Part shown: in pieces, positions 1-64,000 of the stretch
Numbering within the stretch: position 1 is the stretch's first letter
Layout: each line of letters opens with the position of its first letter
Assembly: GCF_000420805.1 (NCBI RefSeq)
Contig: NZ_ATVQ01000002.1
Coordinates: 186,001-250,000, forward strand
Direction of reading: 5' to 3'
DNA: 64,000 bases
Origin: Yaniella halotolerans DSM 15476
GTDB lineage: Bacteria; Actinomycetota; Actinomycetes; Actinomycetales; Micrococcaceae
Made by a program: the position numbers and the translations under genes
The notes under the pieces: model-generated
The model's input: the letters and a program-made list of their open reading frames with translations, nothing else
The model's database searches: none
What the model was told of the DNA's origin: nothing

Positions 1-16
1 AAAGTTCCGTTAGAAC

Positions 17-283
17 TTAGGCATCCATTGCGTTTACGCGAGCTGCAATACCGGATTTGCGGTTAGCAGCCTGGTTACGGTGGATAGCGCCCTTGCTGAC
101 GGCTTTGTCGAGCTTACGGTCAGCAATTGAAAGAGCCTTCACCGCAGCTTCTTTATCGCCAGCGCTAACCGCTTTATTTACTTTGCGAATTACAGTCTTG
201 ACTTCAGACTTAATTGCGGTGTTGCGTTCACGACGTTTCTCGTTCGTGATTGCGCGCTTCTTCGAAGATTTTAGATTAGCCAA
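17..283 (-). CDS. rpsT: 30S ribosomal protein S20
   Basis: Primary 16S rRNA-binding protein of the small ribosomal subunit. The 88-residue product starts [10 protein letters not shown] and is rich in Lys, Arg and Ala with helical character throughout, the normal size and composition for bS20. The start codon is TTG at 283-281, with an AGGA ribosome site seven bases upstream on the minus strand. A TTG start for rpsT is also known in E. coli, where translation is autoregulated; whether that holds here is inference. The gene is divergent from lepA, as in many actinobacteria. A TAGAAT hexamer at 298-303 (minus strand) could be its -10 box. Confidence 0.97.
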
Positions 284-621
284 TGTATGGTCCTATCATT
301 CTAAAAATTATGGGTCGGTGAGGGGTATTCTTGCCCAAGCGACTGAGCGGTGTGGGGGTACCTAGGTAAGCCTGGTCAAGAGTGCCCGTCGACCTGCGCG
401 GACACACAGCCGTCAAGTCTATCAAACCCTGGGGCGATCGGCGAATCCGCAAACAAGCGCGAGTGTTGTTTGACCGGGAAGTTCGGAATCTCACGTATTG
501 ACGCGATATGTAGTCGCCCCACGTTGTGAAACGTGAAAGAATAGAGCAACGACAAAAGCTGCTGCAATGGCAGAGCTTTCATGATCTTACAAGTCTATGA
601 AGATATCTAAGGATGGTGCAC
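284..621. other. Intergenic region between rpsT and lepA
   Basis: This 338-base divergent spacer must hold the promoters of rpsT and lepA. I see no convincing gene in it. A 68-codon minus-strand frame at 376-582 has no ribosome site and no recognisable product. No RNA gene or clear terminator is visible. Confidence 0.5.
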
Positions 622-2460
622 GTGTCGCCAGTGGCGTCCAATCCGCCTCAGCCAGGTTCTACTCATTCATCTGTGATTCGGAACTTTTGTATTGTCGCGC
701 ATATCGATCACGGCAAGTCGACGCTTGCTGACCGGATGCTACAAAGCACCAAGGTCGTCACACCTCGTGAGATGCAAAATCAATTCCTGGACAACATGGA
801 TATTGAGCGAGAGCGCGGGATCACCATCAAATCCCAAGCTGTGCGTATGCCATGGCAGGTCGGCAACGAGGACTACATTCTCAACATGATCGACACTCCT
901 GGCCACGTGGACTTTGCCTATGAGGTTTCGCGTTCGTTGGCGGCCTGTGAAGGCGCCATCCTCCTGGTAGACGCAGCCCAAGGGATCGAAGCGCAAACAC
1001 TGGCGAACCTGTACATGGCCATGGAGCACGATCTGGAAATTATTCCAGTCTTGAACAAGATCGATCTTCCAGCAGCCGAACCAGAGCGCTACGCACTGGA
1101 AATTTCCAATCTGATCGGCATCGATCCCGATGACGTGCTCAAAGTTTCAGGCAAGACTGGAGAAGGCGTCGAAGAGCTGTTGGACCGTGTCGTGCGAGAC
1201 GTGCCAGCACCATCGGGTGACGCAGAGGCCCCTGCCCGCGCTATGATTTTTGACTCGATCTACGACACCTACCGCGGTGTAATTACGTATGTTCGTATGG
1301 TTGACGGCAAACTCGAGCCACGACAGGGTATTCAAATGATGGCTACCGGGTCGACATATGAGCTGCAGGAGTCCGGAATCTATTCGCCGGATGCTATCCC
1401 AAGCAAGGGCCTCGGCGTGGGCGAAGTTGGGTATCTGATCACCGGTGTCAAAGACGTTGCCGAGTCCAAGGTCGGTGATACCGTCACGTCAAAGAAGCAG
1501 CCCGCGGAAGCACCAATCGGCGGTTACCGAGAACCTCAGCCCATGGTTTTCTCCGGCCTGTATCCAATCGATGGTTCGGATTATCCTGCACTTCGTGAAG
1601 CGCTCGAGAAATTGCAGCTCAACGATGCTGCCCTCTCGTATGAACCTGAGACGTCGGTGGCACTTGGCTTCGGATTCCGTGTCGGATTCTTGGGCCTATT
1701 GCACCTCGAAATCGTCCGTGAGCGGCTTGAGCGCGAATATAATCTGGACCTGATTTCCACTGCACCGAACGTCATTTATAACGTCACGACTGAAGACGGG
1801 ACCGTCGTTCGTGTCACGAATCCCTCAGAGTTTCCAGAAGGAAAAATCACCGAAGTAGACGAGCCTATGGCGATGGCAACAGTGATTGTGCCGTCAGAAT
1901 TCATCGGTTCGGTAATGGAGTTGTCGCAGAATAAACGCGGCCAACTCAGCGGTATGGATTACTTGTCGGAAGAGCGCGTCGAAATTCGCTACTGGATCCC
2001 TCTGGCAGAGATCGTATTTGACTACTTTGATCTCTTGAAATCCCGTACTAAGGGCTATGCGTCACTGAACTGGCATCGTGACGGCTCACAAATTGCTGAC
2101 CTGGTCAAAGTCGACATCCTGCTTCAGGGTGACGCAGTAGATGCATTCTCCGCCATTACACACCGTGACCACGCATATAGTTATGGTGTAAAAATGACTT
2201 CGAAACTGAAGGAACTGATCCCACGCCAGCAATTTGAGGTTCCCATCCAGGCGGCCATTGGCTCTCGGATCATCGCTAGAGAGAACATTCGGGCGATTCG
2301 TAAAGATGTGCTTTCGAAGTGTTACGGTGGCGACATTTCTCGTAAGCGCAAGTTGCTTGAGAAGCAGAAGGAAGGCAAAAAGCGGATGAAGATGGTGGGT
2401 ACCGTTGAAGTTCCGCAAGAGGCCTTTATTGCAGCTCTGTCGACCGATACGGATACTTAA
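622..2460 (+). CDS. lepA: Elongation factor 4 (translation back-translocase LepA)
   Basis: Ribosome-dependent GTPase of the EF-G-like family that acts on stalled or mistranslocated ribosomes. The G1 motif [10 protein letters not shown]3 DTPGHVDF and G4 NKID are all present near the N-terminus, followed by the EF-G-like domains and the LepA-specific C-terminal region ([20 protein letters not shown]). The length of 612 residues is normal. An upstream ATG at 613 is in frame, but the AAGGA ribosome site (609-613) abuts it; GTG at 622, eight bases after that site, is better placed and is the start chosen. The stop lies six bases before the hemW start, so the two genes are probably cotranscribed. 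Confidence 0.97.
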
Positions 2461-2466
2461 ACGATC

Positions 2467-3723
2467 TTGAATACAACTGATTCGCCACCCAGCACGGGCA
2501 TGCTCCCCGATTTTGTTGCGGCTGCGGTAAACGGCAGTGATCGGACATTTTCCCTGTATGTGCACGTGCCATTTTGCAGCAGCCGCTGCGGGTACTGTGA
2601 CTTCAACACCTATATCTCCCCAGACCTTGGTCCTGGAGCATCACATGAAAGTTATGCTGACTCTGCCATCAAGGAACTCGAATTCGCGGCTGACGCGATG
2701 GAGAAATCAGGCGTTGCGGCAAAGCCGTTGCATTCGGTATTTTTTGGCGGTGGTACGCCGACTCTCCTGCAGGCCACTGATCTGACTCGCATCCTGCAAC
2801 GCGCCGAGCAGTTGTTTGGGATCGAAGATGCCGCAGAAATTACGACCGAAGCGAACCCAGATTCGCTGAGTCTGGATGCCGTGCAGAGACTGGCAGATGG
2901 TGGATTTAACCGCATATCCATGGGGATGCAGTCCTCCGTCAGTCATGTACTGCAAGTGTTGGAACGGACACACAACCCAGACAATGTAGAGATAGCCGCC
3001 GGGTGGATCCGTGACTCCGGCCTCGAAATGTCCTTAGACCTCATTTTTGGCACGCCAGGGGAATCTATAGCGGACTGGAAGCGATCGCTGGATGCCGTCT
3101 TAACGTTGGAACCAGATCACGTCTCGGCTTACGGGCTGATTGTCGAAGACGGCACAAAACTCGCCGCTCAAATTCGACGCGGTGTCTATCCAAATACCGA
3201 CCCGGATGATCAAGCTGACAAGTACCTCTTAACGGAGAGGCGCCTTGCGGCCGCCGGTTATCGATGGTATGAAATCTCAAATTGGGCTTACGACCCTCAC
3301 GACGAGGGCATTCACCAATCCCAACATAATCTTGCTTACTGGCGTGACCAGGACTGGTGGGGGATTGGGCCAGGAGCTCATTCTCATATGGCGGGTTTAC
3401 GATGGTGGAACGCCAAACATCCGGCCGCCTATGCGTCTCGTGTACTGGCGAATAAGTCACCCGCCATCGGCCATGAGATTCCAGACAGCGATGCAAGATT
3501 GCTCGAGAAAATCATGCTCGGGGTACGGCTAGCAGAAGGTCTTGATATCGAGGAACTAGCGGCCCAAAATAAAGAGGCTGCAGCGCTGGTGCAACGCGAA
3601 GCCAAAGTCTTAGGTGCTCAGGAACTGATTGAATCGTCAGCTTTAGAGAACGGCAAGATCGTGCCGACACTAAAAGGTCGCCTTTTAGACGATGCCATTA
3701 CTCGCAGACTCGCCGGCTTCTAA
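2467..3723 (+). CDS. hemW: Radical SAM heme chaperone HemW (coproporphyrinogen III oxidase-like)
   Basis: Radical SAM protein of the HemW family, thought to bind heme and deliver it to apoproteins. The 4Fe-4S motif CSSRCGYCDF sits near residue 37, followed by the FFGGGTP SAM-binding strand and the C-terminal HNLAYW segment typical of HemW/HemN. Length is 418 residues. The true oxygen-independent oxidase HemN has an additional N-terminal Cys that decides its activity; HemW-type proteins are usually misnamed HemN. The start is a TTG at 2467 with weak ribosome site; ATG at 2500 is an alternative that would keep all motifs. It follows lepA by six bases. Confidence 0.93.
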   Translation: MNTTDSPPSTGMLPDFVAAAVNGSDRTFSLYVHVPFCSSRCGYCDFNTYISPDLGPGASHESYADSAIKELEFAADAMEKSGVAAKPLHSVFFGGGTPTLLQATDLTRILQRAEQLFGIEDAAEITTEANPDSLSLDAVQRLADGGFNRISMGMQSSVSHVLQVLERTHNPDNVEIAAGWIRDSGLEMSLDLIFGTPGESIADWKRSLDAVLTLEPDHVSAYGLIVEDGTKLAAQIRRGVYPNTDPDDQADKYLLTERRLAAAGYRWYEISNWAYDPHDEGIHQSQHNLAYWRDQDWWGIGPGAHSHMAGLRWWNAKHPAAYASRVLANKSPAIGHEIPDSDARLLEKIMLGVRLAEGLDIEELAAQNKEAAALVQREAKVLGAQELIESSALENGKIVPTLKGRLLDDAITRRLAGF

Positions 3724-3732
3724 ACAGCAGCG

Positions 3733-4122
3733 CTAGCGAATGATACGTAAGTTAAAGGGGTACCGGTATGGTCGACCTTTATTGACCTCGATGCCTGCGA
3801 TAACACCAGAGATGGTCATGAAGACCCATAGCAAGACTGCCACAACACCGAAGATCGCGCCCATAATCGGCAAGAACGCCAAAATGTTCATGGCCACGCC
3901 CACCACGGTTAACGGCAAGGTGAAGTTCAGCGCCTCTTTAGATTCTTGCTCAGAAAACGGTCCCCGTGACCGAAACACAATGAACACGACGAGCGACGGG
4001 ACGAAGCCCAAAAATGCACCGAAATGAGCAACAGTAGCCCACTGTCGGTCCTCCGATGGCGTCAGCGGCCTGCGCGAGATGGTTTCGCTGCCTTGTCCTG
4101 AGGCGCCAGGGGTTTGTGCCAC
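3733..4122 (-). CDS. DUF4870 (Tic20-like) small membrane protein
   Basis: A 129-residue protein with a short hydrophilic N-terminus and then three hydrophobic segments (about residues 30-48, 68-88 and 90-113). The pattern of a WATVAHFGAF helix, a SKEALNF loop and a hairpin of two further helices is that of the DUF4870/Tic20-like family, which has no established function in bacteria. It is convergent with hemW, whose stop is nine bases away, and has its own start upstream of the DUF3097 gene. Confidence 0.85.
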   Translation of the reverse strand: MAQTPGASGQGSETISRRPLTPSEDRQWATVAHFGAFLGFVPSLVVFIVFRSRGPFSEQESKEALNFTLPLTVVGVAMNILAFLPIMGAIFGVVAVLLWVFMTISGVIAGIEVNKGRPYRYPFNLRIIR

Positions 4123-4245
4123 GTTATGCTCCCTTTACAGTCGATTCAGCCACATGAAATTTTGCTGAGACAGACAATACGTTAACAGTGTAGACCCGTT
4201 CTGCTGCTAAAGACGGTAGATCAGCGTGGTTCGGTAGAAATTCCG

Positions 4246-5094
4246 CTAATCGTGTACAGTCACGAAGTCGATCATGTGCTCGACGCGTCCCAAGAGTGCT
4301 GCCTCAAGGTCGGAGAAATTATTCACTCGTGACAGAAGTTTTTTCCACCCCAAACCGATATCTTTGGCACTCTGATTTGGCAGCCCGAGCCGAGCCAGCA
4401 TTCCGGTCTTCCAGTCTTCAGAACGTGGGATCTGCGGCCAGGCTTTAATGCCGATAACCTCGGGTTTAATGGCTTGCCAGATGTCCACGTATGGGTGGCC
4501 GACAATCAAGACATTGTCTTGGGCGCCTGGCACCTTCATTGCGTCAGTGGCTATGCGTTCTTCTTTGGAACCTGACACGAGATGATCCAATAGTATGGCA
4601 AGTCGTCGGCTTTTCTGCGGCTTAAAGGCCGAGACGGCACCAGCAAGATCATCAATACCGTGCAAAGGCTCGACAACGATGCCTTCGACTCTCAGATCAT
4701 CTCCCCAGATTTTCTCGACAAGCTCGGCATCGTGTATGCCTTCTACCCAAATGCGGGAAGCTTTCGCGACCTGTGCCGGTTGAGCACTGACCGTGCGGGA
4801 TCCAGAAGCCGTACGTTGTTGAGTAGGTTTTTGCTGGCGTTGCGGGGGTAAAAGTTCAATAGCTCGCCCGTCAACCATGAAGCCCAACCCCAAGGGGAAG
4901 GATCGCGTAGCACCGTTGCGGCCCTCGAGGACCACCAGGTGTATGCCGCCAGATTTTTCGATGCGGGTCACGGCGCCGGTAAAACCTGAAGCAGCGTCTT
5001 CAATAACTAGGCCTCTACTCGCGGGAACTTTCTCCGGCCGTGTACTTGGCTTTGGTCCCGTGACGTTCCCCGGTCCCCACTGATCCCAATTCAT
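4246..5094 (-). CDS. DUF3097 family protein
   Basis: Conserved actinobacterial protein of unknown function, 282 residues from the chosen start. The N-terminus MNWDQWGPGNVT matches the usual beginning of the family, and an AGAAG ribosome site precedes this ATG at 5094; an in-frame ATG 45 bases upstream is less likely. Visible parts are an N-terminal beta-rich segment, a low-complexity Gln/Pro/Thr linker (about 95-120) and a C-terminal half containing WVEGIHDAELVEKIWGDDL and ILLDHLVSGSKEE. That half resembles a TOPRIM-like fold as found in nucleic-acid enzymes, which is inference. It lies divergent to hrcA. Confidence 0.9.
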   Translation of the reverse strand: MNWDQWGPGNVTGPKPSTRPEKVPASRGLVIEDAASGFTGAVTRIEKSGGIHLVVLEGRNGATRSFPLGLGFMVDGRAIELLPPQRQQKPTQQRTASGSRTVSAQPAQVAKASRIWVEGIHDAELVEKIWGDDLRVEGIVVEPLHGIDDLAGAVSAFKPQKSRRLAILLDHLVSGSKEERIATDAMKVPGAQDNVLIVGHPYVDIWQAIKPEVIGIKAWPQIPRSEDWKTGMLARLGLPNQSAKDIGLGWKKLLSRVNNFSDLEAALLGRVEHMIDFVTVHD

Positions 5095-5206
5095 CTTCTT
5101 CTCATGCCTTCCTGGTGCGGTCTCATCAGAGGCTACCAAAGGTGGATCAGTCGTCAGCGAAGAACCCGCTGCTAATTCTGTATCAATAAAGCCTGACCAG
5201 CTACGA

Positions 5207-5233
5207 TTAGCACTAAGCTGGTGACAGTGCTAA
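5207..5233 (+). promoter_or_regulatory. CIRCE operator (HrcA binding site)
   Basis: Inverted repeat TTAGCACT, an 11-base centre (5215-5225), then AGTGCTAA. The published consensus is TTAGCACTC-N9-GAGTGCTAA; the eight outer bases of each arm match and the innermost pair is A/C instead of C/G. It lies 19 bases upstream of the hrcA start, where HrcA would autoregulate hrcA and dnaJ transcription in response to heat or misfolded protein. Confidence 0.92.
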
Positions 5234-5252
5234 TTTTTTGTGGGGAGGGTAG

Positions 5253-6266
5253 ATGACTGATCAACCACGTCGGATGAAAGTATTGCAAGCCATAGTCGAG
5301 GACTATGTTGCTTCTCGGGAACCCGTAGGTTCAAAAGCGCTCGTCGAGCGTCATAACCTCGGCGTCTCGTCAGCAACGGTGCGCAATGACATGTCAGACC
5401 TCGAAGACGACGGGCTTATCGCTGCCCCGCATACGTCCTCTGGGCGAATCCCCACCGATAAGGGCTATCGTTATTTCGTAGACCGAATCTCTGAGGTCCG
5501 CCCATTATCAACGGCAGAGCGACGGGCCGTGCAAACCCTGTTGGATAACTCTGATGACATGGACGACATCATGGGCTCCACCGTTCAAGTCTTATCGCAG
5601 CTGACCCGTCAGGTTGCCGTGATTCAGTATCCCCAACTGGACTCTTCGGTGATACGCCGCGTCGAATTTGTCGTGTTGTCTGAACATCGGCTCCTCGTGG
5701 TGCTGATTCTTTCTACCGGCCGTGTGGACCAACGTGTCGTACATATAAATGAGCCAGTTAAACAGCCCTCTCTCGATGTACTGGCACAACTCTTCATGCA
5801 GTACTTGGATAACGTGAGTCCATACAGCTTGCAGCAGGCATTTGCAGAGATGCAATCGGTTATTCCTCACGAGTATCAAGCTTTGGCAAAGTCGCTAAGT
5901 GACGCCTTGCATCTGTTGGCGGATGCGGGACACCAGGATCGTATTTTGTTAGCCGGAACAGCAAATTTGGCGCGCTCCCCGCAGGATTTTAGTCATTCAA
6001 TAGGACCGATACTTGAGGCTTTAGAAGAACAAGTCGTGCTACTAAAATTACTCACTGAAATGGAGCAAGACGCGCACGGATTATCAGTACGCATCGGGGA
6101 TGAAAACTTCGGTTCACTGGGGGATGCCTCAGTGGTAGCTGCTGGCTATGGGCCTGGCGCCGCCGCAAAAATTGGTGTTGTAGGTCCCACACGGATGGAC
6201 TATCCCTCGACCATGTCTGCGGTACGCGCCATCGCTCGTTATCTGTCGAGGATTTTGACGAGCTAG
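5253..6266 (+). CDS. hrcA: Heat-inducible transcriptional repressor HrcA
   Basis: Repressor of class I heat-shock genes that binds CIRCE operators and needs GroEL for full activity. The 337-residue protein has the N-terminal winged helix (about 1-75, with the VGSKALVERHNLGVSSATVR helix-turn-helix), followed by the effector and inserted dimerising domains. The start is ATG with a GGAGGG ribosome site. A CIRCE element sits just upstream, so it most likely represses itself. dnaJ follows after 80 bases, the usual actinobacterial order. Confidence 0.97.
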   Translation: MTDQPRRMKVLQAIVEDYVASREPVGSKALVERHNLGVSSATVRNDMSDLEDDGLIAAPHTSSGRIPTDKGYRYFVDRISEVRPLSTAERRAVQTLLDNSDDMDDIMGSTVQVLSQLTRQVAVIQYPQLDSSVIRRVEFVVLSEHRLLVVLILSTGRVDQRVVHINEPVKQPSLDVLAQLFMQYLDNVSPYSLQQAFAEMQSVIPHEYQALAKSLSDALHLLADAGHQDRILLAGTANLARSPQDFSHSIGPILEALEEQVVLLKLLTEMEQDAHGLSVRIGDENFGSLGDASVVAAGYGPGAAAKIGVVGPTRMDYPSTMSAVRAIARYLSRILTS

Positions 6267-6346
6267 CCTTAGCCAAGATAATGGACTTTGACCACAACAC
6301 GGTTTCAAGCGCCGGATGCTTGAACTGAAAGGAATACGACCAACAA

Positions 6347-7486
6347 GTGGCACAAGATTACTATCAGATCCTGGGTGTCGAACGTGACGCCACAGCACAA
6401 GAGGTCAAAAAGGCCTACCGTAAAAAGGCCCGTGAACTTCACCCGGATCACAATCCTACTGACGAAGCGGCCGAAGAGTTCAAAACGGTCACCCATGCAT
6501 ACGAAGTTCTCTCAAATGCTGAGAAGCGTCGTAATTATGATGCAACCGGTCACGAAGATGGACGACGTGCCGGGTTCGGGGGCGCCGGCGGTGGCTTTGG
6601 CGGGTTCTCCGACATTTTCGAGACGTTCTTCGGCGGAGGTGGCGGAGGCGGTCCCATGTCCCGCGCCCGACGTGGCCAGGACGCGCTGATCGCTACGCAC
6701 ATTGATCTCGAGGACGCAGTGTTCGGAACCGAGCAAACGATCGATGTCGAGACTGCTGTTCGTTGTGATCGCTGTGACGGTGCGGCCATGGAACCGGGAA
6801 CGCACCCAGAGACGTGCACGACATGTCGTGGTGCAGGACAAATTTCGCGTCCGGTTGACTCCATCCTGGGCCGTATGATGACGACTGAGGCGTGCCCAAC
6901 ATGCCGTGGCTTCGGTGATGTCATTACCGATCCTTGTGGCAAATGTTCCGGTCAGGGCCGTGTTCGTGAGCGGGTTTCCTTCACCGTCAAAATCCCAGCG
7001 GGTGTTCGTGACGGTACGCGCATTCAACTTGCCGGTCGAGGCGAAGCAGGTGTCGCAGGTGGACCAAACGGCGACCTATATCTAGAAATCCGAGTTCGCG
7101 ACCATGATGTCTTCACCCGTGAAGGCGATAATCTCCATGCCACAATGGCCGTCCCCATGACTGCTGCGTCACTGGGCACGAAGATTAAAGTTGAGACCTT
7201 TGACGGCGAGGAAACATTCACCGTTGAACCCGGCACTCAGTCTGGCCATGTGATCACCATGAAGGGCTTGGGGGCACATCGTCTCCAGGGCACCGGGCGT
7301 GGCGACATGAAGATCATGCTGAACGTCACCACTCCAACCAAACTCGATGATGAACAACGTGAACTCATGGCTCAGCTTGCCGAACTTCGTGCAGAAGACG
7401 TAGCCAACGGCGAGATCGAATCCCGAGGTTTTTTCTCACGCCTAAAAACCGGATTCGACAACATGTTTTCGCACGATGAATCGTGA
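6347..7486 (+). CDS. dnaJ: Molecular chaperone DnaJ (type I, zinc finger)
   Basis: Hsp70 cochaperone that stimulates DnaK ATP hydrolysis and delivers unfolded protein. The J domain occupies residues 1-70 with the HPD motif (ELHPDHNP), followed by a Gly/Phe-rich stretch (about 75-105), then the zinc-finger region with four Cys-pair motifs (CDRC, CTTC, CPTC, CGKC) and the C-terminal substrate domains. Length is 379 residues. The start is GTG at 6347 with AAAGGAA upstream. It overlaps rsmE by four bases (GTGA), implying translational coupling. Confidence 0.97.
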   Translation: MAQDYYQILGVERDATAQEVKKAYRKKARELHPDHNPTDEAAEEFKTVTHAYEVLSNAEKRRNYDATGHEDGRRAGFGGAGGGFGGFSDIFETFFGGGGGGGPMSRARRGQDALIATHIDLEDAVFGTEQTIDVETAVRCDRCDGAAMEPGTHPETCTTCRGAGQISRPVDSILGRMMTTEACPTCRGFGDVITDPCGKCSGQGRVRERVSFTVKIPAGVRDGTRIQLAGRGEAGVAGGPNGDLYLEIRVRDHDVFTREGDNLHATMAVPMTAASLGTKIKVETFDGEETFTVEPGTQSGHVITMKGLGAHRLQGTGRGDMKIMLNVTTPTKLDDEQRELMAQLAELRAEDVANGEIESRGFFSRLKTGFDNMFSHDES

Positions 7487-8232
7487 CACATCCACTGTTC
7501 TATAGTCCCGAAGTGACGGGTGCGACCGCCCAACAAGCGGTGGCCTTGGACCCTGCTGCTTCGGGGCACGCGGTTCGTTCCCAGCGCCTGGACGTCGGGG
7601 ATCAGGTACTGATCTCCGACGGGTTGGGTACCCTGGCTGAGGGAGTGCTGGAAGACGCAAATCCCCAGCACGCCACCATACGAATTCAAACGGTCACAGT
7701 GGCGCAGTCACACAAGATACAGGTAAATCTCGTGCAAGCCCTAGCCAAAGGCGATCGTGATTTATTAGCCGCAGAAATGGCGACTGAAATCGGTGTTGAC
7801 AGCGTTATCCCGTGGCAAGCCCGGCGTTCCATTGTGCGGTTCCGCCCCGAGCGGCTGCAGAAAACTTTGGCTAAGTGGGAAGCTAAACTCAAAGCTGCCG
7901 CACAACAGGCACGTCGCCCCTACATCCCAACGTTGGGAGAACCGGTCGTTGCTGAAGACATCGCCGCTCTCCACTCGCCGCAGGATCGTAACTATGTGAT
8001 TGTGCTGCACGAGGATGGCGACGAAAATCTGGCTCACGTCGTGGAATCACTACCAGATGTTAAAACGCTTCACCTTGTAGTGGGCCCTGAGGGCGGTGTT
8101 TCGCCAGAAGAGCTCGACGCCGTGATCGCTGCTGGCGGCTCCGCAGTCAGAATTGGTTCCAATGTGATGCGAGCATCCACGGCAGGACCTGTCGCTGTAG
8201 CGATACTCAATCAGCTCTTCAACCGGTGGTAA
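7483..8232 (+). CDS. rsmE: 16S rRNA m3U1498 methyltransferase RsmE
   Basis: SPOUT-class methyltransferase that makes N3-methyluridine 1498 in 16S rRNA using SAM. The 249-residue product has the N-terminal PUA-like domain and the C-terminal trefoil-knot core, seen in LVVGPEGGVSPEEL and IGSNVMRASTAGPVA. The start GTG overlaps the dnaJ stop in GTGA, the order dnaJ-rsmE being common in Gram-positive bacteria. Confidence 0.95.
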   Translation: MTHPLFYSPEVTGATAQQAVALDPAASGHAVRSQRLDVGDQVLISDGLGTLAEGVLEDANPQHATIRIQTVTVAQSHKIQVNLVQALAKGDRDLLAAEMATEIGVDSVIPWQARRSIVRFRPERLQKTLAKWEAKLKAAAQQARRPYIPTLGEPVVAEDIAALHSPQDRNYVIVLHEDGDENLAHVVESLPDVKTLHLVVGPEGGVSPEELDAVIAAGGSAVRIGSNVMRASTAGPVAVAILNQLFNRW

Positions 8233-8339
8233 TCAGGCAAGATGTGGGAATTCACCGGTGTGAGTGGAGAACCGTGGACCTGTTTGATCGCCAGGCACTA
8301 GACTGAGTCCTAAGGAACTAACGTAGTAATGGAGTCAAC

Positions 8340-9359
8340 CTGACAGAACGCAGCGAAGCTAACCGTAAGAGTCGGCAAGTCATCACTTTCAACTCGCAGA
8401 GCGACATGGTGCAAACCTTCGGTCCCTCAGATATGTTGCTGCGCGTTGTCGAAGGGGTCTATCCCGGTCTGAAACTCTTAGTTCGTGATCAACAGCTGGA
8501 ACTCGAAGGCCACCCAGATGACGTTTCTGAAACAGTCGAGATCATTAACGACCTTCGAGCTGTCGCGCGTGCCGGTACGACAATTGGCCCAGAAATAATC
8601 GAGGCCAGCATCTCAGGCGTACGAGCGTTTCAAGACAATACTTCGGGTAGTGGCCCAGCTGAGTTGATCGTTGCATCGCAGGGCAAGAAGATTCGACCTA
8701 AGACTGATAATCAGAAGGTCTACGTTAACGCGATCAATAATAATACGGTTGTTTTTGGTGTTGGTCCGGCAGGAACCGGCAAAACCTATTTGGCCATGGC
8801 CAAAGCCATTCAAGCCCTCCAGGCGCGCGAAGTGAACCGCATTATCCTTACTCGGCCAGCAGTTGAAGCAGGGGAGTCGTTGGGGTATCTACCGGGTTCT
8901 CTGAGCGAAAAAATCGACCCGTATCTGCGCCCACTGTATGATGCGCTGCACGAAATGATAGAACCGGATACCATCCCGCATCTCATTGAAGTCGGAACCA
9001 TCGAGGTCGCGCCCTTGGCCTATATGCGTGGCCGCACACTCAACGATGCGTTTATTATTCTTGATGAAGCTCAGAACACTTCAGCCGAACAAATGAAAAT
9101 GTTCCTGACCCGACTCGGGTTCAACTCCCACATGGTTATCACCGGCGACGCATCCCAAGTGGACCTGCCTCGCGGTACGGATTCTGGACTCGCCCAAGCG
9201 ATCGAGTACCTCGACGGCATCGACGATATCGCTATCGTCAAACTAAGATCATCCGACGTTGTGCGCCACAACTTGGTCTCCAGAATTGTGGATGCATACG
9301 ATCGACACCAACCAGAACCTACCCGTCCGCAGCGGGCAGGGAGAAACCGAAACCGATAG
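8340..9359 (+). CDS. phoH: PhoH family ATPase
   Basis: Cytoplasmic P-loop ATPase of the PhoH/PhoL family, often found beside ybeY and tied to RNA metabolism. Walker A is GPAGTGKTYLAMAKA and Walker B is FIILDEAQN; the C-terminus is basic. The first canonical start is ATG at 8406, but it has no ribosome site, and the open frame continues upstream through codons for RQVITFNSQSD, which resemble the N-terminus of other Micrococcales PhoH proteins. The only plausible start there is CTG at 8340, preceded by GGAG at 8331-8334. I annotate 339 residues from CTG; the conservative call is 317 residues from 8406. ybeY follows six bases after the stop. Confidence 0.9.
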   Translation: MTERSEANRKSRQVITFNSQSDMVQTFGPSDMLLRVVEGVYPGLKLLVRDQQLELEGHPDDVSETVEIINDLRAVARAGTTIGPEIIEASISGVRAFQDNTSGSGPAELIVASQGKKIRPKTDNQKVYVNAINNNTVVFGVGPAGTGKTYLAMAKAIQALQAREVNRIILTRPAVEAGESLGYLPGSLSEKIDPYLRPLYDALHEMIEPDTIPHLIEVGTIEVAPLAYMRGRTLNDAFIILDEAQNTSAEQMKMFLTRLGFNSHMVITGDASQVDLPRGTDSGLAQAIEYLDGIDDIAIVKLRSSDVVRHNLVSRIVDAYDRHQPEPTRPQRAGRNRNR

Positions 9360-9365
9360 GTCAAC

Positions 9366-9842
9366 GTGGCAATCGAAGTACTGAATGAAACAGACGACGA
9401 CATTGATATTCAGCGAGTGGTGAGCCTCGGCAAACACCTGTTTCAAGGACTCCATATTCATCCCGAATCTGAAGTCGCAGTTGTCTTCGTTGATAACGAG
9501 GCAATGAGTTTCCTGCACCAGGAATGGATGGGGCTTGAGGGCCCAACGGATGTGATGAGTTTTCCGATGGATGAGTTACGTCCGGGCACTCACGAAGCTC
9601 CCGCAGAGGGCCTCTTGGGCGACATTGTCATCAGCCCCACCGTCGCTGCAGAGCACGCTTCGCAGGGCGGGCATACAGTGGCCGATGAAATCGCCTTACT
9701 CGTCGCCCACGGCTTACTACACCTGTTGGGTTTCGATCATCACGACGAAGACGAAAAGCAGAAGATGTTCGATACACAGGACCAACTACTTGAACAGTTC
9801 CTGGGCTATACGCCTCCACAACTAGCCGACCCTGGGAAGTAG
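9366..9842 (+). CDS. ybeY: Endoribonuclease YbeY / rRNA maturation factor
   Basis: Metal-dependent RNase involved in 16S rRNA 3' end maturation and ribosome quality control. The zinc motif HGLLHLLGFDH is complete near residue 117, followed by the acidic tail DEDEKQKMFDTQD usual for the family. The length of 158 residues is normal. The start is GTG at 9366, six bases after phoH, and the stop is five bases before the CBS-domain gene, so phoH, ybeY, the CorC-like gene and era form one operon. Confidence 0.96.
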   Translation: MAIEVLNETDDDIDIQRVVSLGKHLFQGLHIHPESEVAVVFVDNEAMSFLHQEWMGLEGPTDVMSFPMDELRPGTHEAPAEGLLGDIVISPTVAAEHASQGGHTVADEIALLVAHGLLHLLGFDHHDEDEKQKMFDTQDQLLEQFLGYTPPQLADPGK

Positions 9843-9847
9843 TCAAT

Positions 9848-11128
9848 ATGGTCGCGCCCATTGTCCTAGTACTTTTATTTCTTGTTGCTTTGAGCCTCAC
9901 TTGGATTCTGACGTTGGCAGAAACAGCTCTGGACTACCTTTCATTTCGTGATGCCGAAGCCATCGTAGTTCAACATCCATCCAATCCGGTCGTGCACATC
10001 ATGGACCGGTTGGCAGAACATCAACTTGCCACCCGCTTCTGGAATACGGTCTTCCTCGCTTCCAGCGCTGTCCTCATGACGGTGTTTATTGACCATTTCG
10101 TGAGTAACGTATGGCTTGCTGCGGCCGGCGGCATAGCTGTCATGGCCGTCCTCACTCTAGCCATCTCGGCGCGAAGCCCGCGCAGAATTGGTGCCAAGCA
10201 CTACGAGGTATCCGCACGCCTGACAGCATGGTTAGTTCGTCCGCTCGCTGCAGTGTTGGGCCCACTTCCAGGTTTGTTTATTGCCGAAACCGAAAATGAG
10301 CAAGACGACGAAAACGATGACGATGATCTGGAAGAACGACATTTTCGCGCATACGTCTCTCGGGCATCGGCGGCCGATGTTCTCGAGGACAACGAAGCAG
10401 AAATGATCCAATCAGTTTTTGACATGGACGACACACTGGTCCGTGCCATCATGGTGCCCCGCACCGACGTCGTCTGGTTAGATTCCGGTACCACGCTTGC
10501 TGAAGCCACCGATGTGTTCATACGGTCGGGGTATTCCCGGATACCCCTGATCGGAGACAGCCCAGATGACGTTCTAGGCATCATATTCCTCAAGGACATC
10601 ATCCGGGCCATGCACATGCACAAGCTGAGCTCAAGTGATGCGGTCAACTTGATTGCACGGGAGATACGTGTCGTCCCAGAATCCAAGTCGGTCTGGGATT
10701 TACTACAAGAACTCCAAAGTGAGGCCATCCACGCGGCAGTGGTTGTCGACGAGTACGGTGGTACCGCAGGATTTGTGACCCTGGAAGATCTGATCGAGGA
10801 GCTCGTGGGCGATATCTCAGATGAGTACGATGACGCCGAAATCGCCGATGTTATCCCGCAACCCGATGGTGAGTACCTGGTGAAAGCGTCGATGTCAGTT
10901 TCAGATTTCTCGGAAGCTTTCGGCTTGCTATTGGACGACGATGAAGATGAGGACGTTGATACTGTAGGCGGTTTACTCGCGAAGAGTTTGGGTAAGATTC
11001 CTATTAAAGGATCAGTGACTGATGTCGAGAACCTCACGCTGACCGTTGAGACACTGACTGGACGACGAAACCGTGTCGATACTATACGCGTTACACGCCA
11101 AACAACCCTGCAGGAGCCCAAACTATGA
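9848..11128 (+). CDS. CNNM/CorC-type hemolysin-family membrane protein with CBS domains
   Basis: Integral membrane protein of the HlyC/CorC family, whose members are linked to magnesium or cobalt homeostasis. The N-terminal membrane part (DUF21) covers about residues 1-150, with hydrophobic segments near 3-22, 62-77 and 85-103. A highly acidic linker (EQDDENDDDDLEE) precedes a CBS pair (about 195-310; MVPRTDVVWLD, TAGFVTLEDLIEELVGDI). The C-terminal CorC_HlyC domain follows. Length is 426 residues. The stop overlaps the era start by four bases (ATGA). Confidence 0.93.
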   Translation: MVAPIVLVLLFLVALSLTWILTLAETALDYLSFRDAEAIVVQHPSNPVVHIMDRLAEHQLATRFWNTVFLASSAVLMTVFIDHFVSNVWLAAAGGIAVMAVLTLAISARSPRRIGAKHYEVSARLTAWLVRPLAAVLGPLPGLFIAETENEQDDENDDDDLEERHFRAYVSRASAADVLEDNEAEMIQSVFDMDDTLVRAIMVPRTDVVWLDSGTTLAEATDVFIRSGYSRIPLIGDSPDDVLGIIFLKDIIRAMHMHKLSSSDAVNLIAREIRVVPESKSVWDLLQELQSEAIHAAVVVDEYGGTAGFVTLEDLIEELVGDISDEYDDAEIADVIPQPDGEYLVKASMSVSDFSEAFGLLLDDDEDEDVDTVGGLLAKSLGKIPIKGSVTDVENLTLTVETLTGRRNRVDTIRVTRQTTLQEPKL

Positions 11129-12075
11129 TCCCAACCGAATATCCAGAAAACTTTCGGTCTGGGTTTGTCAGCCTGGTCGGCCGGCCAAATGCCGGTAAAT
11201 CGACACTGACAAATGCCATGGTTGGCACCAAAGTGGCCATTACTTCTTCTAAACCACAAACCACCAGGCGCGTGATTCGCGGTATCGTGTCTGCTGATGA
11301 TCATCAGCTGATACTGGTCGATACCCCTGGCCTTCACCGTCCGCGCACGCTATTAGGCGAGCGGCTAAACGACCTCGTCGCCGAAACTTTGTCTGGGATG
11401 GACGCTGTGGCTATGTGCATTCCTGCGAATGAAAAAATTGGGCCAGGTGATCGATTCATTACCGAACAGCTCGCGAAACTACATAAAATTCCCGTTATTG
11501 CACTCGTAACAAAAGTGGATACCGTGACTAGGGGAGTCCTCGCTGATCAACTCATTGCCGTTCAACAACTGGGCGAGGAAGTACTCACGCCAGATGGCGG
11601 GGAAGGTTTTGCAGAAATTGTGCCCGTTTCGGTAAAGGGTGATGTGCAAGTCGACACTGTTGTGGATGTGTTGACCAAATATCTCCCGCAGTCGCCACCG
11701 TTGTACCCAGACGGCGTGATTACGGACGAACCTGACGATGTCATGGTGGCAGAACTCATCCGGGAAGCAGCATTAGAAGATGTCTTTGACGAGCTGCCAC
11801 ACTCTTTGGCCGTGGTCGTCAATGAAATGGCCGAACGCGAGGTTGAACCTGGCGAACCGGCCATCACAGATATTTATGCTGAGATCTATGTTGAACGCGA
11901 TAGCCAAAAAGGCATCATCATCGGAAAGGGCGGGAGCCAGCTGCGGACAATTGGCCAGCGGTCGCGAAAAAGTATTCGACGCTTGCTCGGGACCCAGGTC
12001 CATCTCGACCTCGTCGTCAAAGTCGCCAAAGAATGGCAGCGTAATCCAAAACACATGAATCGGTTGGGTTTCTAA
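11125..12075 (+). CDS. era: GTPase Era
   Basis: Essential GTPase that binds the 3' end of 16S rRNA and helps 30S assembly. G1 is GRPNAGKST, G3 is DTPGLH and G4 is TKVD. The C-terminal KH domain is intact (GIIIGKGGSQLRTIGQRSR). Length is 316 residues. ATG overlaps the upstream stop in ATGA, so translation is probably coupled. The last codons appear to contain the -35 box of the leuA leader promoter. Confidence 0.97.
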   Translation: MIPTEYPENFRSGFVSLVGRPNAGKSTLTNAMVGTKVAITSSKPQTTRRVIRGIVSADDHQLILVDTPGLHRPRTLLGERLNDLVAETLSGMDAVAMCIPANEKIGPGDRFITEQLAKLHKIPVIALVTKVDTVTRGVLADQLIAVQQLGEEVLTPDGGEGFAEIVPVSVKGDVQVDTVVDVLTKYLPQSPPLYPDGVITDEPDDVMVAELIREAALEDVFDELPHSLAVVVNEMAEREVEPGEPAITDIYAEIYVERDSQKGIIIGKGGSQLRTIGQRSRKSIRRLLGTQVHLDLVVKVAKEWQRNPKHMNRLGF

Positions 12076-12098
12076 CTTCACGGTGTTAGGCTAAGTGC
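12064..12098 (+). promoter_or_regulatory. Probable leuA promoter
   Basis: A -35-like TTGGGT at 12064-12069 (inside the era 3' end) and a -10-like TAGGCT at 12087-12092 are separated by 17 bases. The next suitable purine start is the A of the leader-peptide ATG at 12099, six bases past the -10 box. This geometry fits a leaderless transcript, common in actinobacteria. It is called by eye and has no experimental support. Confidence 0.5.
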
Positions 12099-12194
12099 AT
12101 GCATCGCACTCAGGGCACCCCACGTCACGGTGACAACCGTGCAATTCTTGGTGCCCTTCCAGGCTTACTCCTACCGTGCCGTAGCGGGGCCTAG
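12099..12194 (+). CDS. Putative leuA leader peptide (attenuation)
   Basis: A 31-codon reading frame upstream of leuA beginning ATGCATCGC and ending TAG. Its second half reads ILGALPGLLLPC, with three adjacent leucine codons TTA-CTC-CTA at 12165-12173 plus two CTT codons. A ribosome stalled there for lack of leucyl-tRNA would cover bases able to pair with downstream RNA. No ribosome site precedes the ATG, but the promoter geometry suggests a leaderless start. Leader peptides before leuA are known in actinobacteria; this one is inferred from codon content and position. Confidence 0.6.
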   Translation: MHRTQGTPRHGDNRAILGALPGLLLPCRSGA

Positions 12195-12248
12195 CATTCT
12201 CAAGCACATGCTTTGAAAATGCCACCTGGTAGGACCGGACCCCGTTAC
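12170..12248 (+). promoter_or_regulatory. Candidate leuA attenuator pairing region
   Basis: CCTACC at 12170-12175, made from the leader leucine codons, can pair with GGTAGG at 12229-12234. Just inside and beyond, GTAGCGGGG at 12181-12189 can pair with CCCCGTTAC at 12240-12248 (one G-T pair). The two helices cannot both form freely with a ribosome on the leader, which is the logic of attenuation. A T-run terminator is not obvious, so control might act on translation of leuA instead. Confidence 0.45.
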
Positions 12249-12364
12249 GGAGCCAACGACACGGTCTGCCACCGGTGAGACATGAGTTCTAAAACACCGG
12301 TATGTCACCATTGGTCCACTACACTCAACAACAGGACCAGGCAGTCAAAGATTGAGGAAAAGCT

Positions 12365-14119
12365 TTGCGCAAATTTCAGCAACCATCCGGTATGAACTTC
12401 AGCAAGTACGTGCCATTCGAGGAACAAATCGAAGTAAATCTGCCGGATCGCACTTGGCCCGACAAAATCATTACCCAAGCTCCACGTTGGTGTGCGGTAG
12501 ATCTGCGCGACGGGAACCAAGCACTTGTGAACCCCATGGACTCGGTGCGCAAACTACGAATGTTTCAGCTCCTGGTCAATATGGGATACAAGGAGATTGA
12601 AGTCGGATTCCCCGCAGCCTCACAGACCGACTACGACTTCGTGCGGCAGCTGATCGAAGAAGACCACATTCCAGATGATGTACATATCCAAGTATTGACT
12701 CAGTCGCGTGAACACCTCATCGAACGCACCTATCAGGCACTCGAAGGTGCTCCGCGGGCCATTGTCCACCTCTATAACTCGACCTCAGTTTTGCAGCGTC
12801 GCGTCGTTTTCCGGGAAGAACAATCCGGAATCATTGATATCGCTACCCGCGGTGCAATGCTGTGCCGAAAGTACGAAGAGCAACTCACCGATACCGATGT
12901 TGTCTATCAGTACTCACCAGAATCCTTTACGGGAACAGAACTGGAATTCGCCGCGGAAATTTCAAACCGGGTTTCTGACGTGTTGGAAGCCTCAACTGAT
13001 CGACAAATGATCCTGAACCTGCCGGCAACAGTCGAGATGTCGACACCAAACCGATATGCCGACCAGATTGAATGGATGCACCGCAATCTCGAAAACCGAG
13101 ACTCGATCATTTTGTCGCTACACCCGCATAATGACCGAGGAAGCGGTGTCGCGGCAGCAGAGCTTGGCTATATGGCCGGTGCCGACCGCATCGAAGGTTG
13201 TCTCTTCGGCAACGGCGAGCGTACCGGTAACGTCGACCTGATCACGCTGGGTATGAACCTTTACACACAAGGTATTGACCCTGAAATTGACTTCTCCGAT
13301 ATGGACAAAATCCAAGAAGTCTACGAATATGCCACGCAGATGCAAGTACATGAACGTTCACCATGGTCAGGCGAACTGGTCTTCACCGCCTTCTCTGGTT
13401 CGCACCAGGATGCCATCAATAAAGGGTTCAACGATATGAATGACCGCGCTGCCGAAGCCGGCGTCACCACCGAGGACCTCGATTGGGGCGTCCCATATCT
13501 GCCAGTTGATCCCGAAGACATCGGCCGGAGCTATGAAGCGGTCATCCGTGTGAACTCCCAGTCTGGCAAGGGCGGAGTTGCTTACATGCTGAAAACGGAT
13601 CACAAAATTGACCTGCCACGCCGCGCCCAAGTCGAATTCTCAGCAGTCGTAAAAGACTACACGGACACCCATGGGGGAGAGATCACCTCGGAGACGCTGT
13701 GGAAAGTCTTCTCCGATGAATACCTGCCTACCGAAAATCCCGAAGATGGCTGGGGACGCTATCACCTGGTATCGTCGACATCCTCGACGACAGAGCAGGG
13801 TGAATTTTCCATGGAAGTCCAGATGGACCGCGATGGTGAAATTGTTACTCGTTCGACCACGGGAAATGGTCCGATCTCCGCACTAGTGGCAATGTACAAC
13901 GAAGCCGGGATTGACGTCCGTGTTCTGGACTATGCCGAACATGCGCTTACTGAAGGTGGCGAAGCCATGGCCGCAGCCTACGTAGAAGCCGCGATTGGTG
14001 ACCGCATCTTGTGGGGTGTTGGACTGGATTACAATACCTCCACTGCATCGCTACAGGCAGTCACGTCCGCAGTCAATCGGTACCTGCGTGATGAAGAGTC
14101 TGAAAAAGCCACTGAATAA
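12365..14119 (+). CDS. leuA: 2-isopropylmalate synthase
   Basis: First committed enzyme of leucine synthesis: condenses 2-oxoisovalerate with acetyl-CoA. The 584-residue protein is of the long LeuA type. The catalytic start CAVDLRDGNQAL, the HPHNDRGSGVAAAELG metal site and GCLFGNGERTGNVDL are visible, and the C-terminal regulatory domain that senses leucine is present. The start is TTG at 12365 with GAGGA six bases upstream (12354-12358). It is preceded by a 289-base leader with a probable attenuator. The 3' end overlaps the proposed recO start. Confidence 0.97.
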   Translation: MRKFQQPSGMNFSKYVPFEEQIEVNLPDRTWPDKIITQAPRWCAVDLRDGNQALVNPMDSVRKLRMFQLLVNMGYKEIEVGFPAASQTDYDFVRQLIEEDHIPDDVHIQVLTQSREHLIERTYQALEGAPRAIVHLYNSTSVLQRRVVFREEQSGIIDIATRGAMLCRKYEEQLTDTDVVYQYSPESFTGTELEFAAEISNRVSDVLEASTDRQMILNLPATVEMSTPNRYADQIEWMHRNLENRDSIILSLHPHNDRGSGVAAAELGYMAGADRIEGCLFGNGERTGNVDLITLGMNLYTQGIDPEIDFSDMDKIQEVYEYATQMQVHERSPWSGELVFTAFSGSHQDAINKGFNDMNDRAAEAGVTTEDLDWGVPYLPVDPEDIGRSYEAVIRVNSQSGKGGVAYMLKTDHKIDLPRRAQVEFSAVVKDYTDTHGGEITSETLWKVFSDEYLPTENPEDGWGRYHLVSSTSSTTEQGEFSMEVQMDRDGEIVTRSTTGNGPISALVAMYNEAGIDVRVLDYAEHALTEGGEAMAAAYVEAAIGDRILWGVGLDYNTSTASLQAVTSAVNRYLRDEESEKATE

Positions 14120-14894
14120 GACACCGCGTAAAAGATCCCGTGGCTCCGGAACCTATATTGCCCAAAGTTACCGGACCCACGGGATTATTCTGCGCACGTA
14201 TAAGTTAGCCGAAGCAGATCGCATCATTGTCGTACTGACCGCTGACCACGGTCAAATTCGCGCGGTGGCTAAGGGTGTTCGCCGGACAACGTCGAAGTTC
14301 GGTTCAACATTGGAGCCGTTTATGCACACCCGGTTACAGCTGGTTCCCAGACGCGGCATGGATGTCATTGCGCAAACCGAAACAATTCACTCCTACGGCA
14401 TGATGCTCACGAATGATTACGATACGTTCGGTGCTGCGTCCGCCATGGTCGAAACTGCAGAACAATTGACACGCGATGACGATGGCGCAGATGGCGCCAC
14501 CCAGTACCGACTGCTCCACGGGGCGATTGCCGCACTTGCTCGTCGTGCAGCTGCTCCTATGATGCTCTTGACTTCGTATTTGCTACGAGCATTGACAGTG
14601 GCAGGTTGGGCACCACGATTTAGCGAGTGTAGTCGGTGCGGTATCGAGGGAACACATAATTGGCTTTCGGAGCCTATGGGTGGTGTAGTTTGCGATGACT
14701 GTGCACCACCGCAGACCACCTATGTTCCCGATGGGGTGGTGTTGCTCTTACAAGCCCTTCTTGTGGGGGAATGGCCGACGGTTGACCAGGCACAATTCGC
14801 CGATACCCGGCAGGCAACCAGCTTCGTGGCAGAATATTTGCAGTACCATTTAGAAAAGAATTTGCAGTCACTATCCGTGATGGACCAGGGCTAA
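14091..14894 (+). CDS. recO: DNA repair protein RecO
   Basis: Recombination mediator of the RecFOR pathway that loads RecA onto SSB-coated DNA. The N-terminal OB-fold begins at [20 protein letters not shown], and the four-cysteine zinc site is present (CSRCG and CDDC). Chosen start is ATG at 14091, which gives 267 residues and overlaps leuA by 29 bases; the frame is open further upstream, but that extension runs inside leuA and does not look like RecO. uppS follows 20 bases after the stop, the usual recO-uppS order in actinobacteria. Confidence 0.94.
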
Positions 14895-14914
14895 ACACCG
14901 CAGGAGTCACATAT

Positions 14915-15697
14915 ATGCCATACGAAAATCCGGCCCCACATCCGGATGGTTTCGTCATGCCACTCATCGACCAGAAATTCATTCCACAACACGTAGGCAT
15001 TGTGATGGACGGGAATGGTCGTTGGGCAAACCAGCGGGGGCTTCCACGGACAGAAGGCCACCGTGCTGGAGAACAAGCACTGCTCGATGTCATGGCCGGT
15101 GCAGTTGAGATGGGCATCAAATACGTTTCCGTCTATGCTTTTTCTACCGAGAATTGGAAACGCTCACCCGATGAGGTGGCGTTCCTTATGGGGTTCTCGA
15201 GAGATGTCTTGCGTCGGCAACGAGACACGCTGAATGATTGGGGAGTAAGGGTCCGCTGGAATGGGCGTACACCACGTTTGTGGAAATCTGTCATTAAGGA
15301 ATTACAGACTGCGGAAGGGCTGACCAAGAATAATGACCGGACTAACCTGGTCATGTGTGTGAATTATGGCGGTCGCGCCGAAATCGCCGATGCAGTACAA
15401 GATATTGCTCAGCAGGTAGCGGATGGCAAGATGAAGCCTAAGGCGATCAGTGAAAAAACGGTGACACAGCATCTGCGTCAACCCGATGTCCCAGACGTTG
15501 ACCTATTCTTACGGACTTCGGGTGAACAACGGTTATCGAATTTCTTACTGTGGCAATCAGCCTATGCTGAGTTGGTATTCTTAGATGTCCTGTGGCCGGA
15601 TGTCAATCGGAAGACTCTTTGGGACGCCGTCGAAATTTACGCATCGCGGGACCGCCGATATGGTGGAGCGATTGATAAATCGGCTACGAACCGTTGA
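14915..15697 (+). CDS. uppS: Isoprenyl transferase (undecaprenyl/decaprenyl diphosphate synthase)
   Basis: Cis-prenyltransferase that extends farnesyl diphosphate with isopentenyl diphosphate to the lipid carrier for cell-wall synthesis. The signature [15 protein letters not shown], the substrate helix FSTENWKRS and the C-terminal [19 protein letters not shown] are all conserved. Length is 260 residues; GGAG precedes the ATG. Its 3' end overlaps the convergent hydrolase gene by 14 bases. Confidence 0.96.
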
Positions 15698-16655
15698 AAT
15701 AGTTTAGCCACCTGAAGGTGGCGTCAAAAGCCTCGTCTCTGATTGGCCGTGGAGACGCATAGACATCGTGGAGAGCGTCCCGGATTTTGTGGACCATCAC
15801 GCGGTTCCCCAATTGCACCGCCCGATGAGCTGTTGCGTGAACGTCCAACACAGAGTCAGCGTGCCGCATTTTGGTGGAATATTTGGCGCCGAAATGAGAC
15901 TGCGTGGAGGTAAGCACCAATACCGGGACATCAATATCCAACCCTTTTCGAACGCGACTATGCCCCGCCAAAATTGCGGCCAGCCAGCCGCCTTGGATAT
16001 CGAAGGAGTACCTGGGCCGCCACAGTGGATGTAAGACCCACTCGCCGTGCTCGTTGGCCGAAATAGAACGGTAAAAGAAGTCAAACTTCGGAAGCAACAA
16101 TTTCCGTTCGGGAGCCGATCTCCAGATGGGATCTGCAACCGTATTGGCAAACCCGCGCAACCAGGCGTTTCCCTGCAAAGCCAACCAGGGCGCATTTAAC
16201 ACAAGGCCTCCGGTTTGTCCGGGGTGGTGCTCCGCCCAGAGTGCGGCGATAAGTCCACCGGTGGAATGAGCGATGATCGTCGGGAGGGTACCAGGATGGT
16301 CCAATTTGATCAGTGCCAGAGCTGCCCCAATTTCGTCATCGTACTGGGCAAGATCATCGATATATCCTGGAGACTGTTTTGGGCGCAGCGACCGACCATA
16401 TTTGCGCAGGTCCAAGGCATAGAATGCATAACCGTGTTTTGAAGCAGCATCGGCGAGCTCAGTGTTATAAAAATAGTCTGACCACCCGTGGATATAGAGC
16501 ACCGGCGTACCTTTTGACACGTCAAAACGAATCAGAGTGGCAGATACGGGCCCCTCGGAATCTACGCCTAGTGGGAGCGTCCTGCGGGAAAAGCCCGGTA
16601 GCACATCCGGTACCCACGTGTCTGGCGGGGTATCTTCGAGTAATCCATAATGCAT
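15684..16655 (-). CDS. Alpha/beta hydrolase (serine aminopeptidase/lysophospholipase-like)
   Basis: Predicted cytoplasmic alpha/beta-hydrolase of 323 residues. The oxyanion loop region [14 protein letters not shown] and the nucleophile elbow AHSTGG (Ser near residue 130) are clear; the latter is a variant of GHSxG. Pattern and size fit the S33/monoacylglycerol-lipase-like group; the substrate is unknown. The gene is convergent with uppS, with a 14-base overlap, and divergent from pyrD. Confidence 0.88.
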
Positions 16656-16732
16656 TCTAGACCCCCCTCATCATGTGACAAAACGCGTGAATAGTTGCGA
16701 GTGCTGCTCACGATTATGGTTGACTACCACCT

Positions 16733-17842
16733 ATGACCAACCTAATTGCTGCGCGTCTCGCGGGCCAGACGCCACTGTTGTATCCTCGAATTTTTGATGC
16801 GGTCTTCTCTAACATGGACGCCGAACGGGCCCATGACATCGGGTTTAAAGCTATCCGAACAGCTGAGAAAACCGGTGCATCGAGAATATTGCGCGCAACA
16901 TTTCAACCGGCCAAGCAGCTTCGAACCAATGCGATGGGCATCAGCTTCCCTTCACCGTTTGGCTTGGCCGCCGGATTCGACAAGGCTGGTATAGGTACGA
17001 GCGCGTTAGCAGACCTAGGGTTCGGCCATATCGAGGTCGGCACCATTACCGGACAGCCGCAGCCCGGCAACCCCCAGCCGCGGTTATTCCGGATTCCGCA
17101 GGATCGTGCACTGATCAACCGCATGGGTTTCAATAACCACGGTGCCGCAGCCGTTGCACCCCGATTAGCGAAAACGCGCCACACGTTGACACGACGATTT
17201 GGTCAACACCGCCCCATTTTGGGCGTCAATATTGGAAAGACCAAGGTCGTTGAGCTCGACGACGCCATCGAGGACTACCTGGTTTCCACCCGTCTTTTGG
17301 CACATCACGCCGACTATCTGGTGGTCAATGTTTCTAGCCCGAATACGCCGGGCCTTCGACAATTGCAGGCCATTGATTCACTTGCACCGTTGTTGATTGC
17401 GGTGTCAAAAACCGCCGATGCCGTTACGGGGCGGCACGTGCCATTAGCAGTAAAAATTGCTCCGGATCTTGCTGATGAAGACGTCGTTGCGGTGGCTGAT
17501 ATGGTCACAGATCTTGGCTTGGATGCTGTTATTGCAACGAACACAACGATTTCTCGAGAGGGACTAACCGCAGCCCCAAGTGAGATCGATGCGATGGGTG
17601 CCGGAGGTGTTTCAGGAGCACCAGTCGCCAATCGATCCCTTGCCGTCTTAGAACTGCTTGCTCAGCATCTCACCAGGGCCAGCATTATATCGGTCGGTGG
17701 TGTGACGACGGGGGAAGATGTTATAGAACGGTTGGAAGCTGGTGCAACCCTGGTGCAGGGCTACACCGCCTTCCTGTATGAGGGACCGCTGTGGGCGGGG
17801 CGTATCAACGCCGCCCTCGAACAGCATTACTCAGGGAACTGA
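16733..17842 (+). CDS. pyrD: Dihydroorotate dehydrogenase (quinone), class 2
   Basis: Membrane-associated flavoenzyme of pyrimidine synthesis that oxidises dihydroorotate with quinone as acceptor. The N-terminal extension (residues 1-45) with amphipathic helices marks class 2. FMN-binding segments include FGLAAGFDKAG, GVNIGKTK and NVSSPNTPGLRQLQ; the catalytic base of class 2 enzymes is the Ser in that last motif. Length is 369 residues. The 3' end overlaps the convergent DUF3043 gene by 16 bases. Confidence 0.96.
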   Translation: MTNLIAARLAGQTPLLYPRIFDAVFSNMDAERAHDIGFKAIRTAEKTGASRILRATFQPAKQLRTNAMGISFPSPFGLAAGFDKAGIGTSALADLGFGHIEVGTITGQPQPGNPQPRLFRIPQDRALINRMGFNNHGAAAVAPRLAKTRHTLTRRFGQHRPILGVNIGKTKVVELDDAIEDYLVSTRLLAHHADYLVVNVSSPNTPGLRQLQAIDSLAPLLIAVSKTADAVTGRHVPLAVKIAPDLADEDVVAVADMVTDLGLDAVIATNTTISREGLTAAPSEIDAMGAGGVSGAPVANRSLAVLELLAQHLTRASIISVGGVTTGEDVIERLEAGATLVQGYTAFLYEGPLWAGRINAALEQHYSGN

Positions 17843-18372
17843 CCGCGCTTTACCTGAGGTTTCGGAAGCCGCATGCGACGCATCTGCGTGGCCCGCATGG
17901 CGGCATACCACCGCGTACCAGGCTCCATCGCACCAAATTTCGCTTCCAACCGCTTCTTGACCTGAAAACCAACCCAGAAGCCTTCGAAAATTACCAAGAA
18001 GACAAAGGTCAACATGCCGATGGTCGAAAGGAGCTGCATCTCCGGTACGGGAACGAAGCTTAAGCCTAAAAAGACCAGCACACCGATAATTAGCCACTCA
18101 CCGACACCCCAACGAGCGTCGACGTAATCACGAACATAGCGACGTTGGGGTCCCTTGTCTCGTGGTGGTAGATACTTTTCTTCCCCTGTATCGAGAGCAC
18201 GGCGCATCCGGGCGCGTTCTTCGGCGACAGCGTGTTTATGCTGCTGTTTGGCAACCTTCCGGTCATCGGAAATAAGCGGACGCCGATTCGCGGCTTCCTG
18301 GTCGCGTCGTTTTGGGGTTGGACGCCCTTTCCCTTCGGACTGCCGGCCAATACCCTGGTCTTCTTCGGTCAT
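17827..18372 (-). CDS. DUF3043 membrane protein
   Basis: Conserved actinobacterial protein of unknown function, 181 residues. The first 100 residues are charged and carry GKGRPTPKRRDQEAANRRPL and YLPPRDKGPQRRYVRDYVDAR, typical of DUF3043. Two membrane helices follow (about 101-117 and 120-140), then a basic C-terminus ending RMRLPKPQVKRG. It is convergent with pyrD, overlapping by 16 bases, and its start faces the dipeptidase gene. Confidence 0.9.
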   Translation of the reverse strand: MTEEDQGIGRQSEGKGRPTPKRRDQEAANRRPLISDDRKVAKQQHKHAVAEERARMRRALDTGEEKYLPPRDKGPQRRYVRDYVDARWGVGEWLIIGVLVFLGLSFVPVPEMQLLSTIGMLTFVFLVIFEGFWVGFQVKKRLEAKFGAMEPGTRWYAAMRATQMRRMRLPKPQVKRGQFPE

Positions 18373-18462
18373 TACTTCTCTTCTGTTAGAACGTGGTCGG
18401 ATGATTGTTGCCTCTATTCTAGGACTTCTAATAGGGCTGTCACTCCGACTACTCTAAAGACC

Positions 18463-19881
18463 ATGAATGCTTCACTGTCTGCGGAGAATTATCCCGATCC
18501 ACACTCGTCAGAATTCGTCACAGCTGTCAGGAAGTGGGTTGATAACCATTTTGCAACCATCCAGGCTAATCTCACTGAACTCGTAACGCATCAATCACTA
18601 GCTTTTGACGGTTACGACCGCGAGGCGCTGCAGGCTTGCTCGGAAGCTGTTACAAACCTCTTTCGGGACGTCGGGTTACAAGAACTACACTGTCTGACAG
18701 AAGTTGATGACGATGGTAACACCTCCGGTCCAGCTGTGATCGGCCGGGTACCAGCTTCCGGCAACAAGCCAACCGTGTTGTTGTACGCTCACCAGGATGT
18801 TCAGCCAGTCGGTGATCTCAGCGCTTGGCACACGGATCCCTGGGTCGCGACCGAGCATCAAGGACGACTTTACGGTCGCGGAACAGCCGATGATAAAGCA
18901 GGGATTATTGTGCACCATGCGGCGCTCAAAGCCCTAAACGAGCTCCTTGGAAAAGACCATGGCCTAGGTGTCACGGTGTTTATCGAAGGTGAGGAAGAAA
19001 TTGGCTCCCCATTTTTCGCTCAGTTCTTGCAGCATCACCGAGATCTCTTAGCTGCCGACACCATCTTGGTGGCTGATTCCTCCAACTGGTCGGTTGATGT
19101 TCCCGCATTGACGACCTCCCTGCGTGGGATGATGGACGGCGTCATCGAAGTCACGGTGGCTGATCATCCGGTGCATTCGGGACTATTTGGCGGGCCCATG
19201 CCTGATGCGATTATTGTTCTTTCCAGGATTATCGCGTCGTTGCACGATGCTAGTGGTGACGTGGCCGTTGAAGGGTTGAAGCAGACTCGGTGGGCAGACG
19301 TTACTTACGAAAACGAAGACTTTCGAACTCAAACCGGTGCTGTCGAAGGGCTCAAACTCGCGGGCACTGGAAGTCTTGCGGACCGTCTTTGGAATAAGGC
19401 TGCTCTCAACATTATCGGGATTGACGCCACACCGATTTCGGAGTCGGCTAACGCCATCGTGCCTACGGCCCGAGCACGCTTTTCAATGCGTTTGGGGCCC
19501 GGCATGGACCCGCATGAAGCCATGGAAGCAGTCATTCGTCACGTCAGTGCTCTCGAAGTCAGCGGCGCCAAGGTCCAGGTCCACCCCGGCGAGTTCGGAC
19601 GTCCATTCGTGGTCGAACCGGAAGCTCCTGCAACAGACATGATGAAAAAAGCTCTCTCCGATGCATGGGGGACCGCTGCGATCGAAACCGGTTTAGGCGG
19701 TTCCATCCCATTCGTTGCTGATCTGGTGGATGCGTTCCCGGACGCAAGTATTTTGCTGACCGGGGTTGAAGACCCTTACACCAAAGCGCATTCGCCGAAT
19801 GAATCGTTAGACTTGTCCGTATTACGCCATGCGATTGAAGCCGAGGTACTGGTACTTGCCAGAATGGCCGTTAGCAGGTGA
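18463..19881 (+). CDS. M20 family dipeptidase
   Basis: Zinc metallopeptidase of the M20 family (PepV/CNDP-like), likely a cytoplasmic dipeptidase. Metal-site motifs are YAHQDVQPV, GRGTADDKAG and EGEEEIGS, with a final His in KAHSPNESLDL. I chose ATG at 18463, giving 472 residues that begin MNASLSAENYP; the longer open frame would run antisense into DUF3043. A TACTCT hexamer at 18450-18455, seven bases before the ATG, suggests a leaderless mRNA since no ribosome site is visible. Confidence 0.93.
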   Translation: MNASLSAENYPDPHSSEFVTAVRKWVDNHFATIQANLTELVTHQSLAFDGYDREALQACSEAVTNLFRDVGLQELHCLTEVDDDGNTSGPAVIGRVPASGNKPTVLLYAHQDVQPVGDLSAWHTDPWVATEHQGRLYGRGTADDKAGIIVHHAALKALNELLGKDHGLGVTVFIEGEEEIGSPFFAQFLQHHRDLLAADTILVADSSNWSVDVPALTTSLRGMMDGVIEVTVADHPVHSGLFGGPMPDAIIVLSRIIASLHDASGDVAVEGLKQTRWADVTYENEDFRTQTGAVEGLKLAGTGSLADRLWNKAALNIIGIDATPISESANAIVPTARARFSMRLGPGMDPHEAMEAVIRHVSALEVSGAKVQVHPGEFGRPFVVEPEAPATDMMKKALSDAWGTAAIETGLGGSIPFVADLVDAFPDASILLTGVEDPYTKAHSPNESLDLSVLRHAIEAEVLVLARMAVSR

Positions 19882-19949
19882 AATAGAATCAGCCTCCGGC
19901 GTGTTCACTCTGTTGACCGCTGGTGTTAGATGTATCGAGGAGAAAAACG

Positions 19950-20339
19950 ATGTCACAGACAGATAGTATCGCCGACCAGCTGCCCGAAGCAGCTCCAGCT
20001 GAAGGACTACCTTCCCACGAAGTCGCACTGTCGGATGTGGCCGCAGGAAAAGTCCGCGACTTGCTTGAGCAAGAAGGCCGTCCAGACCTCCGCCTAAGGA
20101 TTGCTGTTCAGCCAGGTGGCTGTTCCGGTCTGATTTATCAGCTCTATTTCGATGAGCGTGTCCTAGATGGTGACGCCGTCAAGAGCTATGACGGCGTTGA
20201 AGTTATTATCGATAAAATGTCCGTCCCATATTTGTCTGGTGCGTCCATTGATTTCGAGGACTCCATCACAAAGGTTGGATTTACGATCGATAACCCGCAA
20301 GCGGCTGGTTCATGCGCCTGCGGGGACTCTTTCCACTAG
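19950..20339 (+). CDS. erpA: A-type iron-sulfur cluster assembly/carrier protein (HesB/IscA/ErpA-like)
   Basis: Small scaffold or carrier that passes Fe-S clusters to apoproteins. The three conserved cysteines are visible: one in QPGGCSG and two in SCACGDSF at the C-terminus. ATG at 19950 has a strong GAGGAG ribosome site; an in-frame ATG at 19923 would add nine residues without one. Length is 129 residues, with an N-terminal extension of about 20 residues beyond the core. It sits just upstream of the cytochrome oxidase genes, whose electron-supplying Rieske protein needs such clusters, but a strong terminator separates them. Confidence 0.92.
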   Translation: MSQTDSIADQLPEAAPAEGLPSHEVALSDVAAGKVRDLLEQEGRPDLRLRIAVQPGGCSGLIYQLYFDERVLDGDAVKSYDGVEVIIDKMSVPYLSGASIDFEDSITKVGFTIDNPQAAGSCACGDSFH

Positions 20340-20368
20340 ATGTAAATCATAGAAAAATTTAGGCACTC

Positions 20369-20412
20369 GGCGAGTTGGCGTCACATACGACGCTGACTCG
20401 CCGTTTTGCTGT
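20369..20412 (+). terminator. Rho-independent terminator after erpA
   Basis: Stem GGCGAGT/ACTCGCC (20369-20375 with 20396-20402), a two-base internal mismatch, then GCGTC/GACGC (20378-20382 with 20389-20393) around a six-base loop, followed by GTTTTGCTGT. It separates erpA from the ctaC promoter region. Confidence 0.88.
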
Positions 20413-20558
20413 CATGGTCCACATTTCAGGATAAAAAAGCACTAAGCTAGTGTTCAGCCAAAGTTGTTTTGCTGTGCTTATTCTCAGAGCGTCATGAGAA
20501 CAGTCTGTAGACTTCACGCAAAACACTCGCACTGGAAAAAGAAGAGGAAGGGCCGTCT

Positions 20559-21473
20559 GTGAGACTGCTAAAACAAGCCGGCAGCCGCGGCAAGAGACTC
20601 CTAAAGGGGGGAGTCATTGGCGCCACGGCATTGCTTGTTCTAACCGCGTGTTCGGAGCAAGCCAAACGAGGCTGGTATCCCGGGTCCAACGAGACCACGA
20701 ACCACAACGAGCTGCTCACCAATCTTTGGGTAGGAACCTGGGTTGCTGCACTTGTAATTGGTGTCATTACGTGGATTCTGATGCTTTGGGTCATCGTGGC
20801 GTACCGCCGTCGTAAAGGCGATAAAGGTTACCCACGTCAGCTTGCCTACAATATGCCGATGGAAACTATGTTCACAGTGATCCCAATTATTTTGGTGTTG
20901 ACACTGTGGGGCTTCACCGATCGCGTTGAGCGCGAGATCGGAACGCCAGTTGAAGACTCCCCGCTGACTGTTACCGTTCATGGTAAGCAATGGGCATGGG
21001 ACTTTGACTACGAGTACACCACCGCAGATGGACAGACTGAAGAACGTCACCTTTATGGCATTCAGGGACAACTGACCGGTGAAGAGGGCGTAGAAGAGAC
21101 GCTGCCAACCCTGTACCTTCCCGTCGATGTGCCAGTTGAATTCCAGCTGAAGTCACGTGACGTCATCCACTCGTTCTGGGTCCCAGCCTTCCTGCAGAAG
21201 CTGGATATGGTTCCAGGACAGACAAACCGTATGTACCTCACCCCGGGGGAGACCGGACACTTCCAAGGGAAGTGTGCCGAGCTCTGCGGTGAATACCACT
21301 CTGAAATGCTTTTCAACGTAGAAATCGTTGAAGAAGATGAATTCCTGAACGAAATTCGTCAGCTTCCAGAGGGACTCTCGGGCTCCGAGCTCAACCGTAA
21401 CCCGAATGAAAACCCAGATGGTTGGCAGGACCAAGAGGTACCTTTGGGCGATCCACAACGGATCGAGGAGTAA
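20559..21473 (+). CDS. ctaC: Cytochrome c oxidase subunit II (aa3 type)
   Basis: CuA-containing subunit of the terminal oxidase, accepting electrons from the cytochrome cc of the bc1 complex. A signal peptide with lipobox VLTAC (Cys near residue 31) is followed by two membrane helices (about 53-80 and 100-122) and the cupredoxin domain. The CuA site CAELCGEYHSEM is complete. Length is 304 residues. Start is GTG with a purine-rich GAAGAGGAAGGG ribosome site. ctaD begins six bases after the stop. Confidence 0.96.
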   Translation: MRLLKQAGSRGKRLLKGGVIGATALLVLTACSEQAKRGWYPGSNETTNHNELLTNLWVGTWVAALVIGVITWILMLWVIVAYRRRKGDKGYPRQLAYNMPMETMFTVIPIILVLTLWGFTDRVEREIGTPVEDSPLTVTVHGKQWAWDFDYEYTTADGQTEERHLYGIQGQLTGEEGVEETLPTLYLPVDVPVEFQLKSRDVIHSFWVPAFLQKLDMVPGQTNRMYLTPGETGHFQGKCAELCGEYHSEMLFNVEIVEEDEFLNEIRQLPEGLSGSELNRNPNENPDGWQDQEVPLGDPQRIEE

Positions 21474-21479
21474 AAGTAC

Positions 21480-23180
21480 ATGACTACTTACGAATACACA
21501 CAAGACGACTCTCAGTCGCGTGTTCGACCACAGGTAGTACCGGTCTCAAAGGGCCGCGTTATCGTTAACTGGTTGACCTCGACTGACCATAAGACGCTCG
21601 GGTACATGTACCTGATCACGTCGTTCATTTTCTTCGGCCTCGCCGGCGTTATGGCGTTGCTGATTCGTGCTGAACTGTTCTCTCCAGGTATGCAGGTTCT
21701 GCAGACCAAAGAACAGTTCAACCAATTGTTCACCATGCACGGCACGTTGATGCTGCTCATGTTCGCTACACCGCTGTTTATTGGTTTTGCGAATGTGATT
21801 ATGCCGCTACAAATCGGAGCGCCTGATGTGGCCTTCCCGCGTCTGAACGCTCTGGCGTTCTGGTTCTTCCTGTTCGGCTCAATGATCGCCGTTGCAGGAT
21901 TCCTCACCCCACAGGGTGCAGCATCATTTGGTTGGTTCGCTTATGCGCCCCTATCCAATGCAACGTATTCGCCAGGCATCGGGGGAGATCTTTGGGTCTT
22001 CGGTCTTGGCCTTCAGGGCTTTGGTACGATTCTGGGTGGTGTCAACCTGATCACGACCATCATCTCGATGCGTGCACCAGGTATGACCATGTGGCGCATG
22101 CCGATTTTCACCTGGAACACACTGATCACAGGTATTCTCCTGCTGATGGCATTCCCTCCGCTTGCCTCGGCTTTGTTCGGACTCGGTCTTGACCGTCGCT
22201 TTGGTGGACATATCTTTGATCCAGAGAACGGTGGCGCTATTCTGTGGCAGCACCTATTCTGGTTCTTCGGTCACCCAGAGGTTTACGTCATTGCTCTGCC
22301 GTTCTTCGGTATCGTTTCCGAAATCATTCCGGTCTTCTCACGTAAACCAATCTTCGGTTATAAATCGTTGGTGTTTGCGACCGCAGCAATCGCCGCACTG
22401 TCGATGACTGTGTGGGCTCACCACATGTACGTCACCGGTTCCGTCCTGCTGCCGTTCTTCTCCCTGATGACCATGCTCATCGCTGTACCGACCGGTGTGA
22501 AGTTCGTCAACTGGATCGGTACGATGTGGCGCGGCTCCATTACCTTTGAGACTCCAATGCTTTGGAGCCTCGGGTTCATGGTGACCTTCCTATTCGGTGG
22601 TCTGACAGGAATTATTCTTGCTTCACCACCGCTGGACTTCCAGGTCTCGGACACGTACTTCGTCGTTGCACACTTCCACTACGTTGTCTTCGGTACCGTC
22701 GTCTTTGCTATGTTCGCTGGTTTCTACTTCTGGTGGCCAAAGTTCACCGGAAAGATGCTGAACGAAACCTGGGGCAAGATCCAGTTCTGGATGCTCTTCC
22801 TCGGTTTTCACGGTACTTTCCTGGTCCAGCACTGGCTCGGCGTCATGGGTATGCCACGTCGCTACGCGGACTACATGGTCGAAGACGGCTTCACTGTGAT
22901 GAACCAATTCTCGACGGTCTCGTCGATGGTGCTCGGCGCCGCTATCATCCCGTTCCTCTGGAACGTGTACTACACAGCACGTTATGGCAAAAAGGTTACG
23001 GTCGACGATCCGTGGGGCTTTGGTGGCTCACTCGAGTGGGCAACCTCTTGTCCACCACCACGTCACAACTTCCACGCCCTGCCTAGAATTCGTTCGGAAC
23101 GTCCCGCTCTGGATCTACACCATCCAGAACTCATTCCGCTCGAGCGTCGCGAGCAGATGACAACAAAGGCAGGTGTCTAG
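21480..23180 (+). CDS. ctaD: Cytochrome c oxidase subunit I
   Basis: Catalytic heme a/heme a3-CuB subunit, 566 residues with about twelve membrane helices. Heme and copper ligands are visible in [24 protein letters not shown] (the His-Tyr crosslink pair), [10 protein letters not shown] and [11 protein letters not shown]. The C-terminal tail after the last helix is hydrophilic and ends near the ctaF start. It lies between ctaC and ctaF in one operon. Confidence 0.98.
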
Positions 23181-23181
23181 C

Positions 23182-23583
23182 GTGAAAATTAACGTCAAAC
23201 TCTTTACCATTCTTGGACTGTTTTTCCTCGCAGCTGCAGTTGTTTATACCATCTGGACTCGTGGAACTGAATGGGTTGGTATTCCAGGTCTGTTTGCTCT
23301 AGCCGCAATGCAGTTCATGATTGCGTATTACCTGCGTCTGGTGGACAAGGAATATAAAACAGGTGTCGACGATCAAGACGACGGCGAAATTGAAGAATAC
23401 GCCGGTGTCTACGCACGCTTTGCTCCGTGGAGCTGGTGGCCATTGGGCCTCGGTGCTGCAGTAGCCGTTGTGTTCCTCGGCGTCGCTATCGATTGGTGGA
23501 TTTTCATCATCGGTATCTTCCTCGGGATGTTCTTCGTGACCGGTTGGGTCTTCGAATTTTCCAAGGGAGAACACAAGCACTAA
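23182..23583 (+). CDS. ctaF: Cytochrome c oxidase subunit IV (actinobacterial)
   Basis: Small integral-membrane subunit specific to actinobacterial aa3 oxidase. The 133-residue product, starting MKINVKLFTILGLFFLAA, has four hydrophobic segments (about 7-26, 31-51, 84-104 and 106-126). GTG at 23182 is chosen because it matches the usual N-terminus; GTG at 23173 is in frame and would overlap ctaD by eight bases. It ends the ctaCDF operon. Confidence 0.93.
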   Translation: MKINVKLFTILGLFFLAAAVVYTIWTRGTEWVGIPGLFALAAMQFMIAYYLRLVDKEYKTGVDDQDDGEIEEYAGVYARFAPWSWWPLGLGAAVAVVFLGVAIDWWIFIIGIFLGMFFVTGWVFEFSKGEHKH

Positions 23584-23608
23584 GCAGTAGTGCCTATCCT
23601 CTGTACGT

Positions 23609-23646
23609 GAGGGCCTCAGCCATTTGGCCGGGGCCCTCTAGTATTT
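23609..23646 (+). terminator. Probable terminator after ctaF
   Basis: GAGGGCC at 23609-23615 pairs with GGCCCTC at 23632-23638, with a further GGCC pairing possible in the 16-base centre. The tail TAGTATTT is only moderately T-rich, so this is a likely but not certain intrinsic terminator. Confidence 0.65.
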
Positions 23647-23732
23647 AACTTTCTATTCTTTCAAGCTGCGATCCGTCTCTGTGTTCGCTAGATTGAAGAC
23701 GGATGGCGCACAGGACTAAAGGGGTGTAATAG

Positions 23733-24326
23733 ATGCAGAACGGTAAAAGACCAGCAGAAAGACGACGGATTGGCCCCGCAATGCAATGGGCAAAGTCCCG
23801 GAGTGATTCGGAGCGTGCACATGAGCGGACACGCAGGCGTATCGATATTGATCTCGAGCTCGATGCTGAATGGGACAGTAGCCAACAGGACTCCGCAGGT
23901 GTCCTTCACGATTATTCGTCCGAACAGGAGAGCCGTCGAGTCCAGTCTTCCACCGAGTCGTTCGTCACTTCAGCAAATAATTCTTATCCCCAACCACAGT
24001 GGGAAGGTGAAGGACTACAGCCAAGGCATAACTCCGAACTGAACTTCGGTAATGCCTGGGACTATTATTCGGGTAATAGGAGCCAGGACGTCTACGAGAG
24101 TTCCTTCTCATATTCGCCCACACAATCCCAGGACTATGCATCCTATAATCAATCGAGTTACGAACGCCCCGCTCATACAAGATCTGATGCATCAGGTACC
24201 GGACTGCAAGGTCTAGGTTCAGAGAGCGGCAAAAAGAGTGACAAACCTGGTTTACGGCAGCTCCTGCCACCTATTGTAGTTGTTGCAATTATCATCATCG
24301 TAGCCTTCTTGTCTTCAACAGTCTGA
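23733..24326 (+). CDS. Hypothetical tail-anchored protein, Ser/Tyr/Gln-rich
   Basis: I do not recognise a family. The 197-residue product starts with a basic segment (KRPAERRRIG), then an acidic patch (RRIDIDLELDAEWD), then about 120 residues very rich in Ser, Tyr, Gln and Asn with no hydrophobic core, so probably disordered. A single C-terminal membrane helix (about 177-194, PPIVVVAIIIIVAFL) ends the chain, giving a tail-anchored topology with the bulk in the cytoplasm. The start is ATG with AAAGGGG upstream. It follows the ctaF terminator and is next to the insertion-sequence region. Confidence 0.75.
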   Translation: MQNGKRPAERRRIGPAMQWAKSRSDSERAHERTRRRIDIDLELDAEWDSSQQDSAGVLHDYSSEQESRRVQSSTESFVTSANNSYPQPQWEGEGLQPRHNSELNFGNAWDYYSGNRSQDVYESSFSYSPTQSQDYASYNQSSYERPAHTRSDASGTGLQGLGSESGKKSDKPGLRQLLPPIVVVAIIIIVAFLSSTV

Positions 24327-24370
24327 TCGGTTGGGGAGGAACACATACTGCTTTAGTCGTGCTCCCCGCC

Positions 24371-24395
24371 GTGAATATTCGGGGTGTTTAGAGCC
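24371..24395 (+). repeat. Left terminal inverted repeat of the deleted IS21-type element
   Basis: The sequence begins GTGAATATTCGGGG and ends TTTAGAGCC. It matches the reverse complement of 25029-25053 at 22 of 25 positions. Confidence 0.75.
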
Positions 24396-24482
24396 ACCTG
24401 TCGGTGGCAAACGGAGCCGGTGATGGTGCCGAGTAGAGCCAGCGATGGTGTTGTTGAGAGCCACTGGCAGTCGAGAGCATTC

Positions 24483-24640
24483 TTAAACCTCGTTCAGGGC
24501 TGTGTAGGTGCGCATGTTGTGACTGTCGGTTTGGACCCAGCTGGGGTTGTGCACGATGCGGTCCCTGGCATCTGCATGCACTCCTGGCCCGATGCGCTGA
24601 TGCCACTCGTTCTTCGCGTACGGTGCAGAAGACCGTCGAA
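24483..24640 (-). other. Unidentified coding-like fragment inside the IS remnant
   Basis: A minus-strand frame ends at 24483 with a protein-like stretch (HQRIGPGVHADARDRIVHNP and then SWVQTDSHNMRTYTALNEV). I do not recognise it. It lies between the IstA fragment and the left end repeats, where the deletion joined two sequences, so it may be passenger DNA or the tail of another transposase. Confidence 0.3.
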
Positions 24641-24642
24641 GC

Positions 24643-24888
24643 GGTATCGTAACAGTCTGGTTGAGCATCGACGCTCTGGTGATCGCCCCGTCCGGGAAGC
24701 ACCATCTCATATACCTCGATTTCTGACAGGTCGGCTTTATCGTTCCAACGGATTTCGAATGGACCGGCGCAATCTCATGCAGCGCCGATATGACTGCGCG
24801 ATATGCCGGATACCTCGGGGATTGTTCGAGCTGACAGCCCTTGCGCACGAAGTTCTAGGACCAGCTTCGCTCGAATGTTGCGTACCAT
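24643..24888 (-). pseudogene. IS21-family transposase IstA, N-terminal fragment with frameshift
   Basis: From ATG at 24888 the minus strand reads MVRNIRAKLVLELRAQGLSA and runs to a TGA after SRSHIGAA. It resumes in another frame as EIRWNDKADLSEIEVYEM and then VLPGRGDHQSVDAQPD. Both parts match the start of actinobacterial IS21 transposases (helix-turn-helix, then the LPGRG...QPD segment). Similarity stops around QPDCYDT. The catalytic DDE domain and istB are missing. Confidence 0.72.
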
Positions 24889-25028
24889 TATGAGAACGTC
24901 CTCCCGGGACGTGGAATTGACACATGACGGCAGGAACCTAATCCTATGTGGCTCAGAAAGCCACCATTGATGGATCCGAACAAGCCCAACGCCCTCACAA
25001 CACGGTGGCTCTCAATGGCACCATCACC

Positions 25029-25053
25029 GGCTCTAAAAACTGCGAATATTCAC
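25029..25053 (-). repeat. Right terminal inverted repeat of the deleted IS21-type element
   Basis: Read on the minus strand it begins GTGAATATTCGCAG and ends TTTAGAGCC, the mirror of the left end. The next 18 bases inward (minus strand) repeat GAGCCGGTGATGGTGCC from the second left-hand repeat. Confidence 0.75.
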
Positions 25054-25059
25054 GCGAGC

Positions 25060-25234
25060 TTAAAGATCTGGCCAGGTGTCTGTTGTTACATACAAATTTG
25101 GAGCTATAGCGTTCAGTTCGAAGAATATTGGTGACCAAAATTTTTGGGCTTGCTCCAACGTTTGCACTGCTTTTTGACGATGTTGTAAATCGGTTTCGTA
25201 CGGAGAGACGAACCTAATACGACATCTAGCAGCT
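25060..25234 (-). pseudogene. Unidentified C-terminal protein fragment next to the IS end
   Basis: The minus strand from 25234 to the TAA at 25060-25062 reads as a plausible protein tail (RIRFVSPYETDLQHRQ, then AVQTLEQAQKFWSPIFFELN), with no start codon and a stop just upstream. The stop is seven bases from the right inverted repeat. I do not recognise the family; it is probably a remnant of a gene broken by insertion or deletion. Confidence 0.3.
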
Positions 25235-25524
25235 TAGTAATCTACCTCTGTTGCCGGGAAAGCTGTGCATTGCACAGGTAGTAGTAGACGCGAACTGCAA
25301 TCTTTTTAGAAGGCTTTGCTTCATAATCAGGGGAGTGCCTTGTACCCCTACGTTTATCTATGTGAAGAGACAGACTAAATTGCACAGATAGGGACATGTG
25401 TTTTGCACGGTCCCAGACAATCCTGAACCAGGTGTTTTCCCTGGTGAAGCGGGTGTTCCCGGGTTGTCTTCCAATCGAGATGGCCTTCCGAATGGATCTA
25501 GTCAATAAAGTAGCGGGGCCATTG
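25235..25524. other. Stretch between IS fragments, no supported gene
   Basis: No intact gene. A minus-strand frame covers part of it (25242-25547) and ends KKIAVRVYYYLCNAQLSRQQR; it is open but matches nothing I know. A small palindrome TGTGCATTGCACA lies at 25265-25277, and CCAGGTGTTTTCCCTGG at 25427-25443 is a near-inverted repeat that could belong to an IS end. Confidence 0.35.
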
Positions 25525-25857
25525 ATGAGAACCGAAAGGTCCATCATAGATATTCTAGAAGGATTTGGTTTTTATGGCTCCTACCGAGCCGCGATCAAGC
25601 ATGTGAGATGCTCGCTCAATACCGTCAAGAAATTCGTGTTGGCCCGTGATGCGGGTGATCCGCTGCCTCAACGGGTGATCTAAGCCAAGCTGACGGATGG
25701 TTATCTAGTTACAATCGAGGAATTGGTGGATCGTTCCGAGAGCAATATTATGGCCAAGAAAATCCACGAATTACTCCAGGCTATGGGGGTTGGAGGATCA
25801 GAAAAAACGACGTCGCGGGCGGTTGTCAATTAGAAGTCGGGCATTAAAGCGGTAAGA
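25525..25857 (+). pseudogene. IS21-family transposase IstA fragment (second copy) with in-frame stops
   Basis: ATG at 25525 begins MRTERSIIDILEGFGFYGSY, continuing through SLNTVKKFVLARDAGDPLP and a TAA at 25681. The same frame then reads KLTDGYLVTIEELVDRSESN and GSEKTTSRAVV before a TAG at 25831. This order matches the N-terminal 110 residues of IS21-type IstA: a helix-turn-helix, a charged linker, then the TTRRAV helix. It stops abruptly where the next fragment begins at about 25860. It differs in sequence from the minus-strand IstA fragment at 24.7 kb, so it comes from a different element. Confidence 0.75.
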
Positions 25858-25860
25858 ATC

Positions 25861-25903
25861 CTGCCACTTCGGCGACAAAACCTGCCAAAGTGGCGATAAG
25901 GGG
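25861..25903. repeat. Direct repeats at the end of an IS21-type element
   Basis: Two copies of the pattern CTGCCANNNNGGCGANAA start at 25861 and 25882, 21 bases apart. They lie directly downstream (minus strand) of the IstB stop, where IS21 elements carry repeated transposase sites. Confidence 0.55.
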
Positions 25904-25904
25904 T

Positions 25905-26143
25905 TTATTTCATGAGAGCGTTTTTGACGCGGTAGGATTCGCCGCGGAATTGCAGCAGTCTGCCGTGGTGGACGATGCGATCAATATCGAGGCAGCCATG
26001 GTGGGATCTCCGAATACGGTGCCCCATCGGGCGAATTCCCGGTTGGTGGTCAACACCAGGCTGCGTTTCTCGTAGCCGTCAGAAATGACTTGGAATAGCA
26101 GTCTGGCGCCTGCATCATCTATCGGTAAATATCCAAATTCGTC
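25905..26143 (-). pseudogene. IS21-family helper ATPase IstB, C-terminal fragment with frameshift
   Basis: The minus strand reads DEFGYLPIDDAGARLLFQVI and SLVLTTNREFARWGTVFGDP, the Walker B and sensor region of IstB. It then shifts frame at about 25990 and ends DRIVHHGRLLQFRGESYRVK-NALMK with TAA at 25905-25907. The N-terminus with Walker A is missing. It is in opposite orientation to the neighbouring IstA fragment, so the two come from different insertions. Confidence 0.78.
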
Positions 26144-26393
26144 AATTTATGCGGATATCTACATAACTCGATGATATTGAGTTGTTGCCAGTCTCGGACT
26201 AGGCCGCTGAAGCGTTCGACCGCTTCGTGGAAGCCTGTTAAGAACGCACCTCGATGGCGTCTGTCATCGATTCTACAGTCGGCATCCTTTGACACGCTGA
26301 TGCCCAAAACCCTGGCTACGGCCAGCGTGGGTCGGCTACTACACCACGCACATCTAGCCAGGCCTACTCGACCAAGTCCAGACGCCGCTATCA

Positions 26394-26700
26394 TCGACCA
26401 CCAATCGGATCGAAGGCGGCGTCAACGCACCACTGCGTCGCATGCTCTCCCAACACCGCGCTATGCGTTTGTCGCGCAAGAAACGTGCTGTGGAATGGTG
26501 GCTACATCAACGCACCGAAGCCCCCCCCCGAACCCGTCCACACCTTCATCCTGCAGCATCACTATGACCCGGCAGCACGCATCACACCACCGATCCTTGA
26601 GGAGCCCATGGGACCAGCACTCTCTTATCGAGCATTCTCAAACGAAGAAGGCATGCATCCAACAAGGATGGAAAGGCCTCTAACCCATCAGACACACCAG
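26394..26700 (+). pseudogene. IS1249-like transposase, C-terminal remnant with frameshift
   Basis: The plus strand reads STTNRIEGGVNAPLRRML and then RKKRAVEWWLHQRTEAP, the C-terminal signature of IS1249-type (IS256-related) transposases with the TTNxIEGG motif that holds the catalytic Glu. At a run of nine C (26521-26529) the frame changes and continues EPVHTFILQHHYDPAARI and EEPMGPALSYRAFSNEEG, the usual end of such proteins. Upstream, 26144-26393 contains no convincing continuation. Inactive. Confidence 0.68.
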
Positions 26701-26747
26701 GACCGGACACACATTTCTTGCCTATAACCCTGATTGGGTGAAGGTGC

Positions 26748-26790
26748 TTAAAATAGTCTGTCCGGTTGAAACAAATTCAACCGGACAGAC
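26748..26790 (-). terminator. Strong terminator of the ctaE-qcrCAB operon
   Basis: Perfect 15-base stem GTCTGTCCGGTTGAA (26756-26770) with TTCAACCGGACAGAC (26776-26790) around a five-base loop. On the minus strand it is followed by TATTTTAAG. It lies 23 bases after the qcrB stop and marks the right boundary of the IS region. Confidence 0.92.
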
Positions 26791-26812
26791 CTATCGTCGA
26801 TTTTCCTAGCTA

Positions 26813-28510
26813 TTAGGAATTGTCACGCTTACCTTCGAGTTCTTGCACAGTCCTACCGACTGAGCCCTGCAGTTTACGTCGATCTTGATCGTGCTCTGCA
26901 TGAGCTTCGGCGAGTTCTTGTGCGGTTACAGGCTCTACGCGATCTTCGTAGAATGCCCGTGAGCAAGCCGCTTTGAACTTGGACCATAGACCAACACGAC
27001 CCTTATTGTTGGGCTGAGCTGGAATTGGTTGCTGAGTTTCATATGCAACGAGCTCGTACAAGCGGTAATCGTCTACCATCTCGTGACGCTCAAGAATGGC
27101 ACCCTCTGGAGTCCATTCGATAATACCGGTTTCACGTCCGTGCAGAGCGATCTCGCGATCCTTACGCTGCAGCGCCAAGCAGATTCGCTTGGTGACAATG
27201 AACCCGATGATCGGACCAAAGATGAGCAGGAATCGCAAGGCATATGCGACATCGTTCAGCGATAACATGAAGTAAACAGCCATCAAGTCTGATGACGCAG
27301 CTGCCCACATGACACAGTAGAAGATAACTCCAGCTACACCAACCGCTGTCCGACCAGGTGCGTTCCGCGGACGATCCAAGATGTGGTGTTCACGATTATC
27401 ACCAGTCATGCCTCGTTCGAGCCATGGCCACAGAACCATACCGACGATCAATACACCGGCAGGTATCAGCGGAATCAGTACACCGAGTGGCAGCGCGTTC
27501 CAACCCCACGGCATCGGAATATGCCAGAGCATTGAGAAGTCGCCAAGCATACCAGGCATCAGGCGAAGAATACCGTCGACCCAACCGATATACCAGTCAG
27601 GCTGTGTCCCAGCGGATACCGGTGAGGGGTCGTACGGTCCGTAGGTCCAGATTGGGTTGATCTGCAGGAAGCCTGAGATCAGCGCAATGATACCGAAGAC
27701 AATGAAGAAGAATCCTCCGGCTTTCGCGGCATAAACGGGACCTACTGGATAGCCAACTACGTTGGTGTGTTTGCGGCCAGGTCCGGGGTACTGGGTGTGC
27801 TTGTGTACAACCACCATGAACAAGTGGATAGCGACCATCAGGATGATGAGAGCTGGCACTACCATGATGTGCAGAGAGTACAAGCGCGGGATGATCTGAT
27901 CGCCGGGGAATTCTCCTCCAAAGAAGAAGAACGACATATATGTCCCGACGACAGGTAGTGCCTTCATGACGCCGTCAATAATACGCAGACCGTTACCGGA
28001 CAGCACTTCGTCAGGAAGCGAGTAGCCGGTGAAACCAGCTGCTAGCGCCAAGATAAGGAGTACCGAGCCGACAACCCAGTTGAGTTCACGTGGACGACGG
28101 AATGCTCCGGTGAAGAATACACGAAGCATGTGTACCGAGGCAGCTGCAACGAAAATCAGAGCGCCCCAGTGGTGTACCTGCCGCATGAACAGTCCACCAC
28201 GAATTTCAAATGAGATATCCAAGGCCGAAGCGTATGCTGCGGACATTTCGACACCGTAGAGAGGCTTGTATGCGCCATCATAGACCACGTGCGCCATGGA
28301 AGGGTCAAAGAAGAACGTCAAAAAGGCACCAGACAGAACCACGATGACGAAGGAGTAGAGTGCTACTTCGCCAAAGAGGAAGGTCCAATGGTCGGGAAAG
28401 AGTTTACGTCCAAACTCTTTGACCATTTTGGACGCGCCCATACGGGTGTCAACAAAATTGGCGATCTTGCCAGTTTTTGTGGAAGCTTGATAGTCCTGAA
28501 TAACGGACAT
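26813..28510 (-). CDS. qcrB: Cytochrome bc1 complex cytochrome b subunit
   Basis: Quinol-oxidising cytochrome b, 565 residues. It has the four heme-ligand histidines in two helices (RQVHHWGALIF and, in the fourth helix, LHIMVVPALIILMVAIHLFMV) and a C-terminal extension beyond the eighth helix that is typical of actinobacteria. The quinol-site PEWY equivalent reads PDWYIGW. With QcrA, QcrC and the aa3 oxidase it would form the bcc-aa3 supercomplex. Its ATG shares one base with the qcrA stop (TAATG). Confidence 0.97.
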   Translation of the reverse strand: MSVIQDYQASTKTGKIANFVDTRMGASKMVKEFGRKLFPDHWTFLFGEVALYSFVIVVLSGAFLTFFFDPSMAHVVYDGAYKPLYGVEMSAAYASALDISFEIRGGLFMRQVHHWGALIFVAAASVHMLRVFFTGAFRRPRELNWVVGSVLLILALAAGFTGYSLPDEVLSGNGLRIIDGVMKALPVVGTYMSFFFFGGEFPGDQIIPRLYSLHIMVVPALIILMVAIHLFMVVVHKHTQYPGPGRKHTNVVGYPVGPVYAAKAGGFFFIVFGIIALISGFLQINPIWTYGPYDPSPVSAGTQPDWYIGWVDGILRLMPGMLGDFSMLWHIPMPWGWNALPLGVLIPLIPAGVLIVGMVLWPWLERGMTGDNREHHILDRPRNAPGRTAVGVAGVIFYCVMWAAASSDLMAVYFMLSLNDVAYALRFLLIFGPIIGFIVTKRICLALQRKDREIALHGRETGIIEWTPEGAILERHEMVDDYRLYELVAYETQQPIPAQPNNKGRVGLWSKFKAACSRAFYEDRVEPVTAQELAEAHAEHDQDRRKLQGSVGRTVQELEGKRDNS

Positions 28511-29613
28511 TATGCACCACGCTCCTCAGCTGGTCTTGGGTCGCGCTCCCAATAAACCGGGCCAACTGGTTCCTGGAAGTCGCTTTGTGCGACGAGATAA
28601 CCGTCGTTGTCCACGGTGATAGGCAGCTGCGGCAGTGGGTGTGATGCCGGACCAAAAACAACCTTGCATTCCTGAGTCAGGTCATAGGTTGACTGGTGGC
28701 ATGGGCACAGCAAATGGTGTGTGTGCTGTTCGTACAGCGCGATGGGGCAACCGACGTGTGTACAGATCTTGGAGTAGGCAACGATGCCATCAACATGCCA
28801 GTCCTCACGACCATCGCTAATTTGCATTTGCTCTGGGTTGAGACGCATCAGCAGAACTACAGCTTTAGCCTTTTGGTTCAGCTTGTCGTGCTCCATGTCG
28901 AGGAGACCATCTGGTACGACGTGTAGGGCCGAACCGATGGTGACGTCCTCGGCCTTAATTGGTGTTCCTGTGACGTCGCGAACCAATCGGGTACCGGTAT
29001 CCCACATGGTATGACGCATACGCTCTACACCAAAGTTTTGGGCAGGATCCTCCGACTGGTTGCCGGTGTTGTCCAGGTCACGGAACATTGCGACGGCTGG
29101 GAGTGGCGCAATGGCCAAAGCACCGATGAGGGTGTTGCGCAGCAGGGGACGGCGTTTGATCTGTGACTCATCTGCGATGTCATTGATCATGTTGACCGCG
29201 TCAGAACGGTCTTCCTCGTTGGCAACTGATTCACGTTCTTCGACCCATTCATGGTCCGGCATCAAAGCGCGACCCCATTGGACGATCCCTACACCGATGC
29301 CGAGCATGGCAAATGCGGTACCAAGGCCCAACAGTGTATTTTGGAGGCGGATGATGCCCATGTCTGTTTCGTCCAGTGGAAGCTGTCCGACACCGAAGTA
29401 GCCAACGAAGAAGACGATGGTACCGATGATGGACAGAATGAACAGGAAAGAAACCTGGCGTTCAGCGCGCTTGGCGGCACGTGGATCCTCATCAGTGATA
29501 CGTGGCCGGTGAGGTGGCAATCCTGGGTCTTCGATAGCGAAGTTACCCGAATCGTCACCAGCGCGCTCTACGGCGCCCGGTTTACCGGGATCTCCGTGGC
29601 GTTGCTCGCCCAT
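28510..29613 (-). CDS. qcrA: Cytochrome bc1 complex Rieske iron-sulfur subunit
   Basis: Rieske 2Fe-2S protein, 367 residues. Ligand motifs CTHVGC and CPCHQS sit in the C-terminal domain. The N-terminal half has three hydrophobic segments (about 53-72, 90-110 and 164-182), the actinobacterial arrangement, rather than the single helix of other bacteria. Gene order ctaE-qcrC-qcrA-qcrB on the minus strand, with a one-base overlap to qcrB. Confidence 0.97.
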   Translation of the reverse strand: MGEQRHGDPGKPGAVERAGDDSGNFAIEDPGLPPHRPRITDEDPRAAKRAERQVSFLFILSIIGTIVFFVGYFGVGQLPLDETDMGIIRLQNTLLGLGTAFAMLGIGVGIVQWGRALMPDHEWVEERESVANEEDRSDAVNMINDIADESQIKRRPLLRNTLIGALAIAPLPAVAMFRDLDNTGNQSEDPAQNFGVERMRHTMWDTGTRLVRDVTGTPIKAEDVTIGSALHVVPDGLLDMEHDKLNQKAKAVVLLMRLNPEQMQISDGREDWHVDGIVAYSKICTHVGCPIALYEQHTHHLLCPCHQSTYDLTQECKVVFGPASHPLPQLPITVDNDGYLVAQSDFQEPVGPVYWERDPRPAEERGA

Positions 29614-29677
29614 AGATCTGATTCCTTTACTCGAGTGATGTTGGTGATGTTCTAATCGACGATAATTCGATAATCAG

Positions 29678-30481
29678 TTAGGAAGACCGGGTTGTCATCC
29701 AAACCATAAAACCGATAAGTAGTGCAAGGCCGCCGGTCCAAACAAAGAGACCTTCAGCTACCGGGCCCAATGACCCGAGGGATGCACCGCCAGGGTAGCC
29801 CTGGGTTTCAAATTCTTTGAGGTAAGCAATGACGTCGCGCTTGTCTTCTGGGGTCAGGTTCGAATCCGAGAAGACTGGCATGTTCTGTGGACCGGTAACC
29901 ATTGCTTCGTAGATGTGTTCTTCTTCAACACCATGTAGCGTCGGAGCATATTTACCGCGGGTTAGTGCTCCACCACCGGCTGACGCAGAGTGGCACATCG
30001 CGCAGTTCACGCGGAATAACTCGCCACCTCGTGCCAGGTTTACGTCGGCATGATCGGCGTCCAGGTATTCATCTTCTGGAATGGATGGGCCGGCTCCCAG
30101 TGAGTGAACGTATGCAGCCATCTGCATAGTCTGCTCTTCGTTGAACTGGTTCTGTTTTTCCTGTCCCTGGGGCCCTGTCATCTGCAGTGGCATGCGTCCG
30201 GTACCAACCTGGAAATCAACCGAGGCGGCACCTACTCCGACGAGGGAGGGGCCGGCAGGTCCACCGGTAGCTCCAATGCCGTGACAGGACGCGCAGTTCG
30301 CGTTGAACAGGGTCTCACCATCGGAGATGTTGTCGGCGCTGGTGTAGTCAGCCTGAGAATATGCCGATGCGGAGTTGATGTTGGAGGCAAGCGAGTAGAG
30401 ACCTCCGGTTAGCAACAGACCCAACAACAGCAGGGCCACACCGACCATGGGGTGGCGGCGGTTCTGTGAGAGTGCCTTCAC
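29678..30481 (-). CDS. qcrC: Cytochrome bc1 complex diheme cytochrome c subunit
   Basis: Diheme cytochrome c that carries electrons directly to the oxidase, replacing soluble cytochrome c in actinobacteria. Two heme motifs are present, CASCHG (near residue 59) and CAMCHS (near 161). An N-terminal membrane anchor lies at about 13-33 and a C-terminal helix at about 243-262. Length is 267 residues. Confidence 0.97.
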   Translation of the reverse strand: MKALSQNRRHPMVGVALLLLGLLLTGGLYSLASNINSASAYSQADYTSADNISDGETLFNANCASCHGIGATGGPAGPSLVGVGAASVDFQVGTGRMPLQMTGPQGQEKQNQFNEEQTMQMAAYVHSLGAGPSIPEDEYLDADHADVNLARGGELFRVNCAMCHSASAGGGALTRGKYAPTLHGVEEEHIYEAMVTGPQNMPVFSDSNLTPEDKRDVIAYLKEFETQGYPGGASLGSLGPVAEGLFVWTGGLALLIGFMVWMTTRSS

Positions 30482-30580
30482 TTTATGTGTTCCTTACGTG
30501 TTTTATAACCGGATGAGGTGTGACAAGTCCGTTCCGGTTACCTCGGGTGCGATTGATGTCGAGCCGGCGGACCGAACAAG

Positions 30581-31213
30581 TCACTGAATGACATAGATGA
30601 TAAACCACAGTGCGACCCAAACGACGTCGACGAAGTGCCAATAGTACGAAATGACAATGGCAATCGTGGATTCATGGTTACCGAAGCGCTTTGCGAGGTA
30701 GGCGCGCCCAATTACGAACAGGAATGCGATGAGGCCACCGAGTACGTGGAGTGCGTGGAAACCTGTCGTGATATAGAAGGCGGAGCCGTAGGCGCCCGAA
30801 GCCACCGTGACGCCGTGGGATACCAGCATTGCGTATTCATAGGACTGCACGGACAGGAAGATCGAGCCCAGAATGAAGGAAACGATAAACCATTCCACGA
30901 CACCCCAGTCCTTCAACTTGTTGCTTGTGCGACGAGGCCGAAGGTTGATGGCAGCGTGCGTACCCCACTGTGCGGTAAACGAGCTGATAACCAAGATGAC
31001 GGTGTTGATTGTCGCCAAGACTGGGTCTAGTAATGCAGTGTTCTCTTCCCACAGTGTGGGGGAGGTAGAACGCAGCGTGAAGTACATAGCGAACAGGCCA
31101 CCGAAAAACATTACTTCTGATGACAGCCAGACCATGGTGCCCACGGCACTCAGGTTGGGCCGACTTGGGAAGCCGGTGGGATTATGCGAGAGAGTCTGAG
31201 TTGATGTTGTCAC
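30581..31213 (-). CDS. ctaE: Cytochrome c oxidase subunit III
   Basis: Membrane subunit of the aa3 oxidase, 210 residues with five or six helices. The typical segments SEVMFFGGLFAMYFTLR and GFHALHVLGGLIAF and the C-terminal YYWHFVDVVWVALWF are visible. It heads the ctaE-qcrC-qcrA-qcrB operon, the conserved actinobacterial arrangement. Confidence 0.97.
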   Translation of the reverse strand: MTTSTQTLSHNPTGFPSRPNLSAVGTMVWLSSEVMFFGGLFAMYFTLRSTSPTLWEENTALLDPVLATINTVILVISSFTAQWGTHAAINLRPRRTSNKLKDWGVVEWFIVSFILGSIFLSVQSYEYAMLVSHGVTVASGAYGSAFYITTGFHALHVLGGLIAFLFVIGRAYLAKRFGNHESTIAIVISYYWHFVDVVWVALWFIIYVIQ

Positions 31214-31538
31214 CCCTTCATTATGGCCCGAAAACGATCAAGATTCACAATGAGACTTGCATGCTGCGTGTCTTTTTCCTGTGAGGTCAACGACACGACT
31301 GGCAGTGAACCCGCATATTTACCAGGAAGTACGCAGTTTTCGTTGCTCTGAGGGTCAGGATTTTTGAGCCTTTTTGACTTCCAGAAGGTGCTGAATTGTT
31401 AAGCTCCTGGGCACTTTCCAGTGCGAGTCATTCGAGCTGTGCGGGCCTTGCGGAGTTATGTGCAGTCAGTGCTGCGTGATAGGTAATAGGATGATGGTCA
31501 GTAAAGAGGAATCCGTCAGTCCTTAGGAAGCGTCGCAC
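31214..31538. other. Divergent intergenic region, ctaE and trpD promoters
   Basis: A 325-base spacer between two divergent transcription units. It should carry both promoters. I see no gene, RNA or clear inverted repeat in it. AGGA about ten bases before the trpD ATG is its ribosome site. Confidence 0.5.
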
Positions 31539-32573
31539 ATGAATTGGCCCACCGTATTATCTGCAGTTTCAAGTCAACAGCATTTGACGCAGGAACAAGC
31601 CGCGTGGGCCATGCAGGAAATGATGTCGGGGATTGCCACCGATGCCCAAATCGCGGGGTTCCTCATGGCACTTTCCACGAAAGGGGAGACCGTTGAGGAA
31701 CTGCTAGGGCTCGCCGATGCGATGCTCGACGAGGCAGTGTCAGTGGACCTGCCCTCGAACGTACTGGATATTGTGGGTACCGGTGGAGATCGTCTTGGCA
31801 CAGTCAATCTCTCAACGATGTCATCTCTTGTTGCAGTCGGGGCAGGCGCTCGTATCGTAAAACACGGCAACCGCGGTTCGTCATCCACTGCAGGAGCGGC
31901 CGACGTTATCGAGGCCCTGGGTGTAGACCTCAACCTGACGCAGTCCCGTGCCAAGGAATCGCTGGACGAAGCGGGTATAACTTTCCTCTTTGCCCAGGAG
32001 TATCACCCCTCGATGCGCTATGTAGCGCCGGCACGTAAGCAGCTTGGTGTACCGACTGCATTCAACTACCTCGGTCCACTCTCCAATCCCGTCCGAGCAC
32101 AAGCGCAAGCTCTTGGTTGCGCATCTGAGGTCATGGCTCCACTTCTAGCCGGGGTCTTGGCGGACAGGGATGTGCGTGGTTTGGTATTTCGCGGATCGGA
32201 CGGTCGTGACAAGATCACAACCTCCGGATCCACAACAATTTTTGAGGTGCGCGACGGTCAGGTCGAACAGCACGAACTCAACCCGCAAGATTTTGGTATC
32301 AACATTGTTCCTGTTGAGGCGTTGGCAGGCCGTGATGGCACGCACAACGCCGGTATAGTCCGGGACATGTTGGCGGGCGCGCCTGGCCCAGTGCGTGACG
32401 CTGTCCTACTCAATACCGCTGCGGGGTTAACGGCCTACGACATGAGCGCAGATGGGCACCTATTTGATCGTCTCCGGGCAAATATGGAGCGAGCGGAAGA
32501 GTCAATCGACTCTGGTGCAGCGCAGCACGTCCTAAATAGTTGGGTCAACGTCTCTCGACCTCACGAGCAGTGA
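31539..32573 (+). CDS. trpD: Anthranilate phosphoribosyltransferase
   Basis: Second enzyme of the tryptophan branch, joining anthranilate and PRPP. Motifs GTGGDRLGTVNLSTMSSLVA and KHGNRGSSSTAGAAD are complete. Length is 344 residues. It stands alone next to the respiratory operon, as in mycobacteria and other actinobacteria, rather than in a trp operon. Confidence 0.97.
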   Translation: MNWPTVLSAVSSQQHLTQEQAAWAMQEMMSGIATDAQIAGFLMALSTKGETVEELLGLADAMLDEAVSVDLPSNVLDIVGTGGDRLGTVNLSTMSSLVAVGAGARIVKHGNRGSSSTAGAADVIEALGVDLNLTQSRAKESLDEAGITFLFAQEYHPSMRYVAPARKQLGVPTAFNYLGPLSNPVRAQAQALGCASEVMAPLLAGVLADRDVRGLVFRGSDGRDKITTSGSTTIFEVRDGQVEQHELNPQDFGINIVPVEALAGRDGTHNAGIVRDMLAGAPGPVRDAVLLNTAAGLTAYDMSADGHLFDRLRANMERAEESIDSGAAQHVLNSWVNVSRPHEQ

Positions 32574-32580
32574 ATCTCTA

Positions 32581-32624
32581 GACGCGAAAATGCTGCCTGC
32601 AAAAACAGCAGGCAGCATTTCGTC
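32581..32624. terminator. Bidirectional terminator between trpD and the Lrp-like gene
   Basis: Stem AAATGCTGCCTGC (32588-32600) with GCAGGCAGCATTT (32608-32620), loop AAAAACA, extended outward by GACG/CGTC across a small bulge. It serves the convergent genes on both sides. Confidence 0.9.
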
Positions 32625-32643
32625 TATGAATACTCGCTTACAC

Positions 32644-32919
32644 CTAGAAGCCCAGCGCAAACCCTTCTTCGAGGTCGTGCTGAGAATAGGCGCGGAATGC
32701 TAGATGTGTTTCAGTGTCTTTAATGCCCTCGACCTTCGAGAGTCGATCGGAAATGACATCTTCCAACTGGTCAAATTCACGAACCCGGACCATAGCAATG
32801 AGATCCCAAGCTCCGGTCACCGAGTACACCTGAGTTATGCCTTCCTTATCGGCTAGCTCAGTAGCAATTTCAGGGATACGGTTCGTATCTGTTCTGATCA
32901 TGACGAATGCGGTTACCAT
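32644..32919 (-). CDS. Stand-alone Lrp/AsnC ligand-binding (RAM) domain protein
   Basis: A 91-residue protein consisting only of the RAM (regulation of amino acid metabolism) domain, with no helix-turn-helix. The GITQVYSVTGAWDLIAMVRV and VEGIKDTETHLAF segments define the fold. Such stand-alone domains bind amino acids and may modulate full-length Lrp proteins. It is conserved beside trpD in several actinobacteria, which suggests but does not prove a link to tryptophan metabolism. Confidence 0.9.
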   Translation of the reverse strand: MVTAFVMIRTDTNRIPEIATELADKEGITQVYSVTGAWDLIAMVRVREFDQLEDVISDRLSKVEGIKDTETHLAFRAYSQHDLEEGFALGF

Positions 32920-32949
32920 GGTCCTCCTCAGGAAGTCTGTGGGTCTAGT

Positions 32950-33357
32950 TTAGGCGTTTTTACCTCGGCGGCTCACCAGTGTAGAAATGCTGCGTCGACC
33001 TATGAGGAGGACACCCAATACTCCAGCGGTGACAAGAACGAACGCGAACTCAGACGAGTCTCGGAACAGTATTGCCCGCAGGATCGGTCCAAGAATCACT
33101 GTGATAATCCATAAGGCAATTCCGGCAGGAAAAACATTATGGATGAGCCTCCCCGGTTTTATTGCAACAGATAAAAGGAGATACGGCAGCATAAACGGCA
33201 ACGCTACACGGGCAATATTGAGAAAACCCAGGTCACCATCATGGGACGAAACACCTATTATGGCAAAAATAATAATAAGGACCGCATCGATGCCGAGCAT
33301 CATGCTTACGGTGGACTTCGAAGCAACCGGGGGAGAGGATTGTGGGGTCGTGGCCAT
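32950..33357 (-). CDS. DUF3054 small membrane protein
   Basis: A 135-residue protein with about four hydrophobic segments (about 22-40, 47-66, 75-94 and 103-121). The IDAVLIIIFAIIGVSSHDGD start and the GRLIHNVFPAGIALW segment fit DUF3054, an uncharacterised actinobacterial and haloarchaeal family. It follows the RAM-domain gene divergently from the next gene. Confidence 0.78.
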   Translation of the reverse strand: MATTPQSSPPVASKSTVSMMLGIDAVLIIIFAIIGVSSHDGDLGFLNIARVALPFMLPYLLLSVAIKPGRLIHNVFPAGIALWIITVILGPILRAILFRDSSEFAFVLVTAGVLGVLLIGRRSISTLVSRRGKNA

Positions 33358-33423
33358 GCCAACAGTCTAGGACAGCTAATGGCACTCAGATAGTAGACGC
33401 GAGGCCCTGCCTAGCATCAATGC

Positions 33424-34098
33424 ATGATACAAGGACGTAAGGTTGTTGACATGTTCCGCGTGACACTAACTGTGATGAAAAATATTTCCCAGGGCGATGC
33501 AGCTCAGATAATAGAGCAGCTCACAGATTCTTTGACCGTCCAACCGGAGACTGGGGGAGGACCGGTGGCGAGTTTTCAGAAGGTTGGTCAGCGCCAAGTT
33601 CAGGGCTGGCTCAGGTCCGCCGATGAGGTGGTTGGTTTTATACTTTCTGCGGCAAGATCGGGGTCATGGGGTGTGAATTTAACGGCCCTTCTCGACAAGG
33701 ATCAGGTCCATGAGTTTGACTGGTCTCATGGCGAATCAGGCGATTTAATGGGGAAGCAGGTTCAGGAACTCGAGTCACTTGATGCGACAAGAGCGCCCGG
33801 GGGAGTGCAGGTGATGATGGCACAAGGCAATTCCCTTGTAGGAGCGGGCAGTGCTCCTGCTTTAGGTTTGATAGAAGCGGGAATGCAGCTTTTGTGCTCG
33901 ATTGAGCGTCGTCGATCCGTTGAAGGGCAAGAAGCTGGCCTCATGATCAATGCTGGCTCATCCCAGAGGGCCGCGGCTGAGCATCTCAGCGTATCTCAGC
34001 AGGCTGTGTCTTCTCGTCTGCAGGCAGGATATTGGTATGAATCTCGTAGAGTTGCATACTGGCTGGCGCAACAGCTGTCTGAGCTTATGCAATCCTGA
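33424..34098 (+). CDS. HTH-containing protein, SatD-like (tentative)
   Basis: A 224-residue protein. The N-terminal half (RVTLTVMKNISQGDAAQIIEQL and later QVQGWLRSADEVVGFILSAA) resembles the SatD/MarR-like cytoplasmic proteins of Micrococcales. Near residues 180-200, SSQRAAAEHLSVSQQAVSSR looks like a helix-turn-helix. It may be a regulator, but no partner or target is visible; it stands alone 230 bases left of the dif-like site. The start could be the ATG at 33424 or the later MFRVTLT. Confidence 0.6.
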   Translation: MIQGRKVVDMFRVTLTVMKNISQGDAAQIIEQLTDSLTVQPETGGGPVASFQKVGQRQVQGWLRSADEVVGFILSAARSGSWGVNLTALLDKDQVHEFDWSHGESGDLMGKQVQELESLDATRAPGGVQVMMAQGNSLVGAGSAPALGLIEAGMQLLCSIERRRSVEGQEAGLMINAGSSQRAAAEHLSVSQQAVSSRLQAGYWYESRRVAYWLAQQLSELMQS

Positions 34099-34329
34099 TT
34101 CCATCGAGGGCAGTAGAAGTGCCGTCGTAAGTGGGCGAGCGATCCTGGATGCTCCTAAGCCAAGGACCAGGATTAATGGGTGTTGAAGTAAAATCGTGCG
34201 TTCCGATGTTGCCTCATGTTCACGGGTTGGGTCGTGAAGCCAGCTTTGCTGGGGATGAGTGAACCAAAAAGCATGCAATCAATCAACATGCCTTCCGGAA
34301 AATCCAGAAGGGGTAGCCTAAAACAGTCA

Positions 34330-34357
34330 ACTTTACATAATGTAGATTATCGGCGTT
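34330..34357 (-). other. dif: Candidate chromosomal dif site (XerC/XerD recombination)
   Basis: On the minus strand: left arm AACGCCGATAA, six-base centre TCTACA, right arm TTATGTAAAGT. The 11-6-11 layout is that of dif. The right arm matches the Bacillus subtilis XerD-side arm (TTATGTAAACT, as recalled) at 10 of 11 bases, and the inner CATAA/TTATG faces match E. coli dif. It lies in a gene-poor 285-base spacer where the dominant gene orientation of the window switches. Call rests on pattern and context. Confidence 0.7.
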
Positions 34358-34383
34358 TTAGACAGTTCGGAATTCTTCGTTAA

Positions 34384-34986
34384 TTACTCCGAAATGATGG
34401 GTTGAGTATCTGTTGGAGTGATCTGAGTCGGTGTAAGTTCGAAGAGAGTTGCTGAGGCATCTTCCCAGCGCCCGACGAGACGACGAAGTTCTCCACCATC
34501 TTGGTCTAAGTGGTCCAATACATGATGAACTGATACGGTTCCCCAATCTTCTGGGAGTTCGCCTCGAATGTAGATACTGATGTCGGAATCTTCAGTACCT
34601 TGATATTGCCCGTCTTGGTTATAGAAATGAAAGTCTGCCTGTTGGATTTCACCAGCGAGTGCCTGATTGAGCATATGAATTCCGACTGGATCTGCCATCG
34701 CGTCATAAGCCCAACGGTCACCCAACACCGGGTGGTCCATTTTCACGATGAGGTATTCGTCTGCACCCTCCAGCGGCGCCGCCCTGTAGGTCATCGGTAG
34801 ATGCAAGATTTTGTCTTCGCGCTTCAGAATGAAACCTTCGAAGCCCACTTCGCCACCTGTATCGTCAAAGCGATACGTGCCGATAAGTTCTGGTTCTCCA
34901 GAACCGCCCCAGAACTGTTTGTCTAACCATGCGGCTACAAACTCTTTTTTGGTGGGGCTGGTCTCTACTACATAAATTGTGGCCAT
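34384..34986 (-). CDS. Maltokinase N-terminal cap-like domain protein
   Basis: A 200-residue protein whose central part matches the N-terminal cap domain of actinobacterial maltokinases (Mak) and the related stand-alone proteins: GFEGFILKREDKILHLPMTY, RAAPLEGADEYLIVKMDHPV and LGDRWAYDAMADPV. The kinase domain is absent, so it cannot phosphorylate maltose itself. Function unknown. It stands alone beside the dif-like site. Confidence 0.78.
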   Translation of the reverse strand: MATIYVVETSPTKKEFVAAWLDKQFWGGSGEPELIGTYRFDDTGGEVGFEGFILKREDKILHLPMTYRAAPLEGADEYLIVKMDHPVLGDRWAYDAMADPVGIHMLNQALAGEIQQADFHFYNQDGQYQGTEDSDISIYIRGELPEDWGTVSVHHVLDHLDQDGGELRRLVGRWEDASATLFELTPTQITPTDTQPIISE

Positions 34987-35170
34987 GTAACTAGTCTACG
35001 CGGTGACCTGAAAAATCTCAGCTCGCCCATTTGGGCCCAGGACTTTAATCACATTAGTGTGCTACTCCCTGATGCATCGTAAAATCTTCACTGTGTGATG
35101 GGTCATTCTGCCGACATTGTTGAGCGTAACAAGTATCCTAAATATATGAACACACATATGGGAGGCCATG

Positions 35171-35635
35171 ATGCTTGAATGGATCCTTGAGAATTTCTGG
35201 TCCTTTTGGCTGATCATGATGTTGCTGCTCATCAGTGTGCAAGTCATGACCGGTGAAATGACTTTTCTCCTCATTTCCGCAGGGGCTCTAACAGCAGTTG
35301 TAGCGGATGTTTTGGGCGCGCCAATTTATGTGCAGTTCATCATCGTCACGGTGATATCCATTGCTTCGTTGATCTGGCTACGGAGTTTTGACACCAAACG
35401 TCCTGAAAATGACAGCGGCCCCTCCCCCTGGAGCGTAAATCGATACGTCGGTAGCGTGGGTGACGTCACAGAAGAAGTCACCACGAGCCAGGGCAGAGTT
35501 CGTATCGGCAACGAGATCTGGTCTGCCCGGACTTACAGTTCAATCCCGATTCCTATGGATACACCGGTGGTTATCCAGCAAATTGAAGGAGCCATTGTTT
35601 GGGTTGCTCTCACCCCTGATTCGTCTGAACTATAG
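35171..35635 (+). CDS. NfeD-like membrane protein
   Basis: A 154-residue short NfeD-type protein with two or three N-terminal membrane helices (about 10-70) and a C-terminal beta-barrel OB domain (GSVGDVTEEVTTSQGRVRIG...IWSARTY). ATG at 35171 is preferred over ATG at 35168 because GGGAGG at 35160-35165 is better spaced. It is followed 81 bases later by an SPFH gene; NfeD and SPFH proteins act together in membrane microdomains. Confidence 0.92.
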   Translation: MLEWILENFWSFWLIMMLLLISVQVMTGEMTFLLISAGALTAVVADVLGAPIYVQFIIVTVISIASLIWLRSFDTKRPENDSGPSPWSVNRYVGSVGDVTEEVTTSQGRVRIGNEIWSARTYSSIPIPMDTPVVIQQIEGAIVWVALTPDSSEL

Positions 35636-35716
35636 GCCGAAGAGATGTGGCGCTGTCTATTTGGGTAGCGACAGTTCATATAAAAGCGAGACCAACGATC
35701 AATAGAGGAAAACACT

Positions 35717-36844
35717 GTGGAGATTTTTCTAATTATCCTCTTCGTTGTGTTGGCTATCTTCGTGGTAGCCATCTTGGCGAAGTCATTCAAAATTGTGCCG
35801 CAGGGTCACTGTGGAATTATCCAACGACTTGGGAAATATCAGCGAACTCAAATGGCGGGGCTTACCATGATGGTGCCGTTTGTTGATGAAATGCTCCCGC
35901 TGATCGACATGCGTGAACAGGTGGTTACGTTTCCGCCGCAACCAGTCATTACCGAAGACAACCTCGTGGTGTCGATCGATACGGTGGTCTATTTTCAAAT
36001 CAACGACCCTACAGCGGCGACCTATGGAATCGCTAACTATATTGCAGCCGTGGAAAACTTGACCACCACAACTATTCGTAACGTGGTTGGTTTTATGAAC
36101 CTTGAAGAGACACTTACTTCGCGCGACGCTATCAATACACAGCTACGTGGGGTTCTCGACGAAGCCACATCAAAATGGGGTCTTCGTGTCTCCCGTGTTG
36201 AGATTAAAGCAATCGATCCCCCACGAACCATTCAGGATTCTATGGAAAAGCAGATGCGGGCTGAGCGTGATCGACGCGCTGCGATTTTGACCGCTGAAGG
36301 TCAGAAACAGTCGGAAATTTTAACCGCTGAAGGTCAACGTCAGTCAGCTATTCTCGAGGCTGAGGGTGACGCTCAGGCGGCGATTCTGCGCGCGAACGCT
36401 GAAGCAGAGGCCATTGTGACAGTCTTCGAAGCTATCCACGAGGGTAAGCCAAATGCTGATTTGTTGGCCTATCAGTACCTTCAGGTACTCCCCCAAATCG
36501 CAGAATCTGATTCGTCTAAGATGTGGATTATCCCTTCAGAAGTTACCGATGCACTGAACCGTTTTAGTGGCACATACGGTCCAGAGGCTGGACCGAGTGG
36601 TTCGACTTCGCCGGGCGGCGGCTCAGGTGATTCTGGACCATCGTCGGACGCACCGACTCCCCCGCCAGCACCAAAAAGTCGACGAGCAAAGCGTCCAACA
36701 ACTGCAGCAGAGATTGCTGACGTTGCGCCGAAGGCTCCGAAATTAGAAGATACTTCTCTGGAAGACGCGTTGGCGGAACCTGAAATTGAAGAAGATATCT
36801 TTCGGGATGCACCAAACAAAGGAAACGCAGGGGAACAAAAATAG
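35717..36844 (+). CDS. SPFH/Band 7 domain protein (stomatin-like)
   Basis: A 375-residue stomatin-family protein. An N-terminal membrane helix (1-18) is followed by the SPFH domain (about 22-185) and a coiled-coil region containing two near-copies of ILTAEGQKQSEILTAEGQRQ. A Gly/Ser/Pro-rich linker (about 290-320) leads to a charged C-terminus. Paired with the upstream nfeD-like gene, the standard arrangement, and probably a membrane scaffold. Start is GTG at 35717. Confidence 0.95.
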   Translation: MEIFLIILFVVLAIFVVAILAKSFKIVPQGHCGIIQRLGKYQRTQMAGLTMMVPFVDEMLPLIDMREQVVTFPPQPVITEDNLVVSIDTVVYFQINDPTAATYGIANYIAAVENLTTTTIRNVVGFMNLEETLTSRDAINTQLRGVLDEATSKWGLRVSRVEIKAIDPPRTIQDSMEKQMRAERDRRAAILTAEGQKQSEILTAEGQRQSAILEAEGDAQAAILRANAEAEAIVTVFEAIHEGKPNADLLAYQYLQVLPQIAESDSSKMWIIPSEVTDALNRFSGTYGPEAGPSGSTSPGGGSGDSGPSSDAPTPPPAPKSRRAKRPTTAAEIADVAPKAPKLEDTSLEDALAEPEIEEDIFRDAPNKGNAGEQK

Positions 36845-36921
36845 CTCGTAATGCGTTGTACATCGCGAAGCCTAGTTAGATAGACTATCTTGTCTGCAAA
36901 GTTGCTTGGAGGAAATTCTGA

Positions 36922-37269
36922 ATGTCTGATCGTTCATTGCGCGGTATGCGTCTCGGTGCCCAGTCTATGGAAACCGAAGCAGGTGTCGAGCCTGCACCAC
37001 GTCAACAAGTTGAGTACCGCTCAGAAGATGGCGAATCGGTTGTCGTAACCTTCGCTGCTGAAGCTGATGTACCCGATAGCTGGACCACCAAATCTGGAAA
37101 AGAAGCTCTTCGTGTAGACGGTGAGACACCGGTACTCGATGATGCCAAACCGCAGCGTACTCACTGGGACATGCTCCTAGAGCGTCGCAGCATTGATGAG
37201 CTAGAGGAAACTCTAGAAGGTCAGCTTAAGAAATTGCGAGTACGCCGTGGCGAGGACGTCGACGCCTAA
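36922..37269 (+). CDS. rbpA: RNA polymerase-binding protein RbpA
   Basis: Actinobacterial transcription factor that binds sigma-A-type factors and core RNA polymerase and stabilises the open complex. The 115-residue product starts MSDRSLRGMRLGAQSMETEAG and has the RbpA core (YRSEDGESVVVTFAAEADVP) and the sigma-binding C-terminal helix (RTHWDMLLERRSIDELEETL). GGAGG precedes the ATG. Confidence 0.97.
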   Translation: MSDRSLRGMRLGAQSMETEAGVEPAPRQQVEYRSEDGESVVVTFAAEADVPDSWTTKSGKEALRVDGETPVLDDAKPQRTHWDMLLERRSIDELEETLEGQLKKLRVRRGEDVDA

Positions 37270-37287
37270 CACCGTAGTTTTATTTAT

Positions 37288-37335
37288 CGAGAAAAGCGGG
37301 GCCCACAACCAAAGTTGTGGGCCCCGCTTTTCTCG
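37288..37335. terminator. Bidirectional terminator between rbpA and ppm1
   Basis: A perfect 22-base stem, 37288-37309 with 37314-37335, around a CAAA loop. The outer bases are A/T-rich (GAAAAG and CTTTTC), which supplies a T-run in both directions for the two convergent genes. Confidence 0.95.
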
Positions 37336-37344
37336 TCTTATCTG

Positions 37345-38076
37345 CTAGCGTCCAAAACGTTGTTTGAGCTTTTGAACTCTTGCGGTAAGCCCCCATTGGG
37401 TTACGCTACTGAACGCTTCAGTAATGATGTTCCCCGACATCTTGGACTCACCAAATTCACGTTCCGTAAAGGTAATTGGCACTTCAACAATACGCTTGCC
37501 TAATTGCGCGGTCCTAAAGGACATGTCTACTTGGAAACCGTAGCCCTTGGACTGAACGGCATCCAGGTCCATAGCTTCGAGCGTAGTTGCACGGTATGCA
37601 CGGAAGCCGGCGGTAATGTCAGTTAGGCGCAGTCCCAAGAGGATCTGCGGATACAGCGAGCCCCCAATAGACAAGAGCTTTCGGTACCATGGCCAATTGA
37701 CCATTTTGCCACCGGGGACACGACGTGATCCGATCACGAGATCTGCCTCATCGATGGTCTGTAATAACCTTGGCAATTGTTCTGGTTGGTGCGAGCCATC
37801 AGCATCCATTTCAACCAATACGTCATATTCACGCTCTAACCCCCACCGGAACCCAGCGATATACGCGCCGCCAAGGCCGTCTTTGATCTGTCGGTGTAGA
37901 ACGAAGACCTGATCGTCTTTTGCAGCTTGTGCATCCGCCCAGAGACCGGTGCCATCTGGTGAGTTATCGTCCACCACCAATACGTCGGATTCGGGCACGG
38001 CTGCGCGAAGTCGCTGCAGCGTCCCCGGCAATGATTCAGCTTCGTTGTATGTGGGAATAATCGTCAATACGCGCAC
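37345..38076 (-). CDS. Polyprenol monophosphomannose synthase
   Basis: GT2 glycosyltransferase, the catalytic domain of Ppm1, making polyprenyl-phosphate mannose from GDP-mannose for cell-envelope lipoglycans and protein mannosylation. The motifs TIIPTYNEAESLPG, VVDDNSPDGTG and VEMDADGSHQPEQL (DxD) are complete. Length is 243 residues; there is no fused Lnt domain as in mycobacteria. The C-terminus ends at QRFGR just after the shared terminator. Confidence 0.93.
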   Translation of the reverse strand: MRVLTIIPTYNEAESLPGTLQRLRAAVPESDVLVVDDNSPDGTGLWADAQAAKDDQVFVLHRQIKDGLGGAYIAGFRWGLEREYDVLVEMDADGSHQPEQLPRLLQTIDEADLVIGSRRVPGGKMVNWPWYRKLLSIGGSLYPQILLGLRLTDITAGFRAYRATTLEAMDLDAVQSKGYGFQVDMSFRTAQLGKRIVEVPITFTEREFGESKMSGNIITEAFSSVTQWGLTARVQKLKQRFGR

Positions 38077-38160
38077 AAGTGTCCTTTTCGTACAATGTCT
38101 ATGATCACGGTTAATGAACCTGGACCAACCATCGATTCTAACTAGAGAGTCTGAGTGGAG

Positions 38161-39156
38161 TTAGACCATCTGACCGTTGCGGATGGAGAACTGGAATCGG
38201 GGTGGCTCGTCGGTCGAAGACAAAATTGGCAGTAGCGCTGTGCCTGCTCGCTTGTCTGTCGACCAGTGTGCAGCCCTCACATCAGGTGCCTGAACTCCAA
38301 GTTGATCTGCCTGCCAGACGTTCAAATTTGCGGGTGCCCCTACAGCAATCTGTCCAGCTGCCATATTTGCTTGTGCAATGCGGTTGGGCAGGACTCGTAC
38401 AGCATCTCGAGACACGGTGTTAAATGCGGCGCGGGTAGATATTCGCTCGTCTGTATCTTCATTTTCAATCAAGGCCGTCACGAGCTCCCACATTGAACCG
38501 GACCACTCCCCCGTGCCCAAGGCAACATGGACGCCCGCTGAAATAAGGGACGCAGCAGGTGCGAGGATCTGCGGTGTGGATCCTACGTGTGCGGGAACTA
38601 TGGTGATGGAAGCATGCAGTGTCACGAGCTTGCTGATCTGCTCCGGACTCATTGTGTGATTCGCTAGAATCCGATGTCGACTGCGCATAAGGGCAGCGTT
38701 GTTTTGTTGTGACAGAGCTTCCAGCACGTAGTCGAGATGATCTGAACTGTCGGATTGGATCATCAATTGTGTAGGTGGTTTGATGCTTCCCATGACCTCG
38801 GGCAACTGATCAAGCTGTGCTGAAGCAATAAATTGGCCGTCAGCATCACTAGGATCAGCATTAAGTGATGCATAATAAACGCGATTGTCACCGGGAATCA
38901 TCGAACTGAACATGCTTCGCGTATCACCGGGTTTAATGTCAGTTTTCGAGAAACCATCGATAAAGGCTGGGGTTACCAGGGTTCCGCGCAGGTCCTTCGT
39001 ATGTACCGGACCCGTGACAGTAGCTGCCACAAGCCGCTCCCCTGCTTCATCTGAGCCTAACCACGCCACGACGCCATTGTCGGCATTGAGGGCATTGGCA
39101 TAAGGCTCTGAGATGGAATGGATGTAGCCGTTGGTTAACAGCAGGCTGGTAGTCAC
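38161..39156 (-). CDS. Amidohydrolase-like protein, metal ligands apparently lost
   Basis: A 331-residue protein related to the amidohydrolase superfamily by its N-terminal beta domain (LLLTNGYIHSISEPYANALN, GVVAWLGSDEAGE, RGTLVTPAFIDGF) and C-terminal return (AAGQIAVGAPANLNVWQADQ). The canonical HxH after the first strand is replaced by FSKT, and the usual GSD/GTD metal Asp region reads GTGEWSGSMWEL. It is also shorter than the roughly 500-residue YtcJ-like members. It overlaps the helicase gene by four bases (ATGA), so it is translated with it. Probably a pseudo-enzyme or an altered function. Confidence 0.7.
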   Translation of the reverse strand: MTTSLLLTNGYIHSISEPYANALNADNGVVAWLGSDEAGERLVAATVTGPVHTKDLRGTLVTPAFIDGFSKTDIKPGDTRSMFSSMIPGDNRVYYASLNADPSDADGQFIASAQLDQLPEVMGSIKPPTQLMIQSDSSDHLDYVLEALSQQNNAALMRSRHRILANHTMSPEQISKLVTLHASITIVPAHVGSTPQILAPAASLISAGVHVALGTGEWSGSMWELVTALIENEDTDERISTRAAFNTVSRDAVRVLPNRIAQANMAAGQIAVGAPANLNVWQADQLGVQAPDVRAAHWSTDKRAGTALLPILSSTDEPPRFQFSIRNGQMV

Positions 39157-42086
39157 TGATTCAAATCCAGTCGTTCAATAGGGTTGTACTCGTCGATATC
39201 GTCGGTTGCATGCGGGAGTTTGACCGTTGAGGAATACGAAATAATTCCTCGGTTGACGAGGTCTCTGGCTCGTCGGCATCGGCGTGCTAAGTCTGGGTGA
39301 GTATCGTCGAGGGATGCGAGCTGCCCCAACAGATCCATGACCTGCCGTGCCCACCGAACGAAATCTCCCGCTGCCATGTCAGCCCCGGTTAATGACGCCA
39401 AAAGTTCGTGGCCGCGCGCCCAACGGACGATGGGCCAAACCAGACCGGGGTGCGGTTGAGCTGTAACCACCAAATCAGCTTGACGTTCCGTCTGCTGCAG
39501 GTTGTACCAGTGCTCATCAACGGTATCCAAAGCTTCTTGGAGCTTCTGTGTTGGCATAGCTGGCTGGAAGATCTGTTCTTCAGCAGACGATTCAAAGACC
39601 AGCAGAGCGGCAAAACCCGCTAGGTCTTCTGGCGCCATGTCGTCCATCAATCCTGATTGCAGGAGCAACGAGACCAGTAGGTCCCTATCACCGTAGATAC
39701 GGCGCAAGGATTGCCCTGGTTCAGTGATGCGATCATTTTCAACATAGCCAAAGTCAGTCAGTAAATTGATGATCCGGTCGAATGTTCTAGCGATCGTGTT
39801 GGTTCGACCTTGGATTTTGGCAATATTCTTGTCAGCTTCGACTCGAAGCTTATTCCACCGGTTCGCCCAAACTTGATGTTGCTCACGGTCTGGGCAGCCA
39901 TGACAGGGGTGAGCATGCAGTTCTGCGCGGAGTTCTTCTAACCGGTTGAGATCGTGTTCATCTTTATACCGGAAGCCAACGGGTGCCTTGCCATCAGAGA
40001 TAGGAGGTAGCTGCTGGCTGATAGCTCCATGCATCCATCCTGCGATGTTCTTTCGATGCTTTGGAGACTTCGTCAGCAGCTTGCGTGGAAGCTCGACGCC
40101 GGCAAATGGTATAACCGGCTCTTCCATTTCATCCGTTGAGAGCCGTCGCAATTGTCCTTTGGAAGTAACGACTCCTACCCGTGGGTTGGTCGGATTACCA
40201 GCAGCTGAAACGACAACCGAAGTACCAAGATTTCTCGTGCCCTGCACATCGATAATGTCACCTTCAGCAAGCTTATTCAGCGACTCCATAATAGCGCGAC
40301 GACGTACACGATTGCGTGATCGGGAGGCAGCTTTTTCGGCTTTTGAGACTTCCTGCCGCAGTCGTGCGTACTCTGTAAAATCCCCCAGGTGGCATTCCAT
40401 AGCTTCTTCGTACCCGGTTAAGGAGCGTTCTTGGCGTTGAACTTCTTGAGCTACACCAACGACAGAACGATCAGCCTGAAACTGGGCGAACGAGGACTCA
40501 AGAATATTGCGGGAGCGTTCGCGGCCAAAACTGGCCAAGAGATTGACCGCCATGTTGTACGTGGGTTTGAACGAGGAATTTAGCGGATACGTACGGCGTG
40601 CTGCGAGCCCAGCTACGGCGGAAGGATCGAGACCCGGCTGCCACATCACCACGGCGTGTCCTTCGACGTCGATACCACGTCGTCCCGCACGTCCGGTGAG
40701 CTGAGTGTACTCCCCTGGTGTGATGTCCTTGTGCGATTCACCATCGAATTTCACGAGTCGTTCGATGACGACGGTACGTGCAGGCATGTTGATACCCAAC
40801 GCAAGTGTCTCGGTAGCAAAAACTGCTTTGACAAGTCCGGTTGCAAAGAGTTCTTCGACAATTTCTTTGAACAGGGGTAGTAAGCCTGCGTGGTGGGAAG
40901 CGAAACCTCGACGTAGGCTGTCGCGGAAGTTCCAGAAACCTAAAGCGTCACGATCCTGTTCGGCTAAGACTGTTGCAGCGCGGTCTACTGTCTCTAAAAT
41001 CTGGCGTTTTTCGCTATCGGTGGTGAGATCCAATCCGGCGTTCAAGCACTGCTCCACGGCAGCTTCGCAGCCGTTTCGGGAGAATATAAAACCGATGCAC
41101 GGCAGCAGTCCCTCCCGGGATAAGGTCCGTATCATTTGAGGACGCGAGACCCGCATGTCTTTGCGCTGGGATTGTGGTCGATCGTTGGCGTTACGTGATG
41201 CTGAAAAATCGGATTGCCGACGGTTACCTTGTCGGCGACCACCCCGCGTACGTTGCCGGTTTCGCGAACGTGATCCCGGGCGGCCCCAGTCGTTGGACTG
41301 GGCGTCTCTACGGGCCAGTTCGGCGAGTTGGGCTAACTCAGGGTTTACTTGGCTTGTCGGTTGCTGATCCCCGGTCATTGAAAACAGATCGTAAAGGTCT
41401 CTTCCGACCATGACGTGTTGCCACAGCGGTACGGGACGATGCTCGGAGACTACTACGGTGGTAGAACCCCGCACAGTGTCTAACCAGGCGCCAAATTCTT
41501 CAGCGTTCGAGACAGTGGCTGATAGGGCCACGAGCTGTACTGATTCCGGCAGGTGAATGATGACTTCTTCCCACACGGCCCCACGGTGGCGGTCTGCCAG
41601 ATAGTGGACTTCGTCCATCACCACATACCCCAGATTTTCCAAGGTATCGGATTCTGCGTACAACATATTGCGCAGGACCTCGGTGGTCATGACGACGATT
41701 TGGGCATGGGGGTTACGAGATGTATCGCCGGTCAGTAGGCCGACTTTTTCGCTCCCATAAGTGTCAACTAAATCAGTGTACTTCTGATTACTCAGGGCCT
41801 TGATAGGAGTAGTGTAGAAGGCTTTCTTGCCTTGAGCCAGCGCCAGGTGAATCGCAAACTCCGCCACAACTGTTTTGCCGGCGCCGGTCGGCGCCGCGAC
41901 CAGAACTGCGTGCCCGTCTTCTAAATGCTCGGCTGCTTCGTATTGGAAACCGTCCATGGGGAACTTTAGGTCGGCTGAAAACTTGCCCAATTCGGTCTTG
42001 GCGAATTCTGCGCGCCTTCTTGAAGCAGCGTAGCGTTCCGATGGAGAGAGGTCTTGATGCTGATGATCAGGGGTATCGGCACACAT
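39153..42086 (-). CDS. helY: DEAD/DEAH-box helicase, HelY/Ski2-like
   Basis: Superfamily 2 RNA/DNA helicase of the Ski2/Mtr4 group, known as HelY in mycobacteria. Walker A APTGAGKT, the DEVH box MDEVHYLADRH, SAT motif LSATVSN and motif VI region LTGRAGRRGID are all visible. Residues about 260-310 form a basic Arg/Gln-rich insert. The C-terminal DSHCT domain is present with a HPCHGCPDREQ segment. Length is 977 residues. It lies between tatC and the amidohydrolase-like gene. Confidence 0.94.
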   Translation of the reverse strand: MCADTPDHQHQDLSPSERYAASRRRAEFAKTELGKFSADLKFPMDGFQYEAAEHLEDGHAVLVAAPTGAGKTVVAEFAIHLALAQGKKAFYTTPIKALSNQKYTDLVDTYGSEKVGLLTGDTSRNPHAQIVVMTTEVLRNMLYAESDTLENLGYVVMDEVHYLADRHRGAVWEEVIIHLPESVQLVALSATVSNAEEFGAWLDTVRGSTTVVVSEHRPVPLWQHVMVGRDLYDLFSMTGDQQPTSQVNPELAQLAELARRDAQSNDWGRPGSRSRNRQRTRGGRRQGNRRQSDFSASRNANDRPQSQRKDMRVSRPQMIRTLSREGLLPCIGFIFSRNGCEAAVEQCLNAGLDLTTDSEKRQILETVDRAATVLAEQDRDALGFWNFRDSLRRGFASHHAGLLPLFKEIVEELFATGLVKAVFATETLALGINMPARTVVIERLVKFDGESHKDITPGEYTQLTGRAGRRGIDVEGHAVVMWQPGLDPSAVAGLAARRTYPLNSSFKPTYNMAVNLLASFGRERSRNILESSFAQFQADRSVVGVAQEVQRQERSLTGYEEAMECHLGDFTEYARLRQEVSKAEKAASRSRNRVRRRAIMESLNKLAEGDIIDVQGTRNLGTSVVVSAAGNPTNPRVGVVTSKGQLRRLSTDEMEEPVIPFAGVELPRKLLTKSPKHRKNIAGWMHGAISQQLPPISDGKAPVGFRYKDEHDLNRLEELRAELHAHPCHGCPDREQHQVWANRWNKLRVEADKNIAKIQGRTNTIARTFDRIINLLTDFGYVENDRITEPGQSLRRIYGDRDLLVSLLLQSGLMDDMAPEDLAGFAALLVFESSAEEQIFQPAMPTQKLQEALDTVDEHWYNLQQTERQADLVVTAQPHPGLVWPIVRWARGHELLASLTGADMAAGDFVRWARQVMDLLGQLASLDDTHPDLARRCRRARDLVNRGIISYSSTVKLPHATDDIDEYNPIERLDLNQ

Positions 42087-42097
42087 ATGGTGTAATG

Positions 42098-42970
42098 CTA
42101 GTCCTCACGAGTAATTTCAGACAGTGGCTGTGCCCCGCGCTGAATCTCTGCTTCGCCGACGGTACCATTCTTGGCCGCTTTCTTTGAGCGCCGACGATCA
42201 GTTAGTAACGCTATCCCGAGTGCCAGCGCGAAGAGTAGGGCAAGCGGCGCACCGAGATAGAACATGGTCATGACATCCGAGCCTGGGGCGCCCATTGCTG
42301 CGATGACAGCGATCAAAAACACTGAGATACGCCAGTGTTTTAGCATGGTCTTGCCTTCCAGAATTCCTGCCATGTTCAGTCCGACTAGTACCACGGGTAT
42401 AACTAGGGCGACGCCAAATGCCAGGAGGAGTCGTGTGACGAAGGGGATGTAAACGGTCGCCATGACACGGTGGGCACTGCCGTCGGGAGTCAAGGAAGTA
42501 AAGAAGGCCATCGCCTGTGGAAGCGCGAACCACCCGAGGGCAATACCTCCAACGAACAAGGGGACAGCAGCTGCGATGAAGCCCATTGCATATCGGCGTT
42601 CATGCTTGCGCAAGCCAGGCACGATGAATGCCCAAATTTGGTACAACCACATCGGTGACGCAAGAATCAGGCCAATAAATAGAGCAACCTGCAACATGAT
42701 GTCAAAAGGCTGCGCTACGGAGGAGAACATCACCTCGACCGGTGCGTCTTCAGTAGACAAGCTTGTAATTGGCTCAGTCAGTATGGTGAAGGCCGGCTGG
42801 TAGACGATAAAGCCGATAATCGTTCCCAACAGGATTGCAAGGCCCGCTTTAAAGAACCTAGTGCGCAATTCCCGCAGGTGCTGGCGAAGCGACATTTGTC
42901 CTTCGGGAGATCGTGAACGTTTTGTACGTCCTTTTTTCTTCGACGAAGAACGGTGATCAGTTGAAGTCAT
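42098..42970 (-). CDS. tatC: Sec-independent protein translocase TatC
   Basis: Core receptor of the twin-arginine translocase for folded proteins. The 290-residue product has six membrane helices; the N-terminal segment MSLRQHLRELRTRFFKAGLA and the AFTILTEPITSLS loop are typical. A basic N-terminus and a charged C-terminal tail flank the core. It follows tatA by 15 bases; in this organism the Rieske protein may be among the Tat substrates (family knowledge). Confidence 0.96.
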   Translation of the reverse strand: MTSTDHRSSSKKKGRTKRSRSPEGQMSLRQHLRELRTRFFKAGLAILLGTIIGFIVYQPAFTILTEPITSLSTEDAPVEVMFSSVAQPFDIMLQVALFIGLILASPMWLYQIWAFIVPGLRKHERRYAMGFIAAAVPLFVGGIALGWFALPQAMAFFTSLTPDGSAHRVMATVYIPFVTRLLLAFGVALVIPVVLVGLNMAGILEGKTMLKHWRISVFLIAVIAAMGAPGSDVMTMFYLGAPLALLFALALGIALLTDRRRSKKAAKNGTVGEAEIQRGAQPLSEITRED

Positions 42971-42985
42971 GGACTCGGCTACAGG

Positions 42986-43270
42986 TTAATTCGAACGCTG
43001 TTCTTCCGAGCCAGAATTCGCAGATTTTTCGCTTTGAGGGATTACGGTGCCTTCGACAGCAGATTCGTCTTCTTGCGCGTCGGATTCTTTAGAGGTTTTG
43101 GCGCTTTCAGAACCCTTACCGTCCGATTTCATTTCTTTGACTTCAGACTTGAGAATGCGCATCGACTGACCCATGTTCCGTGCCATTTTTGGCAACTTAT
43201 TGGCGCCAAAGAGCAAGAATGCCAGCAGAACCAGCACCAGAAGAATGACTGGGTTCCTGAAGATGTTCAT
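42986..43270 (-). CDS. tatA: Sec-independent protein translocase TatA
   Basis: Pore-forming Tat component, 94 residues: a short N-terminal membrane helix (about 6-22), the hinge [17 protein letters not shown], an amphipathic helix, and a charged, Ser/Glu-rich tail. It is encoded upstream of tatC and downstream of the pafBC gene, a conserved actinobacterial order. Confidence 0.94.
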
Positions 43271-43318
43271 AGTCTACCTTTCTATGCAGCTGACTCTATT
43301 GTACAGCTGCCATTGAGC

Positions 43319-45319
43319 TTACCGGGTCGAGCCCTGATGAGTTGGCATAGTGCCGTTTGTCATCTCCCAGATAGCTTCGCGTACCTCTTGCGGTTGGACA
43401 ACGATGATTTGTCCTGCGTGTGTTGCCAGTAAGTCTAACAACGGGGTCAGTGTTTGGAATGCCAGTTGGGCATAGGTAGAACCATCGTCAGCGATGGCTG
43501 TCGCAGTTGGGTGATAGGCGCTGATGACATCACGATACCGGTGGGTGGCATGGATGATAACTGTGACAGCTTCATCGGTCATCGTTGGCGCAACAGGGCT
43601 TTGCGGTAGACGGCGACGTGCAGGGTCAAAATATCGGTCTGTCATTGTGGCTGCACCGATTCGGTCCACACGGAATGTGCGGTGGTCTGCAGTTTCTTGG
43701 CACCAGGCATGTACGTACCCGTGGCCCGAAGCGTAGACCAATTGCAGGGGTTCTATGTCGCGAATGCTGATGCCACCCGATGATTCTGAGTAGTAGCTTA
43801 TGCTGACAACCTGGTGCAGTCGAGCTGCATGATGGAGTACTTCGGTAACTTCGTCGTCCTCCCCTAGGCTCAGATCTGGATGAACAATATGCTCTTCAGT
43901 TCCTGCTGGCGGATCCACAAGATCGATGGCATCGCGAAGTTTGTTCCCAAGGGTTTGGGCAGCTGTCTGCTGTACAGGACTAATTCCCGGGATGGTTGGA
44001 ACCGCTTTGAGCCCGGATATCAGGCCGAGAGCTTCTGGCGCAGAGAGTCGCCAGGGTTGTGCTAATAACTCAGCGTTGGAGATCTCAACTGGATCAGCGT
44101 GTGGATCGACCTCGAACTGTCCGCCAGCGAAATCCGTTTCTGGCATGCCCCAAAATTGCATGGCGGATAGATCTTCAGTTAACGTTGCATCGTCGATAGC
44201 GAAGCGCTGACATACCTGCTCGCGAGACATTGCTCCACCGTTTTGGTTCACCACGGCAACGATCCCGAGACGACGTGAAATCACGTCTTTATCTCCGGTT
44301 CTTCTACGGGTTCGAGCGACTTTGGTAAGTTCTGGTACCGACAATGCGGAAGCCCCGGTGTGGGCGTCGCGGACCATAGCGGTGCGGTCGTCGACAAGTT
44401 CAGCGAGCTCTGGGCTGCGCTGTAAATCAACGTGCGCACCGGTGGTCAATGCAGTGATGCTGGCAGCTACCTTCAACGGGTCGCGGTAAGTGAAGTGCAA
44501 CAGCTCCCACCCTGATGACCGTTGCACAATATCAGCACGAACACGAAGACTGCTGCTGACGTTCTCAGCAATCCAAACATATGCCTCGGTGGCAGTTTGC
44601 TCGGTGTACAAGCGTGAGCGGATAGCGTCTATGCTGAACTGTTCCGGTCGTAACGATGCTTCTCGTTGTCCTGTGAGCGCGTCGTTGGGCAGCACGGTAA
44701 TCGCGTTGGACTCAATACGGGAGAGCCGGAAGATTCGCTCGTCCCCGCGATCTAAGTCCCAGCCCACCACGTACCAGTGTTGGTGCACCATAAAGACTGC
44801 CCAGGGGCGCAACCGTCGGGTGGTAATCTCTTGGCGGCCCACGGTGCGGTAGCTGAAGCTGATGGGTGCTTGTTCACGGGTTGCCGCCACGATATCGGTC
44901 AATAACGATTGTCCCGTGGCAAGCTGGGCGCCAACGAACGGGCGACTCGTCGGTTGGCCTGCGGTCATACGAGCTAGTGCAGTATGGATAGCATCTTCTA
45001 TCGGGGTCTTCATCCACAGGGCACGCGCCTGGTGTAGTGCCAGGATTTCCTCATCGGTCAATTCCAGATCGGGGAGGTAGAGCCGGTCGTGATCGATCGT
45101 GTAGACGCCGTCGGCGGTTATATGTTGATCGAATTCCACGGGCACCCCAATGGTGGTCAGCGCCTCTTTGTCTCGAGAAAATTGGCGCTGTTTGGCCGCC
45201 GTACTGGTGTTTTGGTGGTCATAGAGATAGGTGAATATGTCATTTTTGGTGCGTCCGTTTGCTCCGGCTTCTAGCAGAAGCCAGAGCAGCGAAACGATGC
45301 GTTCCGCGGAACGGGACAC
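43319..45319 (-). CDS. pafBC: PafB-PafC fusion, WYL-domain transcriptional regulator
   Basis: A single 666-residue protein that carries two copies of the helix-turn-helix plus WYL arrangement encoded separately as pafB and pafC in mycobacteria. The first half starts RSAERIVSLLWLLLEAG with a WYL core (SFSYRTVGRQEITTRRLRPW and VVGWDLDRGDERIFRLSRI). The second half repeats it (SRRLGIVAVVNQNGGAMSRE, then VSISYYSESSGGISIRDIEP and HRTFRVDRIG). PafBC activates many DNA-damage genes independently of LexA. It lies two bases from the FKBP gene in the pupylation cluster. Confidence 0.93.
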   Translation of the reverse strand: MSRSAERIVSLLWLLLEAGANGRTKNDIFTYLYDHQNTSTAAKQRQFSRDKEALTTIGVPVEFDQHITADGVYTIDHDRLYLPDLELTDEEILALHQARALWMKTPIEDAIHTALARMTAGQPTSRPFVGAQLATGQSLLTDIVAATREQAPISFSYRTVGRQEITTRRLRPWAVFMVHQHWYVVGWDLDRGDERIFRLSRIESNAITVLPNDALTGQREASLRPEQFSIDAIRSRLYTEQTATEAYVWIAENVSSSLRVRADIVQRSSGWELLHFTYRDPLKVAASITALTTGAHVDLQRSPELAELVDDRTAMVRDAHTGASALSVPELTKVARTRRRTGDKDVISRRLGIVAVVNQNGGAMSREQVCQRFAIDDATLTEDLSAMQFWGMPETDFAGGQFEVDPHADPVEISNAELLAQPWRLSAPEALGLISGLKAVPTIPGISPVQQTAAQTLGNKLRDAIDLVDPPAGTEEHIVHPDLSLGEDDEVTEVLHHAARLHQVVSISYYSESSGGISIRDIEPLQLVYASGHGYVHAWCQETADHRTFRVDRIGAATMTDRYFDPARRRLPQSPVAPTMTDEAVTVIIHATHRYRDVISAYHPTATAIADDGSTYAQLAFQTLTPLLDLLATHAGQIIVVQPQEVREAIWEMTNGTMPTHQGSTR

Positions 45320-45321
45320 GG

Positions 45322-45717
45322 TTAGCGGACCTCGACCAGGTCAACTACGAAGATGAGCGTCTCATTTGGACCGATATCGTTACCGGCACCGTTTTCCCCG
45401 TAGGCCAGGTGCGGGGGGATTTCGAGACGACGACGGCCGCCGGATTTCATGCCCAGTAGTCCCTGGTCCCAACCAGTGATGACTTGCCCGATGCCTGCGG
45501 TGAAGTCCAGTGGTTCGCCGCGATTCCAAGAGGCGTCGAACTCAGCGCCGGTGGACCATGCTACGCCTACGTAGTGGCATGAGATGGGTGAGCCAGCAAT
45601 GACTTCTGTGCCGGTCCCCTCGATGATGTCTTCAACCACCAGGTCTTCTGGCGGTGTATCACCAGGGAAATCGATTTCTGGGCGGGTGCGGTCCAGTTCG
45701 CGTTTGCCAAATGACAT
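45322..45717 (-). CDS. FKBP-type peptidyl-prolyl cis-trans isomerase
   Basis: A 131-residue cytoplasmic FKBP. Active-site segments GSPISCHYVGVAWSTGAEFD, ITGWDQGLLGMKSGGRRRLE and PPHLAYGENGAG are present, and there is no signal peptide. The PPEDLVVEDIIEGTGTEV start is shared with the upstream lipoprotein's C-terminal domain, so the two genes probably arose by duplication. Located between pafBC and pafA. Confidence 0.94.
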   Translation of the reverse strand: MSFGKRELDRTRPEIDFPGDTPPEDLVVEDIIEGTGTEVIAGSPISCHYVGVAWSTGAEFDASWNRGEPLDFTAGIGQVITGWDQGLLGMKSGGRRRLEIPPHLAYGENGAGNDIGPNETLIFVVDLVEVR

Positions 45718-45750
45718 GTGGTCTCCTCGTTTCGGTTGTCGGTATGGGAT

Positions 45751-46734
45751 TTATTCGGTAGCTTCAGGATTTTCAGCTGGCATAGGGTCAGCGGAGTGCA
45801 GAATGTCGACGACGAATACTAGGGTTTCATCTGCCAGCTCGTGATCTTCTTGCTCGCCATAGGCCAGTTGTGGTGGGACCGACATGATGACCTGGGATCC
45901 AACCTTTTGGCCCTCGAGGCCCTGTTGCCAACCTGAGATCAGTTGTTGCAGTTCAAATTGGGCAGGTGCGCCGGTGTTCTCTTCACCCCAAGACGAGTCG
46001 AATTCTTCGCCGTCGGACCAGGAGACACCTCGGTAGTGGATGGTCACATAGGACTCGGCTTGTACTTCTGGGCCGTCTCCTTGTTTCAGCACGTCGACAA
46101 CCAAGTCTTCTGGTGGCGTGCCTTCAGGAGTTTCGATCGATGGTGCCTGGGTTTCTTCATCGAGGCTCACTGACGGCAGCGAATCATCCAGTTCGGCAGC
46201 ATCGACCTCTTCGCCGGTGGCATGCATTGGAACAGTATCTTCAAGCGCAATAATGTTCAGGTAGGCGGGTGTACCTTCGCCCAAGGTGTCAGCGGGCAGG
46301 TAGAACGCAATATCAGAGCCGAGAGGGGCGCCCGTCATGGCTTCGTATGCTTGCGGATTGGTGGAAGCAAATTCATCGCTGAGCTGTAGTGTCGACCCAC
46401 CCAGATCGAAGTCGTGACTCTGTACTTCTTGGTTGTTCATATCGATATTGGCGGTCAAAATTTGCATCAGGTCGCCTTCTTCAACGGGTTCGCCGTCCCC
46501 TTCATTGATGACCCACGCTGCTGGCTGATCAAGTTCGAGCTCGCCGTCAATTTCGACTTCTTCGGTGTCCTCGGAGATCTCATAGGAGATTTCAACGTCG
46601 GGATCTTCGACCTGCCCCGCATTGTCTTCGGTGTCCTCGCCGTCGTCAGACGCGCAGGCGGGCAGGGCCAGCGCCGCGGTGAGGAGAATACCCGCAGTGG
46701 TTGCGAGTTTGGGGCGGCTGTATTTCGTTGACAT
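45751..46734 (-). CDS. FKBP-type prolyl isomerase lipoprotein
   Basis: A 327-residue secreted lipoprotein: signal peptide with lipobox ALPACASDD (Cys near residue 27), a long acidic linker, a degenerate FKBP-like region (about 60-170) and a canonical FKBP domain (about 210-315) with ISGWQQGLEGQKVGSQVI and PPQLAYGEQ. It probably folds extracytoplasmic proteins. It is in the pupylation operon between pafA and the second FKBP gene. Confidence 0.92.
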   Translation of the reverse strand: MSTKYSRPKLATTAGILLTAALALPACASDDGEDTEDNAGQVEDPDVEISYEISEDTEEVEIDGELELDQPAAWVINEGDGEPVEEGDLMQILTANIDMNNQEVQSHDFDLGGSTLQLSDEFASTNPQAYEAMTGAPLGSDIAFYLPADTLGEGTPAYLNIIALEDTVPMHATGEEVDAAELDDSLPSVSLDEETQAPSIETPEGTPPEDLVVDVLKQGDGPEVQAESYVTIHYRGVSWSDGEEFDSSWGEENTGAPAQFELQQLISGWQQGLEGQKVGSQVIMSVPPQLAYGEQEDHELADETLVFVVDILHSADPMPAENPEATE

Positions 46735-46791
46735 GTGGTTCCTTGTGGTTGGTTGTTACGCCGCACATAAGTTTAGCGGGATCAACAACGG

Positions 46792-48204
46792 TTAGAGATC
46801 AGCTGATGCGACTTTAGCAAACAGCTCATCGACGATTGAAATGTCGGTCTCAAACGCGTCGCGAATATACAGGGTCTGCATCGGATGATGGTTGAGTTTC
46901 ATATGTGTCCAGTCCATGGAGTAGTCCATGCCAAGCGCCCGTGCGCTATGGATAAACCGGTGACGCAACAGCGCGCGTGTCGTAGCAGGTGGATTATTAT
47001 GAGCTGCTTCAACCTGCGCATCAGTGAGCACTCGTGCAGCCGCTCCTCTGGCTTCTAAAAGATTGAACAAGCCTCGTTGCGGATCAATATCGTGGTACGA
47101 CATATCCAGCTGGACCAGGCGTGCTGTGTCCCAGTCCAGGTTGTTCTTATGTGCGTAGGCGTTAAAGAACTTATATTTGATAGCCCAATCGATTTCCGTA
47201 TCGATTGCCGAATAGTTTTGACTCCGAATCGCTTCGAGCGTGCGCTCCCAAAGATCCATGATCTGCTTGAGATATCCATGATGTTCGCCATTTTTGTTGA
47301 GGAATTCCTGTGCCATGTCCAAATAGTATTCTTGGATTTCTAGGGCGGTCATCGTTCGCCCACCGACAAGCTCCAGTGGTGCGTTGCCTGTGAGGTCGTG
47401 CGAAACATTGCGAATCGCTCTCACTGGATGAGCCAACTGCAGGTTTGAAAGTGGTTTGCCGGCTTCGATAATTCGCAACAACAGATCGGTGGCACCAAAC
47501 CGCAGTAATTGGGTGGTTTCGGACATGTTGGAATCCCCGACTATGACATGTAGGCGCCGAAATTTTGACGAGTCGGCGTGCGGTTCATCCCTGGTATTGA
47601 TCATGGGACGTGCACGCGTGGAGGACGAAGAGATAGCTTCGTACATGTAATCGGCACGCTGCGAGAAGGCAAAGTGCGGATCACTGCGGGTCGGGAACTG
47701 CTCGACCAGCGGGAGGACGTTTGGATCTTGGATCACCACCCCGCTACCACAGATCAGTTGGCGAGTTACCATGAACGGTAGGAGTGCTTCTGCCAAACGC
47801 CGGTACTGGGTCGTCCGCTCAATCATGTAGTTTTCGTGGCTGCCATATGAGTTGCCCAACGAGTCGGCATTGTTGCGGTACAGATACACCTGGCCATCGA
47901 AGCCGTCATCTGCCATGGCTTGCTGAGCTTTGGTCACTAACCGGTGCATGATCGCATCACCGGCGGCATCACTGGCGAGGAGTTCATCGAGTCGGGTGGT
48001 TTCAGCGGTTGCGTATTCTGGATGTGAACCTACATCGAGATACAGGCGAGAACCGTTGGATATGAACACGTTCGATGAGTTGCCCCAGTCCACGACTGGT
48101 TTAAACATGTAGCGTGCTACTTCATCCGGTGCTAACGGGCGTTTCGTGGGGTGTACCGTGTGGACACCGTATTCGGTTTCCACCCCCATGATGCGGGTAT
48201 CCAA
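46792..48204 (-). CDS. pafA: Pup-protein ligase PafA
   Basis: Ligates the C-terminal Glu of Pup to lysines of target proteins using ATP. The 470-residue protein starts RIMGVETEYGVHTVHPTKRP and carries the carboxylate-amine-ligase fold motifs SNGSRLYLDVGSHPEYATAE and NNADSLGNSYGSHENYMIER. pup lies 27 bases upstream, with no prcB or prcA between them. Confidence 0.97.
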   Translation of the reverse strand: MDTRIMGVETEYGVHTVHPTKRPLAPDEVARYMFKPVVDWGNSSNVFISNGSRLYLDVGSHPEYATAETTRLDELLASDAAGDAIMHRLVTKAQQAMADDGFDGQVYLYRNNADSLGNSYGSHENYMIERTTQYRRLAEALLPFMVTRQLICGSGVVIQDPNVLPLVEQFPTRSDPHFAFSQRADYMYEAISSSSTRARPMINTRDEPHADSSKFRRLHVIVGDSNMSETTQLLRFGATDLLLRIIEAGKPLSNLQLAHPVRAIRNVSHDLTGNAPLELVGGRTMTALEIQEYYLDMAQEFLNKNGEHHGYLKQIMDLWERTLEAIRSQNYSAIDTEIDWAIKYKFFNAYAHKNNLDWDTARLVQLDMSYHDIDPQRGLFNLLEARGAAARVLTDAQVEAAHNNPPATTRALLRHRFIHSARALGMDYSMDWTHMKLNHHPMQTLYIRDAFETDISIVDELFAKVASADL

Positions 48205-48231
48205 GTCCAGCTCCTAGAGTTTTCGGGGTAG

Positions 48232-48438
48232 TTACTGGCCGCCTTTTTGCACAAAGCCCTGGACAAATTCTTCTGCGTTGACTTCGAGCACGCCGTCGAT
48301 CTCGTCTAGTAACGAGTCCAGATCAGCGCTCTGAGCACTGGCTGATCCCGGAGAAGGTGTGCCTTCAGGCAGAGGGTCCGGAATATGCTGGTCTTCTTCG
48401 TGGCGCTGGTGTGGGGGACGTTGTTGGTCTTGTGCCAT
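48232..48438 (-). CDS. pup: Prokaryotic ubiquitin-like protein Pup
   Basis: Small disordered protein modifier of 68 residues. The C-terminus ends QGFVQKGGQ; the terminal Gln must be deamidated by Dop before ligation. The Arc-binding coiled-coil helix DLDSLLDEIDGVLEVNAEEF is intact. Gly, Ser and Gln are common in the first half, as usual. Encoded between dop and pafA. Confidence 0.97.
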   Translation of the reverse strand: MAQDQQRPPHQRHEEDQHIPDPLPEGTPSPGSASAQSADLDSLLDEIDGVLEVNAEEFVQGFVQKGGQ

Positions 48439-48459
48439 CGTGAACTCCTAAATACCGGA

Positions 48460-50145
48460 CTATTTGCGTCCGGTAACTCTATACGGTTGCAACTGTTTTA
48501 ACAGCTGCGTTAGTTCTGTTTGATTTTCCGGGGTATCTTCCAGCGTGAGCTGTGGTTTGCCTGCAGCCAGGAGACCGTTGAAATCGTCGGCCGTTGCTGC
48601 GAGAGGCTCTAATAACTGGAAACGTTGCAGCGGACCTTGCCGGAAGGGACGCACCAAGACTGATTCCCAGGATACTCCTGCCAGGTGTGCGCCGAAACGA
48701 TCGATGAGACGTCCACGGGTCCAGGCTCTGGTGGTGGTCGGGGGCATAGAGATCGCCTGTTGTATTTGCTCAACCGTGACGATAGTCCGCATCGCTCCGC
48801 GTGAAACGAGCGTATAGTACAGGCCTTTTTCTTCGCGTAGATCGGCCCACTGGAGATCAAGCATAGCTAGCTTGGCGTTGGACCAGTCTAGTGCGTGACG
48901 TTCGCGCATCCCGTTGAGCAGCTGATACTTCGCGACCCAATCAAGACGGTCAGCAAGTTGAGCTGGATCGTGCTCAAGAAGATCTAGGACTTCCGCCCAG
49001 GCATTGACGACGTCCAGGCTTTGTTGATCGTCGATTCCATAACGGTCGAGATAGGTTTGGGCGGCTTCTTGGTAGATACGCTGGACTTCAATGGCTGTCA
49101 TCCAGCCGCGACCATTGACCAATACCTGGGTCTGTAAGGACGGATCGTGTGAAATATCCTGGAGTGCTTGAACGGGTTCGGCCAATTCCACCATTGGCAA
49201 CTCCCCCAGTTCGATCAATGACAAGACTAACGATGTCATGCCAACACGCAGCCAGGTGGAGTACTGCGATAAATTGGCGTCGCCGATGATGACGTGTAGC
49301 CGACGATAGGACTCAGGCGTCGCATGCGGCTCGTCTCGCGTATTGACAATGGGCCGTCGGATAGTGGTTTCTAAACCGACTTCTTCCTCAAAGAAATCTG
49401 CACGCTGGGAGATTTGAAATCCAGTGCGGTCGTTGAGGCTGCCGATGCCGACTCTGCCCGCCCCGGTAATGATCTGTCGGGTTGCAAAAAACCCAATGAG
49501 ATGGTCAGAAAGTTCGTCGAAATCTAAGTCGCGAGCTACCAGATAGTTTTCGTGTGCTCCGTAGGACACCGACTTGGAATCCGTATTGTTCTTATACAAG
49601 ATCATCTCCGCGGCACCGTTAGCGTCTGCTATATGGTCGGCGGCTTGTTGCGCGATCCGGTCTCCTGCTTGATCCCATATCACCGCGTCGATTGGATTGG
49701 TGGTTTCAGGTGAGGAATATTCGGGGTGGGCATGGTCGACGTAAAACCGTGCTCCGTTGGGCAGGATCAAGTTGACCAGCATATGGATATCTTGGCCAGC
49801 GTTATTGGCGAGTGCTTGATCCGTGAGCTGAGATGGATGCGCAATAGAACGAGGCATCTGCCAGCCTCGAGCATCTGAAAGGGGCGACTCCTCGTTATAG
49901 TCCCACTCAGTACTGGCTACGTTGGTTCCTTCAGAGGTGAGTTTGTGCCCGTACGCGTTGATCAGCTCGAGCGACATGACCGAGTGCGAAGCCTGCGGAT
50001 GTGCAGGAGCATGGATACCAAATTCAGTTTCGAGCCCAACCACTCGGTGCACACCGTAGCCGACGGTTGGACGGTCGGAGGGGAATTTATTGGCTAATGC
50101 TGTGGGAATCAACGACACGTGTGTCATCGAAAAATCACTGTCCAT
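48460..50145 (-). CDS. dop: Pup deamidase/depupylase Dop
   Basis: Deamidates the Pup C-terminal Gln and removes Pup from substrates; homologous to PafA. The motifs VVGLETEFGIHAPAHPQASH, NGARFYVDHAHPEYSSPETT and NNTDSKSVSYGAHENYLVAR are conserved, and a Dop-specific loop lies at about TEWDYNEESPLSDARGWQMP. Start is uncertain: ATG 50145 (MDSDFS), chosen here, overlaps arc by 11 bases; ATG 50127 (MTHVSL) and an upstream start at 50166 are alternatives. None has a clear ribosome site. Length is 561 residues from the chosen start. Confidence 0.94.
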   Translation of the reverse strand: MDSDFSMTHVSLIPTALANKFPSDRPTVGYGVHRVVGLETEFGIHAPAHPQASHSVMSLELINAYGHKLTSEGTNVASTEWDYNEESPLSDARGWQMPRSIAHPSQLTDQALANNAGQDIHMLVNLILPNGARFYVDHAHPEYSSPETTNPIDAVIWDQAGDRIAQQAADHIADANGAAEMILYKNNTDSKSVSYGAHENYLVARDLDFDELSDHLIGFFATRQIITGAGRVGIGSLNDRTGFQISQRADFFEEEVGLETTIRRPIVNTRDEPHATPESYRRLHVIIGDANLSQYSTWLRVGMTSLVLSLIELGELPMVELAEPVQALQDISHDPSLQTQVLVNGRGWMTAIEVQRIYQEAAQTYLDRYGIDDQQSLDVVNAWAEVLDLLEHDPAQLADRLDWVAKYQLLNGMRERHALDWSNAKLAMLDLQWADLREEKGLYYTLVSRGAMRTIVTVEQIQQAISMPPTTTRAWTRGRLIDRFGAHLAGVSWESVLVRPFRQGPLQRFQLLEPLAATADDFNGLLAAGKPQLTLEDTPENQTELTQLLKQLQPYRVTGRK

Positions 50146-51844
50146 TCTGTAAGACACGCAAGGCAATTGCTTGAGCGCCTCGGTGACCTGCTAGTCGTAA
50201 CCACTGTTGTGGGGCTGACGTATCCGGGAGGTCCAATTGCTGGGCCTTTTCTTCACTGCTGGCCTGAAGGAGGTGGCTCGTCTTGACCCCTTTAGCAGCG
50301 TGAGCGTCAGTGGTGCGTGCGTCCAGATAGTCTTTGATAGCAAGACGTTTAGCACGGTCGACGATATTGGCGATCGTCGCGCCGGAAACGAAGTCAGCAA
50401 AATATAGGACGACAACCGTTCCGTCTTGATACGTTACTTCTACGAATTCGTTGTCCCGGTCTCGAGCATAGAGCGACTCTACGGTCTGATCGATCATGTG
50501 CTCGACCGCGGCCTGTGCCCCACCGTGTTGCATAACTTCATTCGGATGTACCGGGATTTCTGGGGTCAGATAGATACCAAAAATCTCTTGGGCGCCGTTG
50601 GCATCAGGGCGATCCACTCGGATTTTTACGTCGAGTCGTCCTGGACGCAAAATTGCCGGATCAATCATATCTTCACGGTTTGAGGCTCCGATGACAATCA
50701 CGTTCTGGAGGGACTCTACACCGTCGATTTCCGCGAGTAACTGTGGAACAATCGTGGTTTCAACGTCTGACGAAGTACCCGAGCCCCGAGTACGGAAGAG
50801 CGATTCCATTTCGTCAAAAAAGATGACAACCGGATAACCTGCGGAGGCCATTTCGCGTGCACGAGAAAATATGGTGCGGATATGTCGTTCGGTCTCGCCC
50901 ACGTATTTGTTGAGGAGTTCGGGCCCTTTGATGTTTAAGAAATAGGAATGGTCGACTCCGTCAACACGTCCGGTGAGTGATTGGGCGACAGCTTTGGCGA
51001 TCAGAGTCTTCCCTGTACCCGGTGGCCCGTAGAGCAGGATGCCTTTTGGCGGTTGTAAATGGTGCTCGTGGTAAAGCTCCGGGTAAAGAAACGGCAGTTC
51101 CACGGAATCACGTATTTGGCCTATTTGCTGACCAAGTCCGCCGATGTCGTCGAAGGTCGCATCTGGAACTTCTTCCAACATCACGTCTTGCACATCAGAA
51201 ACATCCAGCACCTGGGTCGCGAAACCCGAACGGTAATCCACCAGCACAGCATCGCCCACGCGCAACCGTGCGTCGTGAAGTTCTGTAGCACGAGTGACAA
51301 CGTGCTCGTCATCGCTCCGTCCAACGACGAGCAACCGGTTATCGTCAAAGAGCTCCTTGACGCGTCCGGTGTCTCCCGTGGGATTCGGACCGAGAACAGC
51401 CACGATGGAAAATGCTTCATCGAGGAGCACCTCGCTCCCGGCTGTGACAGCTTCGGAACTGAGCATCGGTGAGATGTGGGTTCGCATCTTGCGTCCCGAA
51501 AAGAGCACATCGGCTGACGGACGTGCCACTGATGGCAGCTCGAGGGCAGGGTCATGTTCCCGGCCTGCGTGTACTTCGAGCACCGTGGCAAAGTTAAACG
51601 GCGGCTGCGCATTGTCAGCGATAGAGTCTTTGAGATCTGTGATCTCTTCTCGCGTGAGGTTCAGGATATCGACCATACGGCGATTATTGCGGGAGGCGGC
51701 GTCGAGGTCTGCACGTAGTTGCCGGTTATTCTCAACCAGAGTGGCTAGTCTGCGCCGTGTTGAGTCATACTTCTGCTGCAGATCTGTATGTACTTCGGCA
51801 GAGACCGACTCCCGTGGTGTTTCGATCGGCGCGTTGTCAGACAA
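50135..51844 (-). CDS. arc: Proteasome-associated AAA ATPase (Arc/Mpa) without docking tail
   Basis: AAA+ unfoldase that recognises pupylated proteins. The 569-residue product has the N-terminal coiled coil (about 17-75), tandem OB domains (about 80-225), and an AAA module with Walker A GPPGTGKTLIAKA and Walker B VIFFDEMESLF. In mycobacteria the C-terminus continues about 20 residues past the last conserved strand to a GQYL motif that inserts into the 20S proteasome; here it stops at IALRVLQNGQ. With no prcBA genes at the locus, it may work as a proteasome-independent unfoldase. Confidence 0.95.
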   Translation of the reverse strand: MSDNAPIETPRESVSAEVHTDLQQKYDSTRRRLATLVENNRQLRADLDAASRNNRRMVDILNLTREEITDLKDSIADNAQPPFNFATVLEVHAGREHDPALELPSVARPSADVLFSGRKMRTHISPMLSSEAVTAGSEVLLDEAFSIVAVLGPNPTGDTGRVKELFDDNRLLVVGRSDDEHVVTRATELHDARLRVGDAVLVDYRSGFATQVLDVSDVQDVMLEEVPDATFDDIGGLGQQIGQIRDSVELPFLYPELYHEHHLQPPKGILLYGPPGTGKTLIAKAVAQSLTGRVDGVDHSYFLNIKGPELLNKYVGETERHIRTIFSRAREMASAGYPVVIFFDEMESLFRTRGSGTSSDVETTIVPQLLAEIDGVESLQNVIVIGASNREDMIDPAILRPGRLDVKIRVDRPDANGAQEIFGIYLTPEIPVHPNEVMQHGGAQAAVEHMIDQTVESLYARDRDNEFVEVTYQDGTVVVLYFADFVSGATIANIVDRAKRLAIKDYLDARTTDAHAAKGVKTSHLLQASSEEKAQQLDLPDTSAPQQWLRLAGHRGAQAIALRVLQNGQ

Positions 51845-51916
51845 GCGAACCCTACCTCCAAAAGTTTACGGATACGTAGTCAACAGTCTACGTGGCTTGG
51901 AGATTTCCGTCTTGGT

Positions 51917-52996
51917 TCATTCGGAATTCTCGTCGTCTTGTTGCGAATTTTTAGCCGTCCGCACAGTATTAATCGATTCCCTGGATCGTTCAGCTTGTGC
52001 TTTGGACTGCCGGACTGCCTTCTTCGCGCGTTTCGTAGTGGGTTCCCGTTGACCATGTTGTTCGGGCCGCCATTGGTCGGAGGCCTCGGGTGTCCAAATA
52101 TCCATGTCTTCTTGTTTGAACGTTTTGATGCGTCGGCGCAACTCTAGACCTTCTTGACCCAACGCCAATCTGCGAGTCATGATCAAGAAACCGGTATGAC
52201 CAACCATGCGGTGCTGCGGTCGGACAGCTAACCCATCGAGGTGCCAACCCCTCAGCATGGTTTCAGAAGCTTCGGCAGCCGTAAATCTGCCGTCGTCTCG
52301 GATTGCTTCGTGGATACGGGAAAGTTGGGTGGCCGTCGCAACATAGTTCAACCACACGCCCCCTGGCGCCAACAGTTCGGCAACGGTATCCACGACCTCC
52401 CACGGTGCCAACATATCGAGGACGACGCGGTCGATCGAACCTGGCGCATGTTGTTGGAGAGCTTCCTCTTGAACGTCTCCGAGGGTGATGCTAAAAGCCG
52501 GATGGCGTTCCCCAAAAAACGTTGTCACATTTGATTCAGCAATTTCGGCGAAATCGGCTCGCCTCTCATACGAGAAGACTTTGCCCTGCTCCCCTACCGC
52601 TCGCAGTAGCGAAATGGATAACCCGCCTGATCCAACTCCGGCTTCAATGACCCTGGCACCTGGAAAAATATCTGCCATATGAATGATTTGTCCGGTGTCT
52701 TTGGGGTAAATCACCGTGGCTCCGCGGGGCATTGATAGTACGTAGTCCGATATCAGCGGTCGTAAGACCTGATATTCAAATCCGTGGGTATTTTCGATGA
52801 CGACCCCTTCTGGACCGCCAATCAACTCATCATGATGCAGTACACCGTGCTGAGTATGGAATGACTCACCGGCTAAGAGGGTGATTGTATGGAGTTTGCC
52901 ACGTTCATCCGTGAGCTGGACTCGTTCACCAGCCCGCAATGGGCCACGGCGACTCAGGGCGCCGGTTGGTGGATTGTGTTCACCCGAGGTGGTCAT
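51917..52996 (-). CDS. trmI: tRNA (adenine-58-N1) methyltransferase TrmI
   Basis: SAM-dependent tRNA m1A58 methyltransferase. Motif I is VIEAGVGSGGLSISLLRAVG; YPKDTGQIIHMADIFPG precedes it, and NPPTGALSRRGPLRAGERVQ forms the N-terminal barrel. A basic C-terminal extension (about 300-359) is rich in Lys, Arg and Gln. Length is 359 residues. It is commonly found upstream of arc in actinobacteria, as here. Confidence 0.94.
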   Translation of the reverse strand: MTTSGEHNPPTGALSRRGPLRAGERVQLTDERGKLHTITLLAGESFHTQHGVLHHDELIGGPEGVVIENTHGFEYQVLRPLISDYVLSMPRGATVIYPKDTGQIIHMADIFPGARVIEAGVGSGGLSISLLRAVGEQGKVFSYERRADFAEIAESNVTTFFGERHPAFSITLGDVQEEALQQHAPGSIDRVVLDMLAPWEVVDTVAELLAPGGVWLNYVATATQLSRIHEAIRDDGRFTAAEASETMLRGWHLDGLAVRPQHRMVGHTGFLIMTRRLALGQEGLELRRRIKTFKQEDMDIWTPEASDQWRPEQHGQREPTTKRAKKAVRQSKAQAERSRESINTVRTAKNSQQDDENSE

Positions 52997-53020
52997 ACAA
53001 CAGTCCTTTCACAAACTGGT

Positions 53021-54187
53021 TCAGTCTTGGAGACGTCCGGCGAGAGATTCCGGATTAATGATGCCAAGTACTCTGTGGGGTACTTGTGAGTCGTCAATCA
53101 CCGCGATGAGTTCGTTCGGGAACTCCATAAACGTAGTGAAGAGGGTTTCAACGGTGTCTGACTTATGTACCTGTGCTTGCGGATTTAAGGCACGTGCCAC
53201 GGTATGCACCGGTAGATGCCATGCGCTGCGCGGGACAGAGGCTAGGGCGTGGGAGTCCACGAGGCCAACGGGCACTTCATGTCCGTTGTGCGTATCGAGT
53301 TCTAGAACAGCTATTGGTAGTTGTTGGTATTCGTGTCCGGGCCCCGACCCAGTAAGTAACGGTATTAACTTTGAGATGCTGGCGTCAGACAGAATTGTTT
53401 GGACCGGCGTCGTTAACTCTGTAATGGTTAGTTGCTCAGCTAAGAGTTGAGCCTGGGCTGCCTTAATGGCGGCAGACGCCGCCTGCCAAAGCATGGTGCT
53501 CAGAAGTACGACGATCACCAGTGTGAACGGTGAGATCTCTCCGGTTTGTATGAGGGGCACCAGTACCCCACCAACCAATAAGAACAGTACAATAATTCGT
53601 CCGGACCAACCTGCAGCACGCATGCCACGGGCACGTGATCCGGTGGCAGCCCAGACCGCTGATTCGACAACCCGTCCACCGTCGAGTGGATGACCGGGCA
53701 ACAGATTGAAGACGCCAATCAAGAGGTTTGTCCAAACCGTGATGGTCAGGAGCACCTGAGCTGTACCGGCCGGATCTAACAGAACTTGCAGTATGAGCCA
53801 GGCAGCCGCCGCGATGATGAGATTGGAAATCGGCCCAACAATAGCGACGGTGAGTGAGCGCAACGGTGTTTGTGCTTTTCCGGTGGATGAATGCTCGTAG
53901 ACTGTGGCACCACCCCAAAAATTGAGGGTGACCTCATTGACCTTCCACCGAAAACTACTTGCTGCAAGAGCATGAGCTAGCTCATGGATGAGCACTGTGC
54001 CGAACATGATGAGCACAAAGAACGCAGCGACGGCCCAGGTCCAAGCAGTCGAAGTTTGTGGCAGTGCCTGGGCAAATGTAGGTCGGAAGACCACCATGAT
54101 CAATGCGGCAAAGAACCACCAGGACCAGCTGACATAAATTGGTATGCCAGCCAGCGAGGCAATCTGCAAGCCTTTTTTGGCGGTCAT
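53021..54187 (-). CDS. Site-2 protease-like M50 metallopeptidase with CBS domain
   Basis: Intramembrane zinc protease of the M50 family. The HExxH motif is LIHELAHALAA (near residue 66) and the second ligand motif is LPGHPLDGGRVVE, a variant of NPxDGG. About five membrane helices lie in residues 1-230. The C-terminal third carries a CBS-like domain (LTTPVQTILSDASI...VLGIINPESLA). Length is 388 residues. It follows trmI by 24 bases. Confidence 0.92.
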   Translation of the reverse strand: MTAKKGLQIASLAGIPIYVSWSWWFFAALIMVVFRPTFAQALPQTSTAWTWAVAAFFVLIMFGTVLIHELAHALAASSFRWKVNEVTLNFWGGATVYEHSSTGKAQTPLRSLTVAIVGPISNLIIAAAAWLILQVLLDPAGTAQVLLTITVWTNLLIGVFNLLPGHPLDGGRVVESAVWAATGSRARGMRAAGWSGRIIVLFLLVGGVLVPLIQTGEISPFTLVIVVLLSTMLWQAASAAIKAAQAQLLAEQLTITELTTPVQTILSDASISKLIPLLTGSGPGHEYQQLPIAVLELDTHNGHEVPVGLVDSHALASVPRSAWHLPVHTVARALNPQAQVHKSDTVETLFTTFMEFPNELIAVIDDSQVPHRVLGIINPESLAGRLQD

Positions 54188-54250
54188 ACTGAAGGAACCA
54201 TCCTAAGAAGTGTCGCTAAACGAGGGGTATCCGTTAAAGAGTGCCATATT

Positions 54251-54274
54251 TTCCCAAACCACATGGTTTGGGAA
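54251..54274. promoter_or_regulatory. Perfect inverted repeat, candidate operator
   Basis: TTCCCAAACCA and TGGTTTGGGAA are separated by two bases (CA), giving a 24-base palindrome in the spacer between the divergent M50 protease and PAC2 genes. No T-run follows on either strand, so it is more likely a regulator binding site than a terminator. The binding protein is unknown. Confidence 0.55.
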
Positions 54275-54414
54275 GAGCACGGTGTCCAAATTGCGCTGTG
54301 GGCGTGGACCACAGCATCTAGGAGTTCATACTCTACGTGGTGTCAGCGAACACGGGTATCACGGCGGGAAACAGTTGGCTAAGCTGGAGTGTACTGATTG
54401 ATTGAACGTATCGA

Positions 54415-55371
54415 ATGGAATGTATGTCTGAATTTTCTGGCGTGGACCAGAGCTTCCTTGGCTGGTTGGCGACGCACACTCCCACCTTGTCTGGGCGAAC
54501 GTCTCGCGCTGCACGGGTGATGGTTGCGGCTTTCGAGGGTTGGTCTGATGCTGGTGACGCTGCGACGGACGCGATCGAAGAAATCGCCCGACAAACGAAC
54601 GCCGAACTCATGACCGAGCTGAACCAAGACGACTACTACGATTATCAAGTCACCCGACCGGTTGTGACGAGAAATGCAGATGGCACCAGTCAGATAGCCT
54701 GGCCGAGCACGAGGGTATTCCACTCCGTCGCGGGACAGACACAACCTGATCAGCCCGAGCTGTTCATGATTCTCGGTACAGAGCCCAGTCTGCGTTGGCG
54801 GTATTTCGTTAAGGAAATTCTCGACTACGCCGAAGAATGGGACATTGATGCCATTGTCATAACCGGAGCTCTACTGGCAGATGTGCCACACTCACGGCCC
54901 CTAACACCGTCAAAATCCTCCGCTCATAAGGAACTACGGGAGACTTTGAAAGGCTACGCACAGCCCACATATGAAGGTCCTACCGGTATTACCGGTGTGC
55001 TGACGACTGCCTCTGCATCTCGAGGATTCCCAACAGTATCGGCGTGGGTCACAGTGCCCCATTATGTTGCACAGGCACCGTCCCCCAAAGCCCAACTGGC
55101 CTTGGTTCGAGAACTCGAGGAGCTCCTGGGCCTGCGCTTGGATATGAATCTCTTATCTGACGATGCAGCGGCTTGGGAGCGGGGTGTCGATGAGCTTGCT
55201 GGCGAAGACCCAGACGTAGCGGCTTATATTGAACAGTTGGAAAAAGCTCGCGACACAGAACAACTGCCAGAGGCATCGGGTGAGCAGATTGCCAAAGATT
55301 TTGAACGCTACCTGAAACGCCGTAATGACGATGACGGTGGTACTGCCTCTCAAGGAGAAGGCACTCACTAA
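54415..55371 (+). CDS. PAC2 family protein
   Basis: A 318-residue member of the PAC2 (proteasome assembly chaperone 2) family, common in actinobacteria with unknown function. Core segments are VMVAAFEGWSDAGDAATDAI, MILGTEPSLRWRYFVKEILD and GALLADVPHSRP. The C-terminus is charged and ends KRRNDDDGGTASQGEG. Despite its name, a link to a proteasome is unproven, and none is encoded here. It is the only plus-strand gene in a long minus-strand block. Confidence 0.92.
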   Translation: MECMSEFSGVDQSFLGWLATHTPTLSGRTSRAARVMVAAFEGWSDAGDAATDAIEEIARQTNAELMTELNQDDYYDYQVTRPVVTRNADGTSQIAWPSTRVFHSVAGQTQPDQPELFMILGTEPSLRWRYFVKEILDYAEEWDIDAIVITGALLADVPHSRPLTPSKSSAHKELRETLKGYAQPTYEGPTGITGVLTTASASRGFPTVSAWVTVPHYVAQAPSPKAQLALVRELEELLGLRLDMNLLSDDAAAWERGVDELAGEDPDVAAYIEQLEKARDTEQLPEASGEQIAKDFERYLKRRNDDDGGTASQGEGTH

Positions 55372-55417
55372 AAGACCTTTGCAAAAGCTGAGGGGCGCCC
55401 CTCGTCTTGAGTGAAAA

Positions 55418-56692
55418 TTAGTACAGCTTGATGCCTAAGAGTGCATCGACAATAACTGCTACGTTAATAGACTGCAGATTGGAATCGCGCGGCACAGCTT
55501 GTTGGGTAGCCTGCGCCGCCCAGGCATCCACGGCTTCTAATGCACGTGGAGCATCGAGATCGTCTGACATGGCTGAAAAGATTTCTGTTGTGAGTGCTTC
55601 AGCCTGTCCCGGTTGCTCGAAGGCCATGGCTGTCTTCCATGATTCGAGTCGCTGATTTGCGGCGGTCAGAGCATGATCCGTGTAGGACCAATCACTGCGG
55701 TAGTGATTATCCAGAAGCAGTGTACGAATCGCCATCGGCGACTCGCCGCGAGCAACCAAATTGGACACCAATTCTAAGTTGCCCAGAGACTTGGACATTT
55801 TCACACCGTCGAGGCCAACCATGCCGGAGTGAACATAGTGCTTAGACATCGGGCTGTCTGTTACCGAAGTCGCATGTGCCGCAGAGAACTCGTGATGCGG
55901 GAACCGTAGATCTGAGCCACCGCCTTGCACCGTAAATGGCACCGGTAGCGTGTGGTGAGCGATCGCAGAGCATTCAACATGCCAACCTGGACGGCCGGCT
56001 CCCAACACGTCGTCGTGCCAGTAGGGCTCGCCTTCCCGACGAGCCGACCAGATCAACGGATCGAGAGGATTCTTCTTACCGGCACGGTCGGGATCGCCGC
56101 CCCGTTCGGGGAAAATCTCTTCCATTTCATCCTGCGAGTATGCACTGACTGAACCGAGACGCCAGTCTGAATGCTGTTCGGCGGCCTCGATAGAGAAATA
56201 GATGTCGCCTGCAGGGTTCTGGTCGTCGCCCTCAACGGTATAGGCCACGCCGGCATCCATCATTTGGCGTACAAGGGTGCGAATCCAATCAACCGTTTCT
56301 GCGACGCCTAGGTAATGTGACGGAGCCAAAACGTTAAGGTGCTGCATATCGGAACGGAACAAGTCGGTTTGTTCTTGACCGAGTTCCTGGTAGTCCACGC
56401 CAATTTCTCGAGCCCGTTCAAATAAGGGATCATCTACATCGGTGACATTTTGCGTATAAGTAACACGATATCCTGCAGCGATCCAATAACGGTAGAGCAA
56501 ATCAAACGCTACGTAGGTGTTGGCGTGGCCCAGGTGCGTTGCATCGTAGGGCGTGATGCCGCAAACATACATCGTGGCGTGGTTATCGTGCACGCTCACC
56601 CGCTGTTTTTGCTGGGTGGCGGTGTCAAAGAGTTGCAGACCATCTTCCTGTTTCGGAATGGCAACCGGAAATGGAGTAATCCAAGATTTCAT
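55418..56692 (-). CDS. mshC: Cysteine--1-D-myo-inosityl 2-amino-2-deoxy-alpha-D-glucopyranoside ligase
   Basis: Third-stage enzyme of mycothiol synthesis that joins cysteine to GlcN-Ins using ATP. Related to CysRS, it has the HIGH-type motif THLGHANTYVAFD, the zinc-site CGIT (near residue 44) and KMSKSLGN. At 424 residues it is shorter than CysRS, whose C-terminal tRNA-binding part is absent. mshA is also in this window. Confidence 0.95.
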   Translation of the reverse strand: MKSWITPFPVAIPKQEDGLQLFDTATQQKQRVSVHDNHATMYVCGITPYDATHLGHANTYVAFDLLYRYWIAAGYRVTYTQNVTDVDDPLFERAREIGVDYQELGQEQTDLFRSDMQHLNVLAPSHYLGVAETVDWIRTLVRQMMDAGVAYTVEGDDQNPAGDIYFSIEAAEQHSDWRLGSVSAYSQDEMEEIFPERGGDPDRAGKKNPLDPLIWSARREGEPYWHDDVLGAGRPGWHVECSAIAHHTLPVPFTVQGGGSDLRFPHHEFSAAHATSVTDSPMSKHYVHSGMVGLDGVKMSKSLGNLELVSNLVARGESPMAIRTLLLDNHYRSDWSYTDHALTAANQRLESWKTAMAFEQPGQAEALTTEIFSAMSDDLDAPRALEAVDAWAAQATQQAVPRDSNLQSINVAVIVDALLGIKLY

Positions 56693-56754
56693 GAAAACTA
56701 GCGTGTTCCTTACGAATGACGTTTATCCGATGAGGGTTTTGCACTGGCGGCGGA

Positions 56755-57588
56755 TCAGGCGTTAATGATCCCTAAGCCAAGCAGGACATACAATGCCGCA
56801 CCCAGCAGGATGCGGTACCAAACAAAGATTTTGAACGAGTTGTTTGAAATAAATCTCATCAGCCATGCGATAATCGCATATCCGACGAAGAATGCGACGA
56901 CTGTCGCTACCAGTGTCTCGAGCATGCCGTAGGTTGCTGCCGGATCTGGGCTAGCAATCGATTGCCCGAGCTTATAGAAGCCTGAGGCAAAGACCGCGGG
57001 AACCGCAAGCAGGAACGCATAGCGCGCTGCAGCCTGTCGGGTATATCCCAGAGCCAAACCCATCGTGATGGTCCCGCCAGAGCGTGACACACCAGGTATG
57101 AGCGCCATTGCCTGAGCGAACCCGTACAAGATACCGTCTCGCCAGGTCAGCTTCCTGATGGGCTTGATCTGTTTGCCCCACGTATCTGCCATGGCAAGGA
57201 TCACGCCAAAAACAATCAGCATGGTTGCTACGAGCCAAAGTGAGCGGAACGTAGTGTCAATATATTCTTCGAATAATAGGCCGAGCACACCGATGGGAAT
57301 CGAGCCGACAATAATGAGCCAGCCCATACGCACATCCGGATCCGAGTGGGCGACTTTCCCAGCTAATGCTCGACACCACTGAGTAATGATTCTTGTGATG
57401 TCTCGCCAGAAGTAAAGAAGTACAGCAAGCTCGGTACCAATTTGGGTGATGGCGGTAAACGCCGCACCAGGATCAGCTGCGCCGGGCAAGAATTCGCCGA
57501 CGACGCGCAGGTGCGCCGACGATGAGATCGGCAAAAATTCTGTTAGGCCTTGCACCAGGCCTAGGATGATAACTTCAATCCAGTTCAC
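56755..57588 (-). CDS. uppP: Undecaprenyl-diphosphatase (BacA/UppP)
   Basis: Membrane phosphatase that recycles undecaprenyl diphosphate to the monophosphate; overexpression gives bacitracin resistance. The 277-residue product has about eight helices, with the active-site segments [20 protein letters not shown] and [20 protein letters not shown]. Located 62 bases from mshC, in the same direction. Confidence 0.95.
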
Positions 57589-57648
57589 TCGGACAACCCT
57601 ACGACACTCAAATGGAAAAGTTTTGAAGCTACGACACGTTGACCTTAG

Positions 57649-57951
57649 TTAGTTATCTTCGCCGCTGTTATTGTCGTCGTCAATGTCGAAATCATCGAAG
57701 TCATCCTCGTCATCGTCGTAGTCATCGAAGTCGTCGTCCTCATCATCGTCGTCTTCGAAGACATCTAGCGGCGTGACCTCTCCCGTAGCGTCGTAGAGCG
57801 CATCTTCATAGCCCTCGAATGCGTCAGCCAGGGCGTAATAGGTGTGCTCCAATGTTGGATCATCTTCGCCACGTTTGTTCGTTGCGGCAGCAAAGTGTTC
57901 TTGGAGTGCGGAAACAAGTGCGTCTAGCGAGACGCGAGGATCGATGCTCAT
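57649..57951 (-). CDS. Small protein with acidic Asp/Glu-rich tail
   Basis: A 100-residue protein with a helical N-terminal half (SIDPRVSLDALVSALQEHFA, EHTYYALADAFEGYEDALYD) and a C-terminal third made almost only of Asp, Glu, Phe and Tyr. Similar small acidic-tail proteins are annotated as hypothetical in Micrococcales. No catalytic motif is visible. The tail could bind a basic partner or metal ions (speculation). Confidence 0.75.
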   Translation of the reverse strand: MSIDPRVSLDALVSALQEHFAAATNKRGEDDPTLEHTYYALADAFEGYEDALYDATGEVTPLDVFEDDDDEDDDFDDYDDDEDDFDDFDIDDDNNSGEDN

Positions 57952-58117
57952 GGAGTCTAGATTATCGTGGATTATGCCGAGGGACTACACTTTATGCGTT
58001 TATGTGCTTGGCCTGCTGCGAAACAGTAAAATCGATACGTTCCGATTTCGAGGCCAGCTGACTACAGTAGATGTACTATTCCAAGGATAGCGCGCTAACC
58101 AGTAGGAGGACCAGCGA

Positions 58118-58357
58118 GTGCGAGAGACCCCGATTGCCAGCAGTGTCGATGCTCTAACCCGGAAGAACGCATGGGAATATTTGGTGATTACTGTTGCGCC
58201 GAATGATTCATTGGCGGCTGCTCGACAACGGCTAGTTGAACACGCAGAATACGGACAATGGGAGTTGCAAAGATCACTGCTGTACAGGGGTGGGACTCGA
58301 CGTTTTTGGTTGCGACGCAAGGCCATAAAGGTCGAGTCCACCCTCGTTGTGGTGTGA
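58118..58357 (+). CDS. DUF5703 family protein
   Basis: A 79-residue conserved actinobacterial protein of unknown function. The pattern WEYLVITVAPNDSLAAARQR, LVEHAEYGQWELQRSLLYRG and RRFWLRRKAIK fits DUF5703. The start is GTG at 58118. It is convergent with the acyl-CoA dehydrogenase gene, the stops being adjacent. Confidence 0.82.
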   Translation: MRETPIASSVDALTRKNAWEYLVITVAPNDSLAAARQRLVEHAEYGQWELQRSLLYRGGTRRFWLRRKAIKVESTLVVV

Positions 58358-59533
58358 CTATTCGCTGATCGGCCCGAGGCCAAAGGTAGCAAATGTCGTG
58401 TGAGCCGATTCGTCGTCTGACGGGTGATACATCCCGGCCATGACGTCACGATAGAGTCGTGCAATTTCCTCAGAGCGGTGGAACCCCGCTCCTCCGGCGG
58501 CCTCGAACGCATAATCGACCTGTGCTTTGGCAATCCGAACGGCCGAAATCTTGTTGGCTACCAAGCGTGTGGACCACTCATCACCGTAGTCAGTGAGTTG
58601 CGTGATGGCTTCGGCTAGCCCGGTTATCTGTTGGTCCTGACTCATTTGACGCAAAATTGCTTCGCCGTGTTTATAGCGCAGGATCGGGTCCTGGGACAGC
58701 GCGGCGTCATTGACCTTCGATTTTCGGCTTTGCAGCTTTTCCGCGGCTATTTCCACCGCCCGGTCGCCAATCCCCGCATAGACGGCTGAAGTAAATGTCA
58801 AGAATGCGGCGAAAATACCAAACGTAAGCAAGTCTTGATTGGGGCCGGTTGGAATACGACGAATGATTCTATCGGCGGGAACTTTGGCGCCATTGAGATG
58901 TGTCACAAACGAATGTGTTGCTCGCATACCGAGCATGTCCCAGTGGGAACCATCAGACTCGGTATTGCCTTCTGAACGATCCAGGATCGCATAGATCAAT
59001 TCAGCGCCATCTGGGGTCTTGCCGAAAATACCTAACCGTGTCCACGCGGGTGACAAAGTAGTAAAAATTTTCGTGCCGGTAAACTTGAACGAACCATCAC
59101 CAACTTCCTCAGCGACGGTTTCCGCATCGAACAGCACAGCGTCGTTGCCTGCTTCAGAGATGCCAAACGCATAGGTCTCTCCTGCGCCAGTTTCCTCGAG
59201 GATGAAGTCGAGGTCATGATTGCCATTCGCCTGGAATATACTCGCTACGCCGGACCAAATCAGATGCATATTGACGGCTAAAGCGGTTGCCGGGGCATAG
59301 GCCGCAAGTTTTTTCTGGGCATCAACAACGGCGGCGAAACTCCAGCCCAATCCTCCGTCTTTTTCCGAGGAAAGTGCAGCTAGGTATCCCGTGCGACGAA
59401 GCACCTCGAGATCCTGATAAGGAAACTCATTGCGCTCGTCGTAACCAGCAGCACGTTCACGAATTCCAGTCAGAATTTCCTCAGTGAGGATCGTATCTAT
59501 CTGCTGTTGATACCGCGAATAAGGGAAGGCCAT
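58358..59533 (-). CDS. Acyl-CoA dehydrogenase family protein
   Basis: FAD-dependent acyl-CoA dehydrogenase/monooxygenase-like protein. AFGISEAGND...FTGTKIFTTLSPAWTRLG is the middle FAD-binding beta domain; the C-terminal helical domain contains YAFEAAGGAGFHRSEEIARL. From ATG at 59533 with an AAAGGA site it is 391 residues; seven upstream codons are in frame but unlikely. Pattern and length fit the broad group that includes DszC/SfnB-like enzymes; the substrate is unknown. It starts ten bases after the M20 gene. Confidence 0.88.
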   Translation of the reverse strand: MAFPYSRYQQQIDTILTEEILTGIRERAAGYDERNEFPYQDLEVLRRTGYLAALSSEKDGGLGWSFAAVVDAQKKLAAYAPATALAVNMHLIWSGVASIFQANGNHDLDFILEETGAGETYAFGISEAGNDAVLFDAETVAEEVGDGSFKFTGTKIFTTLSPAWTRLGIFGKTPDGAELIYAILDRSEGNTESDGSHWDMLGMRATHSFVTHLNGAKVPADRIIRRIPTGPNQDLLTFGIFAAFLTFTSAVYAGIGDRAVEIAAEKLQSRKSKVNDAALSQDPILRYKHGEAILRQMSQDQQITGLAEAITQLTDYGDEWSTRLVANKISAVRIAKAQVDYAFEAAGGAGFHRSEEIARLYRDVMAGMYHPSDDESAHTTFATFGLGPISE

Positions 59534-59543
59534 CAATTTCCTT

Positions 59544-60887
59544 TCAGGAAGCATTCGTTGCTGGTTCTAGGATGCGCAACAACGCGCGCACCCCGAAATC
59601 CAGTGAGTTGATCGGCATACGTTCGTCGATGCCATGGAAGAGTTTGGGAAATTCCAAATCTGGTGGCAGCTGAAGTGGGATAAAGCCATAACCAGCAATA
59701 CCCAGCCGTGCAAGTGGGTTGTTGTCCGTTCCACCAGACATCATAAACGGCAGGACCACGGCGCCTGGATCTTCTGTAGCAATGGCATCAATCATCGCTT
59801 CAACGAGGGGGCCCGAGTACGGTGCCTCGATAGCTTGCCGCCCATGTTCGTACGTCACTTCCACGTCGTCACCCGCTAGTTCGCGAATCGTTTCTAGTAG
59901 GTGCTCATCCTGACCGGGTAAGGGTCTTGCATCAAGCGTCGCTTCTGCCTTCCCCGGAATGACATTGTGCTTATAGCCGGAGGTCAGACCGGTTGGGTTC
60001 GACGAGTTACTGAGAGTGGAACCCACAAAGGTCACGGCTGATCCGATAGCTTCCAGTTGCGCGCTGGGATCACGCTCATCGAAGGCGACCCCCATGAGTT
60101 CGGAGACCTCCTCCATCAGCTGGCGTGTCGTGGCGGTGTAATGCAGTGGCCACTCGTGGTGACCAATGGACGAAATGGCATCTGCCATCTTTGTTACCGC
60201 GTTGTCCTTATGCTGCGACGAACCATGTCCTGGTGCTCCGGTAGCTGTGAGATTGAGCCAGGCAATGCCCTTTTCGGCTGTTTGTAGAAAATATGCTCGT
60301 TTGCCGGCAACCGTTGCGGTGAAGCCTCCGACTTCAGAAATGGCTTCGCTAGCGCCCGCAAAAAGGTCGGGCCGGTTTGCGACAAGCCATTCGGAACCGT
60401 ACACGCCGCCTGCTTCTTCGTCACCGAAAAACGCAAGGATGATGTCGCGTCTTGGTTGTTGGCCTGTAGCGTGCAAGTGCTCCAGGGCGGTGAGCATGAT
60501 CGCATCCATGCCCTTCATGTCGGCTGCGCCGCGACCGTAGATCATGTCATCAATAACCTCTGCGCCGAATGGATCCACTGACCATTCAGCGGCATCAGCG
60601 GGGACCACGTCGATATGACCGTGCAAAATTAAGGCGGGTGCGGCGGCGTCCCAACCTTTCATGCGTCCAACGACAGACGCGCGGCCGGGCTCTGACTCCA
60701 CGATTTCCGGTTGCATGCCCATGGCGTCCATCAGTCTGGCGCAGTACGATGCAGCATCTGGCTCGCCCCGCGAGTCGTTGCCACCGTAATTTGTGGTGTC
60801 TATTTGAATCAGGTCGCGCGTGATCCTTGCTACTCGATCTCGAAAAATTCCTGGCGTAATCGCGCCATTATCAGTGTGTTCAGCCAT
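59544..60887 (-). CDS. M20/M25/M40 family metallopeptidase
   Basis: Zinc metallohydrolase of 447 residues. Metal motifs are LHGHIDVVPAD, GRGAADMKGMDA and FFGDEEAGG; the dimerisation domain and the C-terminal SGGTDNNPLARLG are present. It probably acts as a peptidase or acylase. It is cotranscribed with the acyl-CoA dehydrogenase and divergent from the tRNA gene. Confidence 0.93.
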   Translation of the reverse strand: MAEHTDNGAITPGIFRDRVARITRDLIQIDTTNYGGNDSRGEPDAASYCARLMDAMGMQPEIVESEPGRASVVGRMKGWDAAAPALILHGHIDVVPADAAEWSVDPFGAEVIDDMIYGRGAADMKGMDAIMLTALEHLHATGQQPRRDIILAFFGDEEAGGVYGSEWLVANRPDLFAGASEAISEVGGFTATVAGKRAYFLQTAEKGIAWLNLTATGAPGHGSSQHKDNAVTKMADAISSIGHHEWPLHYTATTRQLMEEVSELMGVAFDERDPSAQLEAIGSAVTFVGSTLSNSSNPTGLTSGYKHNVIPGKAEATLDARPLPGQDEHLLETIRELAGDDVEVTYEHGRQAIEAPYSGPLVEAMIDAIATEDPGAVVLPFMMSGGTDNNPLARLGIAGYGFIPLQLPPDLEFPKLFHGIDERMPINSLDFGVRALLRILEPATNAS

Positions 60888-60925
60888 AATGGCACTCTAT
60901 CGAACACGACAACGACCGACCATGG

Positions 60926-60954
60926 TGCAACCACCGAATAATTTGTGTTATAGT
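60926..60954 (+). promoter_or_regulatory. Probable promoter of tRNA-Leu
   Basis: A good -10 hexamer TATAGT at 60949-60954 lies 42 bases before the tRNA. A weak -35 may be TGCAAC at 60926-60931. Called by eye. Confidence 0.45.
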
Positions 60955-60996
60955 TATCGCTGTTGCCTTCTCCAGCACCTGGAGGAATCACCACCA

Positions 60997-61082
60997 GCGC
61001 GGGTGGCGGAATTGGTAGACGCGCAGCGTTGAGGTCGCTGTGAGCTTTATCGCTCGTGGGGGTTCAAGTCCCCCTCCGCGCA
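60997..61082 (+). tRNA. tRNA-Leu (anticodon GAG)
   Basis: An 86-base tRNA with acceptor stem GCGCGGG/TCCGCGC, D arm around GGAATTGGTAGAC, anticodon stem CAGCG/CGCTG enclosing TTGAGGT (anticodon GAG, reading CTC and CTT), a long variable arm as expected of a class II tRNA, T arm GGGGG-TTCAAGT-CCCCC and discriminator A. CCA is not encoded. Confidence 0.96.
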
Positions 61083-61097
61083 CGTTGTACGATTGAG

Positions 61098-61137
61098 AAT
61101 CGGGACATGGGAAGCATACCGTGTCCCGATTTTTTCG
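61098..61137 (+). terminator. Terminator after tRNA-Leu
   Basis: AATCGGGACA (61098-61107) pairs with TGTCCCGATT (61122-61131) around a 14-base loop, followed by TTTTCG. Classic intrinsic terminator. Confidence 0.93.
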
Positions 61138-61181
61138 TTTAACATCGACGTTAGTCCTATTCGGTACTAGGTGAGGATTTC

Positions 61182-62402
61182 TTGGGCGCACAATTAACGA
61201 TCGTCATGATCTCCATGCACACCTCCCCGTTGGCGCAGCCCGGACAGGGCGACGCCGGAGGCTTGAACGTCTATCTCAAAAACCTCACCGACGCTTTAAT
61301 TCAGGCTGGTTATCAGGTGCTGAGTTTCACGCGGAAAACAGCGGCAACAGACCAGACCGTTGTGCTCGATGAGGTCACCGGTTCGAAGGTTGTTCCGCTA
61401 AGCGTCGGCCCACTCGCCTTACCTAAAGAAGCTCTGGATCAGTTGACAGCACAATTTGCAGACGACCTTGTACGAGGCGTGGAGCAATATGCCAGACACT
61501 CTGTGGTCTTGCATTCGCATTATTGGCTGTCTGGAATGGTGGCGCACCAAGCTGCGCTGCATCTGAGCGCCCCCGTTGTACACACGATGCACACTTTAGG
61601 GGCTACGAAAAATAGCTCGTCTCCGGGGAGTGAGCCGCCATATCGTGTAGAACGTGAAGCTTTTATCTGCGCACAATCCCATGTAGTCACCGCAAACACG
61701 ATGGTGGAAAAGCAGGAATTGGTACAACATACGGCGGTCATTCCGCAACGCGTGGAAGTTGTCCATCCTGGTGTAGACCACCACGTGTTCTGCCCGGACG
61801 GAGAATCTGAGTGGCCCGGAAGAATGACTCCCAACGTTCCGCGCATTCTTTTCGCAGGCCGCCAGCAGCGATATAAAGGCCCACATGTCCTGCTGCAAGC
61901 GCTAGCGATTTTACGAGATCGTGGCTTTCACACCCTGCCGGTGTTGCATTTTACCGGGGCTGTTTCCGGTTCGCCTGATTATGATTTACATGCCAAGGCA
62001 CATTTACTTGGGGTTGCACAGTGGTGTTCGTTTTCGTCCCCGGTATCACCGGAAATGCTTGCCAGTTATATGCGAGCAGCCGATGTTGTAGCCATGCCTT
62101 CGGTTTCTGAGTCCTTCGGTCTCGTTGCTGTCGAAGCGCAAGCCTGCGGCACCGCGGTGTTAGCTCATAAGGTGGGCGGATTGAATACTGCCGTAGCGGA
62201 TGGCGTCAGCGGGCATCTCGTGGATTCCCTCAATGCAACTGCCTGGGCGGACGCACTGCAGTCTCTGGTTGAGGATCCTGAGCGTTGGCGGGACTATGGC
62301 GCTGCCGGGCTTCAGCATGCAGCACAGTTCTCCTGGGCTGCCATGGCAGAACGAATGGCAGAAATTTATACGTCATGTGTCACCGCCGCTCCCCGGTCAT
62401 AA
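61182..62402 (+). CDS. mshA: D-inositol 3-phosphate glycosyltransferase (mycothiol)
   Basis: GT4 glycosyltransferase that starts mycothiol synthesis by joining GlcNAc to inositol 3-phosphate. The start region MISMHTSPLAQPGQGDAGGL is characteristic of MshA; the GT-B C-terminal E-x7-E motif is SESFGLVAVEAQ. Length is 406 residues. The start is TTG at 61182 with GAGGA at 61173-61177. Another mycothiol gene, mshC, lies at 55.4 kb. Confidence 0.93.
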   Translation: MGAQLTIVMISMHTSPLAQPGQGDAGGLNVYLKNLTDALIQAGYQVLSFTRKTAATDQTVVLDEVTGSKVVPLSVGPLALPKEALDQLTAQFADDLVRGVEQYARHSVVLHSHYWLSGMVAHQAALHLSAPVVHTMHTLGATKNSSSPGSEPPYRVEREAFICAQSHVVTANTMVEKQELVQHTAVIPQRVEVVHPGVDHHVFCPDGESEWPGRMTPNVPRILFAGRQQRYKGPHVLLQALAILRDRGFHTLPVLHFTGAVSGSPDYDLHAKAHLLGVAQWCSFSSPVSPEMLASYMRAADVVAMPSVSESFGLVAVEAQACGTAVLAHKVGGLNTAVADGVSGHLVDSLNATAWADALQSLVEDPERWRDYGAAGLQHAAQFSWAAMAERMAEIYTSCVTAAPRS

Positions 62403-62410
62403 ACACGTTG

Positions 62411-62442
62411 GCCAGCCCCGAAATTTTTTCGGAGCCGGCCAG
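62411..62442. terminator. Hairpin between mshA and the MaoC-like gene
   Basis: Imperfect inverted repeat GGCCAGCCCCGAAA with TTTCGGAGCCGGCC, two mismatches, and a short T-rich centre. It lies between two convergent genes and could stop transcription in both directions, although no long T tail follows. Confidence 0.6.
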
Positions 62443-62465
62443 TGAGCTTCACAGGGTAGTTCGAC

Positions 62466-63383
62466 TTAGTGCAGTCGAATTTCTGCAGTGAAGTGGAGCT
62501 TGTCTTTTCGAGCGTTCCAGCCTGTGATGAGCTCCAGGTCATCAGCCTGGTGATAGTTCACCGCAACCTTGGCTGGTAAACGCATCGGCGAGGCGAATTC
62601 GATCGCCCATGTATACGGTGCCGTGGTTTCGCGTCCTGCTAGCATCCGTCCCGCGGCGTACATACCGTGTGCAATAGCACCTGGCATGCCGAGAGCCTTG
62701 GCTGTGATATTGGACAGGTGAATCGGATTCCGATCGCCTGATACAGCGCCGTAGCGTCGACCGATATCTTTGGGCAGGTGCCACTGAGCAGTTATTGCTG
62801 GTGGTTGAAAGCGTTCCCTCTGCGGCCGTTGAGGTTGTTCTGCACCCGGTAGCTGGACTGACCGTGACAGATACAGTGCCATGGATTGCCACAGTAATTT
62901 GTCGGTCGTCGGGTCGAAAATCTGCACCCAGATTTCCACCGTTGTGCCTGCGTGATGTGGTGCCAGGTTTTGGGCCCAGGTTGCAATGCGCAGCGGTTGC
63001 CCAATGGGGATATCAGACATGTGCCAAACCTTGTGCTGTAGATGGACCATGCCTAAAAGCGGCAGCGGGAAGTCCCGTTCAGCCATCATTGCAGTGGAAA
63101 GGCTAAATGCCGTGATATGTGCGGTTAATGATGGTGCCGAGTTGTGACCAACGCTGCCGGAGGCACCCAGCAGAGAGTTGTAGTCGTCGACCAGCTGACG
63201 CGAGATTACATCAGTCGTTTGCCAGCACGTGCCCGGTAAGCTCACCGCAATAGGTTTTTTAGGACGTACGACACTGGCTGCAACTTTGCCATACGACGAA
63301 GTCAGCGAGGGCGTCTCCTGTACGGAGACGATCCGCAGTGATTCTGGTTTTGGGTCCGAGTCAATGATGTTTGGTGTTTCCAT
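62466..63383 (-). CDS. MaoC-like hydratase/dehydratase family protein
   Basis: A 305-residue double hot-dog protein. The hydratase motif is clear: GAVSGDRNPIHLSNITAKAL with IAHGMYAAGRM following. Substrate is probably a 3-hydroxyacyl- or enoyl-thioester. Start ATG at 63383 (METPNIID) shares one base with the stop of the reductase gene (TAATG), so they are translated together; an in-frame ATG at 63410 would overlap the reductase. Likely paired with the reductase in fatty-acid or polyester-type metabolism. Confidence 0.88.
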   Translation of the reverse strand: METPNIIDSDPKPESLRIVSVQETPSLTSSYGKVAASVVRPKKPIAVSLPGTCWQTTDVISRQLVDDYNSLLGASGSVGHNSAPSLTAHITAFSLSTAMMAERDFPLPLLGMVHLQHKVWHMSDIPIGQPLRIATWAQNLAPHHAGTTVEIWVQIFDPTTDKLLWQSMALYLSRSVQLPGAEQPQRPQRERFQPPAITAQWHLPKDIGRRYGAVSGDRNPIHLSNITAKALGMPGAIAHGMYAAGRMLAGRETTAPYTWAIEFASPMRLPAKVAVNYHQADDLELITGWNARKDKLHFTAEIRLH

Positions 63384-64000
63384 TATTGCCCCACCATCGA
63401 CTGACCACATACGCGCAGGGTTGTGCCGTTGATTCCAGCTGAAGCATCTGCATGGAACAGTGCAATCGCTTCGGCAACATCCACTGGACGACCACCCTGT
63501 TGGAGAGAGTTCATTCGACGCGCCACTTCACGGGTTGCTGTTGGCATTGCATCGGTCATCGCTGTTTCGATGAATCCTGGTGCTACCGCGTTGATCGATC
63601 CGCCGGACTCCCCCAGCAGTTCAGCATAGGCCTGTGTCATACCTATGATCCCGGCTTTTGCCGCGGCATAGTTGGTTTGTCCGCGGTTGCCTGCAATCCC
63701 TGAAGTAGAAGACAGCGAAGTGATCCGTAAGCTGTCAGCCACAATCCCGTCTCCACGTGCTTGGAGTAGCTGCTCATTGATGCGCAGTGGCGCTGTGATA
63801 TTGACGGCGATCAGCGAGTCCCAGCGACTGTCATCCATGTTGGCCAGGAGCTTGTCACGGGTGATACCGGCGTTATGCACGATACCGTCGAGTCGGCCGA
63901 AGCGCTCCCCTGCTTTTTGGAGTAACTGATCTCCGGCATCTTCGGCAGTAATGTCCATTTGGACAGCGATGCCGCCGACTCGGTTCATGACGTCAGACAA
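63383..64000 (-). CDS. 3-oxoacyl-ACP reductase, SDR family (partial, 5' end outside the window)
   Basis: The C-terminal 205 residues of a short-chain dehydrogenase. The NAG motif (HNAGITRDK) and active-site Ser and Tyr-Lys ([22 protein letters not shown]) are present; the NAD(P) Rossmann glycine motif lies beyond the right edge. It resembles the long FabG4-type reductases that are found with MaoC and thiolase genes in actinobacteria. Confidence 0.9.

Follow-up and report, generated by a model that had tools for sequence, protein, structure and literature searches.

The window analyzed here is a stretch of 64,000 nucleotides that corresponds to positions 186001–250000 of contig C2, and the genome-level computations covered all six contigs of the assembly (2,775,456 bases; 2.775 Mb). 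On the minus strand of the window, a dif-like site of 28 bases is situated in a gene-free interval between two ORFs:

33424..34098, plus strand: flanking ORF, 224 aa, beside the site in 8/8 genus members
34099..34383, no strand: gene-free interval of exactly 285 bases, between the flanking ORFs, with the site inside
34330..34357, minus strand: dif site, 28 bp, AACGCCGATAA-TCTACA-TTATGTAAAGT; unique, conserved and matching Frankia dif
34347..34357, minus strand: predicted XerC-binding arm AACGCCGATAA, the core of which, GCCGATAA, is invariant among the relatives found
34341..34346, minus strand: 6-bp centre TCTACA, flanked by the predicted cleavage points
34330..34340, minus strand: predicted XerD-binding arm TTATGTAAAGT, conserved in relatives; TTATGTNAAGT occurs once in the genome
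34384..34986, minus strand: flanking ORF, 200 aa, with a maltokinase N-terminal cap domain, beside the site in 8/8 genus members

The original prediction described an 11-6-11 layout around TCTACA on the minus strand, and the letters are exactly as claimed (34357–34347, 34346–34341, and 34340–34330); the gap of 285 bases without a gene (34099–34383) is likewise confirmed. The inner ends had been given as CATAA and TTATG. TTATG stands as the inner end of the right arm, of which CATAA is the plus-strand reading, but the left arm, read on the minus strand, has GATAA at its inner end. The arms are predicted to bind XerC and XerD by analogy with the published dif layout. The 224-aa ORF is without a match in Pfam or NCBIfam. 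The gap holds no Rfam family and no promoter-like site, and its minus strand contains one terminator-like hairpin at 34311–34291 (1 found vs 0.3 expected). A 7-bp inverted repeat (CTAAAAC/GTTTTAG; 34318–34324 and 34355–34361) that flanks the site is absent in other genus members and is thus probably incidental.

As a yardstick we used the published dif of Frankia, suggested to be CACGCCGATAATGCACATTATGTCAAGT in Frankia alni (Kono et al., PMC3025954), in place of the comparisons with B. subtilis and E. coli. A scan of both strands of the whole genome (5.5 million positions) gave 24/28 matching bases here and at most 19/28 elsewhere, which bears out the expectation of a single best dif-profile match in the genome. 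The exact 28-mer occurs once, and no other place lies within three mismatches of it. At the same tolerance, 29 of 59 relatives carry exactly one copy and none (0/59) carries two, and a reversed control pattern returned zero matches in the same search. About half of the 59 relatives yielded no site within three mismatches; their dif sites, if present, are more divergent. At least 119 contigs contain the core pattern, and almost all of these are actinobacterial (Micrococcales, Nocardia, Frankia, and others). Across 21 sites of other genera, mean agreement is 92% over the 28 columns vs 42–43% in the 60-base flanks, figures that are somewhat biased by selection because the sites were collected by similarity; the second and third bases of the TCTACA centre differ between genera. 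Seven of the eight Enteractinococcus genomes share an identical 28-mer and the eighth differs by one change, while the flanking gap has diverged. In other genera, dif is found near trpD, RbpA, or dolichol-phosphate mannosyltransferase-like genes (11–15 instances per gene, of at least 119 loci), which suggests an old, conserved terminus neighborhood.

These observations bear on two other explanations of the site. A chance resemblance within the gene-free gap has the shortness of the site, and nothing more, to recommend it; the distance between 24/28 and the next best 19/28, the recurrence of the site at the same place in congeners whose flanks diverge, and the coincidence of an octamer switch with the site (see below) leave this explanation with a negligible probability. 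Mobile elements that depend on Xer recombination are known to carry dif-like sites (PMC5357621, PMC3025954), and the site might accordingly belong to such an element, as an IMEX attachment site or a plasmid dif module, rather than to the host chromosome. This is extremely improbable, given that the genome holds one site with no second copy or remnant, that the neighboring genes, ordinary chromosomal genes among them, are the same in 8/8 genus members, and that octamer polarity and gene direction across the chromosome center on the site.

The proteins expected to act at a dif site are encoded in the genome. XerD (L154:10808–11767) scores above the NCBIfam equivalog cut-off, and a second recombinase (L292:5796–6995) has XerC as its best match, at 309.9 bits, below the cut-off of 335.2. 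The ORF of the latter carries ∼90 extra N-terminal residues ahead of the recombinase domain, probably as the result of a mis-assigned start. Only these two close Xer-type proteins were found in the genome. FtsK is a protein of 979 aa (L181:6036–8975, minus strand) with 4TM, alpha, motor, and gamma domains, and the matches to PF09397, PF01580, and PF17854 all fall in this one protein. The unloading of SMC condensin by XerD is a second role that PMC11898615 cites as reported for B. subtilis, and the presence of a predicted XerD arm would also suit a site that serves mainly to unload SMC at the terminus, with recombination being secondary. However, it is the whole two-arm 11-6-11 site that is conserved, beyond the XerD arm, and exact XerD arms do not cluster near the terminus (TTATGTNAAGT is single in the genome). 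We therefore regard SMC unloading as the main function of the site as very unlikely, although the two roles are compatible and not exclusive.

The strongest evidence for dif is the polarity of short G-rich octamers. These were discovered by their leading-strand bias on contig C1, reckoned solely from the origin on that contig (dnaA at C1:1132436; parS sites at C1:1138801–1139783), and were then read on C2. The octamer CGGGGGAG is distributed 79:4 on C1, and on C2 its counts are 18:0 up to the site and 0:16 beyond it. It was chosen without reference to C2 or to dif and was later found to be a published architecture-imparting octamer; (T/C)GGGGGAG and G(A/T/C)GGGGGA are the octamers of this type that locate dif in Corynebacterium (PMC2830990, PMC3219685). 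With the full set (YGGGGGAG and GHGGGGGA), the counts on C2 are 56:3 before the site and 2:54 after it. Octamers close to the site, with their putative orienting role, are the following:

33328..33335, plus strand: orienting octamer CGGGGGAG, towards dif
33552..33559, plus strand: orienting octamer TGGGGGAG, towards dif
33798..33805, plus strand: orienting octamer CGGGGGAG, the last before dif on this side
36217..36224, minus strand: orienting octamer GTGGGGGA, the first past dif, of opposite polarity
36488..36495, minus strand: orienting octamer TGGGGGAG, towards dif
36657..36665, minus strand: overlapping octamers CGGGGGAG and GCGGGGGA, towards dif
38506..38513, minus strand: orienting octamer CGGGGGAG, towards dif

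In the window, the switch in polarity is thus bracketed by 33798 (+) and 36217 (−), and dif falls within this interval. Genome-wide, the full set comprises 515 sites (239+:21− on the right arm and 12+:243− on the left), and the switch occupies a single interval of 2.4 kb that contains dif. Inside lagging-strand genes the octamers still favor the leading strand (122:7), and the bias is therefore not a by-product of gene direction. Their density reaches 1.0 per kb within 5 kb of dif vs 0.15–0.24 further out on the contig. The same coincidence is seen elsewhere: CGGGGGAG switches between 1520531 (+) and 1523378 (−) in the complete congener G005 (2.8 kb; dif at 1522828) and between 1893224 (+) and 1899771 (−) in G019, a complete genome from another genus (6.5 kb; dif at 1898519). 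Past dif, C2 has only two octamers of the wrong polarity, at window position 48411 (+) and at C2 285841 (+), which might mark recently acquired DNA. The orienting motif of the E. coli type, GGGNAGGG, has a weak bias in this genome (91:37), and that of the B. subtilis type, GAGAAGGG, has none (8:10).

Gene direction and chromosome geometry point to the same place. The original prediction placed a reversal of gene direction near the site, and such a reversal exists: the change-point on C2 falls at 26.2–26.8 kb of the window, with near-equal support as far as 37.3 kb, and beats 1000/1000 run-permutations. The contigs were ordered by mapping protein markers from the contig ends onto two congeners: G005, which is complete, and G006, which is in six contigs. 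Both agree on five joins that close the circle (C1 end to C4 end, C4 start to C3 start, C3 end to C5 start, C5 end to C2 end, and C2 start to C1 start), the join of C5 to C2 being based on distances, as the markers closest to the C2 end did not map there. Overlaps between contig ends were uninformative for ordering, as they consisted of shared repeats only. All octamer polarities are consistent with this synteny-based order. On the ordered genome, the origin and dif are separated by 1,419,540 bases, 51.2% of the genome; the octamers converge at 1,417,667–1,420,086, and the peak for gene direction is at 1,426,222, less than 7 kb from dif. In seven relatives, complete or almost so, dnaA and dif are 0.42–0.56 of the contig apart (G005, 0.513; G009, 0.557; G019, 0.420; G028, 0.537; G031, 0.490; G033, 0.480; G046, 0.538). 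Relative to complete G005, the marker order of C1 and C4 differs, apparently by one large origin-spanning inversion with breakpoints at 16–302 kb of C1 and 113–190 kb of C4; the strand of dnaA does not fit a single inversion, and the origin has thus probably undergone another, small inversion.

The identification of the site as dif is supported by its unique match, its conservation, the genes for XerC, XerD, and FtsK, the convergence of octamers and gene direction, and its position opposite the origin. We are nearly certain that it is the chromosomal dif, the site of chromosome dimer resolution, and the terminus-side landmark of the chromosome is thereby fixed to 28 bases. Protein binding, the reading of the octamers by FtsK, and recombination at the site are expected from established dif/Xer biology, and the KOPS system is the model for the second of these. 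By this analogy, an odd number of crossovers would fuse sister chromosomes into a dimer, and the septal pump FtsK would load on the G-rich polar octamers and be steered along both arms to dif. FtsK would there pair the two dif copies and activate XerD on the TTATGTAAAGT arm; exchange of strands around the 6-base centre by XerD and then by XerC would convert the dimer into two monomers. As an instance of dif, the site is of a known kind and predictable by existing methods, and its added interest is the separation of dif from the turn in GC skew.

The original prediction expected dif at the skew extreme, a check named beforehand, and on this point it was contradicted. Proximity to the skew turn is common among dif sites but is no strict part of their definition. 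Cumulative GC skew is lowest near the origin, as usual, and peaks at 1,205,083. The peak precedes dif by about 214 kb, or 7.7% of the genome, a distance that depends on the synteny-based contig order. A step model of skew at fourfold sites, corrected for gene strand, places the turn between 1.18 and 1.30 Mb (95% bootstrap limits); dif lies outside these limits, and the turn is in no case less than 50 kb from it. Over C2:220–435 kb (from 34.3 kb of the window onward), the skew retains the other arm's sign, whereas octamers and gene direction switch at dif. Placing all contigs in the same orientation and defining the arms by octamer polarity gave arms of 42:58 with a midpoint at the skew turn. 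This result is invalid because it takes contig orientation as known; synteny shows C2 and C4 to be reversed, the arms become 51:49, and the coincidence is gone. Separately, G+C falls locally (to 0.51) at 600–650 kb and 1050–1125 kb of C1, and the negative GC skew there is unusually strong.

The absence of a skew turn does not refute dif, since the octamers switch at the site, within 2.4 kb here and within 2.8 and 6.5 kb in two relatives. In this genome the octamers narrow the location of dif to 2.4 kb, where a search guided by GC skew alone would land 214 kb away. The mismatch does make it less certain that dif is the normal meeting point of the replication forks, as the original prediction implied. 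Recent rearrangement alone is not an easy explanation, because an inversion or a move would shift polarity and skew together, and here the two are discordant. Tentatively, and as one possibility among others, fork fusion may be uncoupled from dif, its usual site being ∼214 kb earlier on the right arm and recorded by mutational skew, while octamers, gene direction, and geometry mark dif. The right-arm fork would in that case be the slower one, with forks usually fusing ∼200 kb ahead of dif and the octamers held at dif by selection. A regional mutation bias is another possible cause, and the skew in this genome is weak, at a few percent. Hendrickson and Lawrence reportedly proposed that termination occurs at dif. 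Kono et al. hold that termination need not be at dif (PMC3025954, PMC3317982) and describe GC-skew outliers of up to 3% of genome size in Proteobacteria and Firmicutes (PMC3025954). Were the uncoupling true, signals for segregation would be selected at dif despite termination elsewhere, which bears on the dispute over termination at dif. The mismatch offers a natural test case for whether termination and dimer resolution are tied to one place.

The site is close to several described systems. It shares with the Frankia alni dif its length of 28 bp, the 11-6-11 layout, the core CGCCGATAAT..ACATTATGT, its single copy, and its position at the terminus, and differs from it by four substitutions: the first base, two central bases, and one in the XerD arm (A for C). 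As in the dif regions of C. aurimucosum and C. variabile (PMC2830990, PMC3219685), the same polar octamers switch strand at a dif opposite the origin. In C. aurimucosum, however, GC skew also marked the dif region at the expected position, whereas the turn here is 214 kb off. Finally, the strand-biased octamers that run from origin to dif and are locally dense beside it resemble the KOPS/AIMS systems (PMC5357621, PMC5993296), with recognition by FtsK being putative in the present case.
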